A stretch of 64,000 bases of DNA from Klebsiella variicola (GTDB taxonomy: Bacteria; Pseudomonadota; Gammaproteobacteria; Enterobacterales; Enterobacteriaceae), in contig NZ_CP010523.2 of assembly GCF_000828055.2 (NCBI RefSeq), forward strand, positions 3,782,001 through 3,846,000, given 5' to 3'. Every line of letters starts with the position of its first letter. The first letter of the stretch is position 1. Below, one piece after another: positions 1-64,000 of this stretch. A model generated the notes under the pieces. It saw only the letters and a list, made by a program, of their open reading frames with translations, ran no database searches and was not told where the DNA came from. The position numbers were made by a program, and so were the translations under genes.

Positions 1-848
1 ACCAGCTTGCAGAACAGATCCAGCTGCAGGCGAAACCAGGGGGCGGTGATCTCGGCGCTCATCTCCAGCGCGTCGCGGGCGACGTCCGGCAGATGATGGC
101 CTTCATCGAGGACCAACAGCAGGTTTTTCGGCTCCGGCAGCACTGCCTCGCTCTCCATCGCCGCCATCACCAGCGCATGGTTGGCCACCACCACTTCCGC
201 CTCCTGAATTTCCCGCCGCGCCACGAAGAACGGGCACTCGCGATAGTAGTGGCAGTTGCGGTTCAGGCAGCTGGCCTTATCGGTGCTCAGCCGGCTCCAC
301 AGCGCGTCATCGATGGCTTTATCGGTATGATCGCGCAGGCCGTCCCAGCGGTAGCTGTCGAGGTCCTGCTTCAGGGTCGCACACAGCTTCTGCTCGGCCT
401 GGTTGTTCGGGGTGAGATCGTCATCGAGGAAGGCCAGCAGATCCTGCTGTGACGGCTCGGTGCTGGCCAGTGCCGTCAGGTTACGCGGACAGACGTAGCG
501 CCCACGACCGAAGGCGGCGGTAAAGCGCAGGTCGGGAATAATTTTACGCAGCAGCGGCAGGTCTTTACTGTAGATTTGATCCTGCAGGGCGACGTTGGCG
601 GTGCTAACCACCAGCGTTTTTTGTTCCTCCCGGGCGATGGCGATGCCCGGGATCAGGTATGACAGCGTTTTACCGACGCCGGTCGGCGCTTCGATAGCCA
701 GATGCCTGCCCTCTTCCCCGGCGAGAGTTTTCGCCACATCGGCGATCATCTGCCGCTGCGGGGGGCGGGGAATAAAGTCCGGGATCTGTTCCTGAAGCGC
801 CTTATACCAGGCGGCGATTTGCGCTTTCAGCGCAGCGGTCAAAGCCAT
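1..848 (-). CDS. dinG: ATP-dependent DNA helicase DinG, N-terminal part
   Basis: This is an XPD-like superfamily 2 helicase that unwinds 5'-tailed duplexes, R-loops and D-loops in the SOS response. About 282 N-terminal residues are visible and the rest lies beyond the left edge. The start is the ATG at 846-848. Walker A reads APTGVGKT near residue 55. A four-cysteine Fe-S cluster region follows (a Cys near residue 120, then a C-x5-C and a C-x5-C-type cluster around 'CLNRNC'), and a DEGH box lies near residue 248. A LexA box sits 14 bp upstream, as in E. coli. E. coli has the same rhlE-dinG neighbourhood. The identity is secure; only the C-terminal helicase domain is unseen. Confidence 0.95.
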   Translation of the reverse strand, partial: MALTAALKAQIAAWYKALQEQIPDFIPRPPQRQMIADVAKTLAGEEGRHLAIEAPTGVGKTLSYLIPGIAIAREEQKTLVVSTANVALQDQIYSKDLPLLRKIIPDLRFTAAFGRGRYVCPRNLTALASTEPSQQDLLAFLDDDLTPNNQAEQKLCATLKQDLDSYRWDGLRDHTDKAIDDALWSRLSTDKASCLNRNCHYYRECPFFVARREIQEAEVVVANHALVMAAMESEAVLPEPKNLLLVLDEGHHLPDVARDALEMSAEITAPWFRLQLDLFCKL

Positions 849-861
849 GAGAAAACCTGAA

Positions 862-881
862 TACTGTATAAACAGCCACTA
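862..881 (-). promoter_or_regulatory. LexA (SOS) box of dinG
   Basis: The 20-bp site TACTGTATAAACAGCCACTA lies 14 bp upstream of the dinG ATG. Read towards dinG, it has the GTG-N10-CAG form of the non-canonical E. coli dinG LexA site. It should make dinG damage-inducible. Confidence 0.85.
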
Positions 882-957
882 TTGTGCCATTTTTGCCCGC
901 CTGGAGGTATTGCTTTCTGCTGAGTGTGGAAGCGTGCTCGACAAATAGTGTAATGGA

Positions 958-996
958 AAGAAAAAGGCCCGCCGCCGCGTAGCGGACAGACGGGCC
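958..996 (-). terminator. Rho-independent terminator after rhlE
   Basis: On the minus strand a GGCCCG/CGGGCC-closed GC-rich hairpin is followed by TTTTTCTTT. It lies between the rhlE stop and the dinG promoter, so it separates the two transcripts. Confidence 0.7.
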
Positions 997-1035
997 TGAG
1001 CCGGGCCGCGTTATCGCGGCCGAGGCATCAGCGTG

Positions 1036-2391
1036 TTATTCGCCAGCCGGTTTACGCGGACGACGGCGGCGCGGCGGTTTGCCGTCCTGCGTACGCGCTT
1101 TCGGCGCCTCGCCGTCCTGACGGCGCGGGGCGCTGTTCTGGCTGCGCGGCTGTCCGCTGCGTCCCTGACCCTGGCCACCGCGTCCCTGACCTTGCCCACG
1201 ACCGCCGCCGCGCTGCTGGCGACCGTTCTGGATAGGTTCGGCTTTAATGGACGGATCCGGCTCATAGCCGGCAATCGCGATGCGCGGGATCTCTTTTTTC
1301 AGCAGGCGCTCGATATCGCGCAGCAGCTTATGCTCATCCACGCACACCAGCGACAAGGCTTCACCGGTGGCCGCCGCGCGGCCGGTACGGCCGATACGGT
1401 GGACGTAATCTTCCGGTACGTTCGGCAGCTCGTAGTTCACCACGTGCGGCAGCTCTTCGATATCCAGACCACGGGCGGCGATATCGGTCGCCACCAGCAC
1501 GCGAATGCCGCCGGATTTAAAGTCGGCCAGCGCGCGGGTACGCGCTCCCTGGCTCTTGTTGCCATGGATCGCCGCGCTGCGGATGCCGTCTTTATTAAGC
1601 TGCTCCGCGAGGTGGTTGGCGCCATGCTTGGTGCGGGTAAACACCAGCACCTGCTGCCAGTTGCCTTCGCCGATCAGCTGCGACAACAGTTCGCGCTTGC
1701 GGTTCTTATCAACGAAATGGACGTGCTGGGTGATCTGCTCGGACGCGGTGTTGCGACGCGCCACTTCCACTTCCAGCGGGTTGTGCAGCAGTTTCTCGGC
1801 CAGGCCCTTGATCTCGTCGGAGAAGGTCGCCGAGAACAGCAGGTTCTGTCGACGCGCCGGCAGTTTAGCCAGTACGCGACGGATGTCATGGATAAAGCCC
1901 ATATCCAGCATGCGGTCCGCTTCGTCCAGCACAAGGATTTCCACGCTATCAAGGCTGACCGCGTTCTGATGTTCGAGGTCCAGCAGACGGCCCGGGGTGG
2001 CAACGAGGATGTCGACGCCACCGCGCAGCTTCATCATCTGCGGGTTGATGCTCACGCCGCCGAATACCACCAGCGAGCGAATATTCAGGTACTTGCTGTA
2101 ATCGCGGACGTTCTCGCCCACCTGCGCCGCCAGCTCACGGGTCGGGGTCAGGATCAGCGCCCGCACCGGGCGGCGACCCTTTGCGTGCGGCTCTTTGTCA
2201 ATCAGGCGCTGCAGCAGCGGCAGGGTAAAGCCCGCCGTCTTACCGGTACCGGTCTGGGCGCTGGCCATCAGGTCGCGCCCCTGCATTACTGCCGGGATCG
2301 CCTGCTGTTGGATAGGGGTCGGCTCAACGTAGCCCTGCTCAGCGACAGCGCGCAGGATATCGGGATTCAGGCCAAGGGAATCAAAAGACAT
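1036..2391 (-). CDS. rhlE: DEAD-box ATP-dependent RNA helicase RhlE
   Basis: This 451-residue RNA helicase acts in ribosome maturation and RNA turnover. The motifs appear in order: the Q-motif region (TPIQQQAIP), Walker A (AQTGTGKT), PTREL, DEAD written as [11 protein letters not shown] (LFSATF), and the C-terminal HRIGRTGR box. A low-complexity basic tail rich in Arg, Gly and Gln (about residues 385-451) is typical of RhlE and probably binds RNA. An upstream in-frame ATG would add 55 residues, but the ATG at 2391 follows a GGAG ribosome site and gives the family N-terminus MSFDSLGL. It is monocistronic, with a terminator downstream. Confidence 0.96.
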
Positions 2392-2560
2392 AACAACTCC
2401 GAACCGCCCCGGCCCGGTGAAGGGCGTAGTTTTCAGGGAGATTATTGCGATAAGAGATGGCAAAAACCACAATGCCATGAAGGGGCGCAGTCTAGCAGAT
2501 TTTGTGACAGGCCGCATAAAATCTGCAAAAGAATACCGCGCCTGGCTGGCGGGCATGAGA

Positions 2561-2586
2561 AGGCCGCTGAGCGCGCTCAGCGGCCT
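2561..2586. terminator. 26-bp perfect palindrome between the rhlE promoter region and the transketolase operon end
   Basis: The arms AGGCCGCTGAGCG/CGCTCAGCGGCCT form a perfect hairpin 20 bp past the transketolase-C stop codon. The run after it on the minus strand (TTCTCATG) is T-poor, so it may act as a weak terminator or mainly protect the 3' end. Nothing else is evident in the 215 bp between the two genes apart from the rhlE leader. Confidence 0.5.
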
Positions 2587-2606
2587 GGTGCGTCATGGCA
2601 AAGCGA

Positions 2607-3599
2607 TTAACGCAGACGATACTTAAGTTTTTCAACGATCTTCGCGGTGGAGATGCCGTAGCGATCGTGAAGGGTCGGCAGCGCGCCGGCTAACAGGAAC
2701 GCGTCGGGCAGCCCCACAGTATCCAGCTCACAGCGCACACCCTTACGCATCAACAGCGCGGCCACCGCCTCCCCCAGGCCGCCGACCGCGGTGTGGTTTT
2801 CCGCAGTCACCACCAGACGACCTGGCTTCGACGCCTGTTCAATAATCGCTTTTTCATCCAGCGGTTTGATGGTCGGCACGTGCAGGACCGCCACGCTGAT
2901 GTTATCGGCCCGCAGCTTTTCAACCGCCTCCAGCGCGCGCATGGTCATCAGCCCGGAGGAGATGATCAGCACATCGTTGCCGTCCTCCAGCAGCTTTGCT
3001 TTACCCAGTTCGAACTGATAGTCGTATTTATCCAGCACCAGCGGCACCTTACCGCGCAGCAGGCGCATATACACCGGCCCCTGGTGATCGGCAATGGCCG
3101 GCACCGCCTGCTCTATCTCCAGCGCATCGCAAGGATCGACGATGACCATGCCGGGGATACCGCGCATAATCGCCAGATCTTCAGTGGCCTGATGGCTGGG
3201 GCCATAACCGGTCGTCAGGCCCGGCAGCGCCGCGCAGATCTTCACGTTCAGATGCTCTTCAGCGATGACCTGATGAATAAAATCATAGGCGCGACGGGTT
3301 GCAAAGGCGGCATAGGTGGTGGCGAAAGGAATAAATCCCTCCTTCGCCATTCCCCCCGCCGCCGCCATCAGCAGCTGCTCGGCCATGCCCATCTGGAAGA
3401 AACGATCCGGGAAGGCCTGGGCGAAAATATGCAGATCGGTATATTTTGACAGGTCCGCGGTCATGCCGACGATTTCCGGACGCTGCGCCGCCAGTTTTGA
3501 CAGCGCGACGCCGAAGGGCGCAGAGATGGTCGCCTGGCCCTCATCGGCAATCGAGGCGATCATCGCCGACGTTTTTAAACGGGGTTGACTCTGGCTCAT
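2607..3599 (-). CDS. Transketolase, C-terminal subunit (pyrimidine-binding and transketolase-C domains)
   Basis: These 330 residues match the second half of transketolase. The Pyr domain (about residues 20-190) contains the MGMAEQ glutamate region that activates thiamine diphosphate. The transketolase-C domain (about 205-320) contains VVTAENHT and ends in a canonical helix. The start codon overlaps the stop of the upstream N-terminal subunit by one base (TAATG), so the two halves are translationally coupled and should assemble as a heteromer. Split transketolases of this type are known from dedicated sugar pathways such as apulose-4-phosphate (AptA/AptB) and sulfoquinovose (SqwG/SqwH), besides housekeeping versions. 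The substrate here is unknown. Confidence 0.88.
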   Translation of the reverse strand: MSQSQPRLKTSAMIASIADEGQATISAPFGVALSKLAAQRPEIVGMTADLSKYTDLHIFAQAFPDRFFQMGMAEQLLMAAAGGMAKEGFIPFATTYAAFATRRAYDFIHQVIAEEHLNVKICAALPGLTTGYGPSHQATEDLAIMRGIPGMVIVDPCDALEIEQAVPAIADHQGPVYMRLLRGKVPLVLDKYDYQFELGKAKLLEDGNDVLIISSGLMTMRALEAVEKLRADNISVAVLHVPTIKPLDEKAIIEQASKPGRLVVTAENHTAVGGLGEAVAALLMRKGVRCELDTVGLPDAFLLAGALPTLHDRYGISTAKIVEKLKYRLR

Positions 3600-4444
3600 T
3601 ACAGCACTCCTTCTGGTTTGTTAGCATCCAGCACCGCAATCGCTTTTTGCCATTCGTCGGCATCGACGCGAATAAAATGGTTTTTATCGCGGGTTTCGAG
3701 GAACGGCACCCCTTTGCCCATCAGCGTGTCGCATAAAATGACCCGCGGCTGGTTGCCGGAATAACTTTTCGCGTTGTCAAAAGCGGCCATCACCGCCGGC
3801 AGATCGTTACCGTCCACGCGCTGTACGTACCAGCCGAAGGCGGCCCATTTATCCTGCAGCGGCTCAAAGCCGAGGATTTTGCGCGAATCACCGTCCGCCT
3901 GCTGTTTGTTGACGTCGACAAGGTTAATCAGGTTGCTCAGGCCATAGTGAGCCGCCGACATCGCCGCTTCCCAGGTCGACCCTTCGTCCAGCTCCCCATC
4001 GGACATGGAGTTATAGACCCAGGCCGTGCTCTGTTTCTGCCGCAGCCCTAGCGCCATGCCGACGGCAATGGACAGCCCCTGTCCCAGCGAACCGCCGGAC
4101 ATCTCCATCCCCGGGGTGTAGGTCGCCATGCCGGACATCGGCAGGCGGCTGTCGTCGGAGCCGTAAGTTTCCAGCTCGGCTTCCGGGATAATGCCCGCCT
4201 CCAGCAGCGCGGCATAATAAGCGATAGCGTAATGGCCATGAGAGAGCAGGAAGCGATCGCGCCCCTCCCACTCGGGATCTTCCGGACGATAGGTCATGGC
4301 GTGGCTGAAGGCGGTGGCCAGCACATCGGCATAGCCCAGCGCCTGGCCGATATAGCCCTGCCCCTGCACTTCCCCCATTTGCAGGGCGTAACGGCGAATA
4401 CGCCACGCCGCCGCGGCGACTTTTTGTGATTCGGTCATCTTCAT
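3599..4444 (-). CDS. Transketolase, N-terminal subunit (ThDP diphosphate-binding domain)
   Basis: This 281-residue first half of transketolase binds the diphosphate and Mg2+ of thiamine diphosphate. The metal site reads SDGELDEGSTWEA near residue 148, where the usual first Gly of GDGE is Ser, followed by LVDVNKQQADG that supplies the metal Asn. HGHYAIAYYA near residue 70 corresponds to the substrate-channel His region. It sits 13 bp downstream of the SDR gene and overlaps the C-terminal subunit by 1 bp, so SDR, N subunit and C subunit form one operon. Housekeeping TktA/TktB are single chains of about 660 residues, so this pair is an accessory enzyme. Confidence 0.88.
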   Translation of the reverse strand: MKMTESQKVAAAAWRIRRYALQMGEVQGQGYIGQALGYADVLATAFSHAMTYRPEDPEWEGRDRFLLSHGHYAIAYYAALLEAGIIPEAELETYGSDDSRLPMSGMATYTPGMEMSGGSLGQGLSIAVGMALGLRQKQSTAWVYNSMSDGELDEGSTWEAAMSAAHYGLSNLINLVDVNKQQADGDSRKILGFEPLQDKWAAFGWYVQRVDGNDLPAVMAAFDNAKSYSGNQPRVILCDTLMGKGVPFLETRDKNHFIRVDADEWQKAIAVLDANKPEGVL

Positions 4445-4457
4445 CTGTTTGCCTCGC

Positions 4458-5207
4458 TTAGTGAATTAACATGCCGCCGTTAACGTCCAGGGTGATACCG
4501 GTGGAGTAGGAAGAGAGGTCGCTGCCGAGGAACAGCGCGGCGCGCGCGATGTCTACCGCGTCGCCGAGGCGGTTCATCGGGATCCCGGCAAGAATGTTGG
4601 CCGTCATGTCGTCGGTCAGCTTGCCGGCGGTAATGTCGGTCTGAATCAGCCCCGGGGTGATGCAGTTAACGCGGACGTTATCCGGGCCAAGCTCGCGCGC
4701 CATCGCCCGCGCCAGACCCAGCACCCCGGCTTTTGCCGCGCTGTAGTGCGGGCCGCCGAAGATACCGCCGCCGCGCTGGGCGGAAACGGACGAGATGCAG
4801 ACGATGCTGCCGGATTTTTGCGCCCGCATGGTGGGAATAACCGCCTGCGACATCAGCAGCGTACCGCGCAGGCTGACATCAAGTACCGCGTCATAGTTGG
4901 CGCGCTTGATCTCCATCAGCTTCAGCGGCTGGGTAATCCCGGCGTTATTCACCAGCACATCAACCCGGCCATATTTCGCCAGAATTTGTTCGATGGCCGC
5001 CTGCACCTGCACTTCGTCGGAGACGTTCGCCGCCAGGCCGAGATGGCCTTCGCCTAATGCCGCCGCCGCGGTTTTGCTGGCTTCACCATTGAGGTCGATA
5101 ATGACCACTTTCGCGCCGTTGTCGGCGAATAATTTCGCGGTGGCGAAACCCAAACCGCGAGCGGAGGCCGCGCCAGTAATAATGGCGACTTTATCTTCTA
5201 ATAACAT
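4458..5207 (-). CDS. Short-chain dehydrogenase/reductase
   Basis: This is a classical SDR of 249 residues. The cofactor motif TGAASARGLG lies near residue 12, and an Asp in VVIIDLNG at the end of beta-2 suggests NAD+ preference. NNAGIT lies near residue 84, the catalytic Ser in SSVSAQRGG near 140, and Tyr/Lys in YSAAKAG near 155. The start is the ATG at 5207, because a good GGAGTG site precedes it; an in-frame ATG 18 bp upstream lacks one. It is probably first in the enzyme part of the operon and would oxidise a polyol or hydroxy-acid to a ketose-like substrate for the split transketolase. That role is inferred from context. Confidence 0.85.
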   Translation of the reverse strand: MLLEDKVAIITGAASARGLGFATAKLFADNGAKVVIIDLNGEASKTAAAALGEGHLGLAANVSDEVQVQAAIEQILAKYGRVDVLVNNAGITQPLKLMEIKRANYDAVLDVSLRGTLLMSQAVIPTMRAQKSGSIVCISSVSAQRGGGIFGGPHYSAAKAGVLGLARAMARELGPDNVRVNCITPGLIQTDITAGKLTDDMTANILAGIPMNRLGDAVDIARAALFLGSDLSSYSTGITLDVNGGMLIH

Positions 5208-5257
5208 AGTTTCACTCCATGACATTACGTCATATTAATTAACAGGATATATTTCCG

Positions 5258-6589
5258 TTATTGTGGTTCATCGAGGAAAATAATCACCACCAAACCAATG
5301 GCGGCGCAGATACCAAAATAGGTAAATACAGAATTAAAACTCCCGGTTTTATCAAGTAAGAAACCGGCTGCCATCGGCGCGACAAATCCACCGAGGTTGC
5401 CGCCGCTATTAATTATGGAAGAGGCGATTGGATAGGTTTTGCTGTCCGAAACGGCCATACCGTAGGCGGTAAAAGCCGGCCAGCCGATATTCAAACAAAA
5501 ACCGACAAAAAATAATCCAATACAGACCGCCAGGGTGCTTGCCGGGATATTCAGCATAATTAACATCATGACCACCGTTGACACGGCAGTAAACATCATG
5601 GTGGGTTTACGTCGGCGGCCCAGGACTTTATCTGAAATCCACCCGCCGCCAATCGCGCCAATAAAGCCGCCGATGCACGGCATACTGGCCACGAAACCCA
5701 TACTCATTACATCAAAGCCACGCTCTTTGACTAAGTACAGCGGGATCCAGGTTAATAATCCGTACAGCACGCTAACCATCATAAAATACGCCAGGCAGTC
5801 ACCGAGAATATTTTTTGAGGTGAATAAGCCTTTCGCCGTATCAATTGGCGCCATCTTCTTTACCCGAATGATTTTATCCAGCCAGGTGAATCGATCGGCA
5901 ATTAATATATTTTCGCGTACGCTATTATTATGACTTTCACGCCCGGCATTAATCTCTGCCAGTTCACTTTGTGAAACAAATCCGCTTTCTGATGGCTTTG
6001 ACTTCACCAATAGATACCAGGCTATCGCTGCCACAATCCCGGGTATCGCGAAGGAGAAAAAGACCCACCGCCAGCCCCAGGTCACCGCAATCCACACCGC
6101 CAGCGGCGGGACAATAATCGGCGCAAACATGGTCGCCGCGATGTAAACGCCGGTTGCTGTGGCTTTCTCTTTTGGTGGAAACCAGTTATTTATGGTGGAA
6201 GCCAGCCCCACCGGGCAAGGCCCTTCGCTTAGCCCCAGTCCCAGCCGCACCAGCTTCAGGCCAAACACGGAGCTCACCGTGCCCATCAGCCAGGTAAAGG
6301 CGGAGAAGCCGAAAATGGACAGCGAAACCAGCCCCCGGGTACCGCGTTTGGCGATGAAAAAACCGGCCGGGATCTGGCTTACCGCATAGCCGAGGAAAAA
6401 CATACTGGCGATGGCCCCGGCTTCAAAATTATTGATATGAAACTCATCAATGATAAACGGCAGAACCGCGCCAATATTGGTTCTGTCGGCGTAATTGATG
6501 GCATACACCAGGAAAATCATCGTCAAAACCACGAAACGATATTTCGTTTTCCTGGCGTCAGTACAGACTAGTGTATCTATACGTGACAT
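5258..6589 (-). CDS. MFS transporter, anion:cation symporter (ACS) type
   Basis: This 443-residue, 12-helix major facilitator resembles the glucarate/galactonate/phthalate carriers of the ACS family. The N-terminal helix carries YADRTNIGAVLP, the usual ACS signature region, and GYAVSQIPAGF and GLGLSEGPCPVG follow in helices 2 and 4. The start ATG at 6589 follows GAGGAAA. It lies 50 bp upstream of the SDR gene on the same strand and is the first gene of the cassette. ACS carriers import organic anions or sugar acids with H+ or Na+, so the cassette substrate is probably an anionic or polar sugar derivative. The exact ligand cannot be read from the sequence. Confidence 0.85.
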   Translation of the reverse strand: MSRIDTLVCTDARKTKYRFVVLTMIFLVYAINYADRTNIGAVLPFIIDEFHINNFEAGAIASMFFLGYAVSQIPAGFFIAKRGTRGLVSLSIFGFSAFTWLMGTVSSVFGLKLVRLGLGLSEGPCPVGLASTINNWFPPKEKATATGVYIAATMFAPIIVPPLAVWIAVTWGWRWVFFSFAIPGIVAAIAWYLLVKSKPSESGFVSQSELAEINAGRESHNNSVRENILIADRFTWLDKIIRVKKMAPIDTAKGLFTSKNILGDCLAYFMMVSVLYGLLTWIPLYLVKERGFDVMSMGFVASMPCIGGFIGAIGGGWISDKVLGRRRKPTMMFTAVSTVVMMLIMLNIPASTLAVCIGLFFVGFCLNIGWPAFTAYGMAVSDSKTYPIASSIINSGGNLGGFVAPMAAGFLLDKTGSFNSVFTYFGICAAIGLVVIIFLDEPQ

Positions 6590-7008
6590 AGGGTTTCCTC
6601 ATCTTATACCTCATCCACTTCGCTGCCCGTTGCCGCTTCGGATCACCGCGTTTTCACTTTCCATACAGCAGCAAAAGATAAATATCTTTTCGCTCAGCTA
6701 AACAGGTGGTTAGGTGTTTTATAATGGCGATCTCAACGCATCGCCGTTTGTGATCAGGCCTGTGAGAGGAATATAACAACCCCAAAATGAAACGGTATTC
6801 AAAAAACCTCAATTATGATTGAGAAAAATTGAGTTAGTGACTTCCCGCAAATTTTTAGTTTTTACTGACACGCGCGCTTTTAACGAGATAAATTGTTAAG
6901 CCCATCACAAATTAAAATCATTTTTTTCCTTTTCCCTATGCTGGCTATCACGACTGCGCCACGCTGTTCGCTATTTTCTTTTAGAAACGCCCAGCCCAGG
7001 ATGCTGCC
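6590..7008. promoter_or_regulatory. Divergent AT-rich promoter region between the MFS operon and its LysR regulator
   Basis: This 419-bp region has no gene. It is markedly AT-richer than both neighbours, especially 6780-6960. It holds a LysR-type palindrome (listed separately) and must contain the two divergent promoters. No further elements could be assigned with confidence. Confidence 0.6.
6808..6833. promoter_or_regulatory. Putative LysR-type operator
   Basis: CTCAATTATGATTGAG (6808-6823) is a perfect 6-bp inverted repeat with a 4-bp centre containing the T-N11-A core. A further ATTGAG at 6828-6833 repeats the right arm exactly 10 bp on, one helical turn. This is the usual layout of LysR recognition and activation half-sites. 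It lies about 180 bp upstream of the regulator and 220 bp upstream of the MFS gene. Confidence 0.6.
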
Positions 7009-7932
7009 ATGAGTCAACCGCTGCCCAATAAAAATTTGCCGATGCCCTCTTTACGCAATATCCAGGCCTTTATTGAAGTCGCCGCTACCGGCAGCCTCAA
7101 CCTGGCCGCAGAGAATCTCAATATTACCGCCTCGGCGGTCAGCCATCAGATAGCCAGCCTGGAGCACTTTCTGGGGAAAAAACTGTTCTCCCGCAGCAGT
7201 AAAGGCGTCATGTTAACGGCGGTGGGAGAAAAATATCTCAAAGAGGTCTCCGGGGCGCTGAATATGATTGGCCAGGCCACCAGCCAGGTGATCAATGATA
7301 TCCATCAGGATTATTTACGTATTCACTCGGCGCCGAGCTTCGGCCTGCTGTGGTTGATGCCTCGCCTGGATAAATTTCGCCAGGCGTGGCCGGAGTTAAA
7401 AATCAGCCTGACCTGTTCCTACGAAAGCATCCAGTTCTCCCGGGATAATATTGATATCGATATTCGTCACGGGCTATCACAGTGGCCAACGCTGTTGGTC
7501 AGAACCATTAAAAATGAGTGTGTCCTGCCCTACAGCGCAGCGTCTTATTTAGCCAGCCATCCTGTGCATGCGGTGGAAGATCTGCTGGCCTGCGATCTGA
7601 TCCACTCCGACAGCACCTTAATTAACTGGAGCAGTTGGCTGTCGTGGCACAAGGTCCGCGGCTGGCATAAAAACTTCATTTTTAATTTCGACCGGTCGTA
7701 CATGAGCATCGAGGCGGCCAGAATGGGGATGGGCGTGATCCTCGAAAGCAATCTGCTGGCCGGCGGGCACGTGCGTCAGGGGCAGCTGACGCCGGTATTT
7801 GACGACGAGCGGAGTATGCCGGTCGGCGCGCACCACTTCGTTCTTCCCCATGCCAATGAACAGAAGGAGAAGGTCCAGCGTTTCTTCGCCTGGGTCGCCG
7901 GGGAGCTGAAGGAGGAAGGGTTCCATATTTGA
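7009..7932 (+). CDS. LysR-family transcriptional regulator (GcvA-like)
   Basis: This 307-residue protein has an N-terminal winged helix-turn-helix (about residues 14-73: MPSLRNIQAFIEVAATGS, then the recognition helix in SAVSHQIASLE). A LysR substrate-binding domain follows (about 95-300). The region RIHSAPSFGLLWLMPRL is typical of the GcvA/AmpR group. The start ATG follows AGGATG. It is transcribed away from the MFS-SDR-transketolase operon and is its most likely regulator, with the effector probably a pathway metabolite. It ends just before the cecR operator, so it marks the right boundary of the inserted cassette. Confidence 0.88.
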   Translation: MSQPLPNKNLPMPSLRNIQAFIEVAATGSLNLAAENLNITASAVSHQIASLEHFLGKKLFSRSSKGVMLTAVGEKYLKEVSGALNMIGQATSQVINDIHQDYLRIHSAPSFGLLWLMPRLDKFRQAWPELKISLTCSYESIQFSRDNIDIDIRHGLSQWPTLLVRTIKNECVLPYSAASYLASHPVHAVEDLLACDLIHSDSTLINWSSWLSWHKVRGWHKNFIFNFDRSYMSIEAARMGMGVILESNLLAGGHVRQGQLTPVFDDERSMPVGAHHFVLPHANEQKEKVQRFFAWVAGELKEEGFHI

Positions 7933-7969
7933 TCCCGGCTGGTGGACAAACCGCCGATCGAGGCCTAAA

Positions 7970-7991
7970 GTTAATCAATCGATTGATTAAC
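7970..7991. promoter_or_regulatory. CecR operator (22-bp perfect palindrome)
   Basis: The core TTAATCAATCGATTGATTAA with an outer G/C pair is a perfect palindrome, 14 bp before the cecR ATG. The location fits autoregulation by the TetR-family CecR of its own operon. Confidence 0.85.
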
Positions 7992-8005
7992 TTTTACCGA
8001 GCGCG

Positions 8006-8665
8006 ATGACCAGTAAAGGCGAACAGGCAAAAAATCAGCTTATCGCGGCCGCTATCGCCCAGTTTGGCGAGTATGGTCAGCATGCCACCACCCGCGATAT
8101 CGCCGCCCAGGCCGGGCAGAATATCGCCGCTATCACCTATTATTTTGGCTCGAAAGACGACTTATATCTCGCCTGTGCCCAATGGATCGCCGATTTTATC
8201 GGCGACAATTTTCGCCCACAGGCCGAAGCGGCGGAGGCCCTGCTCGCCGGGAAGTCGCCGGATCGCCAGGCAATACGCGCCCTCATTCTCAACGCCTGCC
8301 ATAACATGATCCTGCTGCTGACCCAGGATGATACGGTCAACTTAAGCAAATTCATTTCCCGTGAGCAGCTGGCGCCGACCGCCGCCTACCATCTGATCCA
8401 CCAGCAGGTGATCGCCCCCCTGCACCACTATCTCACCCGGCTGATTGCCGCCTGGACAGGCCGCGATGCCGGTGATACGCAAATGATCCTCCACACCCAC
8501 GCCCTGCTGGGCGAGGTGCTGGCTTTCCGTCTTGGGCGTGAAACCATCCTGCTACGCACCGGCTGGACGCAGTTTGACGCGCAAAAGACCGAACAGATTT
8601 TCGAGGTCATTACCTGTCATATCGATTTCATTCTGCATGGGTTATCGCAAAGGAGTTTGGGCTGA
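8006..8665 (+). CDS. cecR: TetR-family regulator CecR
   Basis: This 219-residue protein (E. coli YbiH/CecR, 223) has a TetR helix-turn-helix near residues 25-50 ([10 protein letters not shown] then [12 protein letters not shown]). The C-terminal ligand domain carries a DUF1956-like pattern. In E. coli CecR controls ybhGFSR and rhlE and affects sensitivity to cefoperazone and chloramphenicol. Here rhlE is separated from cecR by the 5.3-kb sugar cassette, so the E. coli divergent arrangement with rhlE is lost while ybhGFSR stays downstream. The ATG of ybhG overlaps the cecR stop (TGATG), so the two are co-translated. Confidence 0.93.
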
Positions 8666-9660
8666 TGAAAAAACCCGTCGTCGTCATTCTGCTGATCGTG
8701 ATTCTTCTCGCCGCGCTGGGCGGCGGCTGGTGGTGGTACCAGAGCAGCCGGCAGCAGCCGCTGACCCTGTATGGCAATGTCGATATCCGCACCGTCAACA
8801 TGAGCTTCCGCGTCGGCGGCAGACTGGCTTCGCTGACCGTCGACGAAGGCGACAGCATCCGCGCCGGGCAAACTCTCGGCGAGCTTGATCGCGCGCCTTA
8901 TGAAAATGCCCTGCTGCAGGCCCAGGCCAACGTCTCCACCGCCCAGGCGCAGTATGACCTGATGATGGCCGGCTACCGCGCGGAAGAGATTGCCCAGGCC
9001 GCGGCGGCGGTGAAACAGGCGCAAGCCGCTTACGACTATGCGCAAAACTTTTATCAGCGCCAGCTCGGGCTGCGCGCCAGCAGCGCGATTTCCGCCAACG
9101 ATCTGGAGAACGCCCGCTCCTCACGCGACCAGGCGCAGGCAACGCTCAAATCGGCGCAGGATAAACTGCGTCAGTATCGCGCCGGTAACCGCCCGCAGGA
9201 GATTGCCCAGGCCAAAGCCAGTCTGGAACAGGCGCAGGCGGCGCTGGCCCAGGCCAAACTGGACCTGCACGATACCGTGCTCACCGCCCCTTCCGACGGT
9301 ACGCTGATGACCCGCGCCGTCGAGCCCGGCACCATGCTCAACGCCGGCGGCACCGTACTGACGCTGTCGTTAACCCATCCGGTATGGGTCCGCGCCTATG
9401 TTGACGAAAAAAACCTTGGTCAGGCGCAGCCGGGACGTGAAGTGCTGCTGTATACCGACAGCCGGCCGGATAAGCCCTATCACGGCAAAATCGGCTTTGT
9501 CTCGCCAAGCGCTGAATTCACCCCGAAGACCGTTGAAACGCCGGATCTGCGTACCGACCTCGTTTATCGTCTGCGTATTGTGGTGAACGATGCCGACGGC
9601 GCCCTGCGCCAGGGGATGCCGGTGACCGTCTCCTTTAACCACGGGAACGGACATGAGTGA
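8665..9660 (+). CDS. ybhG: HlyD-family membrane fusion protein YbhG
   Basis: This 331-residue periplasmic adaptor has an uncleaved N-terminal membrane helix (about residues 4-23, [16 protein letters not shown]). A lipoyl/barrel-sandwich domain follows ([17 protein letters not shown]). A long alpha-helical coiled-coil hairpin, rich in Ala and Gln, spans about 85-205. The second lipoyl half is [11 protein letters not shown]. It bridges the YbhFSR ABC exporter to an outer-membrane channel, presumably TolC. The start overlaps the cecR stop and the end overlaps ybhF by 8 bp. Confidence 0.93.
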
Positions 9661-11392
9661 GGCCATCATTGCCTTAAACGGTCTGAGCCGCCGTTTTCCC
9701 GGAATGGACAGGCCAGCGGTGGCGCCGCTCACCTGCACGATCCACGCCGGCTACGTCACCGGGCTGGTGGGGCCCGACGGCGCGGGGAAAACCACCCTGA
9801 TGCGAATGCTGGCCGGTTTGCTCAAGCCTGATGAGGGCCGCGCCAGCGTGATCGACTTCGACCCGCTAAAAGACGACAGCGCCCTGCACGCGGTGCTCGG
9901 CTATATGCCGCAGAAGTTCGGCCTGTATGAAGATCTGACGGTGATGGAAAACCTGACCCTGTACGCCGACCTGCGCAGCGTCACCGGCGAGGCGCGGAAG
10001 AAAATTTTCGACCGTCTGCTGGAGTTCACCTCCCTTGGCCCGTTCACCGAACGGCTGGCAGGCAAGCTTTCCGGCGGCATGAAGCAAAAGCTGGGGCTCG
10101 CCTGTACCCTGGTGGGCGACCCGAAAGTACTGCTGCTGGATGAGCCCGGCGTCGGCGTCGACCCTATCTCGCGCCGCGAGCTGTGGCAGATGGTGCACGA
10201 GCTGGCCGGCGACGGCATGCTGATCCTGTGGAGCACCTCCTATCTCGATGAAGCGGAACAATGCCGCGACGTGCTGCTGATGAACGAAGGCAAACTGCTC
10301 TACCAGGGTGAGCCGACGGCGCTGACGCAAACCATGGCCGGGCGCAGTTTCCTCGTCTCCAGCCCACAGGAAAACAACCGCCGTCTGCTGCAGCGGGTGC
10401 TGAAACTGCCGCAGGTCAGCGATGGCGTGATCCAGGGCAAATCGGTGCGCCTGATCCTGAAAAAGGACGCCCGCATTGAGGAAGTCCAGCAGCATGGCGA
10501 CATGCCGCCGCTGCAGGTGGCCGACACCGCGCCGCGCTTTGAAGATGCGTTTATCGATCTGCTCGGCGGAGCGGGAACCGCCGAATCGCCGTTGGGAGCG
10601 ATTATCCATCGTGTTGACGGCAGCAAAGACGAAACGGTCATTGAAGCCCAGTCGTTAACGAAAAAGTTTGGTGATTTCGCCGCTACCGACCACGTCGATT
10701 TCCAGGTTAAGCGCGGTGAAATTTTCGGCCTGCTCGGCCCCAACGGCGCCGGGAAATCCACCACCTTCAAAATGATGTGCGGCCTGCTGGTGCCCACCTC
10801 CGGCAAAGCGCTGGTTCTGGGGATGGATCTTAAGGTCAGCTCTGGCAAGGCGCGCCAACATCTGGGCTATATGGCGCAAAAATTTTCGCTGTACGGCAAC
10901 CTCAGCGTCGAGCAGAACCTGCGCTTTTTCTCCGGCGTCTATGGCCTGCGCGGCCGGGCGCAAAATGAAAAAATCGCCCGAATGAGCGATGCCTTTGGCC
11001 TGAAAAGTATCGCCCGTCACGCCGCCGACGAGCTGCCGCTCGGCTACAAGCAGCGGCTGGCGCTGGCCTGCTCGCTGATGCATGAGCCCGATATTCTGTT
11101 TCTCGATGAACCGACCTCCGGCGTCGACCCCATCACCCGCCGCGAGTTCTGGCTGCATATCAACAGCATGGTCGATAAAGGGGTGACGGTGATGGTGACC
11201 ACCCACTTTATGGATGAGGCGGAATACTGCGACCGTATCGGGCTGGTTTACCACGGTAAACTTATCGCCAGCGGCACCCCGGACGCGCTGAAGGCCCAGG
11301 CAGCGGATGACAGCCAGACGGACCCGACCATGGAGCAGGCGTTCATTACCCTGATTAACCGCTGGGATAAGGAGAATAGCCATGAGCAATAG
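9653..11392 (+). CDS. ybhF: ABC transporter ATP-binding protein YbhF (two fused ATPase domains)
   Basis: This 579-residue cytoplasmic ATPase carries two complete ABC domains in one chain. Domain 1 has Walker [10 protein letters not shown] near residue 40, signature LSGGMKQ and Walker [13 protein letters not shown]. Domain 2 has GPNGAGKST near 362, a divergent signature ELPLGYKQR, and Walker [14 protein letters not shown]. It powers the YbhSR permeases. E. coli YbhFSR is reported as an exporter of drugs and of Na+/Li+ ions. The gene overlaps ybhG by 8 bp and ybhS by 11 bp. Confidence 0.94.
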
Positions 11393-12515
11393 CATTCTCT
11401 CCTGGCGGCGGGTCCGCGCCCTGTGCGTGAAAGAGACCCGGCAGATCGTCCGCGATCCCAGCAGCTGGCTGATCGCGGTGGTGATCCCGCTACTCCTGCT
11501 GTTTATCTTCGGCTATGGCATTAACCTCGACTCCAGCAAACTGCGGGTCGGCGTATTGCTGGAGCAACAGAGCGAAGAGGCGCTGGATTTCGTCCATACC
11601 ATGACCGGCTCGCCCTATATCGACGCCACGGTCAGCGATAATCGCCAGCAACTGATTCAAATGATGCAGGCCGGGCGCATCCGCGCCATGGTGGTCATTC
11701 CGGTGGACTTCGACCGCCAGATGGCCCGCGCCGGCGCCGACGCACCGCTGCAGCTCATCACCGACGGCAGCGAGCCCAATACCGCCAACTTCGCTCAGGG
11801 CTACGTGGAAGGTATCTGGCAGATCTGGCAGCAGCAGCGGGCGGAAGACCGCGGCGAAACCTTTGAACCGCTGATCGACGTGCAGATGCGCTACTGGTTT
11901 AACCCGGCGGCTATTAGCCAGCACTTTATTATCCCCGGCGCAATTACCATCATCATGACCGTGGTCGGCGCGATCCTGACCTCGCTGGTGGTGGCGCGCG
12001 AATGGGAGCGCGGCACCATGGAGGCGCTGCTGTCGACGGAGATCACCCGCGCCGAACTGCTGCTATGCAAGCTCATTCCCTACTATTTCCTCGGCATGCT
12101 GGCGATGTTGCTCTGTATGCTGGTGTCGGTATTTATTCTCGGCGTGCCCTATCGCGGCTCGCTGCCGATCCTGTTTGTCATCACCAGTCTGTTTTTGCTC
12201 AGCACCCTGGGGATGGGGCTGCTGATCTCAACCATTACCCGCAACCAGTTTAACGCCGCGCAGGTGGCGCTGAATGCCGCGTTTTTACCGTCGATTATGC
12301 TGTCCGGGTTTATTTTCCAGATAGACAGTATGCCGGCGGTGATCCGCGCGGTGACCTACGTGATCCCGGCGCGCTATTTCGTCAACACCCTGCAAAGCCT
12401 GTTTCTGGCGGGCAATATTCCGGTGGTGCTGCTGGTGAATGTGCTGTTTTTGATTGCGTCGGCGGTGATGTTTATCGGCCTGACGTGGTTAAAAACCAAG
12501 CGGCGTCTGGATTAG
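11382..12515 (+). CDS. ybhS: ABC-2 type exporter permease YbhS
   Basis: This 377-residue inner-membrane permease has one N-terminal helix (about residues 28-48), a large extracytoplasmic domain (about 50-175) and five C-terminal helices, the ABC-2 layout. The motif [25 protein letters not shown], here split across about residues 205-230, is the conserved ABC2 coupling-helix region. It pairs with YbhR. The start overlaps the end of ybhF. Confidence 0.93.
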
Positions 12516-12519
12516 GTTT

Positions 12520-12622
12520 TGCCCGGTGGCGCTGCGCTGACCGGGCCTACGGTTTAACCAACATCGATTATACGGTTCGCCGATCCCCCAGGCCGGGCAA
12601 ACGCAGTGCCGCCCGGCGTGGT
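12520..12622. repeat. REP pair (BIME) between ybhS and ybhR
   Basis: Two inverted REP-like sequences face each other. One begins GCCCGGTGGCGCTGCGCTGA near 12522 and the other is centred on AGGCCGGGC...GCCGCCCGG near 12590-12618. This splits an operon whose other junctions overlap. A REP hairpin here could tune ybhR mRNA levels. Confidence 0.75.
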
Positions 12623-12644
12623 TGAATGGGCCAAAGGAGCAATT

Positions 12645-13751
12645 ATGTTTCACCGTTTATGGACATTGATCCGCAAAGAGCTGCAGTCGCTGCTGCGCGA
12701 GCCGCAAACGCGGGCAATTTTAATCATGCCGGTGCTGATTCAGGTATTGTTGTTTCCCTTTGCCGCGACGCTGGAGGTGACCAACGCCACCATCGCCATC
12801 TACAACGAAGACAGCGGCCGCCACGCGGTGGAACTCACTCAGCGCTTCGCCCGCGCCAAAGCCTTTACCCACGTCCTGTTGCTGAAAAGCCCGCAGGCTA
12901 TCCAGCCGACCATCGATGAACAAAAAGCCCTGCTGGTGGTACGCTTCCCGGCGGATTTCTCGCGTAATCTCGACAACTATCAAACCGCCCCGCTGCAGCT
13001 CCTGCTCGACGGGCGCAACTCCAACAGCGCGCAAATCGCCGCCAACTACCTGCAGCAGATCGTAAAAAACTATCAGCAGGAGCTGCTGGAGGGGAAAGCG
13101 AAGCCGAACAACAGCGAACTGGTGGTGCGCAACTGGTACAACCCGAATCTCGACTATAAGTGGTTCGTGGTGCCGTCGCTTATCGCCATGATCACCACCA
13201 TCGGGGTGATGATCGTGACGTCGTTGTCGGTGGCCCGCGAGCGCGAACAGGGTACCCTCGATCAGCTGCTGGTCTCGCCCCTCGCCACCTGGCAAATCTT
13301 CGTTGGCAAAGCAGTGCCGGCGCTGATCGTCGCCACCCTGCAGGCGACTATCGTGCTGGCGATTGGTATCTGGGCCTATCAGATCCCGTTTGCCGGCTCG
13401 CTGCTGCTGTTCTATTTCACGATGGTGATTTATGGCTTATCGCTGGTGGGCTTCGGTTTATTGATTTCATCGCTGTGCGCCACCCAGCAGCAGGCGTTTA
13501 TCGGCGTGTTCGTCTTTATGATGCCGGCGATCCTGCTTTCGGGCTACGTTTCACCGGTGGAAAATATGCCGCAGTGGCTGCAGGATCTGACCTGGATAAA
13601 CCCGATCCGCCATTTTACCGATATCACCAAGCAAATTTATCTGAAGGATGCGAGTCTGAAGATTGTGTGGGGAAGTTTGTGGCCGCTACTGGTCATAGCG
13701 GCCACCACCGGCTCAGCGGCGTATGCGATGTTCCGAAGAAAGATTGCGTAG
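12645..13751 (+). CDS. ybhR: ABC-2 type exporter permease YbhR
   Basis: This 368-residue inner-membrane permease is a paralogue of YbhS with the same layout: an N-terminal helix, a periplasmic domain and five C-terminal helices with [21 protein letters not shown]. The ATG at 12645 is chosen because AAGGAG precedes it and it gives the E. coli N-terminus [13 protein letters not shown]; an upstream ATG would add 13 residues that read through the REP. Its last 39 bp overlap the convergent ybhQ gene. Confidence 0.93.
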
Positions 13752-14123
13752 TTTTTTATCTTTCGCCAGCAGCGAGACCACCGCCGGGCCTGCCAGTATC
13801 ACCAGCCCGGCGAGGGCCAGCAGCAGGTTGTTGTGCAGCACGCGCGACAGCAGCCACAGCGCTATCATGGCCGCGCCAAAGTACCAGGTGGTGGTGAGCT
13901 CCTCAAGGAAGTCTCCCACATCGCGCCAGCGCGCCTCGTGGTGACGCTGCAAAAACAGCATCGCCAGCAGCGTGACGCTATAGAGGACGCACAGCCCCAA
14001 TCCGACGCGCACCAGCGCGCCGCTCATCCATCCCATCACCAGCACTGCCACGACCAGTAGATGCAACATAATCTGCCAGCAACTAAGACCTGTTGCGACG
14101 CGTACACGTTGTTGCCACTTCAT
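13713..14123 (-). CDS. ybhQ: Inner-membrane protein YbhQ
   Basis: This 136-residue protein matches E. coli YbhQ in length and in its ends ([17 protein letters not shown] at the start, a basic HRIRR tail). It has about four membrane helices (roughly 16-36, 40-58, 84-100, 106-125). The function is unknown. It is convergent with ybhR and overlaps it by 39 bp, and it is divergent from ybhP. Confidence 0.9.
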
Positions 14124-14254
14124 GGCTTCTCTCCTGAAGGATTTTTCTCTGCTACTCAGAGTACCGCACTTTACGGAAAATTCCGTAACACCGCATCTTT
14201 TTGTGACGTCTACTACACTATTTTATTCAGGAAAGTGACATTTACTGGAGAATT

Positions 14255-15016
14255 ATGGCTGAGCCAACGTCGGGATTTTCGTTGAACGTGCTGACAATTA
14301 ACACCCATAAAGGCTTTACGGCGTTTAATCGGCGTTTTATTTTGCCCGAGTTGCGCGACGCCGTGCGCAGCGTCAGCGCGGATATTGTTTGCCTGCAGGA
14401 AGTGATGGGCGCTCACGAGGTTCACCCGCTGCACATCGAGAACTGGCCAGATACCACCCATTATGAATTTCTCGCCGACACCATGTGGAGCGATTACGCC
14501 TACGGGCGCAACGCGGTCTATCCGGAAGGCCACCACGGCAATGCCGTACTGTCGCGCTTTCCCATTGAATACTATGAAAATCGGGATATTTCAGTCGGCA
14601 ACGGCGAGAAACGTGGTCTGCTTTACTGCCGCATCGTGCCGCCAGAGAGCGGCGTGACGATCCATGTGATCTGCGTTCACCTGGGTTTACGCGCCGACCA
14701 ACGGCAGGCGCAGTTGACCATGCTGGCAGAATGGGTCAATACCCTCCCCGCCGGTGAGCCGGTGGTGGTGGCCGGGGATTTTAACGACTGGCGTCAGCAG
14801 GCGAATCAGCCGTTAAAAGCGCAAGCCGGGCTGGAAGAGATCTTTACCCGCGCCCGCGGACGGCCGGCGCGTACGTTTCCGGTCAGTTTTCCGCTGCTGC
14901 GCCTCGATCGTATTTATGTCAAAAACGCCCACGCCAGCCACCCGAAGGCGCTGGCCCTCAAACAATGGCGGCATCTGTCCGATCATGCGCCCCTTAGCGT
15001 GGAGATACACTTGTGA
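14255..15016 (+). CDS. ybhP: Endonuclease/exonuclease/phosphatase-family protein YbhP
   Basis: This 253-residue protein belongs to the metal-dependent EEP superfamily. The expected motifs are visible: LTINTHKG (metal Asn), CLQEV (metal Glu), [26 protein letters not shown] (catalytic Asp and Asn) and a terminal [10 protein letters not shown] (catalytic His). There is no signal peptide. It is first in an operon with clsB and ybhN and overlaps clsB through GTGA. Its substrate is unestablished; the linkage suggests a phospholipid-related phosphodiester. Confidence 0.9.
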
Positions 15017-16257
15017 AATGTCGTTGGCAGGAAGGCAACCGCATTACGCTACTGGAGAACGGCGACCAGTACTATCCGGCGCTGTTTGCGGCTATTGGTC
15101 GCGCCAGCCGGCGGGTGATCCTCGAATCCTTTATCTGGTTTGAAGATGAGGTGGGCTGGCGGCTGCACGCGGTGCTGCTGAAAGCCGCCCGCCGCGGTAT
15201 TCAGGTGGAGGTGCTGCTTGACGGCTACGGCTCGCCGGATCTCAGCGATGAGTTTGTCGGCGAACTGACCGCCGCCGGGGTGATTTTTCGCTACTACGAT
15301 CCGCGCCCTAAGCTGATGGGGATGCGCACCAACCTGTTCCGTCGGATGCACCGTAAAATCGTGGTGATTGACGACACCACCGCCTTTGTCGGCGGCATCA
15401 ACTACTCCGCCGAGCATATGAGCGACTACGGCCCGGAGGCGAAACAGGATTATGCGGTGCAGGTCGAGGGGCCGGTGGTGCTTGATATTCTCCAGTTCGA
15501 GCTGGAGAACCTGCCCAACAGCGAAACCGCCCGCCGCTGGTGGCGCCGCCGTCGCCACCAGCCAGAGATCAACCAGACTCCCGGCGAGGCGCAGGCGCTG
15601 TTCATCTGGCGCGACAACCAGGATCACCGCGACGATATCGAACGCCACTACCTGAAGATGCTCACCAGCGCCCGCCGGGAGGTGATCATTGCCAACGCCT
15701 ATTTCTTTCCCGGCTACCGCCTGCTGCATGCGATGCGCAACGCTGCGCGACGCGGCGTGCGGGTCAAGCTGATCGTCCAGGGCGAGCCGGATATTCCGAT
15801 TGTGAAGTTTGGCGCCCACCTGCTCTATCACTATCTCGTTAAGGGCGGGGTGCAGATCTACGAATATCGCCGCCGTCCGCTGCATGGCAAGGTCGCCCTG
15901 GCGGATGACCACTGGGCCACCGTCGGGTCGAGCAACCTGGATCCATTGAGCCTGTCGCTGAATCTGGAAGCCAATCTGATTATCCACGACCGGGTGTTTA
16001 ACCAGACGCTGCGCGATAACCTTAACGGGCTTATCGCCAGGGATTGCCAGCGGATCGATAAAACGATGCTGCCGAAACGCAACTGGTGGCGGCTGGGCGT
16101 CAGCGTGATGGCCTTCCACTTTCTGCGCCACTTCCCGGCGTGGGTCGGCTGGCTACCAGCCCATACGCCGCGGCTGGCCAGGGTCAGCCCGCCGGTGCAG
16201 CCGGAGATTGAAACCCAGGATCGTGTCGACTCACAAACCAGGGATAATCCGCTATGA
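15013..16257 (+). CDS. clsB: Cardiolipin synthase B
   Basis: This 414-residue phospholipase D-family enzyme makes cardiolipin from phosphatidylglycerol and can also make phosphatidylglycerol from phosphatidylethanolamine and glycerol. Two HKD motifs are present: [17 protein letters not shown] near residue 113 and [19 protein letters not shown] near 293. Translation starts at GTG, giving the E. coli-like MKCRWQEGN. The start overlaps the ybhP stop (GTGA) and the end overlaps ybhN (ATGA), so the three genes are tightly coupled. Confidence 0.95.
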
Positions 16258-17219
16258 GCAAATCGCATCCCCGCTGGCGGATGGCGAAAAGAGTACTTAC
16301 CGTGCTCTTTTTTATCGCGGTGATCGTCCTGCTGGTGATTTACGCGCAAAAAGTCGACTGGCAGGACGTGTGGAAGGTGATCCGCGGCTACGATCGGCTG
16401 GCCTTGTTTAGCGCCATTGCGCTGGTCATCGTCAGCTATCTGATCTACGGCTGCTACGATCTGCTTGGCCGGGCCTATTGTGGGCATAAGCTGGCGAAAC
16501 GCCAGGTGATGCTGGTGTCGTTTATCTGCTATGCCTTTAACCTGACGCTCAGCACCTGGGTCGGCGGGATCGGCATGCGCTACCGGCTGTACTCGCGGCT
16601 GGGGCTCAACGGCGGCACCATCACCCGTATTTTTTCCTTAAGCATTACCACCAACTGGCTGGGCTATATCCTGCTCGGTGGGGTGATATTTACGGCGGAT
16701 CTGGTGAAGCTGCCGCCGCACTGGTACATCAGCCAGACCACTCTGCGCATTATCGGCGGGGTGATGCTGATCCTTACGCTTTGCTATCTGTTCGGTTGCG
16801 CGTTTGCCAAACGCCGTCACCTGACGATTAAAGGCCAGCGGCTGGTGCTGCCCTCCTGGCGCTTCGCGTTGCTGCAGATGGGGATTTCGGCGGCGAACTG
16901 GATGGCGATGGGGGCGATAATCTGGCTGCTGTTGGGCAGCGAAATTAACTATTTCCTGGTATTAGGGGTGCTGCTGGTGAGCAGTATCGCCGGGGTGATC
17001 GTTCATATTCCGGCCGGTATCGGCGTGCTGGAGGCGGTGTTTATCGCCATGCTCTCCGGAGAGGAGATTTCGAAGGGCGCGATTATCGCCGCCCTGCTCG
17101 CCTGGCGCGCGCTCTATTATTTCCTGCCGCTGCTGCTGGCGACGGTGGCTTATCTGCTGCTGGAGAGTCGGGCGAAAAAGCTGCGGCAAAAGAACGAGCG
17201 CAAGCTGGCCCGCGAATGA
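16254..17219 (+). CDS. ybhN: UPF0104 / MprF-flippase-like membrane protein YbhN
   Basis: This 321-residue protein has about eight membrane helices and belongs to the lysylphosphatidylglycerol synthase transmembrane family, the flippase-like half of MprF without a synthase domain. The conserved WVGGIGMRYRLY near residue 103 and HIPAGIGVLEAVF near 244 are family hallmarks. The C-terminus is strongly basic. It is last in the ybhP-clsB-ybhN operon, which suggests a role in lipid distribution. Actual transport activity is not shown by the sequence. Confidence 0.9.
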   Translation: MSKSHPRWRMAKRVLTVLFFIAVIVLLVIYAQKVDWQDVWKVIRGYDRLALFSAIALVIVSYLIYGCYDLLGRAYCGHKLAKRQVMLVSFICYAFNLTLSTWVGGIGMRYRLYSRLGLNGGTITRIFSLSITTNWLGYILLGGVIFTADLVKLPPHWYISQTTLRIIGGVMLILTLCYLFGCAFAKRRHLTIKGQRLVLPSWRFALLQMGISAANWMAMGAIIWLLLGSEINYFLVLGVLLVSSIAGVIVHIPAGIGVLEAVFIAMLSGEEISKGAIIAALLAWRALYYFLPLLLATVAYLLLESRAKKLRQKNERKLARE

Positions 17220-18235
17220 CACCGCCAGGTCGCGCTGCGCTTGCCGGGCCTGCGGGGTGTGAGCCTGTGAGAGGATCCTGTAGTCCGGGTAAGGCGCCAG
17301 CCGCCACCCGGCAATACCAGGGGTACCGTGCCTGATATCTTGCCCGGCGGCGCTGCGCTTGGCAGGTCTAAACCCCAGCCGGACGGTTCCCTCTCCCTCC
17401 GGGAGAGGGACAGGGTGAGGGGAAGCACTGCGGTGTGGTTGTTTATATTATCTGTGGCTTCAGCGTAGTTTGCGCTCCCGGTTAGTCTTCTGCGTTATGT
17501 CATTCATGGCGCAGGGAGCGCACAGGGGGCGGCCAGTCGCCGCCGCCCCCTGTACCCCCGGGCTCCGGCCAGCAAAATCGCCACTTCGTGGTGCCTTCGA
17601 CTTATCCCTGCAGGCTTCGGGTCGGGCCGAGGCAGCGTCCCTGCAAAACACGGCCCTCAGCCCGCATCCATGCGGGCTGCCCCGACCTTCCGGGAACGTC
17701 TCAGCGATTTTGAGGCCGTCAGCACCGGCAGTTTCAGCAAGAAAGGTGAATAAATTAACGACAGGTCGCACGCACCGTAGGCCGGATAAGGCGCCAGCCG
17801 CCACCCGGCAACATCACGGGTACCGTGCCTGAAATCTCGCCCGGCGGCGCTGCGGCTTGCACGGGCCTACGGGGTGTGAGCCTGTGAGAGGCTCCTGTAG
17901 GCCGGGTCAGGCGCCAGCCGCCACCCGGCAGCACCACGGGTACCGTACCTGATGCCATCGCCCGGCGGCGCTGCGCTTGCACGGGCCTACGGGGTGTGAG
18001 CCTGTGAGAGGATCCTGTAGGCCGGGTAAGGCGCAGCCGCCACCCGGCAAAATCACGGGTACCGTGCCTGATGCCATCGCCCGGCGGCGCTGCGCTTGCA
18101 TGGGCCTACGGGGTGTGAGCCTGTGAGAGGATCCTGTAGGCCGGGTAAGGCGCAGCCGCCACCCGGCAAAATCACGGGTACCGTGCCTGATATATCGCCC
18201 GGCGGCGCTGCGCTTGCCGGGCGTTAGGAGATGCA
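17220..18235. repeat. REP/BIME array with tandem ~120-bp units
   Basis: This gene-free kilobase between ybhN and ybhL consists of alternating REP sequences. Units begin with (T/C)GTAGGCCGG at 17776, 17896, 18016 and 18135, giving periods of 120, 120 and 119 bp. A related unit is at 17279. Each unit has a forward REP (GCCGGGTAAGGCGCAGCCGC), a linker with ACGGGTACCGTGCCTGAT, and an inverted REP (CCCGGCGGCGCTGCGCTTGC), then GGGGTGTGAGCCTGTGAGAG. The array is interrupted at 17470-17772 by the 303-bp repeat. REPs commonly stabilise mRNA ends and can bind gyrase, Pol I or IHF. Confidence 0.85.
17470..17772 (+). repeat. 303-bp dispersed repeat, copy A
   Basis: This 303-bp block is about 90% identical by eye to the reverse complement of 35931-36233. 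Both copies lie inside REP clusters. It contains two strong hairpins: CAGGGGGCGG/CCGCCCCCTG (17523-17552) and CAGCCCGCAT/ATGCGGGCTG (17658-17679). Open frames of more than 110 codons run on both strands because the sequence is GC-rich. They lack good ribosome sites, and I do not call them genes. I do not recognise the family; it is not an ERIC element. Confidence 0.8.
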
Positions 18236-18254
18236 ACCCTCTGATATTAAGAGG

Positions 18255-18959
18255 TTAGCGGCGGTTGCCCATAATACGCAGCAGCATCAGGAACAGGTTG
18301 ATAAAGTCCAGGTACAGCGTTAAGGCCCCGAGGATCGAGTATTTACGCAGCGTAGCGCTGTCGCGGGTATCAATCTGCTCGCCGATGTTTTTCAGCTTCT
18401 GGGTGTCATACGCCGTCAGGCCGACAAACAGCACCACCCCAATGTAGGTCACCGCCCACATCAGCGCCTCGCTCTTCAGCCACAGGTTGACCAGCGATGC
18501 CAGCACGATGCCAATCAGCCCCATAAACAGCATGCTGCCGAAGCCGCTCAGATCGCGCTTCGTGGTGTAACCATACAAGCTCATCGCCCCGAACATCCCG
18601 CCGGTGACCACAAAGGTGCTGGCGATCGATGAGTAGGTATAGGCGATAAAAATGCTCGACAGCGTCAGCCCGGTCAGCGCCGAGTAGAGCATAAACAGCG
18701 TGGTGGCCATCCCGGCGCTCAGTCGCTGCACCATTCCCGACAGCACAAACACCAGCGCCAGCTGGGCAATAATCAGCCCAAAGAAAGTGATTTTGCTCGA
18801 AAAGACGAACATCATCACCGCCGGGGTATTCGCCGCAAACCACGCGATAAACGCCGTCAGCAGCAGGCCAACCGTCATCCAGCCGTATACCTGCGCCATG
18901 TAAGTCTGCAGGCCGGTACGGCCCTGCACGATTGAATCGGAACGCGGATATCTGTCCAT
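18255..18959 (-). CDS. ybhL: Bax inhibitor-1 family membrane protein YbhL
   Basis: This 234-residue protein has seven predicted membrane helices and belongs to the BI-1/YccA family. Family features are the N-terminal RTGLQTYMAQVYGWM segment and the C-terminal DTQKLK followed by LYLDFINLFLMLLRIMG. Family members conduct Ca2+ or H+ through acidic residues near the C-terminus, and D-x(n)-D positions are present here. The length equals E. coli YbhL. It is monocistronic, with its stop codon just beyond the REP array and a 45-bp gap to moaE upstream. Confidence 0.94.
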   Translation of the reverse strand: MDRYPRSDSIVQGRTGLQTYMAQVYGWMTVGLLLTAFIAWFAANTPAVMMFVFSSKITFFGLIIAQLALVFVLSGMVQRLSAGMATTLFMLYSALTGLTLSSIFIAYTYSSIASTFVVTGGMFGAMSLYGYTTKRDLSGFGSMLFMGLIGIVLASLVNLWLKSEALMWAVTYIGVVLFVGLTAYDTQKLKNIGEQIDTRDSATLRKYSILGALTLYLDFINLFLMLLRIMGNRR

Positions 18960-19004
18960 GACTCTCTCCTGATTAACAAAGTTTCACCCTGTAAGCGTAT
19001 CACA

Positions 19005-19457
19005 CTACCAGCGCTCTGCCGCCTGACGATCGCTGTCGCGGGCGTCGACCCAGCGTTCGCCTTCCGGCGTCGCCTCACGCTTCCAGAACGGCGCGCGGGT
19101 TTTCAGGTAGTCCATAATAAACTCGCCGGCGGCGAAGGCGCTGCCGCGGTGGGCGCTGGTGACGCCGACAAACACAATCTCTTCCCCCGGCCACATTTCG
19201 CCGATGCGGTGGATAACCGTCACCCGGCCCAGCGGCCAGCGCTCGCGCGCCAGGTTGACAATTTCCGCCAGTGATTTCTCGGTCATCCCCGGATAGTGCT
19301 CGAGGGTCAGCGCTTTTACGCTGTCGCCAAGATTGTGATTGCGCACTTTACCGGTGAAGGTAACCACCGCACCGTCTTCATCGCGCTCGGCCAGCCACGG
19401 ATACTCATCGCCGACGCTAAAGCGTGCCGGGCTAACCACGATACGAGTTTGCGTCAT
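19005..19457 (-). CDS. moaE: Molybdopterin synthase catalytic subunit MoaE
   Basis: This 150-residue large subunit inserts two sulfurs into cyclic pyranopterin monophosphate to make molybdopterin, using thiocarboxylated MoaD. Family segments are visible: VVTFTGKVRNHN, LTLEHYPGMTEKSL, VTVIHRIGEMWPGEEIVFVGVTSAHR and PFWKREATPEGERWVDARD, which carries the catalytic lysines. It lies 1 bp after moaD and is last in moaABCDE. It should be starved of substrate because moaA is broken. Confidence 0.95.
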   Translation of the reverse strand: MTQTRIVVSPARFSVGDEYPWLAERDEDGAVVTFTGKVRNHNLGDSVKALTLEHYPGMTEKSLAEIVNLARERWPLGRVTVIHRIGEMWPGEEIVFVGVTSAHRGSAFAAGEFIMDYLKTRAPFWKREATPEGERWVDARDSDRQAAERW

Positions 19458-19458
19458 C

Positions 19459-19707
19459 TTAGCCTCCGGTCACCGGCGGGAAGAACGCCACTTCGTCGCC
19501 GCTGGCGACCGGATGGTCAAACGCGGTCAGCGTCTGGTTGACTGCCGCCAGCAGCTTGCCCTCTTCCAGGGCCAGCGCCCAGCGGTCGCCGCGCGCGGCA
19601 AGCTGCTGGCGCACGGCCTCGACGGTTGCCAGGTCGCTGGCGTCGAGTGTCAGGGCATCGGTGCCGACCAGTTCGCGCACCTGGGCGAAAAACAGAACCT
19701 TAATCAT
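19459..19707 (-). CDS. moaD: Molybdopterin synthase sulfur-carrier subunit MoaD
   Basis: This 82-residue ubiquitin-fold sulfur carrier ends in the required PPVTGG, whose C-terminal Gly is adenylated by MoeB and thiocarboxylated. The ATG at 19707 gives [15 protein letters not shown], the family N-terminus; a longer open frame upstream belongs to the moaC shadow. The gene start overlaps the end of moaC by 8 bp. Confidence 0.95.
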
Positions 19708-20188
19708 GGCGTTCGTCCACCTTAAAATCGCCGGACTTGCCGCCGCTTTTCGCCAGCAGGCGCAGCGGGCCAATGACCATATCTTTTTGCACCGCCTTGC
19801 ACATGTCGTAGATGGTCAGCGCGGCAACGGAGGCGGCGGTCAATGCTTCCATCTCAACGCCGGTTTTACCGGTCAGACGGCAAAGTGACTCAATGCGCAC
19901 CCGGTTATGCTCCGGCTGCGCCTGCAGATTGACTTCCACTTTGCTCAGCATCAGCGGATGACACAGCGGGATCAGCTCCCAGGTACGTTTTGCCGCCTGG
20001 ATCCCGGCGATACGCGCGGTGGCGAACACATCGCCTTTATGGTGGCTGCCGTCGATAATCATCGCCAGCGTCGCCGCCTGCATTTCGACATAAGCCTCGG
20101 CGCGCGCTTCGCGCACCGTTTCCGCTTTGCCGGAGACATCCACCATATGGGCTTCGCCCGCGGCGTTAATATGGGTCAGTTGTGACAT
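19700..20188 (-). CDS. moaC: Cyclic pyranopterin monophosphate synthase MoaC
   Basis: This 162-residue enzyme converts the MoaA product, 3',8-cyclo-7,8-dihydro-GTP, to cyclic pyranopterin monophosphate. Conserved stretches are [74 protein letters not shown] and a C-terminal KSGG. It works as a hexamer in E. coli. It is third in the operon. The reading frame is intact, but its substrate depends on MoaA. Confidence 0.95.
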
Positions 20189-20191
20189 AGA

Positions 20192-20704
20192 TTATTTCTT
20201 CAGGTGAGGAATGAAGTTACACGGACGGGTGCGAGCATCCAGCTGCGGGGCAATGATGTTGTCCCACGCCGTGCGGCAGGCTTTGGTCGAGCCCGGCATG
20301 GCAAAAATCAGCGTGCGGTTGGCGACGCCGGCCACGGCCCGGGACTGCAGCGTCGAGGTGCCGATCTCTTCGAACGACAGCATACGGAACACTTCGCCAA
20401 AGCCTTCGACCTCACGGTCAAACAGCGGCAGCAGCGCTTCCGGCGCCTGGTCACCCTCGGTGAACCCGGTCCCGCCGGTGATCAGCACCACCTGCACGTC
20501 ATCGCTGGCGATCCACGCCGACACCTGGGCGCGGATGGCGTAGCGGTTTTCTTTCACAATCGCCTTATCGACGACATGGTGTCCCGCCTCCTGCGCCGCC
20601 TCGCGCAGCCAGTGGCCGGAGGTATCATCCTCTTCGCCACGGCGGCTGGAAACAGTAAGAATAGCAATACGGGTCGGAATAAACTCAGCGCTAGCCTGGC
20701 TCAT
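20192..20704 (-). CDS. moaB: Molybdenum cofactor biosynthesis protein MoaB
   Basis: This 170-residue MogA/MoaB-family protein has the molybdopterin-binding motif region LITGGTGFTEGDQAPEAL and a GSTKAC segment near the C-terminus. In E. coli it is dispensable, and MogA carries out molybdopterin adenylylation. It sits between moaA and moaC in the standard moaABCDE order, 3 bp upstream of moaC. Confidence 0.95.
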   Translation of the reverse strand: MSQASAEFIPTRIAILTVSSRRGEEDDTSGHWLREAAQEAGHHVVDKAIVKENRYAIRAQVSAWIASDDVQVVLITGGTGFTEGDQAPEALLPLFDREVEGFGEVFRMLSFEEIGTSTLQSRAVAGVANRTLIFAMPGSTKACRTAWDNIIAPQLDARTRPCNFIPHLKK

Positions 20705-20727
20705 CTGAATGCTCCTTTCGAAAACGA

Positions 20728-21865
20728 TTAACCGCCAATATAGGACAGGTTCTGCGTAATACCGGTGTTGCCCTGATGCAGGAAATGGGTCTGCTTTTTA
20801 TGGGTCAAGGCTTCGGCTATCCGCGCTTCCAGCTCGGCCTGTTGCTCGTCCTCAGCCATCAGGTCGCGCAGGTCGACGCCGCCTTCGCCAAACAGACACA
20901 GGTGCAGTTTGCCAACGGATGAGACGCGCAGACGGTTGCAGGTGGCGCAGAAATCTTTTTCATACGGCATGATGAGGCCGATTTCACCGGCGTAATCCGG
21001 GTGACAAAAGACCTGCGCCGGGCCATCGCTGCGCTGGCGGATCTGGTGGATCCAGCCGCGGCGCAGCAGCTCGTCGCGCAGCACCATGCCGGAAAGATGG
21101 TGACGGCGGAACAGATCGCTGCCCTCTCCGGTTTCCATCAGCTCAATAAAACGCAGCTGAATACGACGGGGTTGGATCCACGCGAGAAAGGTATCGAGCT
21201 GGTGATGATTAACATCACGCATCAGCACGGTATTGACCTTCACCTTGTCAAAGCCCGCGGCGAAAGCAGCATCAATGCCGTCCATCACCTGGTGGAACTT
21301 GTCCTGGCCGGTGATGGCATGAAATTGACGGGCGTCGAGGCTATCAACGCTGATGATTAACATCACGCATCAGCACGGTATTGACCTTCACCTTGTCAAA
21401 GCCCGCGGCGAAAGCAGCATCAATGCCGTCCATCACCTGGTGGAACTTGTCCTGGCCGGTGATGGCATGAAATTGACGGGCGTCGAGGCTATCAACGCTG
21501 ACGTTAATCGCCGTCAGCCCGGCATCGCGCCAGCGTTCGACATCGCGCGCCAGGCGGTAACCGTTGGTGGTAACCGCAATCTGACGGATCGCCGGGTTTT
21601 CACGCACCGCGGCAATGATTTCGGTGAAGTCGCGACGCAGAGAGGGTTCCCCACCGGTGAGGCGAACTTTTTCGGTGCCCAGCGCGGAGAAAGCGCGCGT
21701 GACGCGGCGCACTTCGTCTACGCTGAGAAAGCCGTTGTTATTGACGGCGCCGGGTTTGTAGCCGTCCGGCAGGCAGTAGGTGCAACGGAAGTTGCACACA
21801 TCGGTAATCGACAGACGCAGGTAAAAAAACTTACGCGCGAATGCATCGGTAAGCTGTGAGGCCAT
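20728..21865 (-). pseudogene. moaA: GTP 3',8-cyclase MoaA, broken by a 148-bp tandem duplication
   Basis: MoaA is the radical-SAM enzyme that opens molybdenum cofactor synthesis from GTP. The ATG at 21865 starts [13 protein letters not shown] and the 4Fe-4S motif CNFRCTYC follows. The frame ends after 173 residues at 21344, because 148 bp (not a multiple of 3) are duplicated. The remainder continues in another frame to 20728, with the second cluster motif CATCNRLRV and the terminal GG intact. The total is 1138 bp. Subtracting one 148-bp unit gives 990 bp, exactly 329 codons plus stop, the E. coli length. Neither fragment has both clusters, so no activity is expected. Confidence 0.93.
21203..21498. 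repeat. Perfect 148-bp tandem direct repeat inside moaA
   Basis: Unit 1 (21203-21350) and unit 2 (21351-21498) are identical at every base. A 3-bp TGA microhomology marks the unit start and the base after unit 2 (21203, 21351, 21499), which fits replication slippage. Complete identity points to a very recent event or an assembly error. Confidence 0.95.
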
Positions 21866-21867
21866 AT

Positions 21868-21982
21868 ACACCTTTCCAAATACGGGAGGCGCGGTCATTT
21901 CTTCCCACGCCCTGGCGACACCCGGAGGGGTCGCGGCCAAACCGCCATATCTTTTGACACAGGCGAAGAGGCTAGAGTGTTA
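21868..21982 (-). ncRNA. Molybdenum cofactor (Moco) riboswitch in the moaA leader
   Basis: On the minus strand the leader keeps the landmarks of the E. coli moaA Moco RNA in order: ACTCTAGCCTCT, GGTTTGGCCGCGAC, GTCGCCAGGGCG, GGAAGAAATGAC, CGCCTCCCGTAT and TGGAAAGGTGTA just before the ATG. In E. coli it represses moaA translation when Moco is present. With moaA broken it should stay in the ON state. Confidence 0.88.
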
Positions 21983-22034
21983 ACAGGTTATGCCGATAGT
22001 AGCGCGTTACGGACGGTTTCGCCATTTGCGATTT

Positions 22035-22058
22035 CGTTATATAACATTGTATATATCG
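22035..22058. promoter_or_regulatory. ModE box upstream of moaA
   Basis: The sequence CGTTATATA, six bases, TATATATCG is a full ModE palindrome (CGnTATATA-N6-TATATAnCG). It lies about 170 bp upstream of moaA, where E. coli ModE-molybdate activates the moa operon. The rest of the 334-bp moaA-ybhK gap holds the Moco leader and the ybhK promoter region. Confidence 0.85.
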
Positions 22059-22199
22059 CTACCTTCGTGCATTTTCGCTACAGAATAGCCATAAATCATT
22101 TTTTTGCCTTGATGTCGGTCAGTTTGTCGGGCTCCTCCCATCGTCTTTTAGGGGTAGATCGGGTAGTGTGTGGCCGTTTATGTGAAATAAGGAATTTCT

Positions 22200-23105
22200 A
22201 TGCGCAATCGTACATTCGCTGACCTCGATCGGGTGGTCGCGCTCGGCGGCGGGCATGGTCTGGGCCGGGTGATGTCCTCCCTCTCCTCGCTCGGCTCGCG
22301 GCTGACCGGCATTGTCACCACCACCGACAACGGGGGCTCCACCGGGCGGATCCGCCGCTCGGAAGGCGGCATTGCCTGGGGCGATATGCGCAACTGCATC
22401 AATCAGTTAATTGCCGAGCCCAGCGTGGCGTCGGCGATGTTCGAGTATCGTTTTAGCGGTAATGGCGAACTTTCCGGGCATAACCTCGGAAATCTGATGT
22501 TAAAGGCGCTGGACCACCTGAGCGTGCGGCCTTTAGAAGCTATCAATTTAATCAGAAACCTGCTCAAAGTAGACGCGTTTCTTATCCCGATGTCGGAACA
22601 ACCGGTGGATTTGATGGCGCTCGATCATGAAGGCCATGAAGTTTACGGCGAAGTGAATATCGATCAGCTCGACAACCTACCGCAGGAGCTGATGCTTACC
22701 CCACCGGTACCCGCCACTCGCGAGGCGGTGGAAGCGATCGCCGAAGCCGATCTGATCCTCATCGGCCCGGGCAGCTTTTACACCAGCCTGCTGCCGATCC
22801 TGCTGCTCGACGAGATGGCCCAGGCGCTGCGCCGCACCCCGGCGCCGATGGTGTTTATCGATAATCTGGGTAAAGAGCACAGCCCGGCGGCGAGGCTGTC
22901 GCTGGCGGAGCGCATTGCGATTATGGAGCACTACGTGGGTAAGCGGGTGGTGGATGCGGTGATCGCCGGGCCAAAAGCCGATATCCGCGGCATCAACGAC
23001 CGGCTGGTGATCCAGACGCCGCTGGAGGCCAGTGACGTGCCCTATCGCCATGATCGGGCGCTGCTCCGCGGCGCGCTGGAAAAGGCGATTCAGCTTCCTG
23101 GCTGA
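22200..23105 (+). CDS. ybhK: YvcK/YbhK-family protein (putative gluconeogenesis factor)
   Basis: This 301-residue protein has the CofD-like Rossmann fold of the YvcK family. Conserved stretches are [17 protein letters not shown] at the N-terminus, [12 protein letters not shown] near residue 40, [11 protein letters not shown] near 98, [19 protein letters not shown] near 182 and [11 protein letters not shown]. subtilis YvcK supports growth on gluconeogenic carbon and cell-wall synthesis and binds UDP-sugars. The enterobacterial role is unproven. It is divergent from moaA and monocistronic. Confidence 0.93.
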
Positions 23106-23146
23106 CGCTGCGCGCCGGAGGGCCAACCTTCGGTGCACCTTAAAAT

Positions 23147-23163
23147 CTTAAGGTTGTCTTAAA
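23147..23163 (+). promoter_or_regulatory. PmrA box of the eptA-pmrAB operon
   Basis: CTTAAG-GTTGT-CTTAAA matches the PmrA direct-repeat consensus (YTTAAK-N5-YTTAAK). It lies about 14 bp before a TATACG -10-like element and 46 bp before the eptA ATG. A further CTTAAA begins at 23139. This predicts autoregulated, Fe3+/low-pH-inducible lipid A modification. Confidence 0.88.
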
Positions 23164-23208
23164 ATAGGGCTGGCACTATACGCTTATCTCTTTCTGTGGG
23201 TAGGTATT

Positions 23209-24849
23209 ATGTCGTTATTGCCTCTGCGTCGGCCGCTCTTCAGCCGCACGACTTATTTGATTCTCTTTGCTTGCTATATCGGTATCTTTCTCAACCTGGC
23301 TTTTTATCGCCAGGTTTTCCCGTTACTGCCGGTAAACAGCCTGCATAACTGGCTGGTATTCCTCAGTATGCCGATCGTGGCCATTAGCGTGATGAATATC
23401 ATCACCACCCTCGCCTCGTTCCTGAAGCTCGATCGGGTGGTCATCAGCCTGTTTATTCTGCTCAGCGCGTCGGCGCAGTACTTTATCTGGAACTTCGGGG
23501 TAGTGATCGACCGCAGCATGATCACCAATATCCTCGACACCACTCCGGCGGAGAGCTTTGCTCTGCTCTCCGGCGAAATGATCGCCGTCCTCGGCCTCTC
23601 GGGGGTTTTAGCGGTATTCGTCGCCTGGTGGGTGAAAATCCGTAAGCCCGCCACACGGTGGCGCGGCGCGGCGATGCGCCTGCTCAATATCGCCGTTTCG
23701 GCGCTGCTGATTATTCTGGTGGCCGCGCTGTTCTACAAAGATTACGCCTCGGTGTTCCGTAACAACAAAGAACTGGTGAAATCCCTGAGTCCCTCCAACA
23801 GCATTGTGGCGCTGAACTCGTGGTATGCGCACAACCGCATGGACAATCTGCCGCTGGTGAAGATTGGCGAAGATGCCAGGCAGAAACCAGTGATGCATAG
23901 CGGCCCCCGCAAAAACCTGACGATTGTGGTGCTGGGCGAAACCTCGCGCGCCGGGAACTTCTCGCTGGGCGGCTACGATCGGGAGACTAACCCACGCCTG
24001 CAACAGGACGACGTGGTGTACTTCCCGAAAACCACCTCCTGCGGCACGGCAACTGCGGTTTCCGTCCCCTGTATGTTCTCCAATATGCCGCGCGCGCATT
24101 ACGATGAAGAACTGGCGCACCATCAGGAAGGCGTCCTGGATATTCTGCAGCGCGCCGGTGTTCAGGTGCTGTGGAACGACAATGACGGTGGCTGTAAAGG
24201 CGCCTGTGACCGTGTACCGCACCAGAACGTCACCGATCTGCACCTCAGCGGTCAGTGCATCGACGGCGAGTGCTACGATGAGGTCCTGTTCCATAATCTG
24301 GACAGTTACATCGACAACCTGAAACAGGATGGCATTATCGTACTGCATACTATCGGCAGCCACGGCCCGACCTATTACAACCGCTATCCGGCTGAATTCA
24401 AAAAATTCACCCCGACCTGCGATACCAATGAAATCCAAAGTTGTACGCAACAACAGTTGACCAATACCTACGACAACACCATTCTGTATGTCGACTATGT
24501 TGTTGATAAAGCGATAAAATTACTGCAATCCAAACAGGATAAATTTACCACTAGCCTGGTTTATTTGTCAGACCACGGCGAATCGCTGGGTGAAGATGGC
24601 GTCTATTTGCATGGTCTGCCGTACTCAATTGCGCCGGATACGCAAAAACACGTGCCCATGCTGCTGTGGCTGTCGCCGGATTACCAGCAACGTTACGGTG
24701 TCTCCAGCCAGTGTTTGCAACAACAGGCCAAGACGAAGGATTATTCACAAGATAATCTGTTCTCCACCCTGCTCGGCCTGCTCGGCGTCAGCACCCACGA
24801 GTACCAGGCAGCAGATGATATTTTAACGCCATGTAGAGAGGCTGGTTGA
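23209..24849 (+). CDS. eptA: Lipid A phosphoethanolamine transferase EptA (PmrC)
   Basis: This 546-residue inner-membrane enzyme adds phosphoethanolamine to lipid A phosphates, lowering binding of polymyxin and cationic peptides. There are five N-terminal membrane helices (to about residue 180), then a periplasmic sulfatase-like domain. The nucleophile is Thr280 in [15 protein letters not shown]. Metal ligands are expected in [17 protein letters not shown] and in [18 protein letters not shown]. Several paired cysteines give disulfides. It is first in the operon and overlaps pmrA by one base (TGATG). It is related to the mobile MCR enzymes but is the chromosomal gene. Confidence 0.95.
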
Positions 24850-25520
24850 TGAAAATCTTAGTCATTGAAGACGATGCGCTGCTGTTGCAGGGGTTGATTC
24901 TGGCGATGCAAAGTGAAGGATACGTATGCGACGGCGTCTCCACAGCGCACGAAGCGGCGCTATCGTTGGCCAGCAATCACTACAGCCTGATCGTACTCGA
25001 CCTCGGCCTGCCGGATGAAGACGGTCTGCATTTTCTCACCCGTATGCGGCGGGAGAAGATGACCCAGCCGGTGCTGATCCTCACCGCCCGCGATACGCTT
25101 GAGGATCGCATTAGCGGTCTCGATACCGGCGCGGATGACTATCTGGTGAAACCCTTTGCCCTGGAAGAGCTGAATGCGCGCATTCGCGCCCTGCTCCGCC
25201 GGCATAATAACCAGGGCGATAACGAAATCAGCGTCGGCGATCTGCGCCTCAACGTCACCCGCCGCCTGGTATGGCTGGGTGAGACGGCGCTGGAATTGAC
25301 GCCAAAAGAGTATGCCCTGCTGTCGCGGCTGATGATGAAAGCCGGTAGCCCGGTGCATCGTGAAATCCTCTACAACGACATCTACAGCTGGGACAACGAG
25401 CCGGCGACCAATACCCTTGAGGTGCATATTCATAACCTGCGCGAAAAGATTGGCAAATCGCGGATCCGCACCGTCAGGGGTTTTGGCTATATGCTGGCTA
25501 ACCACATCGACACGGAATAG
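24849..25520 (+). CDS. pmrA: Response regulator PmrA (BasR)
   Basis: This 223-residue OmpR-family regulator has a receiver domain with acidic residues in VIEDDALL, phospho-acceptor Asp51 in [12 protein letters not shown] and Lys in [10 protein letters not shown]. The winged-helix DNA-binding domain begins near residue 128 and ends in [10 protein letters not shown]. The ATG overlaps the eptA stop; a TTG one codon earlier is not needed. Phosphorylated PmrA should bind the upstream PmrA box and activate its own operon. Confidence 0.95.
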
Positions 25521-25523
25521 ACC

Positions 25524-26621
25524 ATGGCTCTGTTTGCAACCGAAACCTGGACCATGCGCCACCGGCTGCTGCTGACCATTGGCGCCATCCTGGTGGTCTG
25601 CCAGCTGATCAGCGTCTTCTGGCTATGGCATGAGAGCAAAGAGCAGATCCAGCTGCTGGTGGCCAGCGCCATCGAAGGCCACAATAACCAGAAACATGTG
25701 GAGCATGAGGTACGGGAAGCGGTCGCCAGCCTGCTGGTGCCGAGCCTGTTGATCGTTGGCCTGGCGCTGTATATCAGCATGCTGGCGGTGCGCAAGATCA
25801 CCCGCCCGCTCTCCCGACTGCAAAGCGAGCTGGAGAGCCGCACGCCGGACAACCTCACCCCCATCGTGCTCAGCGAATCGGTGCCCGAAGTCACGGCGGT
25901 GACCACCGCCCTGAATCAGCTGGTTTCCCGTCTCAATCTGACCCTCGACCGTGAGCGGCTGTTTACCGCCGACGTGGCGCATGAGCTACGTACCCCGCTG
26001 GCCGGCCTGCGGTTGCACCTCGAACTACTGTCGAAAGTGCACGGCGTGGGCGTCGACCCGCTGATCCAGCGCCTCGACCAGATGACCACCAGCATTTCGC
26101 AGCTGCTGCAGCTGGCGCGCGTCGGACAGTCTTTTTCCGCCGGCAGCTATCAGCAGGTGCTGCTGCTGGATGACGTGGTCAAACCGCTGCAGGATGAGCT
26201 GGAGACCATGCTGGCGCAGCGTCAGCAGCGGCTGCTGCTGACGGATGTCGAAAGCGAGGCCATCGTCTCTGGCGACGCGACGTTAATCCGTGTGATCCTG
26301 CGCAATCTGGTGGAGAATGCTCACCGCTACAGCCCGGAAGGGTCAACTATCCGCGTGTCGGTGAAAGCGGGCCTGATGCCGGTGATGGCGGTGGAAGATG
26401 AAGGCCCAGGGATTGATGAGGCGAAAAGCGGCGAACTCAGTAAAGCGTTTGTGCGCATGGACAGTCGCTACGGCGGCATAGGCCTCGGACTGAGCATCGT
26501 CACGCGCATTGCTCAGCTGCATGACGCCCAGTTCTTCCTGCACAACCGCCAGCCGGGGCCCGGCGTCCGCGCGTGGGTGTTATTCCCGCGGCGCGCGGGT
26601 CAGAACGTCAGTACCCACTGA
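25524..26621 (+). CDS. pmrB: Sensor histidine kinase PmrB (BasS)
   Basis: This 365-residue sensor has two membrane helices (about residues 13-35 and 70-90) around a short periplasmic loop containing acidic EHEVRE-type residues. HAMP follows, then HisKA with His153 in DVAHELRTPLAG, an N box in NLVENAHRYSPEG and G boxes in EDEGPGID and GGIGLGLSIV. It senses Fe3+, Al3+ and low pH in enterobacteria. Residues 157 and 256, where T157P and R256G variants have been reported in colistin-related studies, are Thr and Arg here, the common wild-type state. It lies 3 bp after pmrA. Confidence 0.95.
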   Translation: MALFATETWTMRHRLLLTIGAILVVCQLISVFWLWHESKEQIQLLVASAIEGHNNQKHVEHEVREAVASLLVPSLLIVGLALYISMLAVRKITRPLSRLQSELESRTPDNLTPIVLSESVPEVTAVTTALNQLVSRLNLTLDRERLFTADVAHELRTPLAGLRLHLELLSKVHGVGVDPLIQRLDQMTTSISQLLQLARVGQSFSAGSYQQVLLLDDVVKPLQDELETMLAQRQQRLLLTDVESEAIVSGDATLIRVILRNLVENAHRYSPEGSTIRVSVKAGLMPVMAVEDEGPGIDEAKSGELSKAFVRMDSRYGGIGLGLSIVTRIAQLHDAQFFLHNRQPGPGVRAWVLFPRRAGQNVSTH

Positions 26622-26692
26622 TGGAAAAAGGCAACAATAATAACCAGGGCGGTGGCGACCGCCAGATATTCACGGAAGTTGATTTTTTGCAT
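26600..26692 (-). CDS. Putative 30-residue single-pass membrane peptide, antisense to the pmrB 3' end
   Basis: The minus-strand frame from the ATG at 26692 encodes 30 residues. The N-terminus is charged (MQKINFREYLAVATAL) and is followed by a hydrophobic helix (about residues 10-25, VIIVAFF) and HQWVLTF. A GAGG ribosome site lies 9 bases upstream. The last 22 bp overlap the pmrB 3' end on the opposite strand. The composition and charge bias fit the many small inner-membrane proteins of enterobacteria, and I recognise no named member. The physical link to pmrB is suggestive only. Confidence 0.5.
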   Translation of the reverse strand: MQKINFREYLAVATALVIIVAFFHQWVLTF

Positions 26693-26752
26693 GGGCGCTA
26701 TCCTCATCATGGGGAGGTTAGTGTCGCCTGGCGAGATTAAGCAAACATTAAG

Positions 26753-26775
26753 AAGGCCGCAATGCGGCCTTTTTT
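26753..26775 (+). terminator. Rho-independent terminator of eptA-pmrAB
   Basis: AAGGCCGC-AAT-GCGGCCTT is followed by TTTTCTTCT on the plus strand, about 130 bp past pmrB. It may also help end uvrB transcripts coming from the other side. Confidence 0.8.
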
Positions 26776-26871
26776 CTTCTCAAAGGTTTGCTATCTGGTA
26801 GCGGGACAATGAGAGAAGCGTCCCGCCTTCACTACGCCCCACACGCCCACTCCGGCAGTATGCGCCGGGAC

Positions 26872-28893
26872 TCAGGAGGCGGCGATAAACAGCTCGCGCA
26901 GCTGATGCAACTGGTCGCGAATTTGCGCCGCCTCTTCGAACTCGAGGTTCTGGGCGTGCTGCATCATCTGCCCTTCCAGCTCGTGGATCTTCTGCTGCAG
27001 CGCTTTTGGCGTCATCTCCACGGCGCTAAGCCCGGCAGGCTCAACGGCCTTCGCTTTACCGCGCCCTTTGGCTTTAGTTTTCGCCAGGCCCTGGCCCAAC
27101 TGCAGGATATCCACCACTTTCTTGTTGAGGCCCTGCGGTACGATGCCATGCTCTTCGTTATAACGCTGCTGTTTCTCCCGTCGACGCTCGGTCTCGCCAA
27201 TGGCTTTGGCCATGGAAGGGGTGATCTTATCGCCGTAAAGGATGGCCTTGCCGTTGATGTTTCGCGCCGCGCGGCCGATGGTCTGGATAAGCGAGCGTTC
27301 GGAGCGCAGGAAGCCCTCTTTATCGGCATCCAGGATCGCCACCAGCGACACCTCCGGCATATCCAGCCCCTCACGCAGCAGGTTGATCCCTACCAGCACG
27401 TCAAACTCGCCAAGGCGCAGGTCGCGGATAATCTCCATGCGCTCGACGGTGTCGATATCCGAGTGCAGATAGCGCACCCGCTCGCCGTGCTCCTCAAGAT
27501 ACTCGGTTAAATCCTCCGCCATCCGCTTAGTGAGGGTGGTCACCAGCACGCGCTCGTTGATGGCCGTGCGCAGGCGGATCTCTGACAACAGATCGTCTAC
27601 CTGGGTGGCTACCGGCCGCACTTCGATGATCGGGTCAAGCAGACCGGTCGGCCGCACCACCTGATCCACCACTTCGCCGCCGGATTTATCCAGCTCGTAG
27701 GCGCCGGGGGTTGCCGAGACGTAGATGGTTTGCGGGGCCAGCGCTTCAAATTCTTCAAACTTCATCGGCCGGTTATCCAGCGCCGACGGCAGGCGGAAAC
27801 CGTACTCCACCAGCGTCTCTTTGCGCGCCCGGTCGCCCCGGTACATACCGCCGATCTGCGGCACCGTAACGTGGGATTCGTCTATCACCAGCAGACCGTC
27901 TGCCGGCAGATAGTCAAACAGAGTGGGCGGCGGCTCGCCGGGCCCGCGACCGGAAAGGAAGCGCGAGTAGTTTTCAATGCCCGAGCAGTAGCCCAGCTCG
28001 TTCATCATTTCGAGGTCGAACTGGGTACGCTGGGTTAAGCGCTGCTCTTCCAGAAGCTTGTTGTTGGCCAGCAGAACCTTGCGCCGCTCCGCCAGCTCCA
28101 GCTTGATCTCTTCCATCGCCTGGACGATGCGTTCCCGCGGCGTCACGTAGTGGGTCTTGGGATAAATGGTGTAGCGCGGCACCGTCGATTCCACGTGGCC
28201 GGTGAGCGGGTCGAACAGCGACAGGCGCTCGACCTCTTCATCAAACAGCTCAATGCGCAGCGCGATATCGTCGGATTCCGCCGGGAAGACGTCGATCACC
28301 TCGCCGCGCACGCGAAAGGTGCCGCGCTGGAAGGCCTGATCGTTGCGGGTATACTGCAGTTCGGCCAGACGGCGCAGGATAGCGCGCTGGTCAATCAGCA
28401 TCCCGACCGTCAGGTGCAGCATCATCTTCAGGTACAGGTCCGGGTCGCCGAGGCCGTAGATAGCCGAGACTGACGCCACTACCACCACGTCGCGCCGCTC
28501 GAGCAGCGCTTTGGTCGCCGACAAGCGCATCTGCTCGATATGTTCGTTTACCGAGGCGTCCTTCTCAATGAAGGTATCTGAGCTGGGGACGTAGGCTTCC
28601 GGCTGATAGTAATCGTAGTAGGAGACGAAATACTCGACGGCATTCTCCGGGAAAAACTCTTTCATCTCGCCATAGAGCTGGGCCGCCAGGGTTTTGTTTG
28701 GCGCCAGCACCATCGTCGGCCGCTGCAGGTCGGCAATCACGTTGGCGATGGTGAAGGTTTTACCGGAGCCGGTGACCCCCAGCAGCGTTTGATGCGCGAG
28801 CCCATCCTCCAGCCCCTCTTCCAGGCGGCGGATGGCTTCCGGTTGGTCTCCGGAGGGGCGAAAGGCGGAATGCAGAACAAACGATTTACTCAT
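26872..28893 (-). CDS. uvrB: Excinuclease ABC subunit B
   Basis: This 673-residue helicase-like damage verifier of nucleotide excision repair is loaded by UvrA and recruits UvrC. Walker A is [10 protein letters not shown] near residue 40. The beta-hairpin that threads under DNA is in [12 protein letters not shown] near 92. DESH is near 338, helicase motifs V and VI are in [21 protein letters not shown] and QTIGRAARN, and the C-terminal UVR motif is [23 protein letters not shown]. The length equals E. coli UvrB. A LexA box lies 76 bp upstream. Confidence 0.97.
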
Positions 28894-28968
28894 TGATCAA
28901 AACCTGAAGATGGATTTAGCGGCCGGTGTTTAATTCTACCCTCCGGGCCATTTTTTGCCAACAAATTA

Positions 28969-28988
28969 TACTGGATATTTAAACAGTA
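28969..28988 (-). promoter_or_regulatory. LexA (SOS) box of uvrB
   Basis: TACTGGATATTTAAACAGTA has the CTG-N10-CAG core. It is nearly the same as the E. coli uvrB operator and is adjacent to the conserved TATAATTTG promoter segment on the minus strand. Confidence 0.9.
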
Positions 28989-29288
28989 CATTACTATGAT
29001 AGCGTCAGTAAACGGCTTATTTCGGCGCCATGGTGCGCATAAAACGCGCGCCGGGTGGAATAATCCTCCGGCCGGCAGGGTTATCCCCAGAAATTTTTAC
29101 CTTTTAACATTTGTCAAGCGGACGGGTGAAAGTTTTATGGCAGTAGATGACGCTTTTCTTACACCCATTGATTTTATATAACACGCTGATATTTAAGTGC
29201 TTTAACGAAAAGACGCCTTTCGCGCCAATTCAGCCGCAGGCCGCGTACGCTCTAGCTTACCGCAGGTTTTCTAACTCTAATGCACAAG

Positions 29289-29313
29289 GTTATCCACAGG
29301 AATAGTGGATAAC
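29289..29313. promoter_or_regulatory. Inverted pair of DnaA boxes
   Basis: A perfect DnaA box TTATCCACA (29290-29298, plus) faces TTATCCACT (29304-29312, minus). Together they form the 9-bp inverted repeat GTTATCCAC/GTGGATAAC around AGGAATA. DnaA binding in the E. coli uvrB control region has been described, so this may be a conserved DnaA input. Confidence 0.65.
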
Positions 29314-29603
29314 TGTCTGCAGCCCAAGACCGCCGCCGCCCGGCGCAAATCGACTTTCGCTGTAAACCGTGCGGCGAAAAATTTTTATCGAACTATTTTT
29401 GATAACTATCCGTTTAAAGCCGCTCGATTTTTGCTGCTTTTTGCACCACCCTTTAGCGTCGGGCACCGGAAAAGTGCAGCGCCCGCGCTGACTATGCCCG
29501 ATGGTGTCGGCGTTTCGCGGTTTTTTCCGAGCGTTCTTTTTCCTGGCAAGAGTTTTGCAGCATCTTTCTGTCGCCCTGACGCCAGGATAAGGAGAAAACG
29601 TCC

Positions 29604-30326
29604 ATGTTGAATTTACAGGCAGTAAATCATTTTTACGGTAATCAGCACTCGCTGTGGAATGTCGATCTTGAACTACGCCCGGGAGAGTGCATTGGCGTAC
29701 TGGGACGCGAGGGAATGGGAAAAACCACCCTGGTCAACTGCATTGCCGGCCATCTGCCGGTGGCCAGCGGTCGGATGACCTGGCATGACATTGGCGCCCC
29801 GCCGTGCGATCTCACCCCCCTGTCCGCTCAGTCGCGCAGCGCCATCGGCATCGGCTACGTGCCGCAGGATAAACGCATCTTTTCCCAGCTCAGCGTGGAA
29901 GAGAACCTGCATATTGCCCTGGCGGCCGGGAAACCCGGGGCTAACGCCAGCGGCGGCGAAATTTATGACCATTTTCCCGAACTCTATGCGCTACGGCAGC
30001 GCAAAGGCGCTTCGCTAAGCGCCGACGATCAGTACCAGCTGGCGCTGGCCAGGGCGCTGATCGTCCAGCCACGACTGCTGATCCTTGACGAACCCTCACG
30101 CGGCGCAGGGCCGCGCTGCCTGCAAAAGCTGGCGGAATTGCTGCTGCGGTTAAATCGCGATATCGGTCTGACGGTGCTGCTCGCCGAGCAGCACCTGCCC
30201 TTTATCCGCCGGGTGGCGGATCGGTTCTGTGTCCTTCACCGGGGGCGTAATGTCGCCGAGGGCGATATTATGGCGCTGGATGAACCGCTGCTGGCGCAGT
30301 GGATGACGCCAGATCCAGCGCGCTGA
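29604..30326 (+). CDS. Orphan LivF/UrtE-like ABC ATPase with a degenerate signature motif
   Basis: This 240-residue ABC domain resembles the second ATPase of branched-chain amino-acid or urea uptake systems (LivF/UrtE). Walker A is GREGMGKT (34-41), the Q-loop is YVPQDKR, and Walker B is LLILDEP (158-164). The signature expected as LSGGQ reads LSADD (138-142), removing both glycines that contact ATP across the dimer. No binding protein, permease or partner ATPase is nearby. The start follows AAGGAG. It may be a relic of a urea-type operon or a repurposed protein. Its 3' end overlaps convergent bioD by 59 bp. Confidence 0.75.
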   Translation: MLNLQAVNHFYGNQHSLWNVDLELRPGECIGVLGREGMGKTTLVNCIAGHLPVASGRMTWHDIGAPPCDLTPLSAQSRSAIGIGYVPQDKRIFSQLSVEENLHIALAAGKPGANASGGEIYDHFPELYALRQRKGASLSADDQYQLALARALIVQPRLLILDEPSRGAGPRCLQKLAELLLRLNRDIGLTVLLAEQHLPFIRRVADRFCVLHRGRNVAEGDIMALDEPLLAQWMTPDPAR

Positions 30327-30996
30327 GATCCAGATACTGGCCGAGATCGTCGCGCTGCGCGATATCGACAAGCCACGGTATTTCGCCAAGAAACGGCACG
30401 GCCAACCGGTTTTTCAGCGTCGCCAGATATTCGCCATGGCGCTTGCCCGGCGGCTGCACGTCATTGGCGATCCAGCCCGCCAGCGGCAGCCCCGCCTGGC
30501 GCACCGCCTGGGCGGTAAGCATCGCATGGTTGATACAGCCGAGCTTGACCCCCACCACCAGAATCACCGGCAGCTGCTCCTGCTGCGCCCAGTCGGCGAA
30601 GGTCAGGGTGTCCGAGAGCGGCGTAAACCAGCCGCCGGCCCCTTCCACCAGTACCCAGTCAGCCAGGCGCTCCAGTTCGCGTAAGCCGCTGGAAAGCGTC
30701 GTCGCGGCAATCGGTCGCCCCTCATCGGCGCTAATAATATGCGGCGAGGTCGGTTCGGCAAAAGTATAAGGGTTGACCTGTTCATAGCTCAGCGCCACCC
30801 GGCTATTACGCTGCAGGGCCAGCGCATCTTCATTGCGTAACCCTTGTGCGGTCAGGTCGCTACCGGAAGCCACCGGTTTATAGCCGGCGGTGTTAAAACC
30901 CAACTGGTTCGCCGCCTGCAGCAGTGCGCTGCTGGCGACCGTTTTCCCGACTTCAGTATCGGTTCCGGTGACGAAAAAACGTTTAGTCACGTTCAA
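30268..30996 (-). CDS. bioD: Dethiobiotin synthetase
   Basis: This enzyme closes the ureido ring of dethiobiotin from diaminopelargonate, CO2 and ATP. It has 242 residues against 225 in E. coli; the extra residues are a C-terminal tail (about 226-242, rich in Ala, Ser and Pro) that reads into the convergent ATPase gene. The P-loop is GTDTEVGKT (residues 11-19). Conserved [19 protein letters not shown] and [12 protein letters not shown] follow. The start overlaps the end of bioC by 14 bp, and it ends the bioBFCD operon. Confidence 0.95.
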
Positions 30997-31738
30997 TGAC
31001 TCCTGTAAAAAGATAATACGTCAGCGGGCAGATACCCTGCTGTTGCGGCCAGGCCAGCTGCAGTTCGCGCAGTTTGCCGCGGCCAAGCGGGGCGGATGCC
31101 CTCCCCTGGTGCAAATGGGTAGCGCCGATGCCCTTCAGGGAGCGCATAGCGCTCAGCGCATCGGCGAACGGCAGGCTAATCTGATGAACGACGCCTTCGG
31201 CGCGCAGGCCGCTCAGTGCGGCCCTTACCGCCGGTTCGCTGAGAAAACGGTTGGCATGTGGCCGGTCGTCGATAGCCTGCCACGCCTGATTGAGCTCCGG
31301 CAGCGATCCGGCCAGCAGCGTGGTAAACGCCACCCGCCCGCCGGGCCGCACCACCCGGCACAGCTCGCCGATCGCCGCGCGCAGATCGTCGCACCACTGC
31401 ACCGCCAGGTTGCTCCATGCCAGATCGACGCAGCCATCCGGCAGCGGCAGCGCTTCGATATCGCCCTGCAGATAATGCTGCGCGGCGTCGTGGCGCTGCG
31501 CCTGGGCCAGCATGCCGGCGGAGAGATCCAGCGCGGTCACCACGCTGCCCGCCTCACGCCAGTAGCGGCTCATGCTGCCGGGGCCGCAGCCAGCATCCAG
31601 CACCTGAGCAAAATCGCGGCGCGCCAGCTGGCGCAGCAGCAGATCGGCGCTGCGCCGCTGCAGTTCATCATGTTGCGTATAGCCGCTGGCCGCCCGGCCA
31701 AACGCCGCGGCCACCGCCTGCTTATTCACCGTGACCAT
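30983..31738 (-). CDS. bioC: Malonyl-ACP O-methyltransferase
   Basis: This 251-residue SAM-dependent methyltransferase masks malonyl-ACP as a methyl ester so that fatty-acid synthase can build pimeloyl-ACP. Motif I is [15 protein letters not shown] near residue 46, followed by [11 protein letters not shown] and [13 protein letters not shown], and a C-terminal [14 protein letters not shown]. The start ATG at 31738 overlaps bioF by 17 bp. It is third in the bioBFCD operon. Confidence 0.95.
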
Positions 31739-32879
31739 GCAGCGCCTCCAGTAAACGGTTAATGTCCTCAGCCTGATGAGCGGCGGTCAGGGTCAGACGC
31801 AGGCGAGCGCTGCCGACCGGCACCGTCGGTGGTCGGATCGCCGTCGCCCAGCAGCCGGCCTCGCGCAGACGGCAGGCCAGGCTCAGCGCTCGCGCGTTAT
31901 CGCCGACGATCAGCGGCTGGATCGCGCTGACGGAATCGGTCAGCCCCAGCGACACATCGCCCATCCCTGCACGGAACTGACGGATGCGGGCGGCCAGGGT
32001 TTCCCGCCGCTGCTGGCCCTCATCGCTACGAATGACCCGCAGCGCCGCGCTCAGCGCCACCGCCTGGGCGGGCGGCATGGCGGTGCTGTAGATCAGATGA
32101 CGGGCAAACTGCAGCAGATAATCGGCCATCGATTCGCTGCACAGTACCGCCGCGCCGCTCACCCCAAACGCCTTACCGAAGGTGACCACCAGCAGCTCCG
32201 GGCGCACCCCCTGCGCGGCGCAGCTTCCACGCCCTTCCTCACCAACCACGCCGATGCCGTGGGCGTCATCCGCCAGCAATACCGCCCCGGCGGTCTGCGC
32301 TGCGGCATGAATGGCCGCCAGCGGCGCGCTGTCGCCGTCCATACTGAAAATGCCTTCAGTCACCACTAACTGCAGACCGTCCAGCGGTTTCGCCAGCAGT
32401 TGCGCGAGCTGCTGCGGATCGTTGTGGGCAAAGCGCCGCAGCTGGGCCGGGCTGAGGCTCGCCGCTTCCAGCAGGGAGGCGTGGCTCAGGCGGTCGGCGA
32501 CAATCCGATCCTCTTTTTCCGCCAGCGCGGCAACCAGCGCCTGATTGGCGGCAAAGCCGGAGATAAACAGTAGCGCGCGCGGGTAACCGAGCCAGTCGGC
32601 AAGTTCCTCTTCCAGCGCGCGGTGGGCCTCACTATAGCCGCTTACGTGGCCCGATCCGCCGGAGCCGACGCCATAACGTTCCGCCCCCTGCTGCCAGGCG
32701 GCGATAATGCCGGCATGCTGGCTCAGGCCCAGGTAATCATTGCTGGAGAAGTTGAGCCAGCGCTCCCCTTCGCGCTCCAGCCAGCGTCCGGCGCCGTGGC
32801 TTACCGGCAGGCGGCGGCGAAACGCATCCGTCTGCCGCCGCTCGTCCAGCGCCCGCTCGATTCGTTGCTGCCAGGTCAT
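31722..32879 (-). CDS. bioF: 8-amino-7-oxononanoate synthase
   Basis: This 385-residue PLP enzyme condenses pimeloyl-ACP with L-alanine. The alpha-oxoamine synthase signatures are visible: NYLGLSQH-type segment, [34 protein letters not shown], and the PLP lysine in [17 protein letters not shown] near residue 236. It overlaps bioB by 4 bp at its start. Confidence 0.95.
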
Positions 32880-33916
32880 AGCGCCGCCGCGTTGTAATAT
32901 TCCTCAGTGTCGGGGGTGAGTAAGGCCTGCTCCAGGCGCTGCTGCTGCTCATTATCGCCCTCCAGTACAGCCGTCTGCTGCGGGTTGATCCCCAGCTTGC
33001 GGAACAGTTGCAGGTCTTTGTCCTCTTCCGGGTTCGGCGTGGTGAGCAGCTTGCAGCCGTAGAAAATCGAGTTCGCCCCGGCCATAAAGCACATCGCCTG
33101 GGTCTGCTCGTTCATCTGTTCGCGGCCGGCGGAGAGACGCACGTAAGAGGTGGGCATCATGATGCGTGCGATGGCGATGGTACGGATGAAATCGAAAGCG
33201 TCGACATCGTCGTTATCCGCCAGCGGCGTGCCTTTAACTTTCACCAGCATGTTGATCGGCACACTCTCCGGCGGCGTCGGCAGATTAGCCAGCTGCAGCA
33301 GCAGCCCGGCGCGATCTTTTACGGTCTCTCCCAGCCCGACGATGCCGCCGGAGCAGACTTTGATCCCGGCATCGCGCACTTTATCCAGCGTATCCAGACG
33401 CTCCTGATAGGTACGGGTGGTGATGATGTTGCCGTAAAATTCCGGCGAGGTGTCGAGGTTATGGTTGTAGTAATCAAGCCCCGCGCCGGCCAGGCGCTGC
33501 GCCTGGCTGGCGGTCAGGGTACCGAGCGTCATACAGGACTCCAGCCCCAGCGCCTTGACGCCTTTCACCATCTGCTCCAGATAGGGCATATCGCGGTCAT
33601 TGGGGTTCTTCCACGCCGCGCCCATGCAGAAGCGGGTGGAGCCGGCGTTTTTCGCCTGACGTGCCGACTCCAGCACCTGCTCGACCTCCATCAGGCGCTC
33701 GGATTCAAGACCGGTTTTGTAGCGTGCGCTTTGCGGGCAATATTTACAGTCTTCCGGACAAGCGCCGGTTTTAATCGACAGCAACGTACTGACCTGCACC
33801 TGACGCGGGTCAAAATGCTGGCGGTGGATTTGCTGCGCTTCGAATAACAGATCGATGAGTGATTTATTAAATAACTCAGTAACTTGCGACATTGTCCAGC
33901 GTGCGTGGTGAGCCAT
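32876..33916 (-). CDS. bioB: Biotin synthase
   Basis: This 346-residue radical-SAM enzyme inserts sulfur into dethiobiotin. The 4Fe-4S motif is [11 protein letters not shown] (CxxxCxxC) near residue 53. The sacrificial 2Fe-2S cluster ligands are spread further on ([22 protein letters not shown]). The ATG at 33916 yields the E. coli-like start [16 protein letters not shown]; an upstream ATG would add only MERL. It is first in bioBFCD, divergent from bioA across the BirA operator. Confidence 0.96.
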
Positions 33917-33957
33917 TAGCCTCTCCAAAAGGTTTTGTTAATTTGCGGTTCGGTTTA

Positions 33958-33997
33958 TACTCGTAAACCTAAATGTTTTCAAAATGGTTTACAAGTC
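33958..33997. promoter_or_regulatory. BirA operator between bioB and bioA
   Basis: The arms TCGTAAACC (33961-33969) and GGTTTACAA (33986-33994) are separated by 16 bp. They match the E. coli bio operator except for one base of the left arm. Biotinyl-5'-AMP-bound BirA dimer should repress both divergent promoters here. Confidence 0.9.
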
Positions 33998-34001
33998 GCT
34001 T

Positions 34002-35291
34002 ATGACACTGGACGATCTCGCCTTCGATCGGCGCCACATCTGGCACCCCTACACCTCTATGACTTCCCCCCTGCCGGTCTACCCGGTGGTTTCCGCCCAC
34101 GGGTGCGAGCTGTCCCTCGCCGGCGGCGAACAGCTGATTGACGGCATGTCCTCCTGGTGGGCGGCGATCCACGGCTACAATCACCCGCGCCTCAATGCGG
34201 CGATGAAAGCGCAGATCGATCAGATGTCGCACGTGATGTTCGGCGGGATCACCCATCCGTCGGCGGTGGCGCTGTGCCGCCAACTGGTGGCGATGACCCC
34301 GGAATCGCTGGAGTGCGTTTTCCTCGCCGATTCCGGTTCGGTGGCGGTAGAGGTGGCGATGAAAATGGCGCTGCAGTACTGGCAGGCCAAAGGCCAGCCG
34401 CGTCGTCGTTTCCTGACCTTCCGCAACGGCTATCATGGCGACACGTTCGGCGCGATGTCGGTCTGCGATCCGCAGAATTCAATGCACAGCCTGTGGCAGG
34501 GCTACCTGCCGGATAACCTGTTTGCTCCCGCGCCGCAAAGCCGCTTCGACGGCGAGTGGGATGAGCTGGATATGGTGCCGTTTGCCCGCCTGATGGCCGC
34601 GCATCGCCACGACATCGCCGCGGTGATCCTCGAACCGATCGTCCAGGGCGCCGGCGGAATGCGGATGTACCATCCGGAGTGGCTGAGGCGGGTGCGTAAA
34701 ATGTGCGACCGGGAAGGGATTTTGCTGATCGCCGATGAGATTGCCACCGGCTTTGGCCGTACCGGCAAACTGTTCGCCTGCGAGCATGCCGGTATCTCCG
34801 CCGATATTCTTTGTCTGGGTAAGGCGCTGACCGGCGGTACCATGACCCTTTCCGCCGCCATCACCACCCGAACGGTAGCTGAAACCATCAGCAATGGCGA
34901 AGCCGGCTGCTTTATGCACGGCCCCACCTTTATGGGCAATCCGCTGGCCTGCGCGGTGGCAAGCGAAAGCCTGCGCCTGCTGGAGAGCGGCGAGTGGCAA
35001 CAGCAGGTGGCGGCGATTGAAGCCCAACTACAGGCCGAGCTGGCTTCGGCGCGGGGATCTGCGCTGGTCGCCGATGTGCGCGTGCTGGGCGCGATTGGCG
35101 TGGTTGAAACCCGGCGTCCGGTAAATATGGCCGCCCTGCAGCGTTTTTTCGTCGAACAAGGGGTGTGGATCCGCCCGTTTGGCCGCCTGATTTATCTGAT
35201 GCCCCCGTACATCATCACGCCCAAACAGCTGACCCGCCTGACCCGTGCGGTCAACCTGGCCGTGCAGGACGAAACATTTTTTAGCGAATAA
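34002..35291 (+). CDS. bioA: Adenosylmethionine-8-amino-7-oxononanoate aminotransferase
   Basis: This 429-residue PLP aminotransferase uses S-adenosylmethionine as amino donor to make 7,8-diaminopelargonate. Visible signatures are [68 protein letters not shown] and the PLP Lys in [13 protein letters not shown]. The ATG at 34002 gives the E. coli start ([12 protein letters not shown]) and length. The ribosome site is weak, as expected for a transcript that begins inside the operator. Confidence 0.96.
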
Positions 35292-35361
35292 ACAGCGGAT
35301 TTGCGCCGCCGGGAAGGCTACACTTCTTTGTTAATCTGCACATTATCAATGAGGATGAAGC

Positions 35362-35838
35362 ATGAAATTGATCAGTCACGATCTCCAGGACGGCGGCAAG
35401 CTGCCTAATCGTCACGTCTTCAACGGCATGGGCTATGATGGCGACAATATTTCGCCGCACCTGATGTGGGATGATGTGCCCGCGGGCACCAAAAGCTTTG
35501 TCGTCACCTGCTACGACCCGGATGCACCGACCGGCTCCGGCTGGTGGCACTGGGTGGTAGTCAACCTGCCTGCCGATACTCGGGTGCTACCGCAGGGTGC
35601 CTCTTCCGGTCAGGCGGAGCTACCGGAAGAGGCCGTTCAGACCCGCACCGATTTTGGTAAGGCAGGCTACGGCGGCGCGGCACCGCCGAAGGGTGAAACC
35701 CACCGCTACATTTTTACCGTCCACGCCCTGGATATCGATAAGATTGATGTCGATGCCGAGGCCAGCGGCGCGATGGTCGGCTTTAACGTCCATTTCCATT
35801 CCCTCGCCAGCGCTTCCATCACCGCCCTGTTCAGTTAA
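35362..35838 (+). CDS. ybhB: Raf kinase inhibitor-like (PEBP) protein YbhB
   Basis: This 158-residue cytoplasmic PEBP-family protein carries the anion-binding pocket motifs YDPDAPTGSGWWHWVVVNLP near residue 52 and GYGGAAPPKGETHRYIFTVHAL near 105. E. coli YbhB structures bind small anions; the physiological ligand is unknown. A good AGGATGAAGC leader precedes the ATG. It is monocistronic, followed by REP elements. Confidence 0.95.
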   Translation: MKLISHDLQDGGKLPNRHVFNGMGYDGDNISPHLMWDDVPAGTKSFVVTCYDPDAPTGSGWWHWVVVNLPADTRVLPQGASSGQAELPEEAVQTRTDFGKAGYGGAAPPKGETHRYIFTVHALDIDKIDVDAEASGAMVGFNVHFHSLASASITALFS

Positions 35839-35845
35839 TTATCCC

Positions 35846-35930
35846 CCCGGATAGCGGCTTGCGCCTTATCCGGGCAACCCACGGTGCCGGTATATTGTCG
35901 GGTGGCGCTGCGCTTACCCGACCTGGGATT
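35846..35930. repeat. Two REP sequences downstream of ybhB
   Basis: CGGATAGCGGCTTGCGCCTTATCCG (35847-35876 region) and GTCGGGTGGCGCTGCGCTTA...CCCGAC (about 35898-35920) are REP hairpins. They abut the left end of the 303-bp repeat copy B. The 513-bp gap from ybhB to hutT is filled by REPs and this repeat, with no gene. Confidence 0.75.
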
Positions 35931-36233
35931 CGTGCGGCCTGCCTTTAATTTATTCACCATGCTTGCTGAAACTGCCGATGCTGGCGGCCTCAACATCGCT
36001 GAGACGTTCCCGGAAGGCAGGGGCAGCCCGCATGGATGCGGGCTGAGGGCCGTGTTTTGCAAGGACGCTGCCTCGGCCCGACCCGAAGCCTGCAGGGATA
36101 AGTCGAAGGCACCACGAAGTGGCGATGTTGCTGGCCGGAGCCCGGGGGTACAGGGGGCGGCGGCGACTGGCCGCCCCCTGTGCGCTCCCTGCGCCATGAG
36201 GGACATAACGCAGAAGAAATATTGGGAGCGCAA
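35931..36233 (-). repeat. 303-bp dispersed repeat, copy B (inverted)
   Basis: This is the reverse complement of copy A at 17470-17772, with the same length and shared boundaries (CGTGCGGCCT at the left edge, GGGAGCGCAA at the right). Both large hairpins are conserved (for example CAGCCCGCAT/ATGCGGGCTG). Substitutions are scattered and there is no obvious indel. It is flanked on both sides by REPs, as copy A is. Confidence 0.8.
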
Positions 36234-36311
36234 TGTGTCGGAATTAACACAAAGCACATGTTTTCCCCGACCAAAACCGTTGCAAACCGATAACAGTATC
36301 TACGGTCCAAA

Positions 36312-36345
36312 CGTAGCCCCGGTAAGCGCAGCGCCACCGGGGAGA
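36312..36345. repeat. REP sequence next to hutT 3' end
   Basis: GTAGCCCCGGTAAGCGCAGC followed by GCCACCGGGG is a REP hairpin immediately beyond the hutT stop codon. It may protect the 3' end of the hut transcript. Confidence 0.65.
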
Positions 36346-36351
36346 TTGACC

Positions 36352-37734
36352 TTACTGTTCCGTGGCCACCTGCAGCGCGGTTTTACGCACCCGCGCGTAC
36401 CACACCACCGTCAGCAGCCCCAACCAGACCAACCCGGCTAACAGCGCCACGCGCGTCTCTTCCACCATTCCCAGCACGGCGATCACCAGCCCCATAAACA
36501 GCAGCGTCAACAGCGGACCAACCGGCCAGAAGGGGATCGGGAATTCGATCTTACTGCGCTCTTCGGCCGACAAACCGCGGCGCATCGAGAAATGAGAGAG
36601 CAGGATCATCAGCCACACCCAGACGGTGGCGAACGCCGCCAGCGAGGCAATCAGCACAAAGACTTGCTCCGGCATCAGATAGTTAAGCACCACCGCCACC
36701 AGCAGCGCCACGCCCATCACCACCACCGTCATCCAGGGTACGCCGTTGCTGGCAATCCGCTGGAAGCACTTCGGCGCAAGCCCCTCTTTCGACATGCCGT
36801 ACATCATGCGCCCGGCGCCAAAAATATCGCTGTTAATCGCCGAGATACTGGCGCTAATCACGATGATATTCAGCACGGTCGCCGCCGCCGGGATCCCGAG
36901 GCCATCGAAGATCAGCACAAACGGACTGCCCTGCTCGCCAAAACTATTCCACGGGAAGATCGCCATCAGCACCGCCAGGGTGCAGACGTAAAACAGAATA
37001 ATACGCAGCGGAATGGTGTTGATGGCCTGCGGGATGACCTTCTTCGGGTTCTGCGCTTCCGCCGCCGTGACGCCGATAATTTCCACGCCGCCGAAAGCGA
37101 ACATCACGATGCCAAGCGAGGCGATGATCCCCTGCCAGCCATGTGGCGCAAAGCCGCCGTGGCTCCACAAATTTTCCAGCCCGGTAGCCGGGAAACTATG
37201 GCCAAAGCCAAAGAAGATGATCCCCGCGCCCGCCGCCATCATGGCGATAATCGCCACCACTTTAATCAGCGACAGCCAGAACTCCATCTCGCCAAACACC
37301 CGCACGTTGCACAGGTTCATCGCGCCAATAAAGAAGATGATGCTGAGGATCCAGATCCAGCGCGGCACATCGGGATACCACAGTCCCATATAGATACCGA
37401 ACGCGGTGACGTCGGCCAGCGCCACGATCACCATTTCAAAGGTGTAGGTCCAGCCGGTAATAAATCCGGCCAGCGGCCCGAGATACTGGCGAGCATAGCT
37501 GCCAAAGGAGCCGGAAACCGGATTGCGCACCGCCATTTCACCCAGCGCGCGCATCACCATAAAGACCGCCGCGCCGCCAATCAGGTAGGCCAGCAGCACC
37601 GCCGGACCCGCCGCCTTAATGGCGGAGGCCGAACCATAGAATAGCCCGGTGCCGATAGCGGAACCGAGCGCAATAAAACGAATGTGTCGGGCATTCAGCC
37701 CGCGCAGCAGATGCGGTTTGTGTTGTTGTTGCAT
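36352..37734 (-). CDS. hutT: Amino-acid permease, probable histidine transporter HutT
   Basis: This 460-residue, 12-helix APC-superfamily carrier (AAT family, ProY-like) has the helix-1 signature [20 protein letters not shown], with the unwound substrate-binding glycines. [19 protein letters not shown] and [19 protein letters not shown] are other family marks. It is the last gene downstream of hutUH on the same strand, 98 bp after hutH, so histidine (or urocanate) is the expected substrate. ProY-type specificity cannot be excluded from sequence alone. Confidence 0.85.
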
Positions 37735-37787
37735 ATACAGGTGTCCTGATTTTTTTATATGACGACAAATATGCGATGTAGGTCGGC

Positions 37788-37807
37788 CGGGGGAATGACT
37801 TCCCCCG
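37788..37807. terminator. Stem-loop between hutH and hutT
   Basis: CGGGGGAA-TGAC-TTCCCCCG is a perfect 8-bp hairpin in the 98-bp gap. It has no T-run on the minus strand, so it is more likely an mRNA-processing or partial attenuation element than a full terminator. Confidence 0.4.
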
Positions 37808-37832
37808 ACGCGGGTACAGAGAACAACGGTGA

Positions 37833-39359
37833 TTAATGCAGTACGGCAGGCAGCAGACGCGTCAGGTGACGTGCAGCCAAAAGTGCAATGGCATTTTCAA
37901 TATCAGGGGCGAAGAAGCGATCCTGCGTATAGTGCGGCACGCGTTCGCGCAGCAGATGACGCGCCTCTTCCAGCAGCGGACTGGTAGTCAGCCCTTCGCG
38001 CATATCCAGGCCCTGCGCCGCCGCCAGCCACTCAACGGCCAGCACCCCGCGGGTGTTTTCCGCCATCGCCCACAGGCGACGACCGGCAGCCGGCGCCATC
38101 GAGACGTGGTCTTCCTGGTTGGCGGACGTCGGCAGGCTGTCAACGCTATGCGGGTGTGACAGCGCTTTGTTTTCACTGGCCAAAGCCGCCGCTGTGACCT
38201 GGGCAATCATAAACCCGGAGTTGACGCCGCCATTTTTCACGAGGAACGGCGGCAGCTGCGACATATGGCTGTCCATCATCAGCGCGATACGACGCTCGGA
38301 GAGCGAGCCGATTTCGGCGATCGCCAGCGCGATATTATCCGCCGCCATCGCCACCGGTTCGGCGTGGAAGTTACCGCCGGAGATGACGTCATTTTCGGCG
38401 GCAAAGACCAGCGGGTTATCGGAGACCGCATTCGCTTCGGCTAACAGTACTTCCGCCGCCTGGCGGATCTGCGTCAGGCAGGCGCCCATCACTTGCGGCT
38501 GGCAGCGCAGTGAGTACGGATCCTGAACCTTGGTGCAATTATGATGCGACCGCGAGATCGCGCTGTCATCGGTCAACAGGTGGCGATACAGTGCCGCCGC
38601 ATCAATCTGCCCGCGCTGGCCGCGCACCTCGTGAATACGCGCATCGAACGGACGACGCGAACCCAGCGCCGCTTCGGTGGTTAACGCCCCGCAGACGACC
38701 GCGGAGGCGAACAGATCTTCGGCTTCGAACAGACCGCGCAGCGCAAAAGCCGTCGAGGCCTGGGTGCCGTTCAGCAGCGCCAATCCCTCTTTCGCCGCCA
38801 GGGTAATCGGTTCCAGCCCCGCCTGACGCAGCGCGTCGGTGGCCGGCAGCCATTCGCCGCCGCGTACCCGCGCTTTGCCTTCGCCCAGCAGGGTCAGCGA
38901 CATATGCGCCAGCGGTGCGAGGTCACCGGAGGCGCCGACGGAACCTTTCGCCGGGATCCACGGCGTCACGCCGGCATTCACCAGGCCAATCAGCGCCTGG
39001 ATCACGCTCAGGCGGATCCCGGAGAAACCGCGAGACAGGCTGTTAATCTTCAGCACCATAATCAGGCGCGCCAGGTCGTCGTCCAGCGGCTCGCCAACGC
39101 CCGCCGCATGGGACAGCACCAGCGAACGCTGCAGGTTCTCCAGATCGTCCGTCGAGATACGGGTTTGCGCCAGCAGGCCAAAACCGGTGTTGATACCGTA
39201 GGCGGTACGCCCTTCGGCAAGGATGGCGTTGACGCAGGCCACGCTCTCATCAATGGCGGCAAACGCGCTGCTGTCGAGGGTAATGTTCAGCGGGTGGCTG
39301 TAAACCTCGCGGAGCTGCGACAGGCTCAGTTTCCCCGGAATGAGCGTTAACGATTTCAT
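37833..39359 (-). CDS. hutH: Histidine ammonia-lyase
   Basis: This 508-residue enzyme deaminates L-histidine to trans-urocanate. The self-forming MIO electrophile comes from Ala143-Ser144-Gly145 in [14 protein letters not shown]. Other marks are YGINTGFG near residue 54, [14 protein letters not shown] near 280 and the C-terminal [10 protein letters not shown]. The start overlaps hutU by 4 bp. It is part of the hutU-hutH(-hutT) transcript under HutC. Confidence 0.96.
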
Positions 39360-41044
39360 TTAGCGTTCCCCTGCGTTGCTGCCACCATCGGAAGATTCAG
39401 ACCCTGTTCTGCTGCGCATTCAATAGCAATATCGTAACCCGCATCGGCATGACGCATCACGCCGGTCGCCGGGTCGTTGCGCAGGACGCGAGCGATACGC
39501 GCCGCCGCTTCATCGGTACCGTCACAGACGATAACCATCCCGGAGTGCTGCGAGAAGCCCATACCTACGCCGCCGCCGTGGTGCAGCGACACCCAGGTCG
39601 CGCCGCTGGCGGTGTTAAGCAAGGCGTTCAGCAGCGGCCAGTCGGATACCGCATCTGAGCCGTCGCGCATGGCTTCGGTTTCGCGGTTCGGGCTGGCGAC
39701 GGAGCCGGAATCAAGGTGATCGCGGCCAATCACGATCGGCGCGGAGACTTCGCCGCTGCGCACCATTTCGTTAAACGCCAGACCGAGCTTCTGACGCCAC
39801 TCCAGACCTACCCAGCAGATACGCGCCGGCAGTCCCTGGAAGCTGATGCGCTCGCGCGCCATATCCAGCCAGTGGTGCAGGTGCTGATCATCTTTAATGA
39901 TCTCTTTCACTTTCGCGTCGGTTTTGTAGATATCCTGCGGATCGCCGGACAGCGCTACCCAACGGAACGGGCCGATACCCCGGCAGAACAGCGGGCGGAT
40001 ATACGCCGGCACGAAGCCCGGGAAATCGAAGGCATTGCTGACGCCCACTTCCTGCGCCATCTGACGGATGTTGTTGCCGTAGTCGAAGGTCGGCACCCCC
40101 ATCTCGTGGAAGGCCAGCATCGCCTGCACGTGGTCGGCCATTGAGCGTTTCGCCGCCAGAATGGTGCCCTGCGGATCGGATTCGGCTTTCTGCTGATACT
40201 CCTCCCAGCTCCAGCCTTTCGGCAGATAGCCATGCAGCGGGTCGTGGGCGCTGGTCTGATCGGTAACCATATCCGGGCGCACGCCGCGTTTCACCAGCTC
40301 TGGCACGATATCCGCAGCGTTGCCGCACAGCGCGATGGAGATGGCGCGGCCTTCGGCGGTGTATTTTTTGATGCGCGCCAGGGCGTCATCCAGAGAAGTG
40401 GCCTGTTCATCCACGTAGCGGGTACGCAGACGGAAATCGATGCGGCTCTGCTGACATTCGATGTTCAGCGAGCAGGCGCCTGCCAGCGTCGCGGCCAGCG
40501 GCTGCGCGCCACCCATGCCGCCCAGACCGGCGGTTAATACCCAACGGCCTTTCAGGCTGCCCTGATAGTGCTGGCGACCGGCTTCGACGAAGGTTTCGTA
40601 GGTGCCCTGCACGATGCCCTGGCTACCGATGTAGATCCAGCTGCCGGCGGTCATCTGGCCGTACATCGCCAGCCCTTTGGCATCCAGTTCGTTGAAGTGT
40701 TCCCAGGTGGCCCAGTGCGGAACCAGGTTGGAGTTAGCGATCAGCACGCGCGGCGAGTTTTCATGCGTTTTAAAGACGCCGACCGGTTTGCCGGACTGCA
40801 CCAGCAGAGTCTCGTCGCTTTCCAGGTTTTTCAGCGCCTTCACGATAGCGTCATAGCATTCCCAGTTGCGCGCAGCGCGACCAATACCGCCATAGACCAC
40901 CAGCTCATGCGGGTTTTCAGCGACATCGGGATCGAGGTTGTTCATTAACATACGCAGCGGCGCTTCGGTCAACCAGCTCCTGGCGGTCAGCGTCGTGCCT
41001 CTCGGGGCACGGACGTCCAGCTGGCGATATTTGCTTTGCGACAT
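39356..41044 (-). CDS. hutU: Urocanate hydratase
   Basis: This 562-residue urocanase uses NAD+ as an electrophile to hydrate urocanate to imidazolonepropionate. The NAD-binding stretch is [15 protein letters not shown] near residue 165. The conserved [14 protein letters not shown] carries the catalytic Cys region near 410, and [17 protein letters not shown] lies near the end. The ATG at 41044 is preferred because AGGAGA precedes it; an ATG 18 bp upstream lacks a ribosome site. It is first in the second hut transcription unit, just downstream of a HutC-like operator. Confidence 0.96.
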
Positions 41045-41090
41045 CGGGGTTTCTCCTGACAATTAACGTTGTGTACGTAGATACATATAC

Positions 41091-41102
41091 TTGTCTATAC
41101 AA
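41091..41102. promoter_or_regulatory. HutC-like operator upstream of hutU
   Basis: TTGTCTATACAA (GTTGTATAGACAAGTAT when read towards hutU) is a GntR/HutC-type inverted repeat. It lies 47 bp before the hutU ATG, and a matching site lies before hutI. The 142-bp hutC-hutU gap should hold the hutUH promoter. Confidence 0.75.
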
Positions 41103-41186
41103 CTCTGCGCAAGCCAGGATTTAACAGAAATGATACAATTTTGTTATATTGCGTCAGCAATCACGTTTTGCTGACGCCAGGGAAAA

Positions 41187-41912
41187 TTACGAGCTGAAAT
41201 GGCCCTGCAGACGGTAGCGCGCGCCGGGGAACAGCAGGCGAGCGTGTGAGACGATATGCGTCTTCGACCAGGTGCGACGGCGAATGAGCAGGCAGGGATC
41301 GTGCGGCAGAATGCGCAGCAACGCGCACTCCTCTGACGTCGCCTGCACCGCCTCGACAATATGTTCGCCTTCGGTTAATGGCGCGATCAGCGACAGATAA
41401 TCATGCGGCGTGGTAGTGGTGTAATCCTGTAACAAGTAATCCGGCACCACCGCAGCATTCACGCAGCGATCTTCGATTTGTACCGGAACCTCGTTTTCGA
41501 AATGCACCATCCGTGAATGAAAGATACGCGTGCCTTCGGCGACGGTGAGCGCCTCCGCCTGAATGAGATCGGCTTCGGTCTCCTCCAGCAGCAGCACTTC
41601 ACAGCGGTGCTGATGGCGACGAGAGACAATTTCATCGGCAATGCTGCGCACTTCAAACAGCGCCGACTGCCCTTTCGGCTCGGCGACGAAGGTCCCGACC
41701 CCCTGCAGCCTGACCAGCAGGCCTTCATCCGTCAGCTCGCGCAGCGCGCGGTTGATGGTCATCCGGCTGAAGCCGAACTGGGCAACCAGTTCAGCCTCCG
41801 AGGGAATTCGGTCGTGCGGACGCCACTCGCCGCGGTAGATTTTTTCGCTAATCGCCTGCTTCACCTTTTCATAGAAAGGCGCGGGCGCGGAACGAGGTTG
41901 TTGTGCAAACAT
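41187..41912 (-). CDS. hutC: Histidine utilization repressor HutC
   Basis: This 241-residue GntR/HutC-family repressor is released by urocanate. The winged helix-turn-helix spans about residues 10-75 (YEKVKQAISEKIYRGEW, IPSEAELVAQFGFSRMTINRAL). The UTRA ligand domain spans about 95-235 (SIADEIVSRRHQHRCEVLLL...). The ATG at 41912 is chosen because AAGGA precedes it; an ATG seven codons upstream has no ribosome site, and the longer frame reads back through hutG. It follows hutG by 61 bp and represses both hutIGC and hutUH. Confidence 0.94.
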   Translation of the reverse strand: MFAQQPRSAPAPFYEKVKQAISEKIYRGEWRPHDRIPSEAELVAQFGFSRMTINRALRELTDEGLLVRLQGVGTFVAEPKGQSALFEVRSIADEIVSRRHQHRCEVLLLEETEADLIQAEALTVAEGTRIFHSRMVHFENEVPVQIEDRCVNAAVVPDYLLQDYTTTTPHDYLSLIAPLTEGEHIVEAVQATSEECALLRILPHDPCLLIRRRTWSKTHIVSHARLLFPGARYRLQGHFSS

Positions 41913-41973
41913 GGCCTGGCTTTCCTTATGCATAATAAGCGGAGCGGCGAAGCGAAAATAATAGCGCGGATCG

Positions 41974-42930
41974 CTAGCGCCACCAATGGGCGATTTGCCA
42001 TGCCAGACGGGCCGCCGCGCGGGCGCCCTGTCCATCGATGTCAAATTGCGGATTAAACTCGACCAAATCCACCGCCTGCAGCTTTCCGCTGCGGCACAAC
42101 GGCTCAACGATGCGCAGCAGGATTGCCAGCGGCACGCCCAGCGCCGCCGGCGCGGAAACCGCCGGCATTTCGCGCGCCGGCAGCACGTCGAGATCGATGG
42201 TCAGATACAGACGATCGTACTGCGCGATATTGCGCTCCAGCTCCGGCAACACGTGAGTGTCGAAGGCCGCCAGCACCGCCAGATCCTCAACGACAGCCAC
42301 CTGGCGGCGCGCTGCTTCATCCCATAGCGCCTGGGTGTTCGCCGCCCGGCTGACGCCGATGCAGGTATAGTGAAAACCGCGCTGCTGGGCGTCACACTCC
42401 AGCGCCAGCTGGCGGAACGGCGTCCCGGAGCTGGCGCATTCGGCAAAGCGTAAATCCAGATGCGCATCGAGATTAATAATGCCCACTTTTTCGCTCGGGA
42501 AGGCATCCAGAACCCCAGCGCCATGGCCGAAGGCCGTCTCATGACCGCCGCCCAGGACCAGCGTGCGTTTGCCGGCACGCTGGCAGGCGGCCACCGCCTC
42601 GCGCAGCGCCTGATGCGCGGCTTCTAACTGTTCGCCGTCGACGCTGATGGTGCCCATATCCACGCAGCGGTCGTGGCCCTGATGGCTGGCCATATTGGCC
42701 AGCGCCCGGCGCAGCGCTTCCGGACCATGCCCGGCGCCGGTACGCCCTTTGTTACGCCGGACGCCTTCGTCACAGGCGAAGCCGAGCAGCGCGATATCAC
42801 CGGGCATCTCCTGCGGCGCGAAGCGTTCCGCGCGGGCGATAGTCTGGAACAGGCGCAGCGCATTGGGCGCTTCCGCGCTATCATCGCGTCCCTGCCAGAG
42901 ACTGGCGGGCGTAGCTTGCCACAGCATCAT
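41974..42930 (-). CDS. hutG: Formimidoylglutamase
   Basis: This 318-residue enzyme of the arginase/agmatinase family hydrolyses N-formimidoyl-L-glutamate to glutamate and formamide, the last hut step. The binuclear Mn2+ ligands are in [12 protein letters not shown] near residue 150, NLDAHLDLR near 175 and [13 protein letters not shown] near 245. The start ATG overlaps the hutI stop (ATGA) and follows GAGGAGA. Confidence 0.95.
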
Positions 42931-44144
42931 TGCCGTTCTCCTCGTACCACGCGTCCCCAGAGCGGCGCGCGCCCCGGCTCATACACCATCTCGACCGGAT
43001 GCTCGGCATCCCAGATGGCAAAGTTAGCCACAAAGCCCGCCGCCAACTGACCGTGGCTGTCCTGCCGCCCCAGCGCCCGCGCGGCATGGCGCGTTACCCC
43101 GGCCCAGGCCTCTTCCGGCGTTAAACCAAACTTGACGCAGGCCATGTTCATCGCCAGATGCAGGCTGGCGAAGGGGCTGGTGCCGGGGTTGAAATCGGTC
43201 GCCACCGCCATCGGCACCTGGTATTTGCGCAGCAGTTCCACCGGCGGTTTGCGGGTTTCATTAAGGAAGTAGAACGCGCCGGGGAGCAGAGCTGCCACGG
43301 TGCCGCTTTCGCGCATCGCCGCCACGCCCTCTTCCGTCAGATACTCGATATGGTCGGCGGACAGTCCGTGATAGCGGCTCACCAGCTGCGCACCGCCCAG
43401 CGACGAGAGCTGCTCAACGTGGCCTTTTACCGGAATGCCCAGCGCCTGCGCCGCCTGAAATACGCGCTCGGTTTGCTGCGGGCTGAAGCCAACGTTTTCA
43501 CAGAAGACGTCAACGCTTTCAAACAGTCCCTCCTGCCACAGCGTCGGCAGTATGGTCTCGCAGACCAGCGAGATATAGCCATCGGCGTCGCCATGATATT
43601 CCGGCGGCGTGGCGTGGGCGGAGAGCAACGTCGCCGACAGTTCCACGCCATTGTCGTCGGCCAGCTGGCGGGCGACCCGCAGCATTTTGCGTTCGTTTTG
43701 CAGATCGAGACCGTAGCCTGATTTAATCTCCAGGGTGGTCACCCCTTCACGCAGCAGGCGCGCCAGACGCGTCTGCGCCAGCGCCAGTAGTTCAGCTTCG
43801 CTGCTGTCGCGCGTGGCGCGCACGGTGGAATTAATCCCACCGCCGTTAGCGCTGATGGTTTGATAGGAGACGCCGTTCAGCCGCTGCTCCCACTCCTGCG
43901 CCCGGCTGCCGCCAAAGATCAGGTGGGTATGGCAGTCGATTAAACCCGGCGTAACCAGCCGGCCTTCGAGATCGATACTGCGCCCGCCGGGAGCGTCAGC
44001 GTCGGCGACAATTGCCTCAATGCGGCCATTGCGCACCAGCAGCGCATGGCGCTCCAGCAGACCGTAGGGTTGAGAGTAATCAGGGTTCAGGGTGGCGAGA
44101 CGCGCGTTTCGCCAGATAACGCGTTCAGAGGTGGCTTGAGTCAT
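42927..44144 (-). CDS. hutI: Imidazolonepropionase
   Basis: This 405-residue amidohydrolase opens imidazolone-5-propionate to N-formimidoylglutamate. Metal ligands are in [13 protein letters not shown] near residue 70 and in [17 protein letters not shown] and [12 protein letters not shown]. The ATG at 44144 gives the family start ([13 protein letters not shown]); a longer frame reaching 44312 runs through the promoter and operator and is rejected. It is first in hutI-hutG-hutC. Confidence 0.95.
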
Positions 44145-44164
44145 AGCGCTTAACTTGTCATGGG

Positions 44165-44175
44165 TTGTATAGACA
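44165..44175. promoter_or_regulatory. HutC-like operator upstream of hutI
   Basis: TTGTATAGACA here repeats the core of the hutU operator (TTGTATAGACAA), 20 bp before the hutI ATG. This fits joint repression of both hut units. Confidence 0.7.
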
Positions 44176-44400
44176 TTTATTTTCATAACGCCGATAAAGT
44201 CAACAATAGCGCGGGGAAATGTTATTTTTTTGTGACTAAAGACCATCCAGCAGGACTGCACGTTGCGTAAAGACGGTAAGTTTTTCCGCCCATGTCTTCC
44301 CGTTTCGTTCAAGTTAGTATAAAACAGCAGGTTTTAAAGGACTTATACCCTGGCGTCTCAGCCGGGGTATTTCACTACGCTTAATTTTGCCCGGAGCAAC

Positions 44401-45684
44401 ATGAACACATATTCCGTTTCCCGTCTGGCGCTGGCGCTGGCCTTCGGCGTGACGCTGTCCGCCTGTAGCTCGACGCCTGCCGATCAACAGCCCTCTACGC
44501 AGACTGCACCGGGCACCACCGCGCGTCCCATTCTGAACGCCGATGAAGCGAAAAACTTTACCCCGGCGGCCTATTTCCAGTCGCTGACTCCCAATGCCGC
44601 GGCCTGGACGCCATCTGCCATCAGCCTGCCGGCGCAGCCTGACTTTATCGTTGGCCCGGCGGGAACCCAGGGCGTGACCCATACCACCGTCCAGGCGGCG
44701 GTCGATGCGGCGATTGCCCGTCATTCAAATCGCCGTCTGTTTATTGCCATCATGCCTGGCGAGTACCCGGGAACGGTTTACGTACCGGCGGCGCCTGGCG
44801 CCCTGACCCTGTATGGTACCGGCGATAAACCGATTGACGTGAAAATCAGCGAAGCCATTGATTCTGAAATGGATCGCAACACCTGGCGCCGTCTGGTCAA
44901 TCCGGGCGGTAAATATATGCCGGGCAAACCGGCATGGTATATGTTCGATAGCTGCCAGAATAAATCCGCGGCCACCGTCGGCGTGATGTGCTCTGCGGTC
45001 TTCTGGTCGCAGAATAACGGCCTGCAGCTGCAGAACCTGACCATCGCCAACAACCTTGGCGACAGCGTCGACGCCGGTACTCACCAGGCCGTCGCCCTGC
45101 GCACCGATGGCGATCAGGTGCAGATCAACAAGGTCAATATTCTTGGCCGTCAGAACACCTTCTTTGTGACCAACAGCGGCGTGCAGAACCGTCTGCAGGA
45201 TAACCGCCAGACCCGCACCCTGGTGACCAACAGCTACATTGAAGGCGATGTGGATATCGTGTCCGGTCGCGGCGCGGTGGTATTTGATAACACCGATTTC
45301 CGCGTGGTGAACTCGCGTACCCAGAAAGAAGCCTATGTTTTCGCGCCGGCTACCCTGAAGAGCGTGACCTACGGCTTCCTGGCGACCAACAGCCGCTTTA
45401 CCGCGTCCGGCGATAACGTCGCGCAGCTGGGCCGCGCGCTGGACGTTGACGGCAACAGCAATGGCCAGGTCGTGATCCGCGACAGCGTCATCAATGAAGG
45501 CTTTAACATCGCCCAGCCGTGGGCGGCAGCGGTCGGTTCAAACCGTGCCTTTAGCGGTAACGTTGGCGCAGTAGATGCCAAAGGCAATCTGCAGCGCAAC
45601 CTCAACGACAATAGCGTCAATCGCATGTGGGAATATAACAACCGCGGCGTGGGAAGCACTGTGGTCGCCGAGCCGAAACAGTAA
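44401..45684 (+). CDS. ybhC: Outer-membrane lipoprotein YbhC, pectinesterase-family
   Basis: This 427-residue right-handed beta-helix protein belongs to the pectin methylesterase family. A lipoprotein signal ends in the lipobox LSAC (Cys21 or so; the next residue is Ser, favouring outer-membrane sorting). The family catalytic site is altered: the QDT segment reads RQNTFF, where Asp is Asn, and the second Asp lies in DVDIVSGRG. E. coli YbhC is the same length and has no demonstrated pectinesterase activity. It is divergent from hutI across 256 bp that contain the HutC site. Confidence 0.92.
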   Translation: MNTYSVSRLALALAFGVTLSACSSTPADQQPSTQTAPGTTARPILNADEAKNFTPAAYFQSLTPNAAAWTPSAISLPAQPDFIVGPAGTQGVTHTTVQAAVDAAIARHSNRRLFIAIMPGEYPGTVYVPAAPGALTLYGTGDKPIDVKISEAIDSEMDRNTWRRLVNPGGKYMPGKPAWYMFDSCQNKSAATVGVMCSAVFWSQNNGLQLQNLTIANNLGDSVDAGTHQAVALRTDGDQVQINKVNILGRQNTFFVTNSGVQNRLQDNRQTRTLVTNSYIEGDVDIVSGRGAVVFDNTDFRVVNSRTQKEAYVFAPATLKSVTYGFLATNSRFTASGDNVAQLGRALDVDGNSNGQVVIRDSVINEGFNIAQPWAAAVGSNRAFSGNVGAVDAKGNLQRNLNDNSVNRMWEYNNRGVGSTVVAEPKQ

Positions 45685-45707
45685 CGCGCAACAAGCGTGA
45701 ACCATAA

Positions 45708-45732
45708 TAAAAGAGAGGGCGATGCCCTCTCT
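45708..45732 (-). terminator. Terminator for the leftward P-type ATPase operon
   Basis: AGAGAGGGC-GAT-GCCCTCTCT is followed on the minus strand by TTTTATTATGG. The leftward usp-ATPase transcript would end here after crossing a REP pair. Confidence 0.6.
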
Positions 45733-45764
45733 CAGACTGCTGACAACGTGCAATCTTCAGGGAT

Positions 45765-45867
45765 TGCCCGGCGGCGCTGCGCTTGCGCGGGCCTACTGCT
45801 AACTGCATAACAGTTTGATATTGAAGTCTTTCGTAGGCCGGGTAAGGCGAATGCCGCCACCCGGCAG
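45765..45867. repeat. REP pair (BIME) between ybhC and the P-type ATPase gene
   Basis: An inverted REP (TTGCCCGGCGGCGCTGCGCT, then GCGCGGGCCTAC) and a forward REP (GTAGGCCGGGTAAGGCGAAT, then GCCGCCACCCGGCA) are separated by about 45 bp. Oppositely oriented terminators flank the pair on each side. Confidence 0.8.
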
Positions 45868-45908
45868 AAATGCGAGCACAATGACGAAACGGGTTTGTCG
45901 TCAGCCAG

Positions 45909-45936
45909 AGAGGGGGCGATGCCCCCTCTTCTCTTT
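45909..45936 (+). terminator. Terminator for rightward ybhC transcripts
   Basis: AGAGGGGGC-GAT-GCCCCCTCT is followed by TCTCTTTT on the plus strand. Its loop and stem style match the opposite terminator at 45708-45732. Confidence 0.65.
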
Positions 45937-45957
45937 TGCGTACTGCACGTCACGCCG

Positions 45958-48645
45958 TCAGGCGGTTCGCCATTTGCGGGTCAGCGGTTTTTCCAGTTCA
46001 ACGATCAGGAACATCGCGAAGCCGATGATGAAGGTGATCACCCAGTAGCGGAACGGCAGCCCGGTGGTACCGAACAGCATCTGCATAAACGGCGCATAGA
46101 TAATCAGCAGCTGCAGCACCAGCAGCACGCCGCTGACAATCCAGATCCCTTTGTTAGCCAGCAGACTTTTCGTCAACGAGAAACCATCCGACACGCGGCA
46201 GTTCAGCATATAGAACCATTGGGCGGTGACCAGGGTCTGCAACAGCACGGTACGGATAAACTCCGGCGAATAGCCGCGCGGCTGCAGCCAGGCTTCGAGA
46301 ATAAATGCGCTGACCGCAATCATCGACCCCACAAACGCCACGCGCCAGATGGCAAAGCCGTCCATGACGTGAATTTTCGGATCACGCGGCGGCCGCCGCA
46401 TAATATTTTTCTCACCGGCTTCAAACGCCAGACCAAACGACAGCGTGGCGGAAGTGGCCATGTTCATCCACAGGATCAGCACCGGCGTCAGCGGCAGTAC
46501 GTTGCCCGCCAGCAGCGCGATCACGATCAGTAACCCCTGCGCAAGGTTGGTCGGCATGACGAAGAGAATGGTTTTCTTCAGGTTGTCATACACCCGACGC
46601 CCCTCGCGGACCGCGCTGGCGATGGTGGCGAAGTTATCATCGGTCAGCACCATATCGGCGGCTTCCTTGGTCACCTCGGTCCCCTTGATCCCCATCGCCA
46701 CGCCGACGTCAGCCTGCTTCAGCGCCGGAGCATCGTTCACCCCGTCGCCGGTCATCCCGACAATCTCTTTCTTGCTCTGCAGGGCCTGCACCAGGCGGAA
46801 CTTATCTTCCGGGCTGGTTCGGGCAAAGATATCATACTGCTGCGCGGCCACGCTCAGCTGCGCGTCGTCCATCACCTCCAGTTCGCGCCCGGTAATGGCA
46901 TTCCCCGCATTGCCAATCCCCAGCATCTTGCCGATACTCATCGCCGTTTGCGGGTGGTCGCCGGTGATCATCTTCACGCGGATCCCGGCCTGCAGGCAGT
47001 CGGCAATCGCCGTGATGGCCTCCGGACGCGGCGGATCCATCATCCCGGCAACCCCTAACAAAATCACCCCCTGCTGCAGATCCTGATGGGTTAGTTCCGT
47101 CTGGCCTGCGGAAGCCGGCTTCCAGGCCGCGGCCACCATCCGTAGCCCTTCCCGGGCGTACTCTTCAATTTTGCCTTCCCAGTACGGTAGATCCAGCGGC
47201 TGCAATCCGCTGTCGCTCTGTTGATATTGACACAAGCGGAACAGGACATCCGGCGCGCCAGTGACCAGCACCACCTCCTCTTCACCCAGCCGGTAGAGGG
47301 TCGACATGTATTTATATTGCGAATCAAAAGGAATTTTACTGCGCAGCTCGCTGGTCAGCGGCGGCAGAGTAACCTTCGCCGCCAGTACCTTCAGCGCCCC
47401 CTCGGTCGGGCCACCGGTGATTTTCCACAACCCGCTCTCATCTTTAATAAGCTGACTGTCGTTACACAGATCGATGGTACGCAGATAGCGTTCGAACAGC
47501 GTGCCAGGCGCGACCGCGACCGGCGTCGGGTCATCAATGGCGTGGATCTTACCGACCGGCTCATAGCTATCCCCTTCCACCCGATAGACGCTGTCCGCGG
47601 TGATCACCGCCTTCACCGTCATTTCGTTCATGGTGAGGGTCCCGGTTTTATCCGAACAGATAACCGTCATCGCGCCGAGGGTTTCCACCGTCGGCAGCTT
47701 GCGGATAATCGCTTTCTGGCGCGCCATCGCCTGCACACCGAGCGACAGAATAATCGAGATAATCGCCGGCAAGCCTTCCGGGACTGACGCCACCGCGAGA
47801 CTAATCAGCGACAGCATCAGTTCGGAGACCGGCATATCGCGGAACAGCAGGCTAAAGACGAACAGCGCCGCCATCATCACCAGAATGAGGATAAAGATGG
47901 CTTTGCCCAGCTTGTCCATTTGCACCAGCAGCGGCGTACGGTGTTTTTCAATGCCCGCCATCATCTGGTTGATGTGACCCAGCTCGGTATCGCCGCCGGT
48001 CGCCACCACGATCCCTTTGCCCGCCCCTGAGCTGACGGTGGTACCGGAAAACAACAGGTTGCTGCGATCGCCGAGCGGTAAATCGCCGCTCAGCGGCTCG
48101 GTGGTTTTTTCCACCACCGTTGACTCCCCGGTGAGGATGGCCTCTTCCACCCGCAGGTTGTGCGCCTCAATCACCCGTAAATCAGCGGGGATACGGTCGC
48201 CGGCGCGGATCACCACGATATCGCCGGGTACCAGCGAGGTGGTGGGGATGGTTTCATGGTTACCCTGGCGGATCACTACCGCTTCGCTGGACAGCATATT
48301 GCGGATACTCTGCAGCGATTTCTCCGCATTACTTTCCTGGATGAAGCCAATCAGCGCATTGACGACCGCCACCGCGAGGATCACCGCCATGTCGATCCAA
48401 TGGCCCATCACCGCCTTCAGCAGCGCCGCCGCCAGCAGCACGTAGATTAGTACATCGTTAAAATGCACGATAAAACGCAGCCAGGCTGGCTTACCCGGCT
48501 TCTGCGGCAGGGCGTTTTCGCCATACTGCTGCAGGCGTGTGGCCGCTTCTGTCCCGCTAATGCCCTCCGGCGTACTTTGCACGCTGGCGAGCGTCTCCTC
48601 GACGGAACGCTGATAGAAGGGCGCCCCCGGTTTATCTGTATTCAT
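45958..48645 (-). CDS. Cation-transporting P-type ATPase (P2-type)
   Basis: This 895-residue P-type pump has an N-terminal cation-ATPase domain, then TGES (ILTGEST), a helix-4 PEGLP motif (VASVPEGLPAI), phosphorylation Asp in CSDKTGTLTMNE, TGD (MITGDHP), hinge TGDGVNDAPAL and six C-terminal helices. The domain order and PEGLP match Ca2+/Na+/K+-type P2 ATPases. However, the helix-6 segment reads WMNMATSATLSFGLAFE, without the Asp used for Ca2+ in SERCA, so the ion is uncertain. It lies 51 bp downstream of a Usp gene on the same strand, suggesting a stress-linked ion pump. Confidence 0.88.
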   Translation of the reverse strand: MNTDKPGAPFYQRSVEETLASVQSTPEGISGTEAATRLQQYGENALPQKPGKPAWLRFIVHFNDVLIYVLLAAALLKAVMGHWIDMAVILAVAVVNALIGFIQESNAEKSLQSIRNMLSSEAVVIRQGNHETIPTTSLVPGDIVVIRAGDRIPADLRVIEAHNLRVEEAILTGESTVVEKTTEPLSGDLPLGDRSNLLFSGTTVSSGAGKGIVVATGGDTELGHINQMMAGIEKHRTPLLVQMDKLGKAIFILILVMMAALFVFSLLFRDMPVSELMLSLISLAVASVPEGLPAIISIILSLGVQAMARQKAIIRKLPTVETLGAMTVICSDKTGTLTMNEMTVKAVITADSVYRVEGDSYEPVGKIHAIDDPTPVAVAPGTLFERYLRTIDLCNDSQLIKDESGLWKITGGPTEGALKVLAAKVTLPPLTSELRSKIPFDSQYKYMSTLYRLGEEEVVLVTGAPDVLFRLCQYQQSDSGLQPLDLPYWEGKIEEYAREGLRMVAAAWKPASAGQTELTHQDLQQGVILLGVAGMMDPPRPEAITAIADCLQAGIRVKMITGDHPQTAMSIGKMLGIGNAGNAITGRELEVMDDAQLSVAAQQYDIFARTSPEDKFRLVQALQSKKEIVGMTGDGVNDAPALKQADVGVAMGIKGTEVTKEAADMVLTDDNFATIASAVREGRRVYDNLKKTILFVMPTNLAQGLLIVIALLAGNVLPLTPVLILWMNMATSATLSFGLAFEAGEKNIMRRPPRDPKIHVMDGFAIWRVAFVGSMIAVSAFILEAWLQPRGYSPEFIRTVLLQTLVTAQWFYMLNCRVSDGFSLTKSLLANKGIWIVSGVLLVLQLLIIYAPFMQMLFGTTGLPFRYWVITFIIGFAMFLIVELEKPLTRKWRTA

Positions 48646-48696
48646 ACTCTCTCCCTCGATTTCTGAAGCGGAAGTCAGGACGACATCCCGCCGTCA

Positions 48697-49128
48697 TCAG
48701 CGCACAACGAAAACCGGTACATGGGCGTAGCGCACGATGTTTGCCGCTTCAGAGCCCAGAAGATGGGTCTGGATCCCCGGATTGCGCGAACCGACAATCA
48801 CCACGTCCGCTTTCAGCTCATCGGCCAGGTCAATCACTTGATCGCGAATATTGCCACTGCGCACATAAAGATGGCTGGTCTCTTCCGCCAGAGAATTTTT
48901 CTTTACCAGATCGCTGAGTTTTTCCTTAGCGGTAGAAATCAAATGCTCTTCCATCTTTCGCGCATCAGAGATAAATCCACGCGTTAATACCGGTGAAAAT
49001 GCCGGAATAACATGCACAAGATGAATTTGCCCGGCAGAGTGCTGGGCGAGGAATTTCGCATGAGAGAGGGCTTTGTCGGCCAGGCCTGCATCAAACACGT
49101 CAACGGGAACAACGATATTTTTATACAT
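48697..49128 (-). CDS. Universal stress protein (UspF/UspG-like)
   Basis: This 143-residue UspA-fold protein has an N-terminal NIVVPVDVFD strand with the conserved Asp. The ATP-binding signature near the C-terminus is GSRNPGIQTHLLGSEAANIVRYA, read across residues 114-136, the G-x2-G-x9-G-S type, so it probably binds ATP. It is upstream of the P-type ATPase gene on the same strand, and the pair likely forms an operon. It may sense ATP or energy state for the pump, which is inference. Confidence 0.9.
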   Translation of the reverse strand: MYKNIVVPVDVFDAGLADKALSHAKFLAQHSAGQIHLVHVIPAFSPVLTRGFISDARKMEEHLISTAKEKLSDLVKKNSLAEETSHLYVRSGNIRDQVIDLADELKADVVIVGSRNPGIQTHLLGSEAANIVRYAHVPVFVVR

Positions 49129-49496
49129 GAGATAATCCTTTTATTACCAATACAATGCGTAGTGATGAATAGCCCCATACTTGGGGAGGAAGCAAATCTC
49201 AACAACAGAAGCGGCAAGCGGAATCGATGTTATTAAACGTAGCACAGGAAAATTAACATTAGAAAATGAGCCATTAATAGACTGAAAAATATTATAAAAG
49301 CCCGCGAAAGCCCGCAGATCTCCTGCCCTTAACCCCTTGACGCCAACAGCGACGCGGTATTCTCTTTTTTAACACTTCATGTTTTCTCCGACTATGCTGA
49401 TTACAAGCAGGAGTGCCGCACCGAATGTCCGACGGTCACACATTGTGCCGGGCGAAATGACATTCGCGGTTCGGGTGGGAGTTAAGGGAGAAAATC
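49129..49496. promoter_or_regulatory. Divergent region between usp and the efflux locus
   Basis: This 368-bp region has no gene. It must carry the leftward usp-ATPase promoter and the rightward promoter of the small peptide and efflux genes. A possible leader hairpin pairs ACCGAATGTC (49420-49429) with GACATTCGCGGT (49459-49470), with a 2-base bulge, ending 27 bp before the peptide start. Confidence 0.5.
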
Positions 49497-49607
49497 ATGT
49501 TTGGTTATAGCCTGTTACGTCTGGGATTGTTTGTCGCGCTGGCCATTGTCGCCTGTACACTGGTAGGACTATTCACCTATCTGGTTGTCGGCGCCCTCGC
49601 AGAATAA
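49497..49607 (+). CDS. Small 36-residue membrane peptide upstream of the RND operon
   Basis: The frame begins at the ATG 49497 after a strong AAGGGAG site. It encodes 36 residues: MFGYSLLRLG, a hydrophobic helix (FVALAIVACTLVGLF, about 12-26) and TYLVVGALAE. One membrane pass is predicted. It ends 54 bp before the adaptor gene. I recognise no named homologue and it is unlike AcrZ. Position and ribosome site support a real gene; a role as a pump accessory is speculation. Confidence 0.6.
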   Translation: MFGYSLLRLGLFVALAIVACTLVGLFTYLVVGALAE

Positions 49608-49661
49608 GCGTGCGCCGCCTAATAAAAACGTAAAATAAATCATGAGTCTGAGGGGAATACT

Positions 49662-50747
49662 GTGAACCGTTATTTTTCTCTCATCCCGGTTGTTATTTTA
49701 TTAACAACCGCTTGCGATCAGAAAGCGCCGTCCGTCGAAGCCGCTCCCCGGATGGTCAAGGTGGCGCAAGTCACCGCCGTGGGTAACACCCAGCAGCGGA
49801 CGTTTCCAGCCCGCATCGAGTCTGGCGACTCCACCGAGCTGTCGTTTAAACGGGGTGGTCAGGTGGAGTCACTGGATATTCGCCAGGGTGCAACCCTAAC
49901 TCAGGGACAAACGCTGGCGCGTCTGAATGCCCGCGAAGCCCAGCAGCGGGTCAATGAGCGACAAACGGCGGCGACCCTCGCCCAGCGTCAGTTTGATCGT
50001 TTCCAGACCCTGGCAGGACGTCAGGCGATTTCCCAGGCGGAGATGGACGTGCAGCGCGCCAATCGCGATGCCGCCAACGCGGCCTTGAAAATTGCCCGTG
50101 AAGAGCTGGCGCAAATGAGTCTCACCGCCCCCTTCGGCGGGATTGCCGCCGGCGTGCATATCCGTAATCATCAGGTGGTCGCCGCTGGCCAGCCGGTGAT
50201 TACCCTGACGCGTACCGACCTGCTCGATGTGGTCTTCAGCATTCCGGAAAATCTGTTCACCTCGCTCGATATCCGCAATACCGCCTACCGCCCCGTCGTC
50301 AGGATCAATACTCTGCCGGGCCGCGAGTTTACCGCGGAATACAAAGAGCATACCGGCAGCAGCGACAACAGCACCCTCACCTGGCAGATCATTTTAACCA
50401 TGCCGCGACCAGATGATTTTCCCACCGTCGGCGGGGTTAGCGGCACCGTGACGGTCAATCTCGGCAATTTGCCGGCCAGCGCCGGACGGGAAACCCTCGT
50501 AGTGCCCGTGGAAGCAGTGTTTAACCCCGATAACCGACCGAAGAATGAACCGGTCGTCTGGGTGGTAAAAGGCGAAAACGCCCATCTGTATCTTGAGGAG
50601 CGCAGAGTCACGGTCGGGGAAGTGACCTCGCAGGGAGTGATGATCACCGAAGGGCTCCGTGCGGGCGAACAGGTGGTTGCAGCGGGGGTAAGCGAACTCC
50701 ACGACCGGCAGCCGGTGCGGATCTGGACGCGTGAACGAGGATTATAA
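49662..50747 (+). CDS. RND efflux periplasmic adaptor, lipoprotein
   Basis: This 361-residue membrane-fusion protein has a lipoprotein signal (VVILLTTAC, with Cys near 18). A lipoyl domain (ELSFKRGGQVESLDIRQGATLTQGQTLARL) follows, then a helical hairpin (about 90-145), the second lipoyl half (MSLTAPFGGIAAG), and beta-barrel and membrane-proximal domains. Translation starts at GTG. The gene abuts the pump gene, whose ATG directly follows its stop. No outer-membrane factor is encoded nearby, so TolC is the likely partner. I cannot match it to a named Klebsiella pump. Confidence 0.88.
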   Translation: MNRYFSLIPVVILLTTACDQKAPSVEAAPRMVKVAQVTAVGNTQQRTFPARIESGDSTELSFKRGGQVESLDIRQGATLTQGQTLARLNAREAQQRVNERQTAATLAQRQFDRFQTLAGRQAISQAEMDVQRANRDAANAALKIAREELAQMSLTAPFGGIAAGVHIRNHQVVAAGQPVITLTRTDLLDVVFSIPENLFTSLDIRNTAYRPVVRINTLPGREFTAEYKEHTGSSDNSTLTWQIILTMPRPDDFPTVGGVSGTVTVNLGNLPASAGRETLVVPVEAVFNPDNRPKNEPVVWVVKGENAHLYLEERRVTVGEVTSQGVMITEGLRAGEQVVAAGVSELHDRQPVRIWTRERGL

Positions 50748-53700
50748 ATGGACATTTCCCGTCAGTTTATTAACAACCCGACCCGCGTCTGGTTAGCCAT
50801 TTTGCTGTTGGGGGTGGGTGGCCTGTTCGCCCTGCTCAATATTGGCCGCCTGGAAGATCCCGCCTTCACCATCAAAACGGCGGTGATCGTCACCCACTAC
50901 CCTGGCGCGTCCGCTCAGCAGGTGGAGGAGGAGGTGACCCTGCCGCTGGAAAACGCGATTCAGCAGCTTCCCTCGCTGGATAACGTCAGCTCCATCTCCT
51001 CGAATGGCTTATCGCAAATTACAGTGAATATTGCTTCGCAGTACCATTCCAGCGAACTGCCGCAAATCTGGGATGAGCTGCGTCGCCGCGTCGGTGACGC
51101 CAGCCGGCTTTTTCCCCCGGGGGTAGTCCCCTCCTTCGTCAATGATGACTTTGGCGATGTGTTTGGCTTTTTCTTCGCCATTTCGGGCGACAGTTTTACC
51201 AATCCTGAGCTGGTGCGCTATGCCGAGCAGTTGCGCCGTGAGCTGGTGCTGGTGCCGGGCGTCGGCAAAGTCGCCATTGGCGGCGCGATTCCACAGCAGA
51301 TCAATGTTGATATCTCGCTGGCGAAAATGGCGGCGCGCGGTATTACGCTTAACCAGCTTGCCGCTATCCTGACCCGGCTCAACGTGGTATCCAGCGCCGG
51401 GGAGATCCGCGCCGGCAGCGAATCGATCCGCCTTCACCCCACCGGGGAGTTTCAGAATATCGATGAACTGGGGGATCTTCTGGTCAGCCCTCATGGCGCC
51501 AGCGCCACCACCCGACTGCGGGATATTGCCACGTTGTCGCGCGGGCTGACCGACTCTCCCTCCAGTATCTATCATGCCAACGGCCGCCAGGCAGTGACCA
51601 TGGGGGTCTCCTTTATCCCCGGGGTCAATGTCATTGACGTGGGGCATGCCCTCGAAGCCCGACTTCAGCAGATGGCCGCCGATAAACCAGCGGGTATCGA
51701 CATCGCCATTTTTTACGATCAGGCGGCAGAGGTCGCCCACTCGGTCAATGGTTTTATTACCAACTTCCTGATGGCCCTGGCGATCGTCGTCGGCGTGCTG
51801 CTGGTGTTCATGGGGGTGCGCAGCGGGATCATTATTGCTTTGTCGCTGGCGCTCAACGTCCTCGGCACTCTGCTTATCATGTATATCTGGGGGATCGAGT
51901 TACAGCGAATCTCCCTCGGGGCGCTGATCATCGCCCTGAGTATGTTGGTGGACAATGCCATTGTCATTGTCGAAGGGGTGCTGATCGCCCGCCAGCAAGG
52001 ATCTCCGCTGCTGGGCGCGATTAACTATGTGATCCGCCGCTCCGCCCTGCCGCTGCTCGGCGCCACCGTTATTGCCATCCTCGCCTTCGCGCCAATTGGC
52101 CTCTCACAAGACTCCACCGGGGAGTATTGCAAATCCCTGTTCCAGGTGCTGCTGATCTCCCTGATGCTCAGCTGGTTTTCCGCCCTGACCATCACGCCGG
52201 TACTCATCAAGTGGTGGTTGTTTAAAAACGCCCCGTCGGCCGAGGCGCCGAAAGAAAAAGCCGATCCCTACCGCGGCCGCTTCTATCGTGGCTATCAGCA
52301 GACGCTGCGAATACTGCTGCAGCAAAAGACCCTGACGCTGGTGCTGATGGGCGCGCTGTTAGCCGGGGCGATCTGGGGCTTCACCTTCGTCCGGCAGAAT
52401 TTCTTTCCGTCATCGAATACGCCCATTTTCTTTGTCGACCTGTGGTTGCCCTACGGTACCGATATTAACGCCACCGAGCAGATGACCCGCGATATTGAGC
52501 GGTCGATCGCCAGCCAGCCGGGGGTGGCTACCACCGTCTCCACCATTGGCCAGGGCAGTATGCGATTTATTCTCACCTACAGCGGGCAGCGCCAGTACAG
52601 CAACTACGCGCAGATTATGGTGCGGATGGACGACCAGCGCAGTATCGCCCCCGTCACCCGCCACGTCGAGGCCTGGATTGCCAGAAACTACCCGCAGGTG
52701 AACGCCAGCACCAAACGCATTATGTTCGGCCCGTCCGGCGATAGCGCGATTGAAGTGCGCATTAAGGGCCCTGATCCGGATACTCTGCGCGCGCTGGCCA
52801 GTCAGGTGGGCGACATTCTCGCCGCGGATCCGGCGACCGACAGCGTACGTAACGACTGGCAGAACCGCAGCAAGGTGATCCGCCCGCAATACTCTCTGGC
52901 GTTGGGACGTGAGCTGGGGGTGGATAAACAGGATATTGATAGCGCGCTGGAGATGAATTTCTCCGGCAGTCGCGCCGGGTTATATCGCGAGGGCGCCGAC
53001 CTGCTGCCGGTTATCGTCCGTCCGCCGGAAGCAGAGCGACAGGATGCCAATCACCTGAATAACGTGCTGGTCTGGAGCCAGAGCCGGCAGCAGTATATTC
53101 CGTTGAGTAACGTCATCCATGGCTTCTCGCTGGAGTGGGAAGATCCATTGATTCTCCGTCGCGATCGCACCCGCGTGCTTACCGTTCAGACCGACCCCAG
53201 CCCGCAAAGTGGCCAAACGTCGGGCGATATCCTTGCCAGAGTGAAACCGCGCATTGACGCGCTGACGCTGCCGCATGGCTACCGCATCGAATGGGGCGGC
53301 GATGCGGAAAACTCCAGTGAAGCGCAGCAAGGGCTGTTCACGACCCTACCGCTTGGCTATCTGGTGATGTTTATCATTACGGTGCTGATGTTCAGTTCGC
53401 TGAAAAACGCCGTTGCCATCTGGCTGACCGTCCCGCTGGCGCTGATCGGCGTCACGCCCGGTTTTTTGCTGACCGGCATCCCTTTCGGCTTTATGGCCTT
53501 AATCGGCCTGCTTAGCCTCAGCGGTATGCTGATCCGCAACGGCATTGTGCTGGTGGAAGAGATAGAGCAACAAAAACAGGAGAAAGATCAAAGACAAGCA
53601 ATCATTGATGCGGCAACCTCTCGTCTGCGGCCGATCCTGCTGACCGCCTTTACTACTGTGCTTGGCCTTGCCCCGCTGCTGCGCGATGTCTTTTTCCAGA

Positions 53701-53813
53701 GTATGGCGGTGGTGATCATGTTCGGCCTCGCCTTTGCCACCGTACTGACGCTACTGGTTCTGCCGGTAATTTACGCTTGCTTCCACCATAAGGATATGAC
53801 GCCTCAACGATGA
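50748..53813 (+). CDS. RND-family efflux pump inner-membrane transporter
   Basis: This 1021-residue proton-driven pump has 12 helices and two large periplasmic loops (after helix 1 and helix 7). The helix-4 proton-relay site reads LVDNAIVIVEG, with Asp402 but Asn403 where AcrB has a second Asp. The helix-10 site reads GMLIRNGIVLVEE, with Arg930 in place of AcrB Lys940. This fits the non-AcrB branch of HAE-type exporters. It is co-transcribed with the adaptor and overlaps the downstream acyltransferase by 4 bp. The substrate is unknown; drugs or lipids are possible. Confidence 0.9.
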   Translation: MDISRQFINNPTRVWLAILLLGVGGLFALLNIGRLEDPAFTIKTAVIVTHYPGASAQQVEEEVTLPLENAIQQLPSLDNVSSISSNGLSQITVNIASQYHSSELPQIWDELRRRVGDASRLFPPGVVPSFVNDDFGDVFGFFFAISGDSFTNPELVRYAEQLRRELVLVPGVGKVAIGGAIPQQINVDISLAKMAARGITLNQLAAILTRLNVVSSAGEIRAGSESIRLHPTGEFQNIDELGDLLVSPHGASATTRLRDIATLSRGLTDSPSSIYHANGRQAVTMGVSFIPGVNVIDVGHALEARLQQMAADKPAGIDIAIFYDQAAEVAHSVNGFITNFLMALAIVVGVLLVFMGVRSGIIIALSLALNVLGTLLIMYIWGIELQRISLGALIIALSMLVDNAIVIVEGVLIARQQGSPLLGAINYVIRRSALPLLGATVIAILAFAPIGLSQDSTGEYCKSLFQVLLISLMLSWFSALTITPVLIKWWLFKNAPSAEAPKEKADPYRGRFYRGYQQTLRILLQQKTLTLVLMGALLAGAIWGFTFVRQNFFPSSNTPIFFVDLWLPYGTDINATEQMTRDIERSIASQPGVATTVSTIGQGSMRFILTYSGQRQYSNYAQIMVRMDDQRSIAPVTRHVEAWIARNYPQVNASTKRIMFGPSGDSAIEVRIKGPDPDTLRALASQVGDILAADPATDSVRNDWQNRSKVIRPQYSLALGRELGVDKQDIDSALEMNFSGSRAGLYREGADLLPVIVRPPEAERQDANHLNNVLVWSQSRQQYIPLSNVIHGFSLEWEDPLILRRDRTRVLTVQTDPSPQSGQTSGDILARVKPRIDALTLPHGYRIEWGGDAENSSEAQQGLFTTLPLGYLVMFIITVLMFSSLKNAVAIWLTVPLALIGVTPGFLLTGIPFGFMALIGLLSLSGMLIRNGIVLVEEIEQQKQEKDQRQAIIDAATSRLRPILLTAFTTVLGLAPLLRDVFFQSMAVVIMFGLAFATVLTLLVLPVIYACFHHKDMTPQR

Positions 53814-54775
53814 ACAGTACCGGTCTCAGCATTATCAAGACATTAGGCTGTATGACAGCAGTGACCTTTTTCACTATCTATAACACCTGGGATCACTATG
53901 ATTATGACTATCACTGGATCCTCGGGCTGCTGACCTTTATCTCGACCATCGCGACGCCGTTGTTTTTTGTGGTGGCTGGTTATCTTGATGCACAGACGCG
54001 TCACGATGCCAACTGGCAAATCGGCAAAATTAAAAGCGTGGTCATCGTCTTTCTGTTCTGGGTAACGGTCTATTATGTCTGGGAGCCTTATCAGCGCGGC
54101 TACCTGATCCAGCCCTGGTTTATTTTCGCCCTGATCGTGATCTATACCTTCCATCCCTTTATCGCCTGGCTCAGCCAGCGGCGGGGCCTGTTTTTCACCG
54201 TGGTTCTGACGCTGCTGTGCTGCGCTTATGGTTACGACCTGCTCTCGGTGCTCTACCCGGACAAACATCTCTTCAGCCTGCCGCCGCAGTATCGTCTGTG
54301 GACATGGCTACTTTTTTATTTAACCGGGCAGTTGTTTAACGATCCGCGAGTCACGGAGTGGATACGCGACCCGCGGGTGATTAAAGCCTCCATTATCGCC
54401 CTGCCCTTTGTCTATTTATTTACCTGGTTTTATGAACGCCATTTTTTCTTCGCGCTGTTTAAAGCCGATCGCAATGCGTTCATTCTGACGGGATCGCAAA
54501 TTTATATTCTGATCGTCCTGCTGGTGATCGCCGCTAACGCCGTGCAGTTTAAAAAGAACCGCGAACTGAAGGAGGCGGTGCTGGCGACGGTTAGCAAAGC
54601 GATGACCGGGGTCTATATTCTGCACTACTCCGTTTTCCACCTGCTGGTGATGCTGATCCCTATTCACTCGTTAGCCACCAAGCTGGGCGTGATTGCGCTA
54701 ACGTTTATCCTGTCGGTGCTCATTTCTCTCGCTGTGCTCTCCAGCACGCTGCTCAAGAAGGTGATAACCCTGTGA
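53810..54775 (+). CDS. Membrane acyltransferase-3-like protein
   Basis: This 321-residue protein has about ten hydrophobic helices in the pattern of the acyltransferase-3 (OafA/WecH-like) family. The helix-1 region is SIIKTLGCMTAVTFF. Where the family has a catalytic His in helix 1, I see no clear RxxA/H motif, though DHYDYDYHW follows. IATPLFFVVAGYLDA is the typical second segment and KAMTGVYILHYSVFHLLV the typical late one. The gene starts within the pump gene (ATGA overlap), so it is part of the efflux operon. It may O-acylate a surface glycan or the exported molecule. Confidence 0.72.
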   Translation: MNSTGLSIIKTLGCMTAVTFFTIYNTWDHYDYDYHWILGLLTFISTIATPLFFVVAGYLDAQTRHDANWQIGKIKSVVIVFLFWVTVYYVWEPYQRGYLIQPWFIFALIVIYTFHPFIAWLSQRRGLFFTVVLTLLCCAYGYDLLSVLYPDKHLFSLPPQYRLWTWLLFYLTGQLFNDPRVTEWIRDPRVIKASIIALPFVYLFTWFYERHFFFALFKADRNAFILTGSQIYILIVLLVIAANAVQFKKNRELKEAVLATVSKAMTGVYILHYSVFHLLVMLIPIHSLATKLGVIALTFILSVLISLAVLSSTLLKKVITL

Positions 54776-54791
54776 CAAACGACGCGGCAAC

Positions 54792-55301
54792 TTAGCGGAA
54801 ACTCCACTGGATGCTAATCACAAACACGCTGGGAATAATGATGCCGCTCTCAAGGGCGAAATAGTCGGTAAAGTTGTACTGAATGGCATGGTAGATATAG
54901 GGGGAAAAGCCGATCCCGGTGGCGTCCTTAAAATCTTTGTAGGAGCCATGATCGCCGCAATGCTCAAAGGCGTCGAAGAAGAATTCGCCGGTGTAGCCGT
55001 AGACCCCTTTAAAGGTCCATCCACTGCCGTTGTGGTACCAGTCTCTTCTCATCCCCAGCGCCAGGCAACGATCGTCGAAACTATTGTTCATCGTGCCAAT
55101 CAGCAGACTATATTTCGAATCTTCCGAGAATTTCCGCTCTACCGAGAAAAAGTGGTTTTCAAAATTCTCAGTATATTGTCCGTGGTTATTGGTCAGATGG
55201 TAAACATAGGAACCAGTATTTACCGAATAGAGATTAATTTCTTTCGCCTGCGCGAAAGCGGCTAACCCGGCCAGGAGCATCACGCTTTTACCACGCATCA
55301 T
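54792..55301 (-). CDS. Putative outer-membrane beta-barrel protein of unknown function
   Basis: This 169-residue protein has a signal peptide (SVMLLAGLAAFAQA, cut before Lys-Glu). Alternating aromatic/hydrophobic strands follow (YSVNTGSYVYHLT, HFFSVERKF, SLLIGTMNN, WTFKGVYGYTGEFFF) and a terminal strand ends SIQWSFR. Size and pattern suggest a small beta-barrel enzyme or porin. There is no PagL HxS motif and no PagP signature. Two Cys could form a disulfide. Two adjacent ATGs are possible starts after GAGGAGGG. It is convergent with the acyltransferase gene, 16 bp away. Confidence 0.6.
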   Translation of the reverse strand: MMRGKSVMLLAGLAAFAQAKEINLYSVNTGSYVYHLTNNHGQYTENFENHFFSVERKFSEDSKYSLLIGTMNNSFDDRCLALGMRRDWYHNGSGWTFKGVYGYTGEFFFDAFEHCGDHGSYKDFKDATGIGFSPYIYHAIQYNFTDYFALESGIIIPSVFVISIQWSFR

Positions 55302-56032
55302 CCCTCCTCAGTCCTCTATGCCTGTCCATGAACAGAATGCTTTTGCCGTATTTACCGGTCGTTATGCTGGTGCGACACCCGACAGGAAAATGGGGGAAGA
55401 TAACCGTGCCGAAATGAAAATGGAGTTCCAGAAAAGCGTAGCACACGCCTAATCCGCCAACAAACCGACCATGGCGATAGCGGAGTGGTTGATATTTCTC
55501 TCTTTACTATATTGTGCAAAAAACAGACAAAACCTCACCTGTTTTCCGCTATGCTCAGGGTCCGACGCGGAAGTTAGCCACCTGTCGACGACAGAGTTGC
55601 TGTGTACCCCTTCCTGCGTCGGCGCTCTTTCTGCTCAAGTGACGTAAACCGACAGAGCCCGTATTCCGATCGGGTCTGCGTCATTATCCCCTGTCTGATT
55701 GCCCTGTATCCGCATCCTGCACAGAACCGCTTTTTTGTACAAGTTAATAAAATTAAAAACACCTTTAAAATCAACAAATAAAATTAAAACGAAAAAATAA
55801 ACCGTCTCGCTGTACATATCGTTATGAAAAAAGTTGTACATCCTAAAATCACCGACTATAGTTTTTGAGTGTTAACTGCTTGTTGCGCAACAAAGCGGGA
55901 ACGCTAAACGGTTGCGTGGCGAGTCTGGCGGTGGTTCCTGGTTTTGCATTTCCTGTTAGTGACTTTTCGCGTACCACCGGTACGCTGCGACTTTTATGGT
56001 CAGTTTGCTTTATACGTGGGAGAGTTCGAGCT
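55302..56032. promoter_or_regulatory. 731-bp intergenic region upstream of the AriR-like gene
   Basis: There is no convincing gene here. It contains a nested inverted repeat at 55562-55622, a strongly AT-rich stretch at 55735-55810, and TGTACA boxes at 55736, 55811 and 55835. A promoter candidate has TTGTAC (55834-55839), a 17-bp spacer and TATAGT (55857-55862). The AT-rich patch would suit H-NS silencing. Confidence 0.55.
55735..55840. promoter_or_regulatory. TGTACA boxes (putative BluR/MlrA-type sites) before the AriR-like gene
   Basis: TTGTACAA at 55735-55742, TGTACA at 55811-55816 and TGTACA at 55835-55840 share the core of MlrA/BluR-type MerR operators. The last overlaps the candidate -35 element, which would suit repression. 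Confidence 0.5.
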
Positions 56033-56248
56033 ATGCATATTAAAAATACCATTCCAGCAGAATTTGTCTTCAATTCAGCCCTGATGAAGAATATTGAAAA
56101 CACGCTCATGAAGCAGCACAGCACGATCAATAATGAGCGGATGATTACGGAAATCCAGCACCGCCTGCAAACGGAAAGTAATGAAATACTTTCCGACCTC
56201 TATCTGCAGGCGTTGGATATGCTGTACAGCAAAAAACATCATCATTAA
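56033..56248 (+). CDS. YmgB/AriR-like small regulatory protein (additional paralogue)
   Basis: This 71-residue protein aligns over its C-terminal half with AriR of the same window. Its INNERMITEIQHRLQTE matches LNNKAIILWLIQALEST, and SDLYLQALDML matches ADVIRKTLEIV, with no gap. YmgB-type proteins are small helical dimers that modulate the Rcs phosphorelay and biofilm formation. The ATG at 56033 is the only methionine that keeps the family size. A longer open frame upstream reads through the promoter. It ends in KKHHH. It is followed, 82 bp on, by the LuxR-type gene on the same strand. Confidence 0.72.
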   Translation: MHIKNTIPAEFVFNSALMKNIENTLMKQHSTINNERMITEIQHRLQTESNEILSDLYLQALDMLYSKKHHH

Positions 56249-56266
56249 GTGATCCCACCGCGCCGA

Positions 56267-56301
56267 CAGCAGGGACAGCCCTGCTGTGCCGGCACGCCTG
56301 G
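56267..56301 (+). terminator. Stem-loop between the AriR-like gene and the LuxR-type gene
   Basis: CAGCAGGG-ACAG-CCCTGCTG is a perfect 8-bp hairpin, and GGTTTTTAT follows 13 bp later. It may be a partial terminator that lowers expression of the downstream regulator. Confidence 0.4.
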
Positions 56302-56330
56302 GTTTTTATCTGCTAACTGGGGCTCAAAAA

Positions 56331-56885
56331 ATGTCACACCATAATACTTGCTATCGTTCTGAGCATTACGATCTGTGGTTTGATAATCGTTTTCTTCTCT
56401 ACGGGATGTCGCTGATCCTGAATACCTTGCCGGCATCTTATTTTCGTAAAAAACATGTTTTTTTTACCAGCGACAATTATTTCGCGGTGCTTGAGCATAA
56501 CTATAATCGGCGGGATACGTTATTTATTCTGTTAACTGAGGGAAACGATCTTAATTTTCTCAGTGAACTGCCTATGTTGCGCTTACCGGCAAATTCGACG
56601 CCGGAAGAATTAAAAATCTTCCTGCATCAGCCCACCCGCTATTACAAAACGCACCCGGCGCCGGGCGCCTCGGTGCAGTTTACCGAACGGGAAAAGAAAG
56701 TTATTCAGCTTATCAGCAATGGCGAAGCGGTTGCCAGCATTGGTCGTTCGCTAAATCTGCACATCAAAACCATTTATCAGATCCGGCTGAATCTGATTAA
56801 AAAGCTCGGCTGTAGCGGTAGGACCGATTTTTTTAATATCAGTCGTAGTGAAACCTTTAAATCCTGGAGTCAGATTCACCTGTAG
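56331..56885 (+). CDS. LuxR-type transcriptional regulator
   Basis: This 184-residue protein has a C-terminal LuxR/FixJ helix-turn-helix (about residues 118-175): FTEREKKVIQLISNGEAVASIGRSLNLHIKTIYQIRLNLIKKLGC, read in parts. The N-terminal domain (about 1-110) is not a clear receiver, since no DxxD phospho-acceptor pattern is evident, as in several fimbrial or biofilm LuxR regulators. The ATG at 56331 after a GGGGC site is chosen; the frame upstream lacks a ribosome site. It lies between the AriR-like gene and bluR, convergent with bluR. The targets are unknown. Confidence 0.78.
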   Translation: MSHHNTCYRSEHYDLWFDNRFLLYGMSLILNTLPASYFRKKHVFFTSDNYFAVLEHNYNRRDTLFILLTEGNDLNFLSELPMLRLPANSTPEELKIFLHQPTRYYKTHPAPGASVQFTEREKKVIQLISNGEAVASIGRSLNLHIKTIYQIRLNLIKKLGCSGRTDFFNISRSETFKSWSQIHL

Positions 56886-56891
56886 TCAGGT

Positions 56892-56929
56892 GCAATAGCC
56901 CCGGCCTGTCCCCCAGACGGGGCTATTGC
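56892..56929. terminator. Bidirectional stem-loop between the LuxR-type gene and bluR
   Basis: GCAATAGCCCCG and CGGGGCTATTGC form a perfect 12-bp stem. The bluR stop codon (56923-56925) lies inside the right arm. The hairpin may end both convergent transcripts, though neither side has a strong T-run. Confidence 0.55.
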
Positions 56930-57657
56930 GTACCGTGAAAATGAATGCTGAAGCCCTGCTCCTGCCAGTGGCTGAGCAGTTCCTCCTGCAGTGGCGTGGC
57001 GGCGCGTCCGGTCCAGACAAAGATATGCTGCCCGGGGAAGAGCTCGGGCCGCGGCGACTCCAGCGGTTCAGCGAGAACGTTGACATGCCAACCGCGCTGC
57101 GAAAGACGCCATGCCTCCAGCCACAGACGAGTCCGGTCTTCATTGCTCCAGCCCACCAGCAGTGTCTCTTTACCATTTTTTTTACGCGCTTCGGCGAGAA
57201 ACAGCGCCACGCAGTCAATGAGCAAGCCATCCAGCAGGCTGCTAATCACCAACGAGGTATTCTGATCGAGCTTGAGACGCTGTCGTACCGGCACTAACAG
57301 ACTATCGATAAGGGTATCAACGGGGTGTTGATGGCTCAGCGCCATTAATTTGGCGCGGATTCTGGCGGGCTGCATATAACGCAGAATGGACATCATCTCT
57401 TCCTGAAGATGCGCGGATTCGTCGCGCGCCGCCGGCAGATTATCCTCCAGCAGCGCTTTGACTTTCCCTACGGATACACCGCGCTCTATCCAGCGCTTGA
57501 TCTCTTCTATGCGCAGGATATCTTCTTCATCAAACTGTCGATGCCCGCCTTCGCTGCGCTGCGGTTTCAGTAGACCGTAACGCCGCTGCCAGGCGCGCAA
57601 TGTAACCGGATTGATTCCGCAACGTTCGGCGACTTCACCGATACTGTAAAACGCCAT
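56923..57657 (-). CDS. bluR: MerR-like repressor BluR
   Basis: This 244-residue repressor, close to the E. coli BluR (YcgE) length, has the N-terminal MerR winged helix ([27 protein letters not shown], about residues 4-30, then [15 protein letters not shown]) and a dimer helix. The C-terminal domain is MlrA/B12-domain-like without the cobalamin His motif. In E. coli BluR represses ycgZ-ymgAB-ymgC and is antagonised by light-activated BluF. A TGTACA-N12-TGTACA site lies 56 bp upstream, suggesting autoregulation. It is downstream of bluF on the same strand. Confidence 0.92.
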
Positions 57658-57712
57658 AGCAGCCTCACATCAACCTGATACTTTTTACCTAAACTAACGA
57701 ATTCAGGCATCC

Positions 57713-57736
57713 TGTACAACTCTATTTTCTTGTACA
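57713..57736 (-). promoter_or_regulatory. TGTACA-N12-TGTACA box upstream of bluR
   Basis: Two TGTACA cores (57713-57718 and 57731-57736) are separated by exactly 12 bp. This is the half-site and spacing reported for the related regulator MlrA at csgD. It sits in the bluF-bluR gap and probably allows BluR autorepression. Confidence 0.65.
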
Positions 57737-57811
57737 GATAAAGATATCAGGTTGTGGCTCACAGCGCGCGGGGAAAAAGATGAAAAAATAGTAAGCTGAT
57801 TTCGCGGTGGA

Positions 57812-59023
57812 TCATTTCTTCTCCGGCCAGGCAACGGCGGGCAGGCCCCCCAGGCGGGCACCCGCGAATAAATTGCCCTGAAACTGCGAAATCCCGGCTG
57901 ATTCAAGCCACATCCACTCTTCAGCACGCTCAACGCCGACGGCTGAGACCGCAATCTCCAGAGAAGTACAGCATTTGATAATCGCCTGTACAATCGACTG
58001 GCGCGGCCCGTCCTGGTGGATATTGCGGATCAGCTCATGGTCGATTTTAATTCTGTCGGGTTGGTATTGCGCCAGCAGCGACAGCCCGGCAAACCCGGCG
58101 CCGAAGTGATCGATGGCAAGATTAATCCCCGCGCCCTTCAGTTTGCGCACCGCCTCGGTAAAATCGGCCATCCGCGAAATCACTTCCCGCTCAGTGAACT
58201 CGACAATAATCTGCTCCGGGATCAGGTCATTGCGACTAATTTCGTCGAGCAGGAAAGCCACCGCATTCGGCGCTTTGACCAGGGTCATCGGCAGCAAATT
58301 AATGCTTAACGCCTTATTACGTAAACCTAATTTACCCGCCAGAGACAGCGCGACGCGCTTACTGTGCAGGTCGGCGAGATAAATATCATCCCCTGCCAGC
58401 CCGGCAAAATAGGCGCCAGGAGACTGACCGTCCGGTGTACGCAGCAGCGCTTCCCACGAGATAATTTCGCAGGCGAAAGGATCGACGATCGGCTGAAAGG
58501 CAAAAGACCAGCTTTCCGTATTATCGCTAATGGGGGTGTCCGGATAAAAAGTGTCCTTATCGGGAATAAAAACCCAACTGTCCGCCGAAGGGATCTCAAA
58601 ATAGTTCGCTTTTTCCGTGGATTCGACAAAAGTACGGAAAAATTGCAGCGCCCGGTCGTCATAGGTGAGCTGATATTTTGTCGTGCCCCGGTCCATCACT
58701 GTCTGTAGTACTTCCTCACGATCATGTTCCCGTAAATCAAACAGTTCCATACCGACCTTACCAAATCGACGGGACGGTGCATAATCGCAAAACAACTCCA
58801 CCAGATTATAATGACGAGGATCGAGGACAATTGTTTGATAAATATCCCTTACCTTTTCTTCCGGTCCTTCAATAAGTTGAAAAAAATGCGTCCCGTTAAA
58901 CAGTAATATACCGGTGACATCCGCCTGCCCATTTCTCTCGTTTGCCCTGGCAACCATGGCCTCGATCGATTTGAATGAGACATTGTCGCAAATATGGCTG
59001 CGATAAATGATGGTGGTAAGCAT
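57812..59023 (-). CDS. bluF: Blue-light sensor BluF (BLUF-EAL)
   Basis: This 403-residue photoreceptor has an FAD-binding BLUF domain (about 1-95) with Tyr7 and Gln49 (in FFQLIEG), the photocycle pair. An EAL domain follows (about 165-395). The EAL domain is degenerate: EALLRT is kept, but the usual DDFG reads DHFG and the late AEGVE glutamate is Val (AVGVE). It should therefore not cleave c-di-GMP, as in E. coli, where it binds BluR and releases it from DNA on blue light. It is divergent from ycgZ. Confidence 0.94.
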   Translation of the reverse strand: MLTTIIYRSHICDNVSFKSIEAMVARANERNGQADVTGILLFNGTHFFQLIEGPEEKVRDIYQTIVLDPRHYNLVELFCDYAPSRRFGKVGMELFDLREHDREEVLQTVMDRGTTKYQLTYDDRALQFFRTFVESTEKANYFEIPSADSWVFIPDKDTFYPDTPISDNTESWSFAFQPIVDPFACEIISWEALLRTPDGQSPGAYFAGLAGDDIYLADLHSKRVALSLAGKLGLRNKALSINLLPMTLVKAPNAVAFLLDEISRNDLIPEQIIVEFTEREVISRMADFTEAVRKLKGAGINLAIDHFGAGFAGLSLLAQYQPDRIKIDHELIRNIHQDGPRQSIVQAIIKCCTSLEIAVSAVGVERAEEWMWLESAGISQFQGNLFAGARLGGLPAVAWPEKK

Positions 59024-59352
59024 AGTGATTCCAGATGGGAGGGATAAGCATTCACAGTAGCAGTTATCAGGCTAATCGTCTTGCAAAACTACGTTTTATC
59101 TTAACAAAAAAGATACACTAAAAATCCACTCTTTGTGCAAGGTTTTTCTTTTTTTTCTTTTCTTGTACAACATGCAACGCTACCCCCTACCTTTACAAGC
59201 CAGGATCTCCGCAAACAAAAACAAATATTACATTAAAAATCATCATGATAGCAACGATCGCTGCAATATTACGCAACTTTCTATGTACAACTTATTAATT
59301 ATTGTATAAGTTTATTTGCAGTTAACAGATGAATGAAATGAAAGGAGCACAT
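59024..59352. promoter_or_regulatory. Divergent bluF-ycgZ control region with TGTACA boxes
   Basis: This 329-bp AT-rich region has no gene. It contains TTGTACAA (59163-59170) and a second element with TGTACA (59284-59289) and TGTATA (59303-59308). AACTTAT/ATAAGTT inverted arms (59289-59295, 59306-59312) lie 41 bp before the ycgZ ATG. In E. coli the equivalent region is the BluR target, with a stationary-phase, cold-inducible promoter. Confidence 0.65.
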
Positions 59353-59598
59353 ATGCAGCAGAATGGTTACATTCCAGATACAGCGAACGCAATTGCCCAG
59401 TATTTCAACAAAGCATCGTTACCTTCCCAGCAGGAAACGCTGGGTCAGATCGTGATGGATATTCTCAACGAAGGGCGCCATCTCAACCGCAAGGCCCTGT
59501 GCACCAAACTGTTGAGCCGCCTTGACAGCGCCCGTGCGCCTGAGGAAGAGAGCCACTATCAAACCTTAATTGGTTTGTTGTTTGCCGGTCAGGAATAA
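59353..59598 (+). CDS. ycgZ: Two-component connector-like protein YcgZ
   Basis: This 81-residue protein is close to E. coli YcgZ throughout (AIAQYFNKASLPSQQETLGQIV, read in parts, and the C-terminal YQTLIGLLF). It belongs to the YmgB-type small helical family acting on the Rcs pathway. The ATG at 59353 follows AAGGAG with ideal spacing; an earlier in-frame ATG lacks this. It is first in ycgZ-ymgA-ariR, controlled by BluR/BluF. Confidence 0.92.
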   Translation: MQQNGYIPDTANAIAQYFNKASLPSQQETLGQIVMDILNEGRHLNRKALCTKLLSRLDSARAPEEESHYQTLIGLLFAGQE

Positions 59599-59723
59599 CG
59601 TCATCGATCGTCGCCTGTTGCAACCGCAGTAGCAGATGAGGGGCGATCGCTTCCATAAACCTGCTGCTGACCTGAATGCCCGTTATCAGATTCAGGAAGA
59701 GTGTGGCATGCAGAGAGACGGTT

Positions 59724-60029
59724 ATGAATAGCAGTGATACTGAGGAAATAACCGATGAGATCATCGGCGAGGCGGTGCTCGCGCTTCTGAAAACGAATCG
59801 CCCGATTACCACCCCGACCCTGCTGGTTCGGCTTCGGTTGATGCAGGCCACAGAGTCAGATCGCCAGCGAAGGAAAATCATCGCTGCCGTTATTGAAGAA
59901 ATTTGCGCGAAGCTCGCCCTCCAGCGGAAGCACGCGCCTTTGCAGGTTAAGAAAATCAATGGCCGTTGGGAAAGCAGAGGAACGCTGGCGCAGAGCAGCA
60001 TGGCGCCGGAAGCTAAAAAAATCCACTGA
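59724..60029 (+). CDS. ymgA: YmgA-like regulatory protein
   Basis: This 101-residue protein resembles E. coli YmgA (90). Shared positions include the N-terminal SDTEEITDEIIGEAVLALL pattern, a central LQ/MQATESDRQRRKII helix, and a KKIH ending. Helices dominate and no membrane segment or signal is visible. It lies 125 bp after ycgZ and 39 bp before ariR, within the BluR-regulated operon. In E. coli overexpression of this family activates colanic-acid synthesis through RcsC/D. Confidence 0.8.
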   Translation: MNSSDTEEITDEIIGEAVLALLKTNRPITTPTLLVRLRLMQATESDRQRRKIIAAVIEEICAKLALQRKHAPLQVKKINGRWESRGTLAQSSMAPEAKKIH

Positions 60030-60068
60030 TTGTCCCAACCATGGTGAATAAAACAGAGTGAGAATGTG

Positions 60069-60347
60069 ATGAGACAGACTATGCATCAGCAACCCGATAT
60101 TTACGCAGGACTGCAGGACACCGCGCTCTCAGATTATTTCCGTACCGCCGGTGATAAACTGGTTGATGAGTCCGCCGTCATGTCGCTCGCCATCAACAGT
60201 ATTCTTCAGTCCGAGGGGCACCTGAACAATAAGGCCATTATATTATGGCTGATTCAGGCGCTGGAAAGCACCGATGACGTGGTCACTGCTGACGTGATCC
60301 GTAAAACGCTGGAGATTGTCGTCGGCTACACCATGGACGATATCTAA
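60069..60347 (+). CDS. ariR: Biofilm/acid-resistance regulator AriR (YmgB)
   Basis: This 92-residue protein matches E. coli AriR (88): ALSDYFRTAGDKLVDESAV, then LNNKAIILWLIQALEST and VIRKTLEIVVGYTMDD. AriR is a helical dimer, similar in fold to Hha, that alters biofilm, acid resistance and Rcs output. The ATG at 60069 was chosen; a GTG one codon upstream and an ATG four codons down are alternatives. It ends the operon before a strong bidirectional terminator. Confidence 0.9.
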   Translation: MRQTMHQQPDIYAGLQDTALSDYFRTAGDKLVDESAVMSLAINSILQSEGHLNNKAIILWLIQALESTDDVVTADVIRKTLEIVVGYTMDDI

Positions 60348-60410
60348 AGCAGTCACGCTTCAGGCCCGCCAGGGCAACAGCTTCTCTACAGAGCCTGTCC
60401 GCTCTGATCA

Positions 60411-60440
60411 AAAAACCTCGCTGACGCGAGGTTTTTCTTT
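60411..60440. terminator. Bidirectional terminator between ariR and pgl
   Basis: AAACCTCGC-TGA-CGCGAGGTTT is followed by TTCTTTT on the plus strand and preceded by an A-run that gives T residues on the minus strand. It should end both convergent transcripts. Confidence 0.8.
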
Positions 60441-60454
60441 TACCGCCTGACCCT

Positions 60455-61450
60455 TCAGTGGGCGTTGACCACCACCCACATCGGCCCCTGCCCAACCGCA
60501 TAGCGGCCTTTCTCATGCAGCAGCCCCTGCTCACCCTCAATTTCATACACTGCGATATGGTGCGATTTCTGCCCTGCGGCAATCAGATACTTACCGCTGT
60601 GATCGAGGTTAAAGCCGCGTGGCTGAGTTTCCGTCGGCTGATAGCCTTCCACTGCCAGCACGCTGCCATCTTCCGAGACGCTGAACACCGTAATGATGCT
60701 GGCGGTACGATCGCAGGCGTACAGATGACGACCGTCAGGGGTGATGTGAATATCCGCCGCCCAGCGCACGCCGGTGAAATCCTGCGGCATCATATCCAGG
60801 GTTTGTACACATTCGATGTTGCCATTCGGGTCTTTCAGCTCCCAGACGTCAACGGAGCTGTTGAGTTCATTGACGCAATAACCATACTGCTGGTTCGGAT
60901 GGAACACCATGTGGCGCGGACCGGCGCCCTCGACGGTGGTCACTTCCGCCGGCTCCTGAGCGGAGAGAAAACCATCCTCGCTAAGGGTAAACAGGCAAAT
61001 ACGATCCTGCTTCAGCGCCGGCACCCACAGGGTGCGGTTGTCCGGGGAGATATTGGCCGAGTGGCAACCTTCCAGCCCTTCCACCACGGTGACGGTTTCG
61101 CCCGGCAGGCCGTCCTGCAGCGGGGTCACGCTAACGCAGCCCTGATTGTAGGAAGCGCTGAAGACAAAGCGGCCATGATGATCGGTAGAAATGTGGGTCG
61201 GGCTGCCTGGCAGCGCCGCTTCCCCCGCGAAGGTCAACGCCCCGTTATCCGGCGTGATGCGATACGCTAACACGCGAAACTCCGGACGAACGCCAACGTA
61301 CAGATACTCCTTGTTGGGACTGACCACCATCGGCTGTACCTGTCCCGGGGCATCAACCACCTGCACCAGCGTCAGTTTGCCGTCCGCTTCAAGACTCCAG
61401 ACGTGGATTTGTTGGCTTTCCGGGCTGGCGGTATAAACGGTTTGTTTCAT
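60455..61450 (-). CDS. pgl: 6-phosphogluconolactonase (YbhE type)
   Basis: This 331-residue seven-bladed beta-propeller lactonase belongs to the second step of the pentose-phosphate pathway. It starts [18 protein letters not shown] as in E. coli and repeats blade patterns such as [32 protein letters not shown] and [20 protein letters not shown]. The ATG at 61450 follows GGAAGGAG; the longer frame upstream is rejected. It is monocistronic and divergent from ybhA. Confidence 0.95.
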
Positions 61451-61678
61451 GACTACTCCTTCCCTCACTGCACGTGGAATTTTCATTTTCAGGATAACAG
61501 CACCCTGAAAATTATAAGACATCCGCCCATGATACTCGCAAAGTCCGCTGAATTTCCGACGGACGGCGGCACAAAGGGCATACAGGCATTCACGGCAGAT
61601 GTGGAAAAATTGGTCCTGACGCCACGGCGGTGTACCATCATGGCCAGGTCACTTTTCAACATCAACCGGAAATAACAC

Positions 61679-62497
61679 ATGACAACACGCGTGATTGCCC
61701 TGGATTTAGACGGCACCCTGCTCACCAGCAAAAAAACCATCCTGCCTGCTTCGCTGGAGGCACTGGCCCGCGCCAGAGAGGCGGGCTACCAGGTTATCGT
61801 CGTTACCGGACGTCATCACGTCGCTATCCATCCTTTTTATCAGGCACTGGCTCTCGATACACCTGCAATTTGTTGTAATGGCACTTATTTGTATGATTAT
61901 CACGCAAAAGAGGTTTTGGCAGCCGATCCTATGCCGGTAGCGCAAGCGGTAAGCCTGACGGCCATGCTCGCCGAACAGCAGATCCATGGCCTGGCGTATG
62001 TGGATGATGCGATGCTTTATGAACAGCCCACCGGGCATGTGATCCGCACCCGCAACTGGGCGCAGGCGCTGCCGGAGGATCAGCGCCCGGTCTTCCGCCA
62101 GGTCGATTCGCTGGCGCAGGCGGTCCGCGAGGTCAACGCGGTATGGAAATTTGCCCTCACCGATGAAGACATTCCCCGCCTGCAGCGCTTTGCCCGCGAG
62201 GTCGGCGAGACGCTGGGCCTGGAATGCGAATGGTCGTGGCACGATCAGGTGGATATCGCGCGCGCCGGCAACAGCAAAGGCAAACGCCTGGCGCAATGGG
62301 TGGCCAGCCAGGGGCTGTCGATGCAGGATGTGGTGGCCTTCGGCGATAACTACAACGATCTTAGCATGCTGGAAGCGGCGGGCACTGGGGTGGCGATGGG
62401 CAATGCGGTGGACGAGGTGAAAGCCCGCGCCAGGGTGGTCATCGGCGACAATGAGTCCACCAGCATCGCCGAGTTTATCTACCGCCAGCTGCTGTAA
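61679..62497 (+). CDS. ybhA: HAD-family phosphatase YbhA (pyridoxal phosphate phosphatase)
   Basis: This 272-residue Cof-type HAD phosphatase has motif I DLDGTLLTS near residue 9, motif II VVTGR near 40, motif III Lys in GNSKGKRL near 199 and motif IV GDNYNDLSML near 222. E. coli YbhA dephosphorylates pyridoxal phosphate, fructose-1,6-bisphosphate and other sugar phosphates. It is convergent with modC, with no gap between the stop codons. Confidence 0.95.
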   Translation: MTTRVIALDLDGTLLTSKKTILPASLEALARAREAGYQVIVVTGRHHVAIHPFYQALALDTPAICCNGTYLYDYHAKEVLAADPMPVAQAVSLTAMLAEQQIHGLAYVDDAMLYEQPTGHVIRTRNWAQALPEDQRPVFRQVDSLAQAVREVNAVWKFALTDEDIPRLQRFAREVGETLGLECEWSWHDQVDIARAGNSKGKRLAQWVASQGLSMQDVVAFGDNYNDLSMLEAAGTGVAMGNAVDEVKARARVVIGDNESTSIAEFIYRQLL

Positions 62498-63556
62498 TCA
62501 GGCGGCGATCGACACGCTTTTGATCTGAGCAAACACCTGCTGACCTGGCGCTATCGCCAGGTCGTCCCGCGCCCATGGGCTAATCCTGGCCCATAGCAGA
62601 CGGCCACTCACTCTGAGCTGCACTTCAATCTGTCCGTTGACCTCCAGACACTGAGCCACCTCGGCGCGCAAGATATTGCGGATGCTGGTCCCGGACGGCT
62701 GGGCCAGTGTCAGCGAAACGTCCGACGCCTGAATGCGGATCCGTGCGGTGTCGCCTGCGGGACGTTCGAGCCGGTTGACCCACAGCAGCTGGTCGCCCAG
62801 CGTCAGAGCCGTCATCGCGTACTGCGGATGCTGCGCGGCGACGGTGGCGCTGAGGATCGTACTCTGCTGTTCCGCCGGCAGCCAGGGGTGCATCACGCTG
62901 CTGCTCCAGACCTCCTCCAGCGGACCAAAAGCCTTCACCTTACCGGCCTCCAGCACCAGCACGCGATCGGCCAGATGCTGGATCTCATCCAGTGAGTGGC
63001 TGACGTAGAGCATCGGAATATGGATCTCCTGCGCCAGCCGCTGCAGGTAGGGCAACAGTTCGCGTTTGCGCGGAATATCCAGCGAGGCCAGCGGCTCATC
63101 CAGCAGCAGTAGCTCCGGTGCGGTCAGCAGGGCGCGGCCGATGGCCACTCGCTGCTTTTCGCCGCCGGATAACCGGCCCGGCAGGCGATCCAGCAAGGGC
63201 GCGATCCCCAGCAATTCCACCAGCTTATCGAACTGGCTGACCATGGATTTCGCCATCCCGTAGCGCAGATTACCGCGCACTTTATAGTGGGGAAACAGGC
63301 GCGCGTCCTGAAACACATAGCCGATACGGCGCTGCTCCGGCGCCAGACAGATACGCTGGGCGGTGTCGTTCAGCACCCGGCCGTTGAGCACGATGCGCCC
63401 CGTCTGCGGCCGGGTCAGGCCGCTAATGGCGTTAATCAACGAGGTTTTGCCAGCGCCGGAGACGCCAAAGATGGCGGTGATCCCGCTGGCGGGCAGGGTT
63501 TCACGGATCTGCAGGCAGTGACTGCCGAGGATCTGGGTAAAGTCCAGCTCCAGCAT
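62498..63556 (-). CDS. modC: Molybdate ABC transporter ATP-binding protein ModC
   Basis: This 352-residue ATPase energises molybdate import. Walker A is [10 protein letters not shown] near residue 30, the signature [15 protein letters not shown] near 128 and Walker [13 protein letters not shown] near 148. A C-terminal Mop domain (about 285-352) may bind molybdate and sense supply. The second of two adjacent ATGs (63556) has the better spacing from GGAGG and equals E. coli in length. The longer open frame in this phase is a shadow of modB. It is translationally close-coupled to modB. Confidence 0.95.
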
Positions 63557-63558
63557 CA

Positions 63559-64000
63559 TTATCCTCCCATGCGCTGGCGGCTCACGCGGGCCAGCCATTC
63601 CGAAATCAGCAGCGAAACCAGCGCCAGTCCGATGGCGATGAGGCAGAGGCGAGCCGCCGCCCCCTCCCCGCCCGGGGTCTGGATCAAGGTGTACATCGCC
63701 GAAGGCAGGGTGCGCGTTTCGCCGGGAATATTGGAGACGAACGTGATGGTCGCGCCAAACTCCCCTAACGAGCGGGCGAAGGCCAGCACCGTGCCGACAA
63801 TAATCCCCGGCAGAGTCAGCGGTAGCGTAATAGTCATAAACACTCGCCAGCGGCTGGCCCCGAGGGTTCTCGCCGCTTGCTCCAGTTTGACATCCACCCC
63901 TTCCAGCGCCAGGCGAATGGCGCGCACCATCAGCGGGAAAGACATCACCGCCGCCGCCAGCACCGCCCCGCGCCAACTGAAGGCAAAGCTGATGCCGAAC
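63559..64000 (-). CDS. modB: Molybdate ABC transporter permease ModB, C-terminal part
   Basis: About 147 C-terminal residues are visible; the rest is beyond the right edge. It shows BPD-transporter helices and the EAA-loop region ([31 protein letters not shown]), which couples to ModC. The end is RMGG. Downstream modC starts within a few bases of its stop. Together with moa, this places both molybdate uptake and cofactor synthesis in the window. Confidence 0.93.

Follow-up and report, generated by a model that had tools for sequence, protein, structure and literature searches.

The moaA locus

The gene considered here, moaA, lies in a 64,000-nucleotide stretch of Klebsiella variicola DNA (the window) that is part of a single contig of 5,521,203 bases. 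It is read from the minus strand, beginning at an ATG at 21865 and ending with a TAA at 20730-20728, and it is interrupted by a tandem duplication. The features of the locus, in window coordinates, are:

21853..21991, minus strand: Moco riboswitch, full length, upstream of moaA (Rfam RF01055, 97.5 bits, model positions 1-135 of 135)
20728..21865, minus strand: moaA (GTP 3',8-cyclase), interrupted; the TIGR02666 profile matches both halves
21344..21865, minus strand: N-terminal frame of moaA, 173 aa, with the radical-SAM domain (PF04055) and the cluster motif CxxxCxxC (profile positions 1-171 of 336)
20728..21366, minus strand: C-terminal frame of moaA, 212 aa, with the Mob_synth_C domain (PF06463; profile positions 119-336 of 336)
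21203..21350: 148-bp unit, first copy on the plus strand and second in gene order (script identity and TRF)
21351..21498: 148-bp unit, second copy on the plus strand and first in gene order (script identity and TRF)
21499..21501: TGA common to the start of each unit, the microhomology (script identity)
21202..21218: inverted repeat with 6-bp arms around a 5-base loop, at the left breakpoint
21497..21518: inverted repeat with 7-bp arms around an 8-base loop, at the right breakpoint
20192..20704, minus strand: moaB, open frame, 170 aa (named by position and by an E. coli match that has moaB here)
19005..20188, minus strand: moaC, moaD and moaE, open frames, each above an NCBIfam cut-off

The Moco riboswitch upstream and moaB to moaE downstream identify the locus as moaA, and E. 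coli shows the same order, with the riboswitch preceding moaA and moaB coming after it.

A preliminary description of this DNA reported two identical 148-bp units that break the reading frame after 173 residues, and both observations hold. A script comparison found the units at 21203-21350 and 21351-21498 to be identical, with exact identity continuing for 3 bp (TGA) on the right side and not at all on the left, and the TRF row for 21203-21501 gives 100% matches. The interrupted gene spans 1138 bp, and by arithmetic its excess length over relatives of 329 aa, or over the 990-bp moaA of E. coli, is one unit. As 148 is 3 x 49 + 1 and no multiple of 3, the frame changes within moaA. The N-terminal frame runs from the ATG at 21865 to a TGA stop at 21346-21344, and its CxxxCxxC is what we take to be the radical-SAM cluster motif. 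The C-terminal frame is open after a TGA at 21372, has a possible start at GTG 21366, continues to the normal end of the gene at 20730-20728 and repeats positions 119-171 of the N-terminal frame on the TIGR02666 profile, which has a length of 336. The two frames score 222.9 and 190.9 bits, below the cut-off of 284.05, so that neither is recognised as a one-protein MoaA. The frame break would thus leave the cell with a 173-residue N-terminal fragment and an out-of-frame C-terminal fragment, neither of which is expected to be active.

In 464,000 bases of the source genome, made up of the window and 20 stretches of 20 kb from the same genome, our script detected no perfect tandem duplication with a period of 40 to 1,499 bp other than the moaA repeat; the script leaves out imperfect arrays such as the one at 17777-18222. 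No perfect tandem repeat in the same range of periods was found in 513,105 bases fetched from 80 relatives. It follows that the moaA repeat is not a product of chance.

moaA in related genomes

The genus search covered 20 genomes, the source genome among them. In all 19 others, moaA aligns as two colinear matching pieces with one unit common to both, which means that the gene is single-copy in these congeners. Among the named relatives (the best 80 of 506, which partly overlap with the 19 congeners), 75 encode a moaA frame of 329 aa, the length that the preliminary description obtained by removing one unit. Three of the others deviate in length: L063 has 328 aa, L078 has 335 aa with an altered C-terminal end, and L045 has 196 aa, being cut by a contig end. 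The closest of these named relatives is K. pneumoniae ATCC 13883, with 98% protein identity over the N-terminal fragment, and G013 in the genus search has 94-95% DNA identity. The remaining two relatives, L033 (Leclercia adecarboxylata NCTC13032) and L097 (Kluyvera YDC799), have broken moaA frames of 215 and 247 aa; neither contains a perfect tandem repeat, and the breaks may be due to sequencing errors.

Our survey of the family covered 295 genomes and found matches at E <= 1e-40 in 191, with 187 above the profile cut-off and four only below it. One of the four is the source genome (G000). The other three were considered as further cases of a tandem-duplicated moaA and set aside, as they are unlike it: G122 has moaA in two pieces with no repeated profile region, G212 has pieces on different contigs with one at a contig end, and G046 is 49% complete and has moaA in several pieces. 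The 104 family genomes that lack a moaA match include, among the 20 listed, 17 of no more than 1.4 Mb and three of 2.0-2.4 Mb. Of the complete E. coli genomes, 5426 in all, 5374 have no less than 80% of moaA at a single place, a count that would also include a duplicated copy. When 60 rows spread down the ranking of these 5374 were inspected, 59 showed one piece over 990 bp and one was cut at the record end. The counts in relatives, family and E. coli show that moaA is normally kept, and nothing like the 148-bp lesion was seen elsewhere among the genomes compared.

Two further observations came from the family survey. G122 (L138, L140), which is rated 100% complete, has two adjacent moaA frames separated near profile positions 107-110 by what is a small frame break. 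G152 has two moaA matches, both above the cut-off.

Molybdoenzymes and the predicted effect on the cell

The molybdopterin oxidoreductase family search of the genome returned 12 places (L099 to L110), and a search for MsrP-type enzymes returned two more:

L099: formate dehydrogenase with one in-frame TGA (NCBIfam)
L107 and L108: FDH-N type formate dehydrogenases with one in-frame TGA each (NCBIfam)
L102: a further formate dehydrogenase alpha (NCBIfam)
L104: NarG (NCBIfam)
L101: DmsA (NCBIfam)
L105: YnfE (NCBIfam)
L100: TorA/BisC-type S/N-oxide reductase, above the BisC-family cut-off
L106: TorA/BisC-type S/N-oxide reductase, below the BisC-family cut-off
L103: 898 aa with a NirB-like tail; best match formate dehydrogenase alpha (427 bits), then NasC and NasA (~360 bits), all under the NCBIfam cut-offs shown; we take it to be a nas-type nitrate reductase
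L109: YdeP/FdhF-family protein (NCBIfam)
L110: NuoG (given as a fragment), which shares the fold but is not known to be a Moco enzyme
L111: MsrP
L112: a second, weak Pfam match in the MsrP-type search, with no NCBIfam match

The matched stretches of these genes contain no stop besides the three TGA codons, and the in-frame TGA of such formate dehydrogenases is read as selenocysteine. At least ten molybdoenzyme genes are open, and enzymes of the kinds that the preliminary description expected to be inactivated are therefore present with open frames. A general decay of molybdenum genes is ruled out by these open genes. NifH is also present, above its cut-off. The riboswitch, moaBCDE and the molybdoenzyme genes are all still open, so that the loss of moaA looks recent.

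A profile search of the whole genome found no TIGR02666 match above the cut-off and hence no second moaA. Three weaker radical-SAM matches were rejected as candidates, being PqqE, NifB and the pyruvate-formate-lyase activase PflA. MoaA makes the first intermediate of Moco. Loss of moaA function is likely; a cell lacking MoaA would make no cyclic pyranopterin monophosphate, and its Moco-dependent enzymes would be inactive. With no second moaA found, Moco is expected to be absent and the nitrate reductases, formate dehydrogenases, S- and N-oxide reductases and MsrP to be inactive, while nitrogenase, which uses FeMo-co, should be spared. The riboswitch would then leave the moa operon on. In Salmonella, moaA loss has been used as a chlorate-resistance selection (PMC3386194). 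The loss of molybdopterin put forward in the preliminary description can accordingly be regarded as a sound prediction. Narrow searches of the open literature found no report of the presumed source strain's nitrate phenotype or of a moaA defect.

The case resembles the chlorate-resistant moaA mutants of enteric bacteria (PMC3386194) in the loss of moaA function and in the expected loss of all Moco enzymes. Those mutants were selected in the laboratory, however; for the present allele there is no known selection, and its lesion is a tandem duplication.

Origin of the duplication

The locus combines exact adjacent copies, a frame shift and a single copy of the unit in relatives, as a null allele formed by tandem duplication would. 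Each breakpoint sits in an arm of an inverted repeat, and the two inverted repeats are two of four such places in moaA (stems of at least 6, loops of 3-10). With stems of at least 6, and with the loop limit set between 8 and 15, two random sites would both fall in inverted repeats with a probability of 0.0018-0.0085, a post hoc statistic with a stem threshold picked after looking; allowing stems from 5 upwards raises it to 0.013-0.034, and requiring 7-bp stems disqualifies the left site. The fold energies are unremarkable: of random stretches taken from the window, 8-15% fold no worse than the breakpoint sites. In a comparison by eye of 14 of 21 loci from relatives (L009, L011, L012, L013, L014, L016 and L017, which have the other orientation, were omitted), 6-bp arms are preserved in 12 of 14 for the right repeat and in 3 of 14 for the left, which is complete only in K. 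pneumoniae twice (L008 and L019, the same genome) and in L010. Overall, the inverted repeats at the breakpoints lend modest support to replication slippage.

The preliminary description had also favoured slippage, on the grounds of a TGA shared by the joints. The shared TGA is real, but as microhomology it is weak evidence, since 3 bp or more are expected in 6% of random pairs (P = 0.06). Gapped similarity between the sequences that follow the two breakpoints is not significant either, as 19% of random pairs are as good. In the mechanism that we propose, the nascent strand would have slipped back during replication from one TGA site to another 148 bp away, both of them within arms of small inverted repeats, so that the segment was copied twice, giving a recent, single loss-of-function mutation in the sequenced clone. 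The repeat, the two frames, the lack of a second moaA, the open partner genes and the single-copy relatives are observed; we infer slippage, loss of activity, recency and reversibility, and we judge it quite likely that the allele is such a recent single knock-out of moaA by a slippage-made tandem duplication in the sequenced clone. The gene is an ordinary one, probably knocked out by a mutation of a known kind. The microhomology-mediated tandem duplications reported from fission yeast are alike in having short shared bases at the joint and in being reversible in principle; they differ in that they come from a eukaryote and reportedly rest on population-level evidence, whereas ours comes from a single assembly.

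Alternative explanations

A concern about any perfect tandem copy is that it can be an assembly error, and such an error would look identical in the assembled sequence. We take the source genome to be probably that of the K. variicola type strain DSM 15968 (F2R9, ATCC BAA-830; CP010523). CP010523 is tied to the K. variicola type strain in PMC6142883, PMC5495804 and PMC11656808. For strain F2R9 an independent Nanopore-Illumina assembly with public reads has been deposited (CP072130, 5,519,584 bp; PMC8248881), and this assembly of what is presumably the same strain is 1,619 bp shorter, a difference with many possible sources. That moaA is normally kept, scoring above the cut-off in 187 of the 191 family genomes with a match and being present in 5374 of 5426 E. 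coli, also speaks for a strain with one unit and an intact gene, the duplication having arisen in the assembly or in the library. On the other hand, no second perfect tandem repeat exists in 464 kb of the same assembly, including 400 kb sampled outside the window, which gives no sign of a tendency to tandem errors. The breakpoints at inverted repeats and the shared TGA suit a replication event, which slippage of a polymerase in vitro could match. We regard an artefact as rather unlikely. A different objection, which would leave the allele real and the enzyme working, is that the overlapping fragments are both translated and assemble into an active MoaA. Jointly they cover the entire TIGR02666 profile, overlapping over positions 119-171, and GTG 21366 and ATG 21363 are situated 20 and 17 bases ahead of the stop of the first frame, so that re-initiation is possible; an internal GTG at 21228 has a predicted ribosome-binding energy of -6.0 kcal/mol, better than the -4.5 of the moaA start. 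However, predicted binding is poor at the two starts that would give the long fragment (-2.2 and +0.6), a start at 21228 leaves out most of the doubled part, and the break falls inside the radical-SAM domain; we regard a functional split enzyme as very improbable. No slip motif for programmed frameshifting was recognised at the joint by eye.

Exact tandem repeats are unstable, and a collapse of the 148-bp copies to one by recombination or slippage in culture is plausible in principle. The preliminary description went further and saw in the repeat a contingency switch, by which gain and loss of a unit would turn moaA off and on. Waite et al. (2001, 2003) reportedly described spontaneous duplications in pneumococcal capsule genes (the type 3 locus, cap8E and tts). 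Phase variation of capsule genes through such duplications (PMC4022640, which cites these reports and deals with serotype 8 wchA) speaks in favour of a switch, as does the instability of exact tandem repeats. There, likewise, an internal duplication inactivates an open reading frame, and the titles of the cited reports speak of phase variation. In the pneumococcal case, however, recurrence and reversion are reportedly part of the claim, whereas here we have one genome and see no recurrence, and the gene hit serves a surface structure in pneumococcus and the synthesis of a cofactor here. A switch would need recurrence and a raised forward rate. We found a duplicated moaA in none of 19 congeners, none of 80 relatives (partly the same genomes, and all of other species) and none of the 60 listed E. 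coli rows, the microhomology is weak, and in the one-unit state there is no long repeat from which the forward step could start, so that its rate should differ greatly from that of the reverse step. The switch is in our view unsupported and very improbable, and nothing shows that the bacterium uses a reversal. We likewise give very little credence to the idea that the segment between the inverted repeats is a duplication hotspot through which the lineage switches its Moco supply off and back on with some regularity; if it were true, one reversible mutation would silence at least ten respiratory and assimilatory enzymes and spare nitrogenase.

If the recent knock-out that we favour is real, and if this genome serves as the species reference, the reference carries a null moaA, and metabolic models and annotations derived from it would be wrong to predict respiration of nitrate, its assimilation and formate-dehydrogenase activity. 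A real allele would also give a clear example from nature of many enzymes being silenced through one cofactor gene by a tandem duplication that is potentially reversible. If it is an artefact, the record should be corrected.

Downstream of moaE lies a 119-bp tandem array of 3.8 copies with 93% matches (17777-18222), adjoining a 234-aa frame at 18255-18959. A repeated stretch near 17253 is found again 737 bases on, within this array, which by eye looks like an intergenic repeat element.
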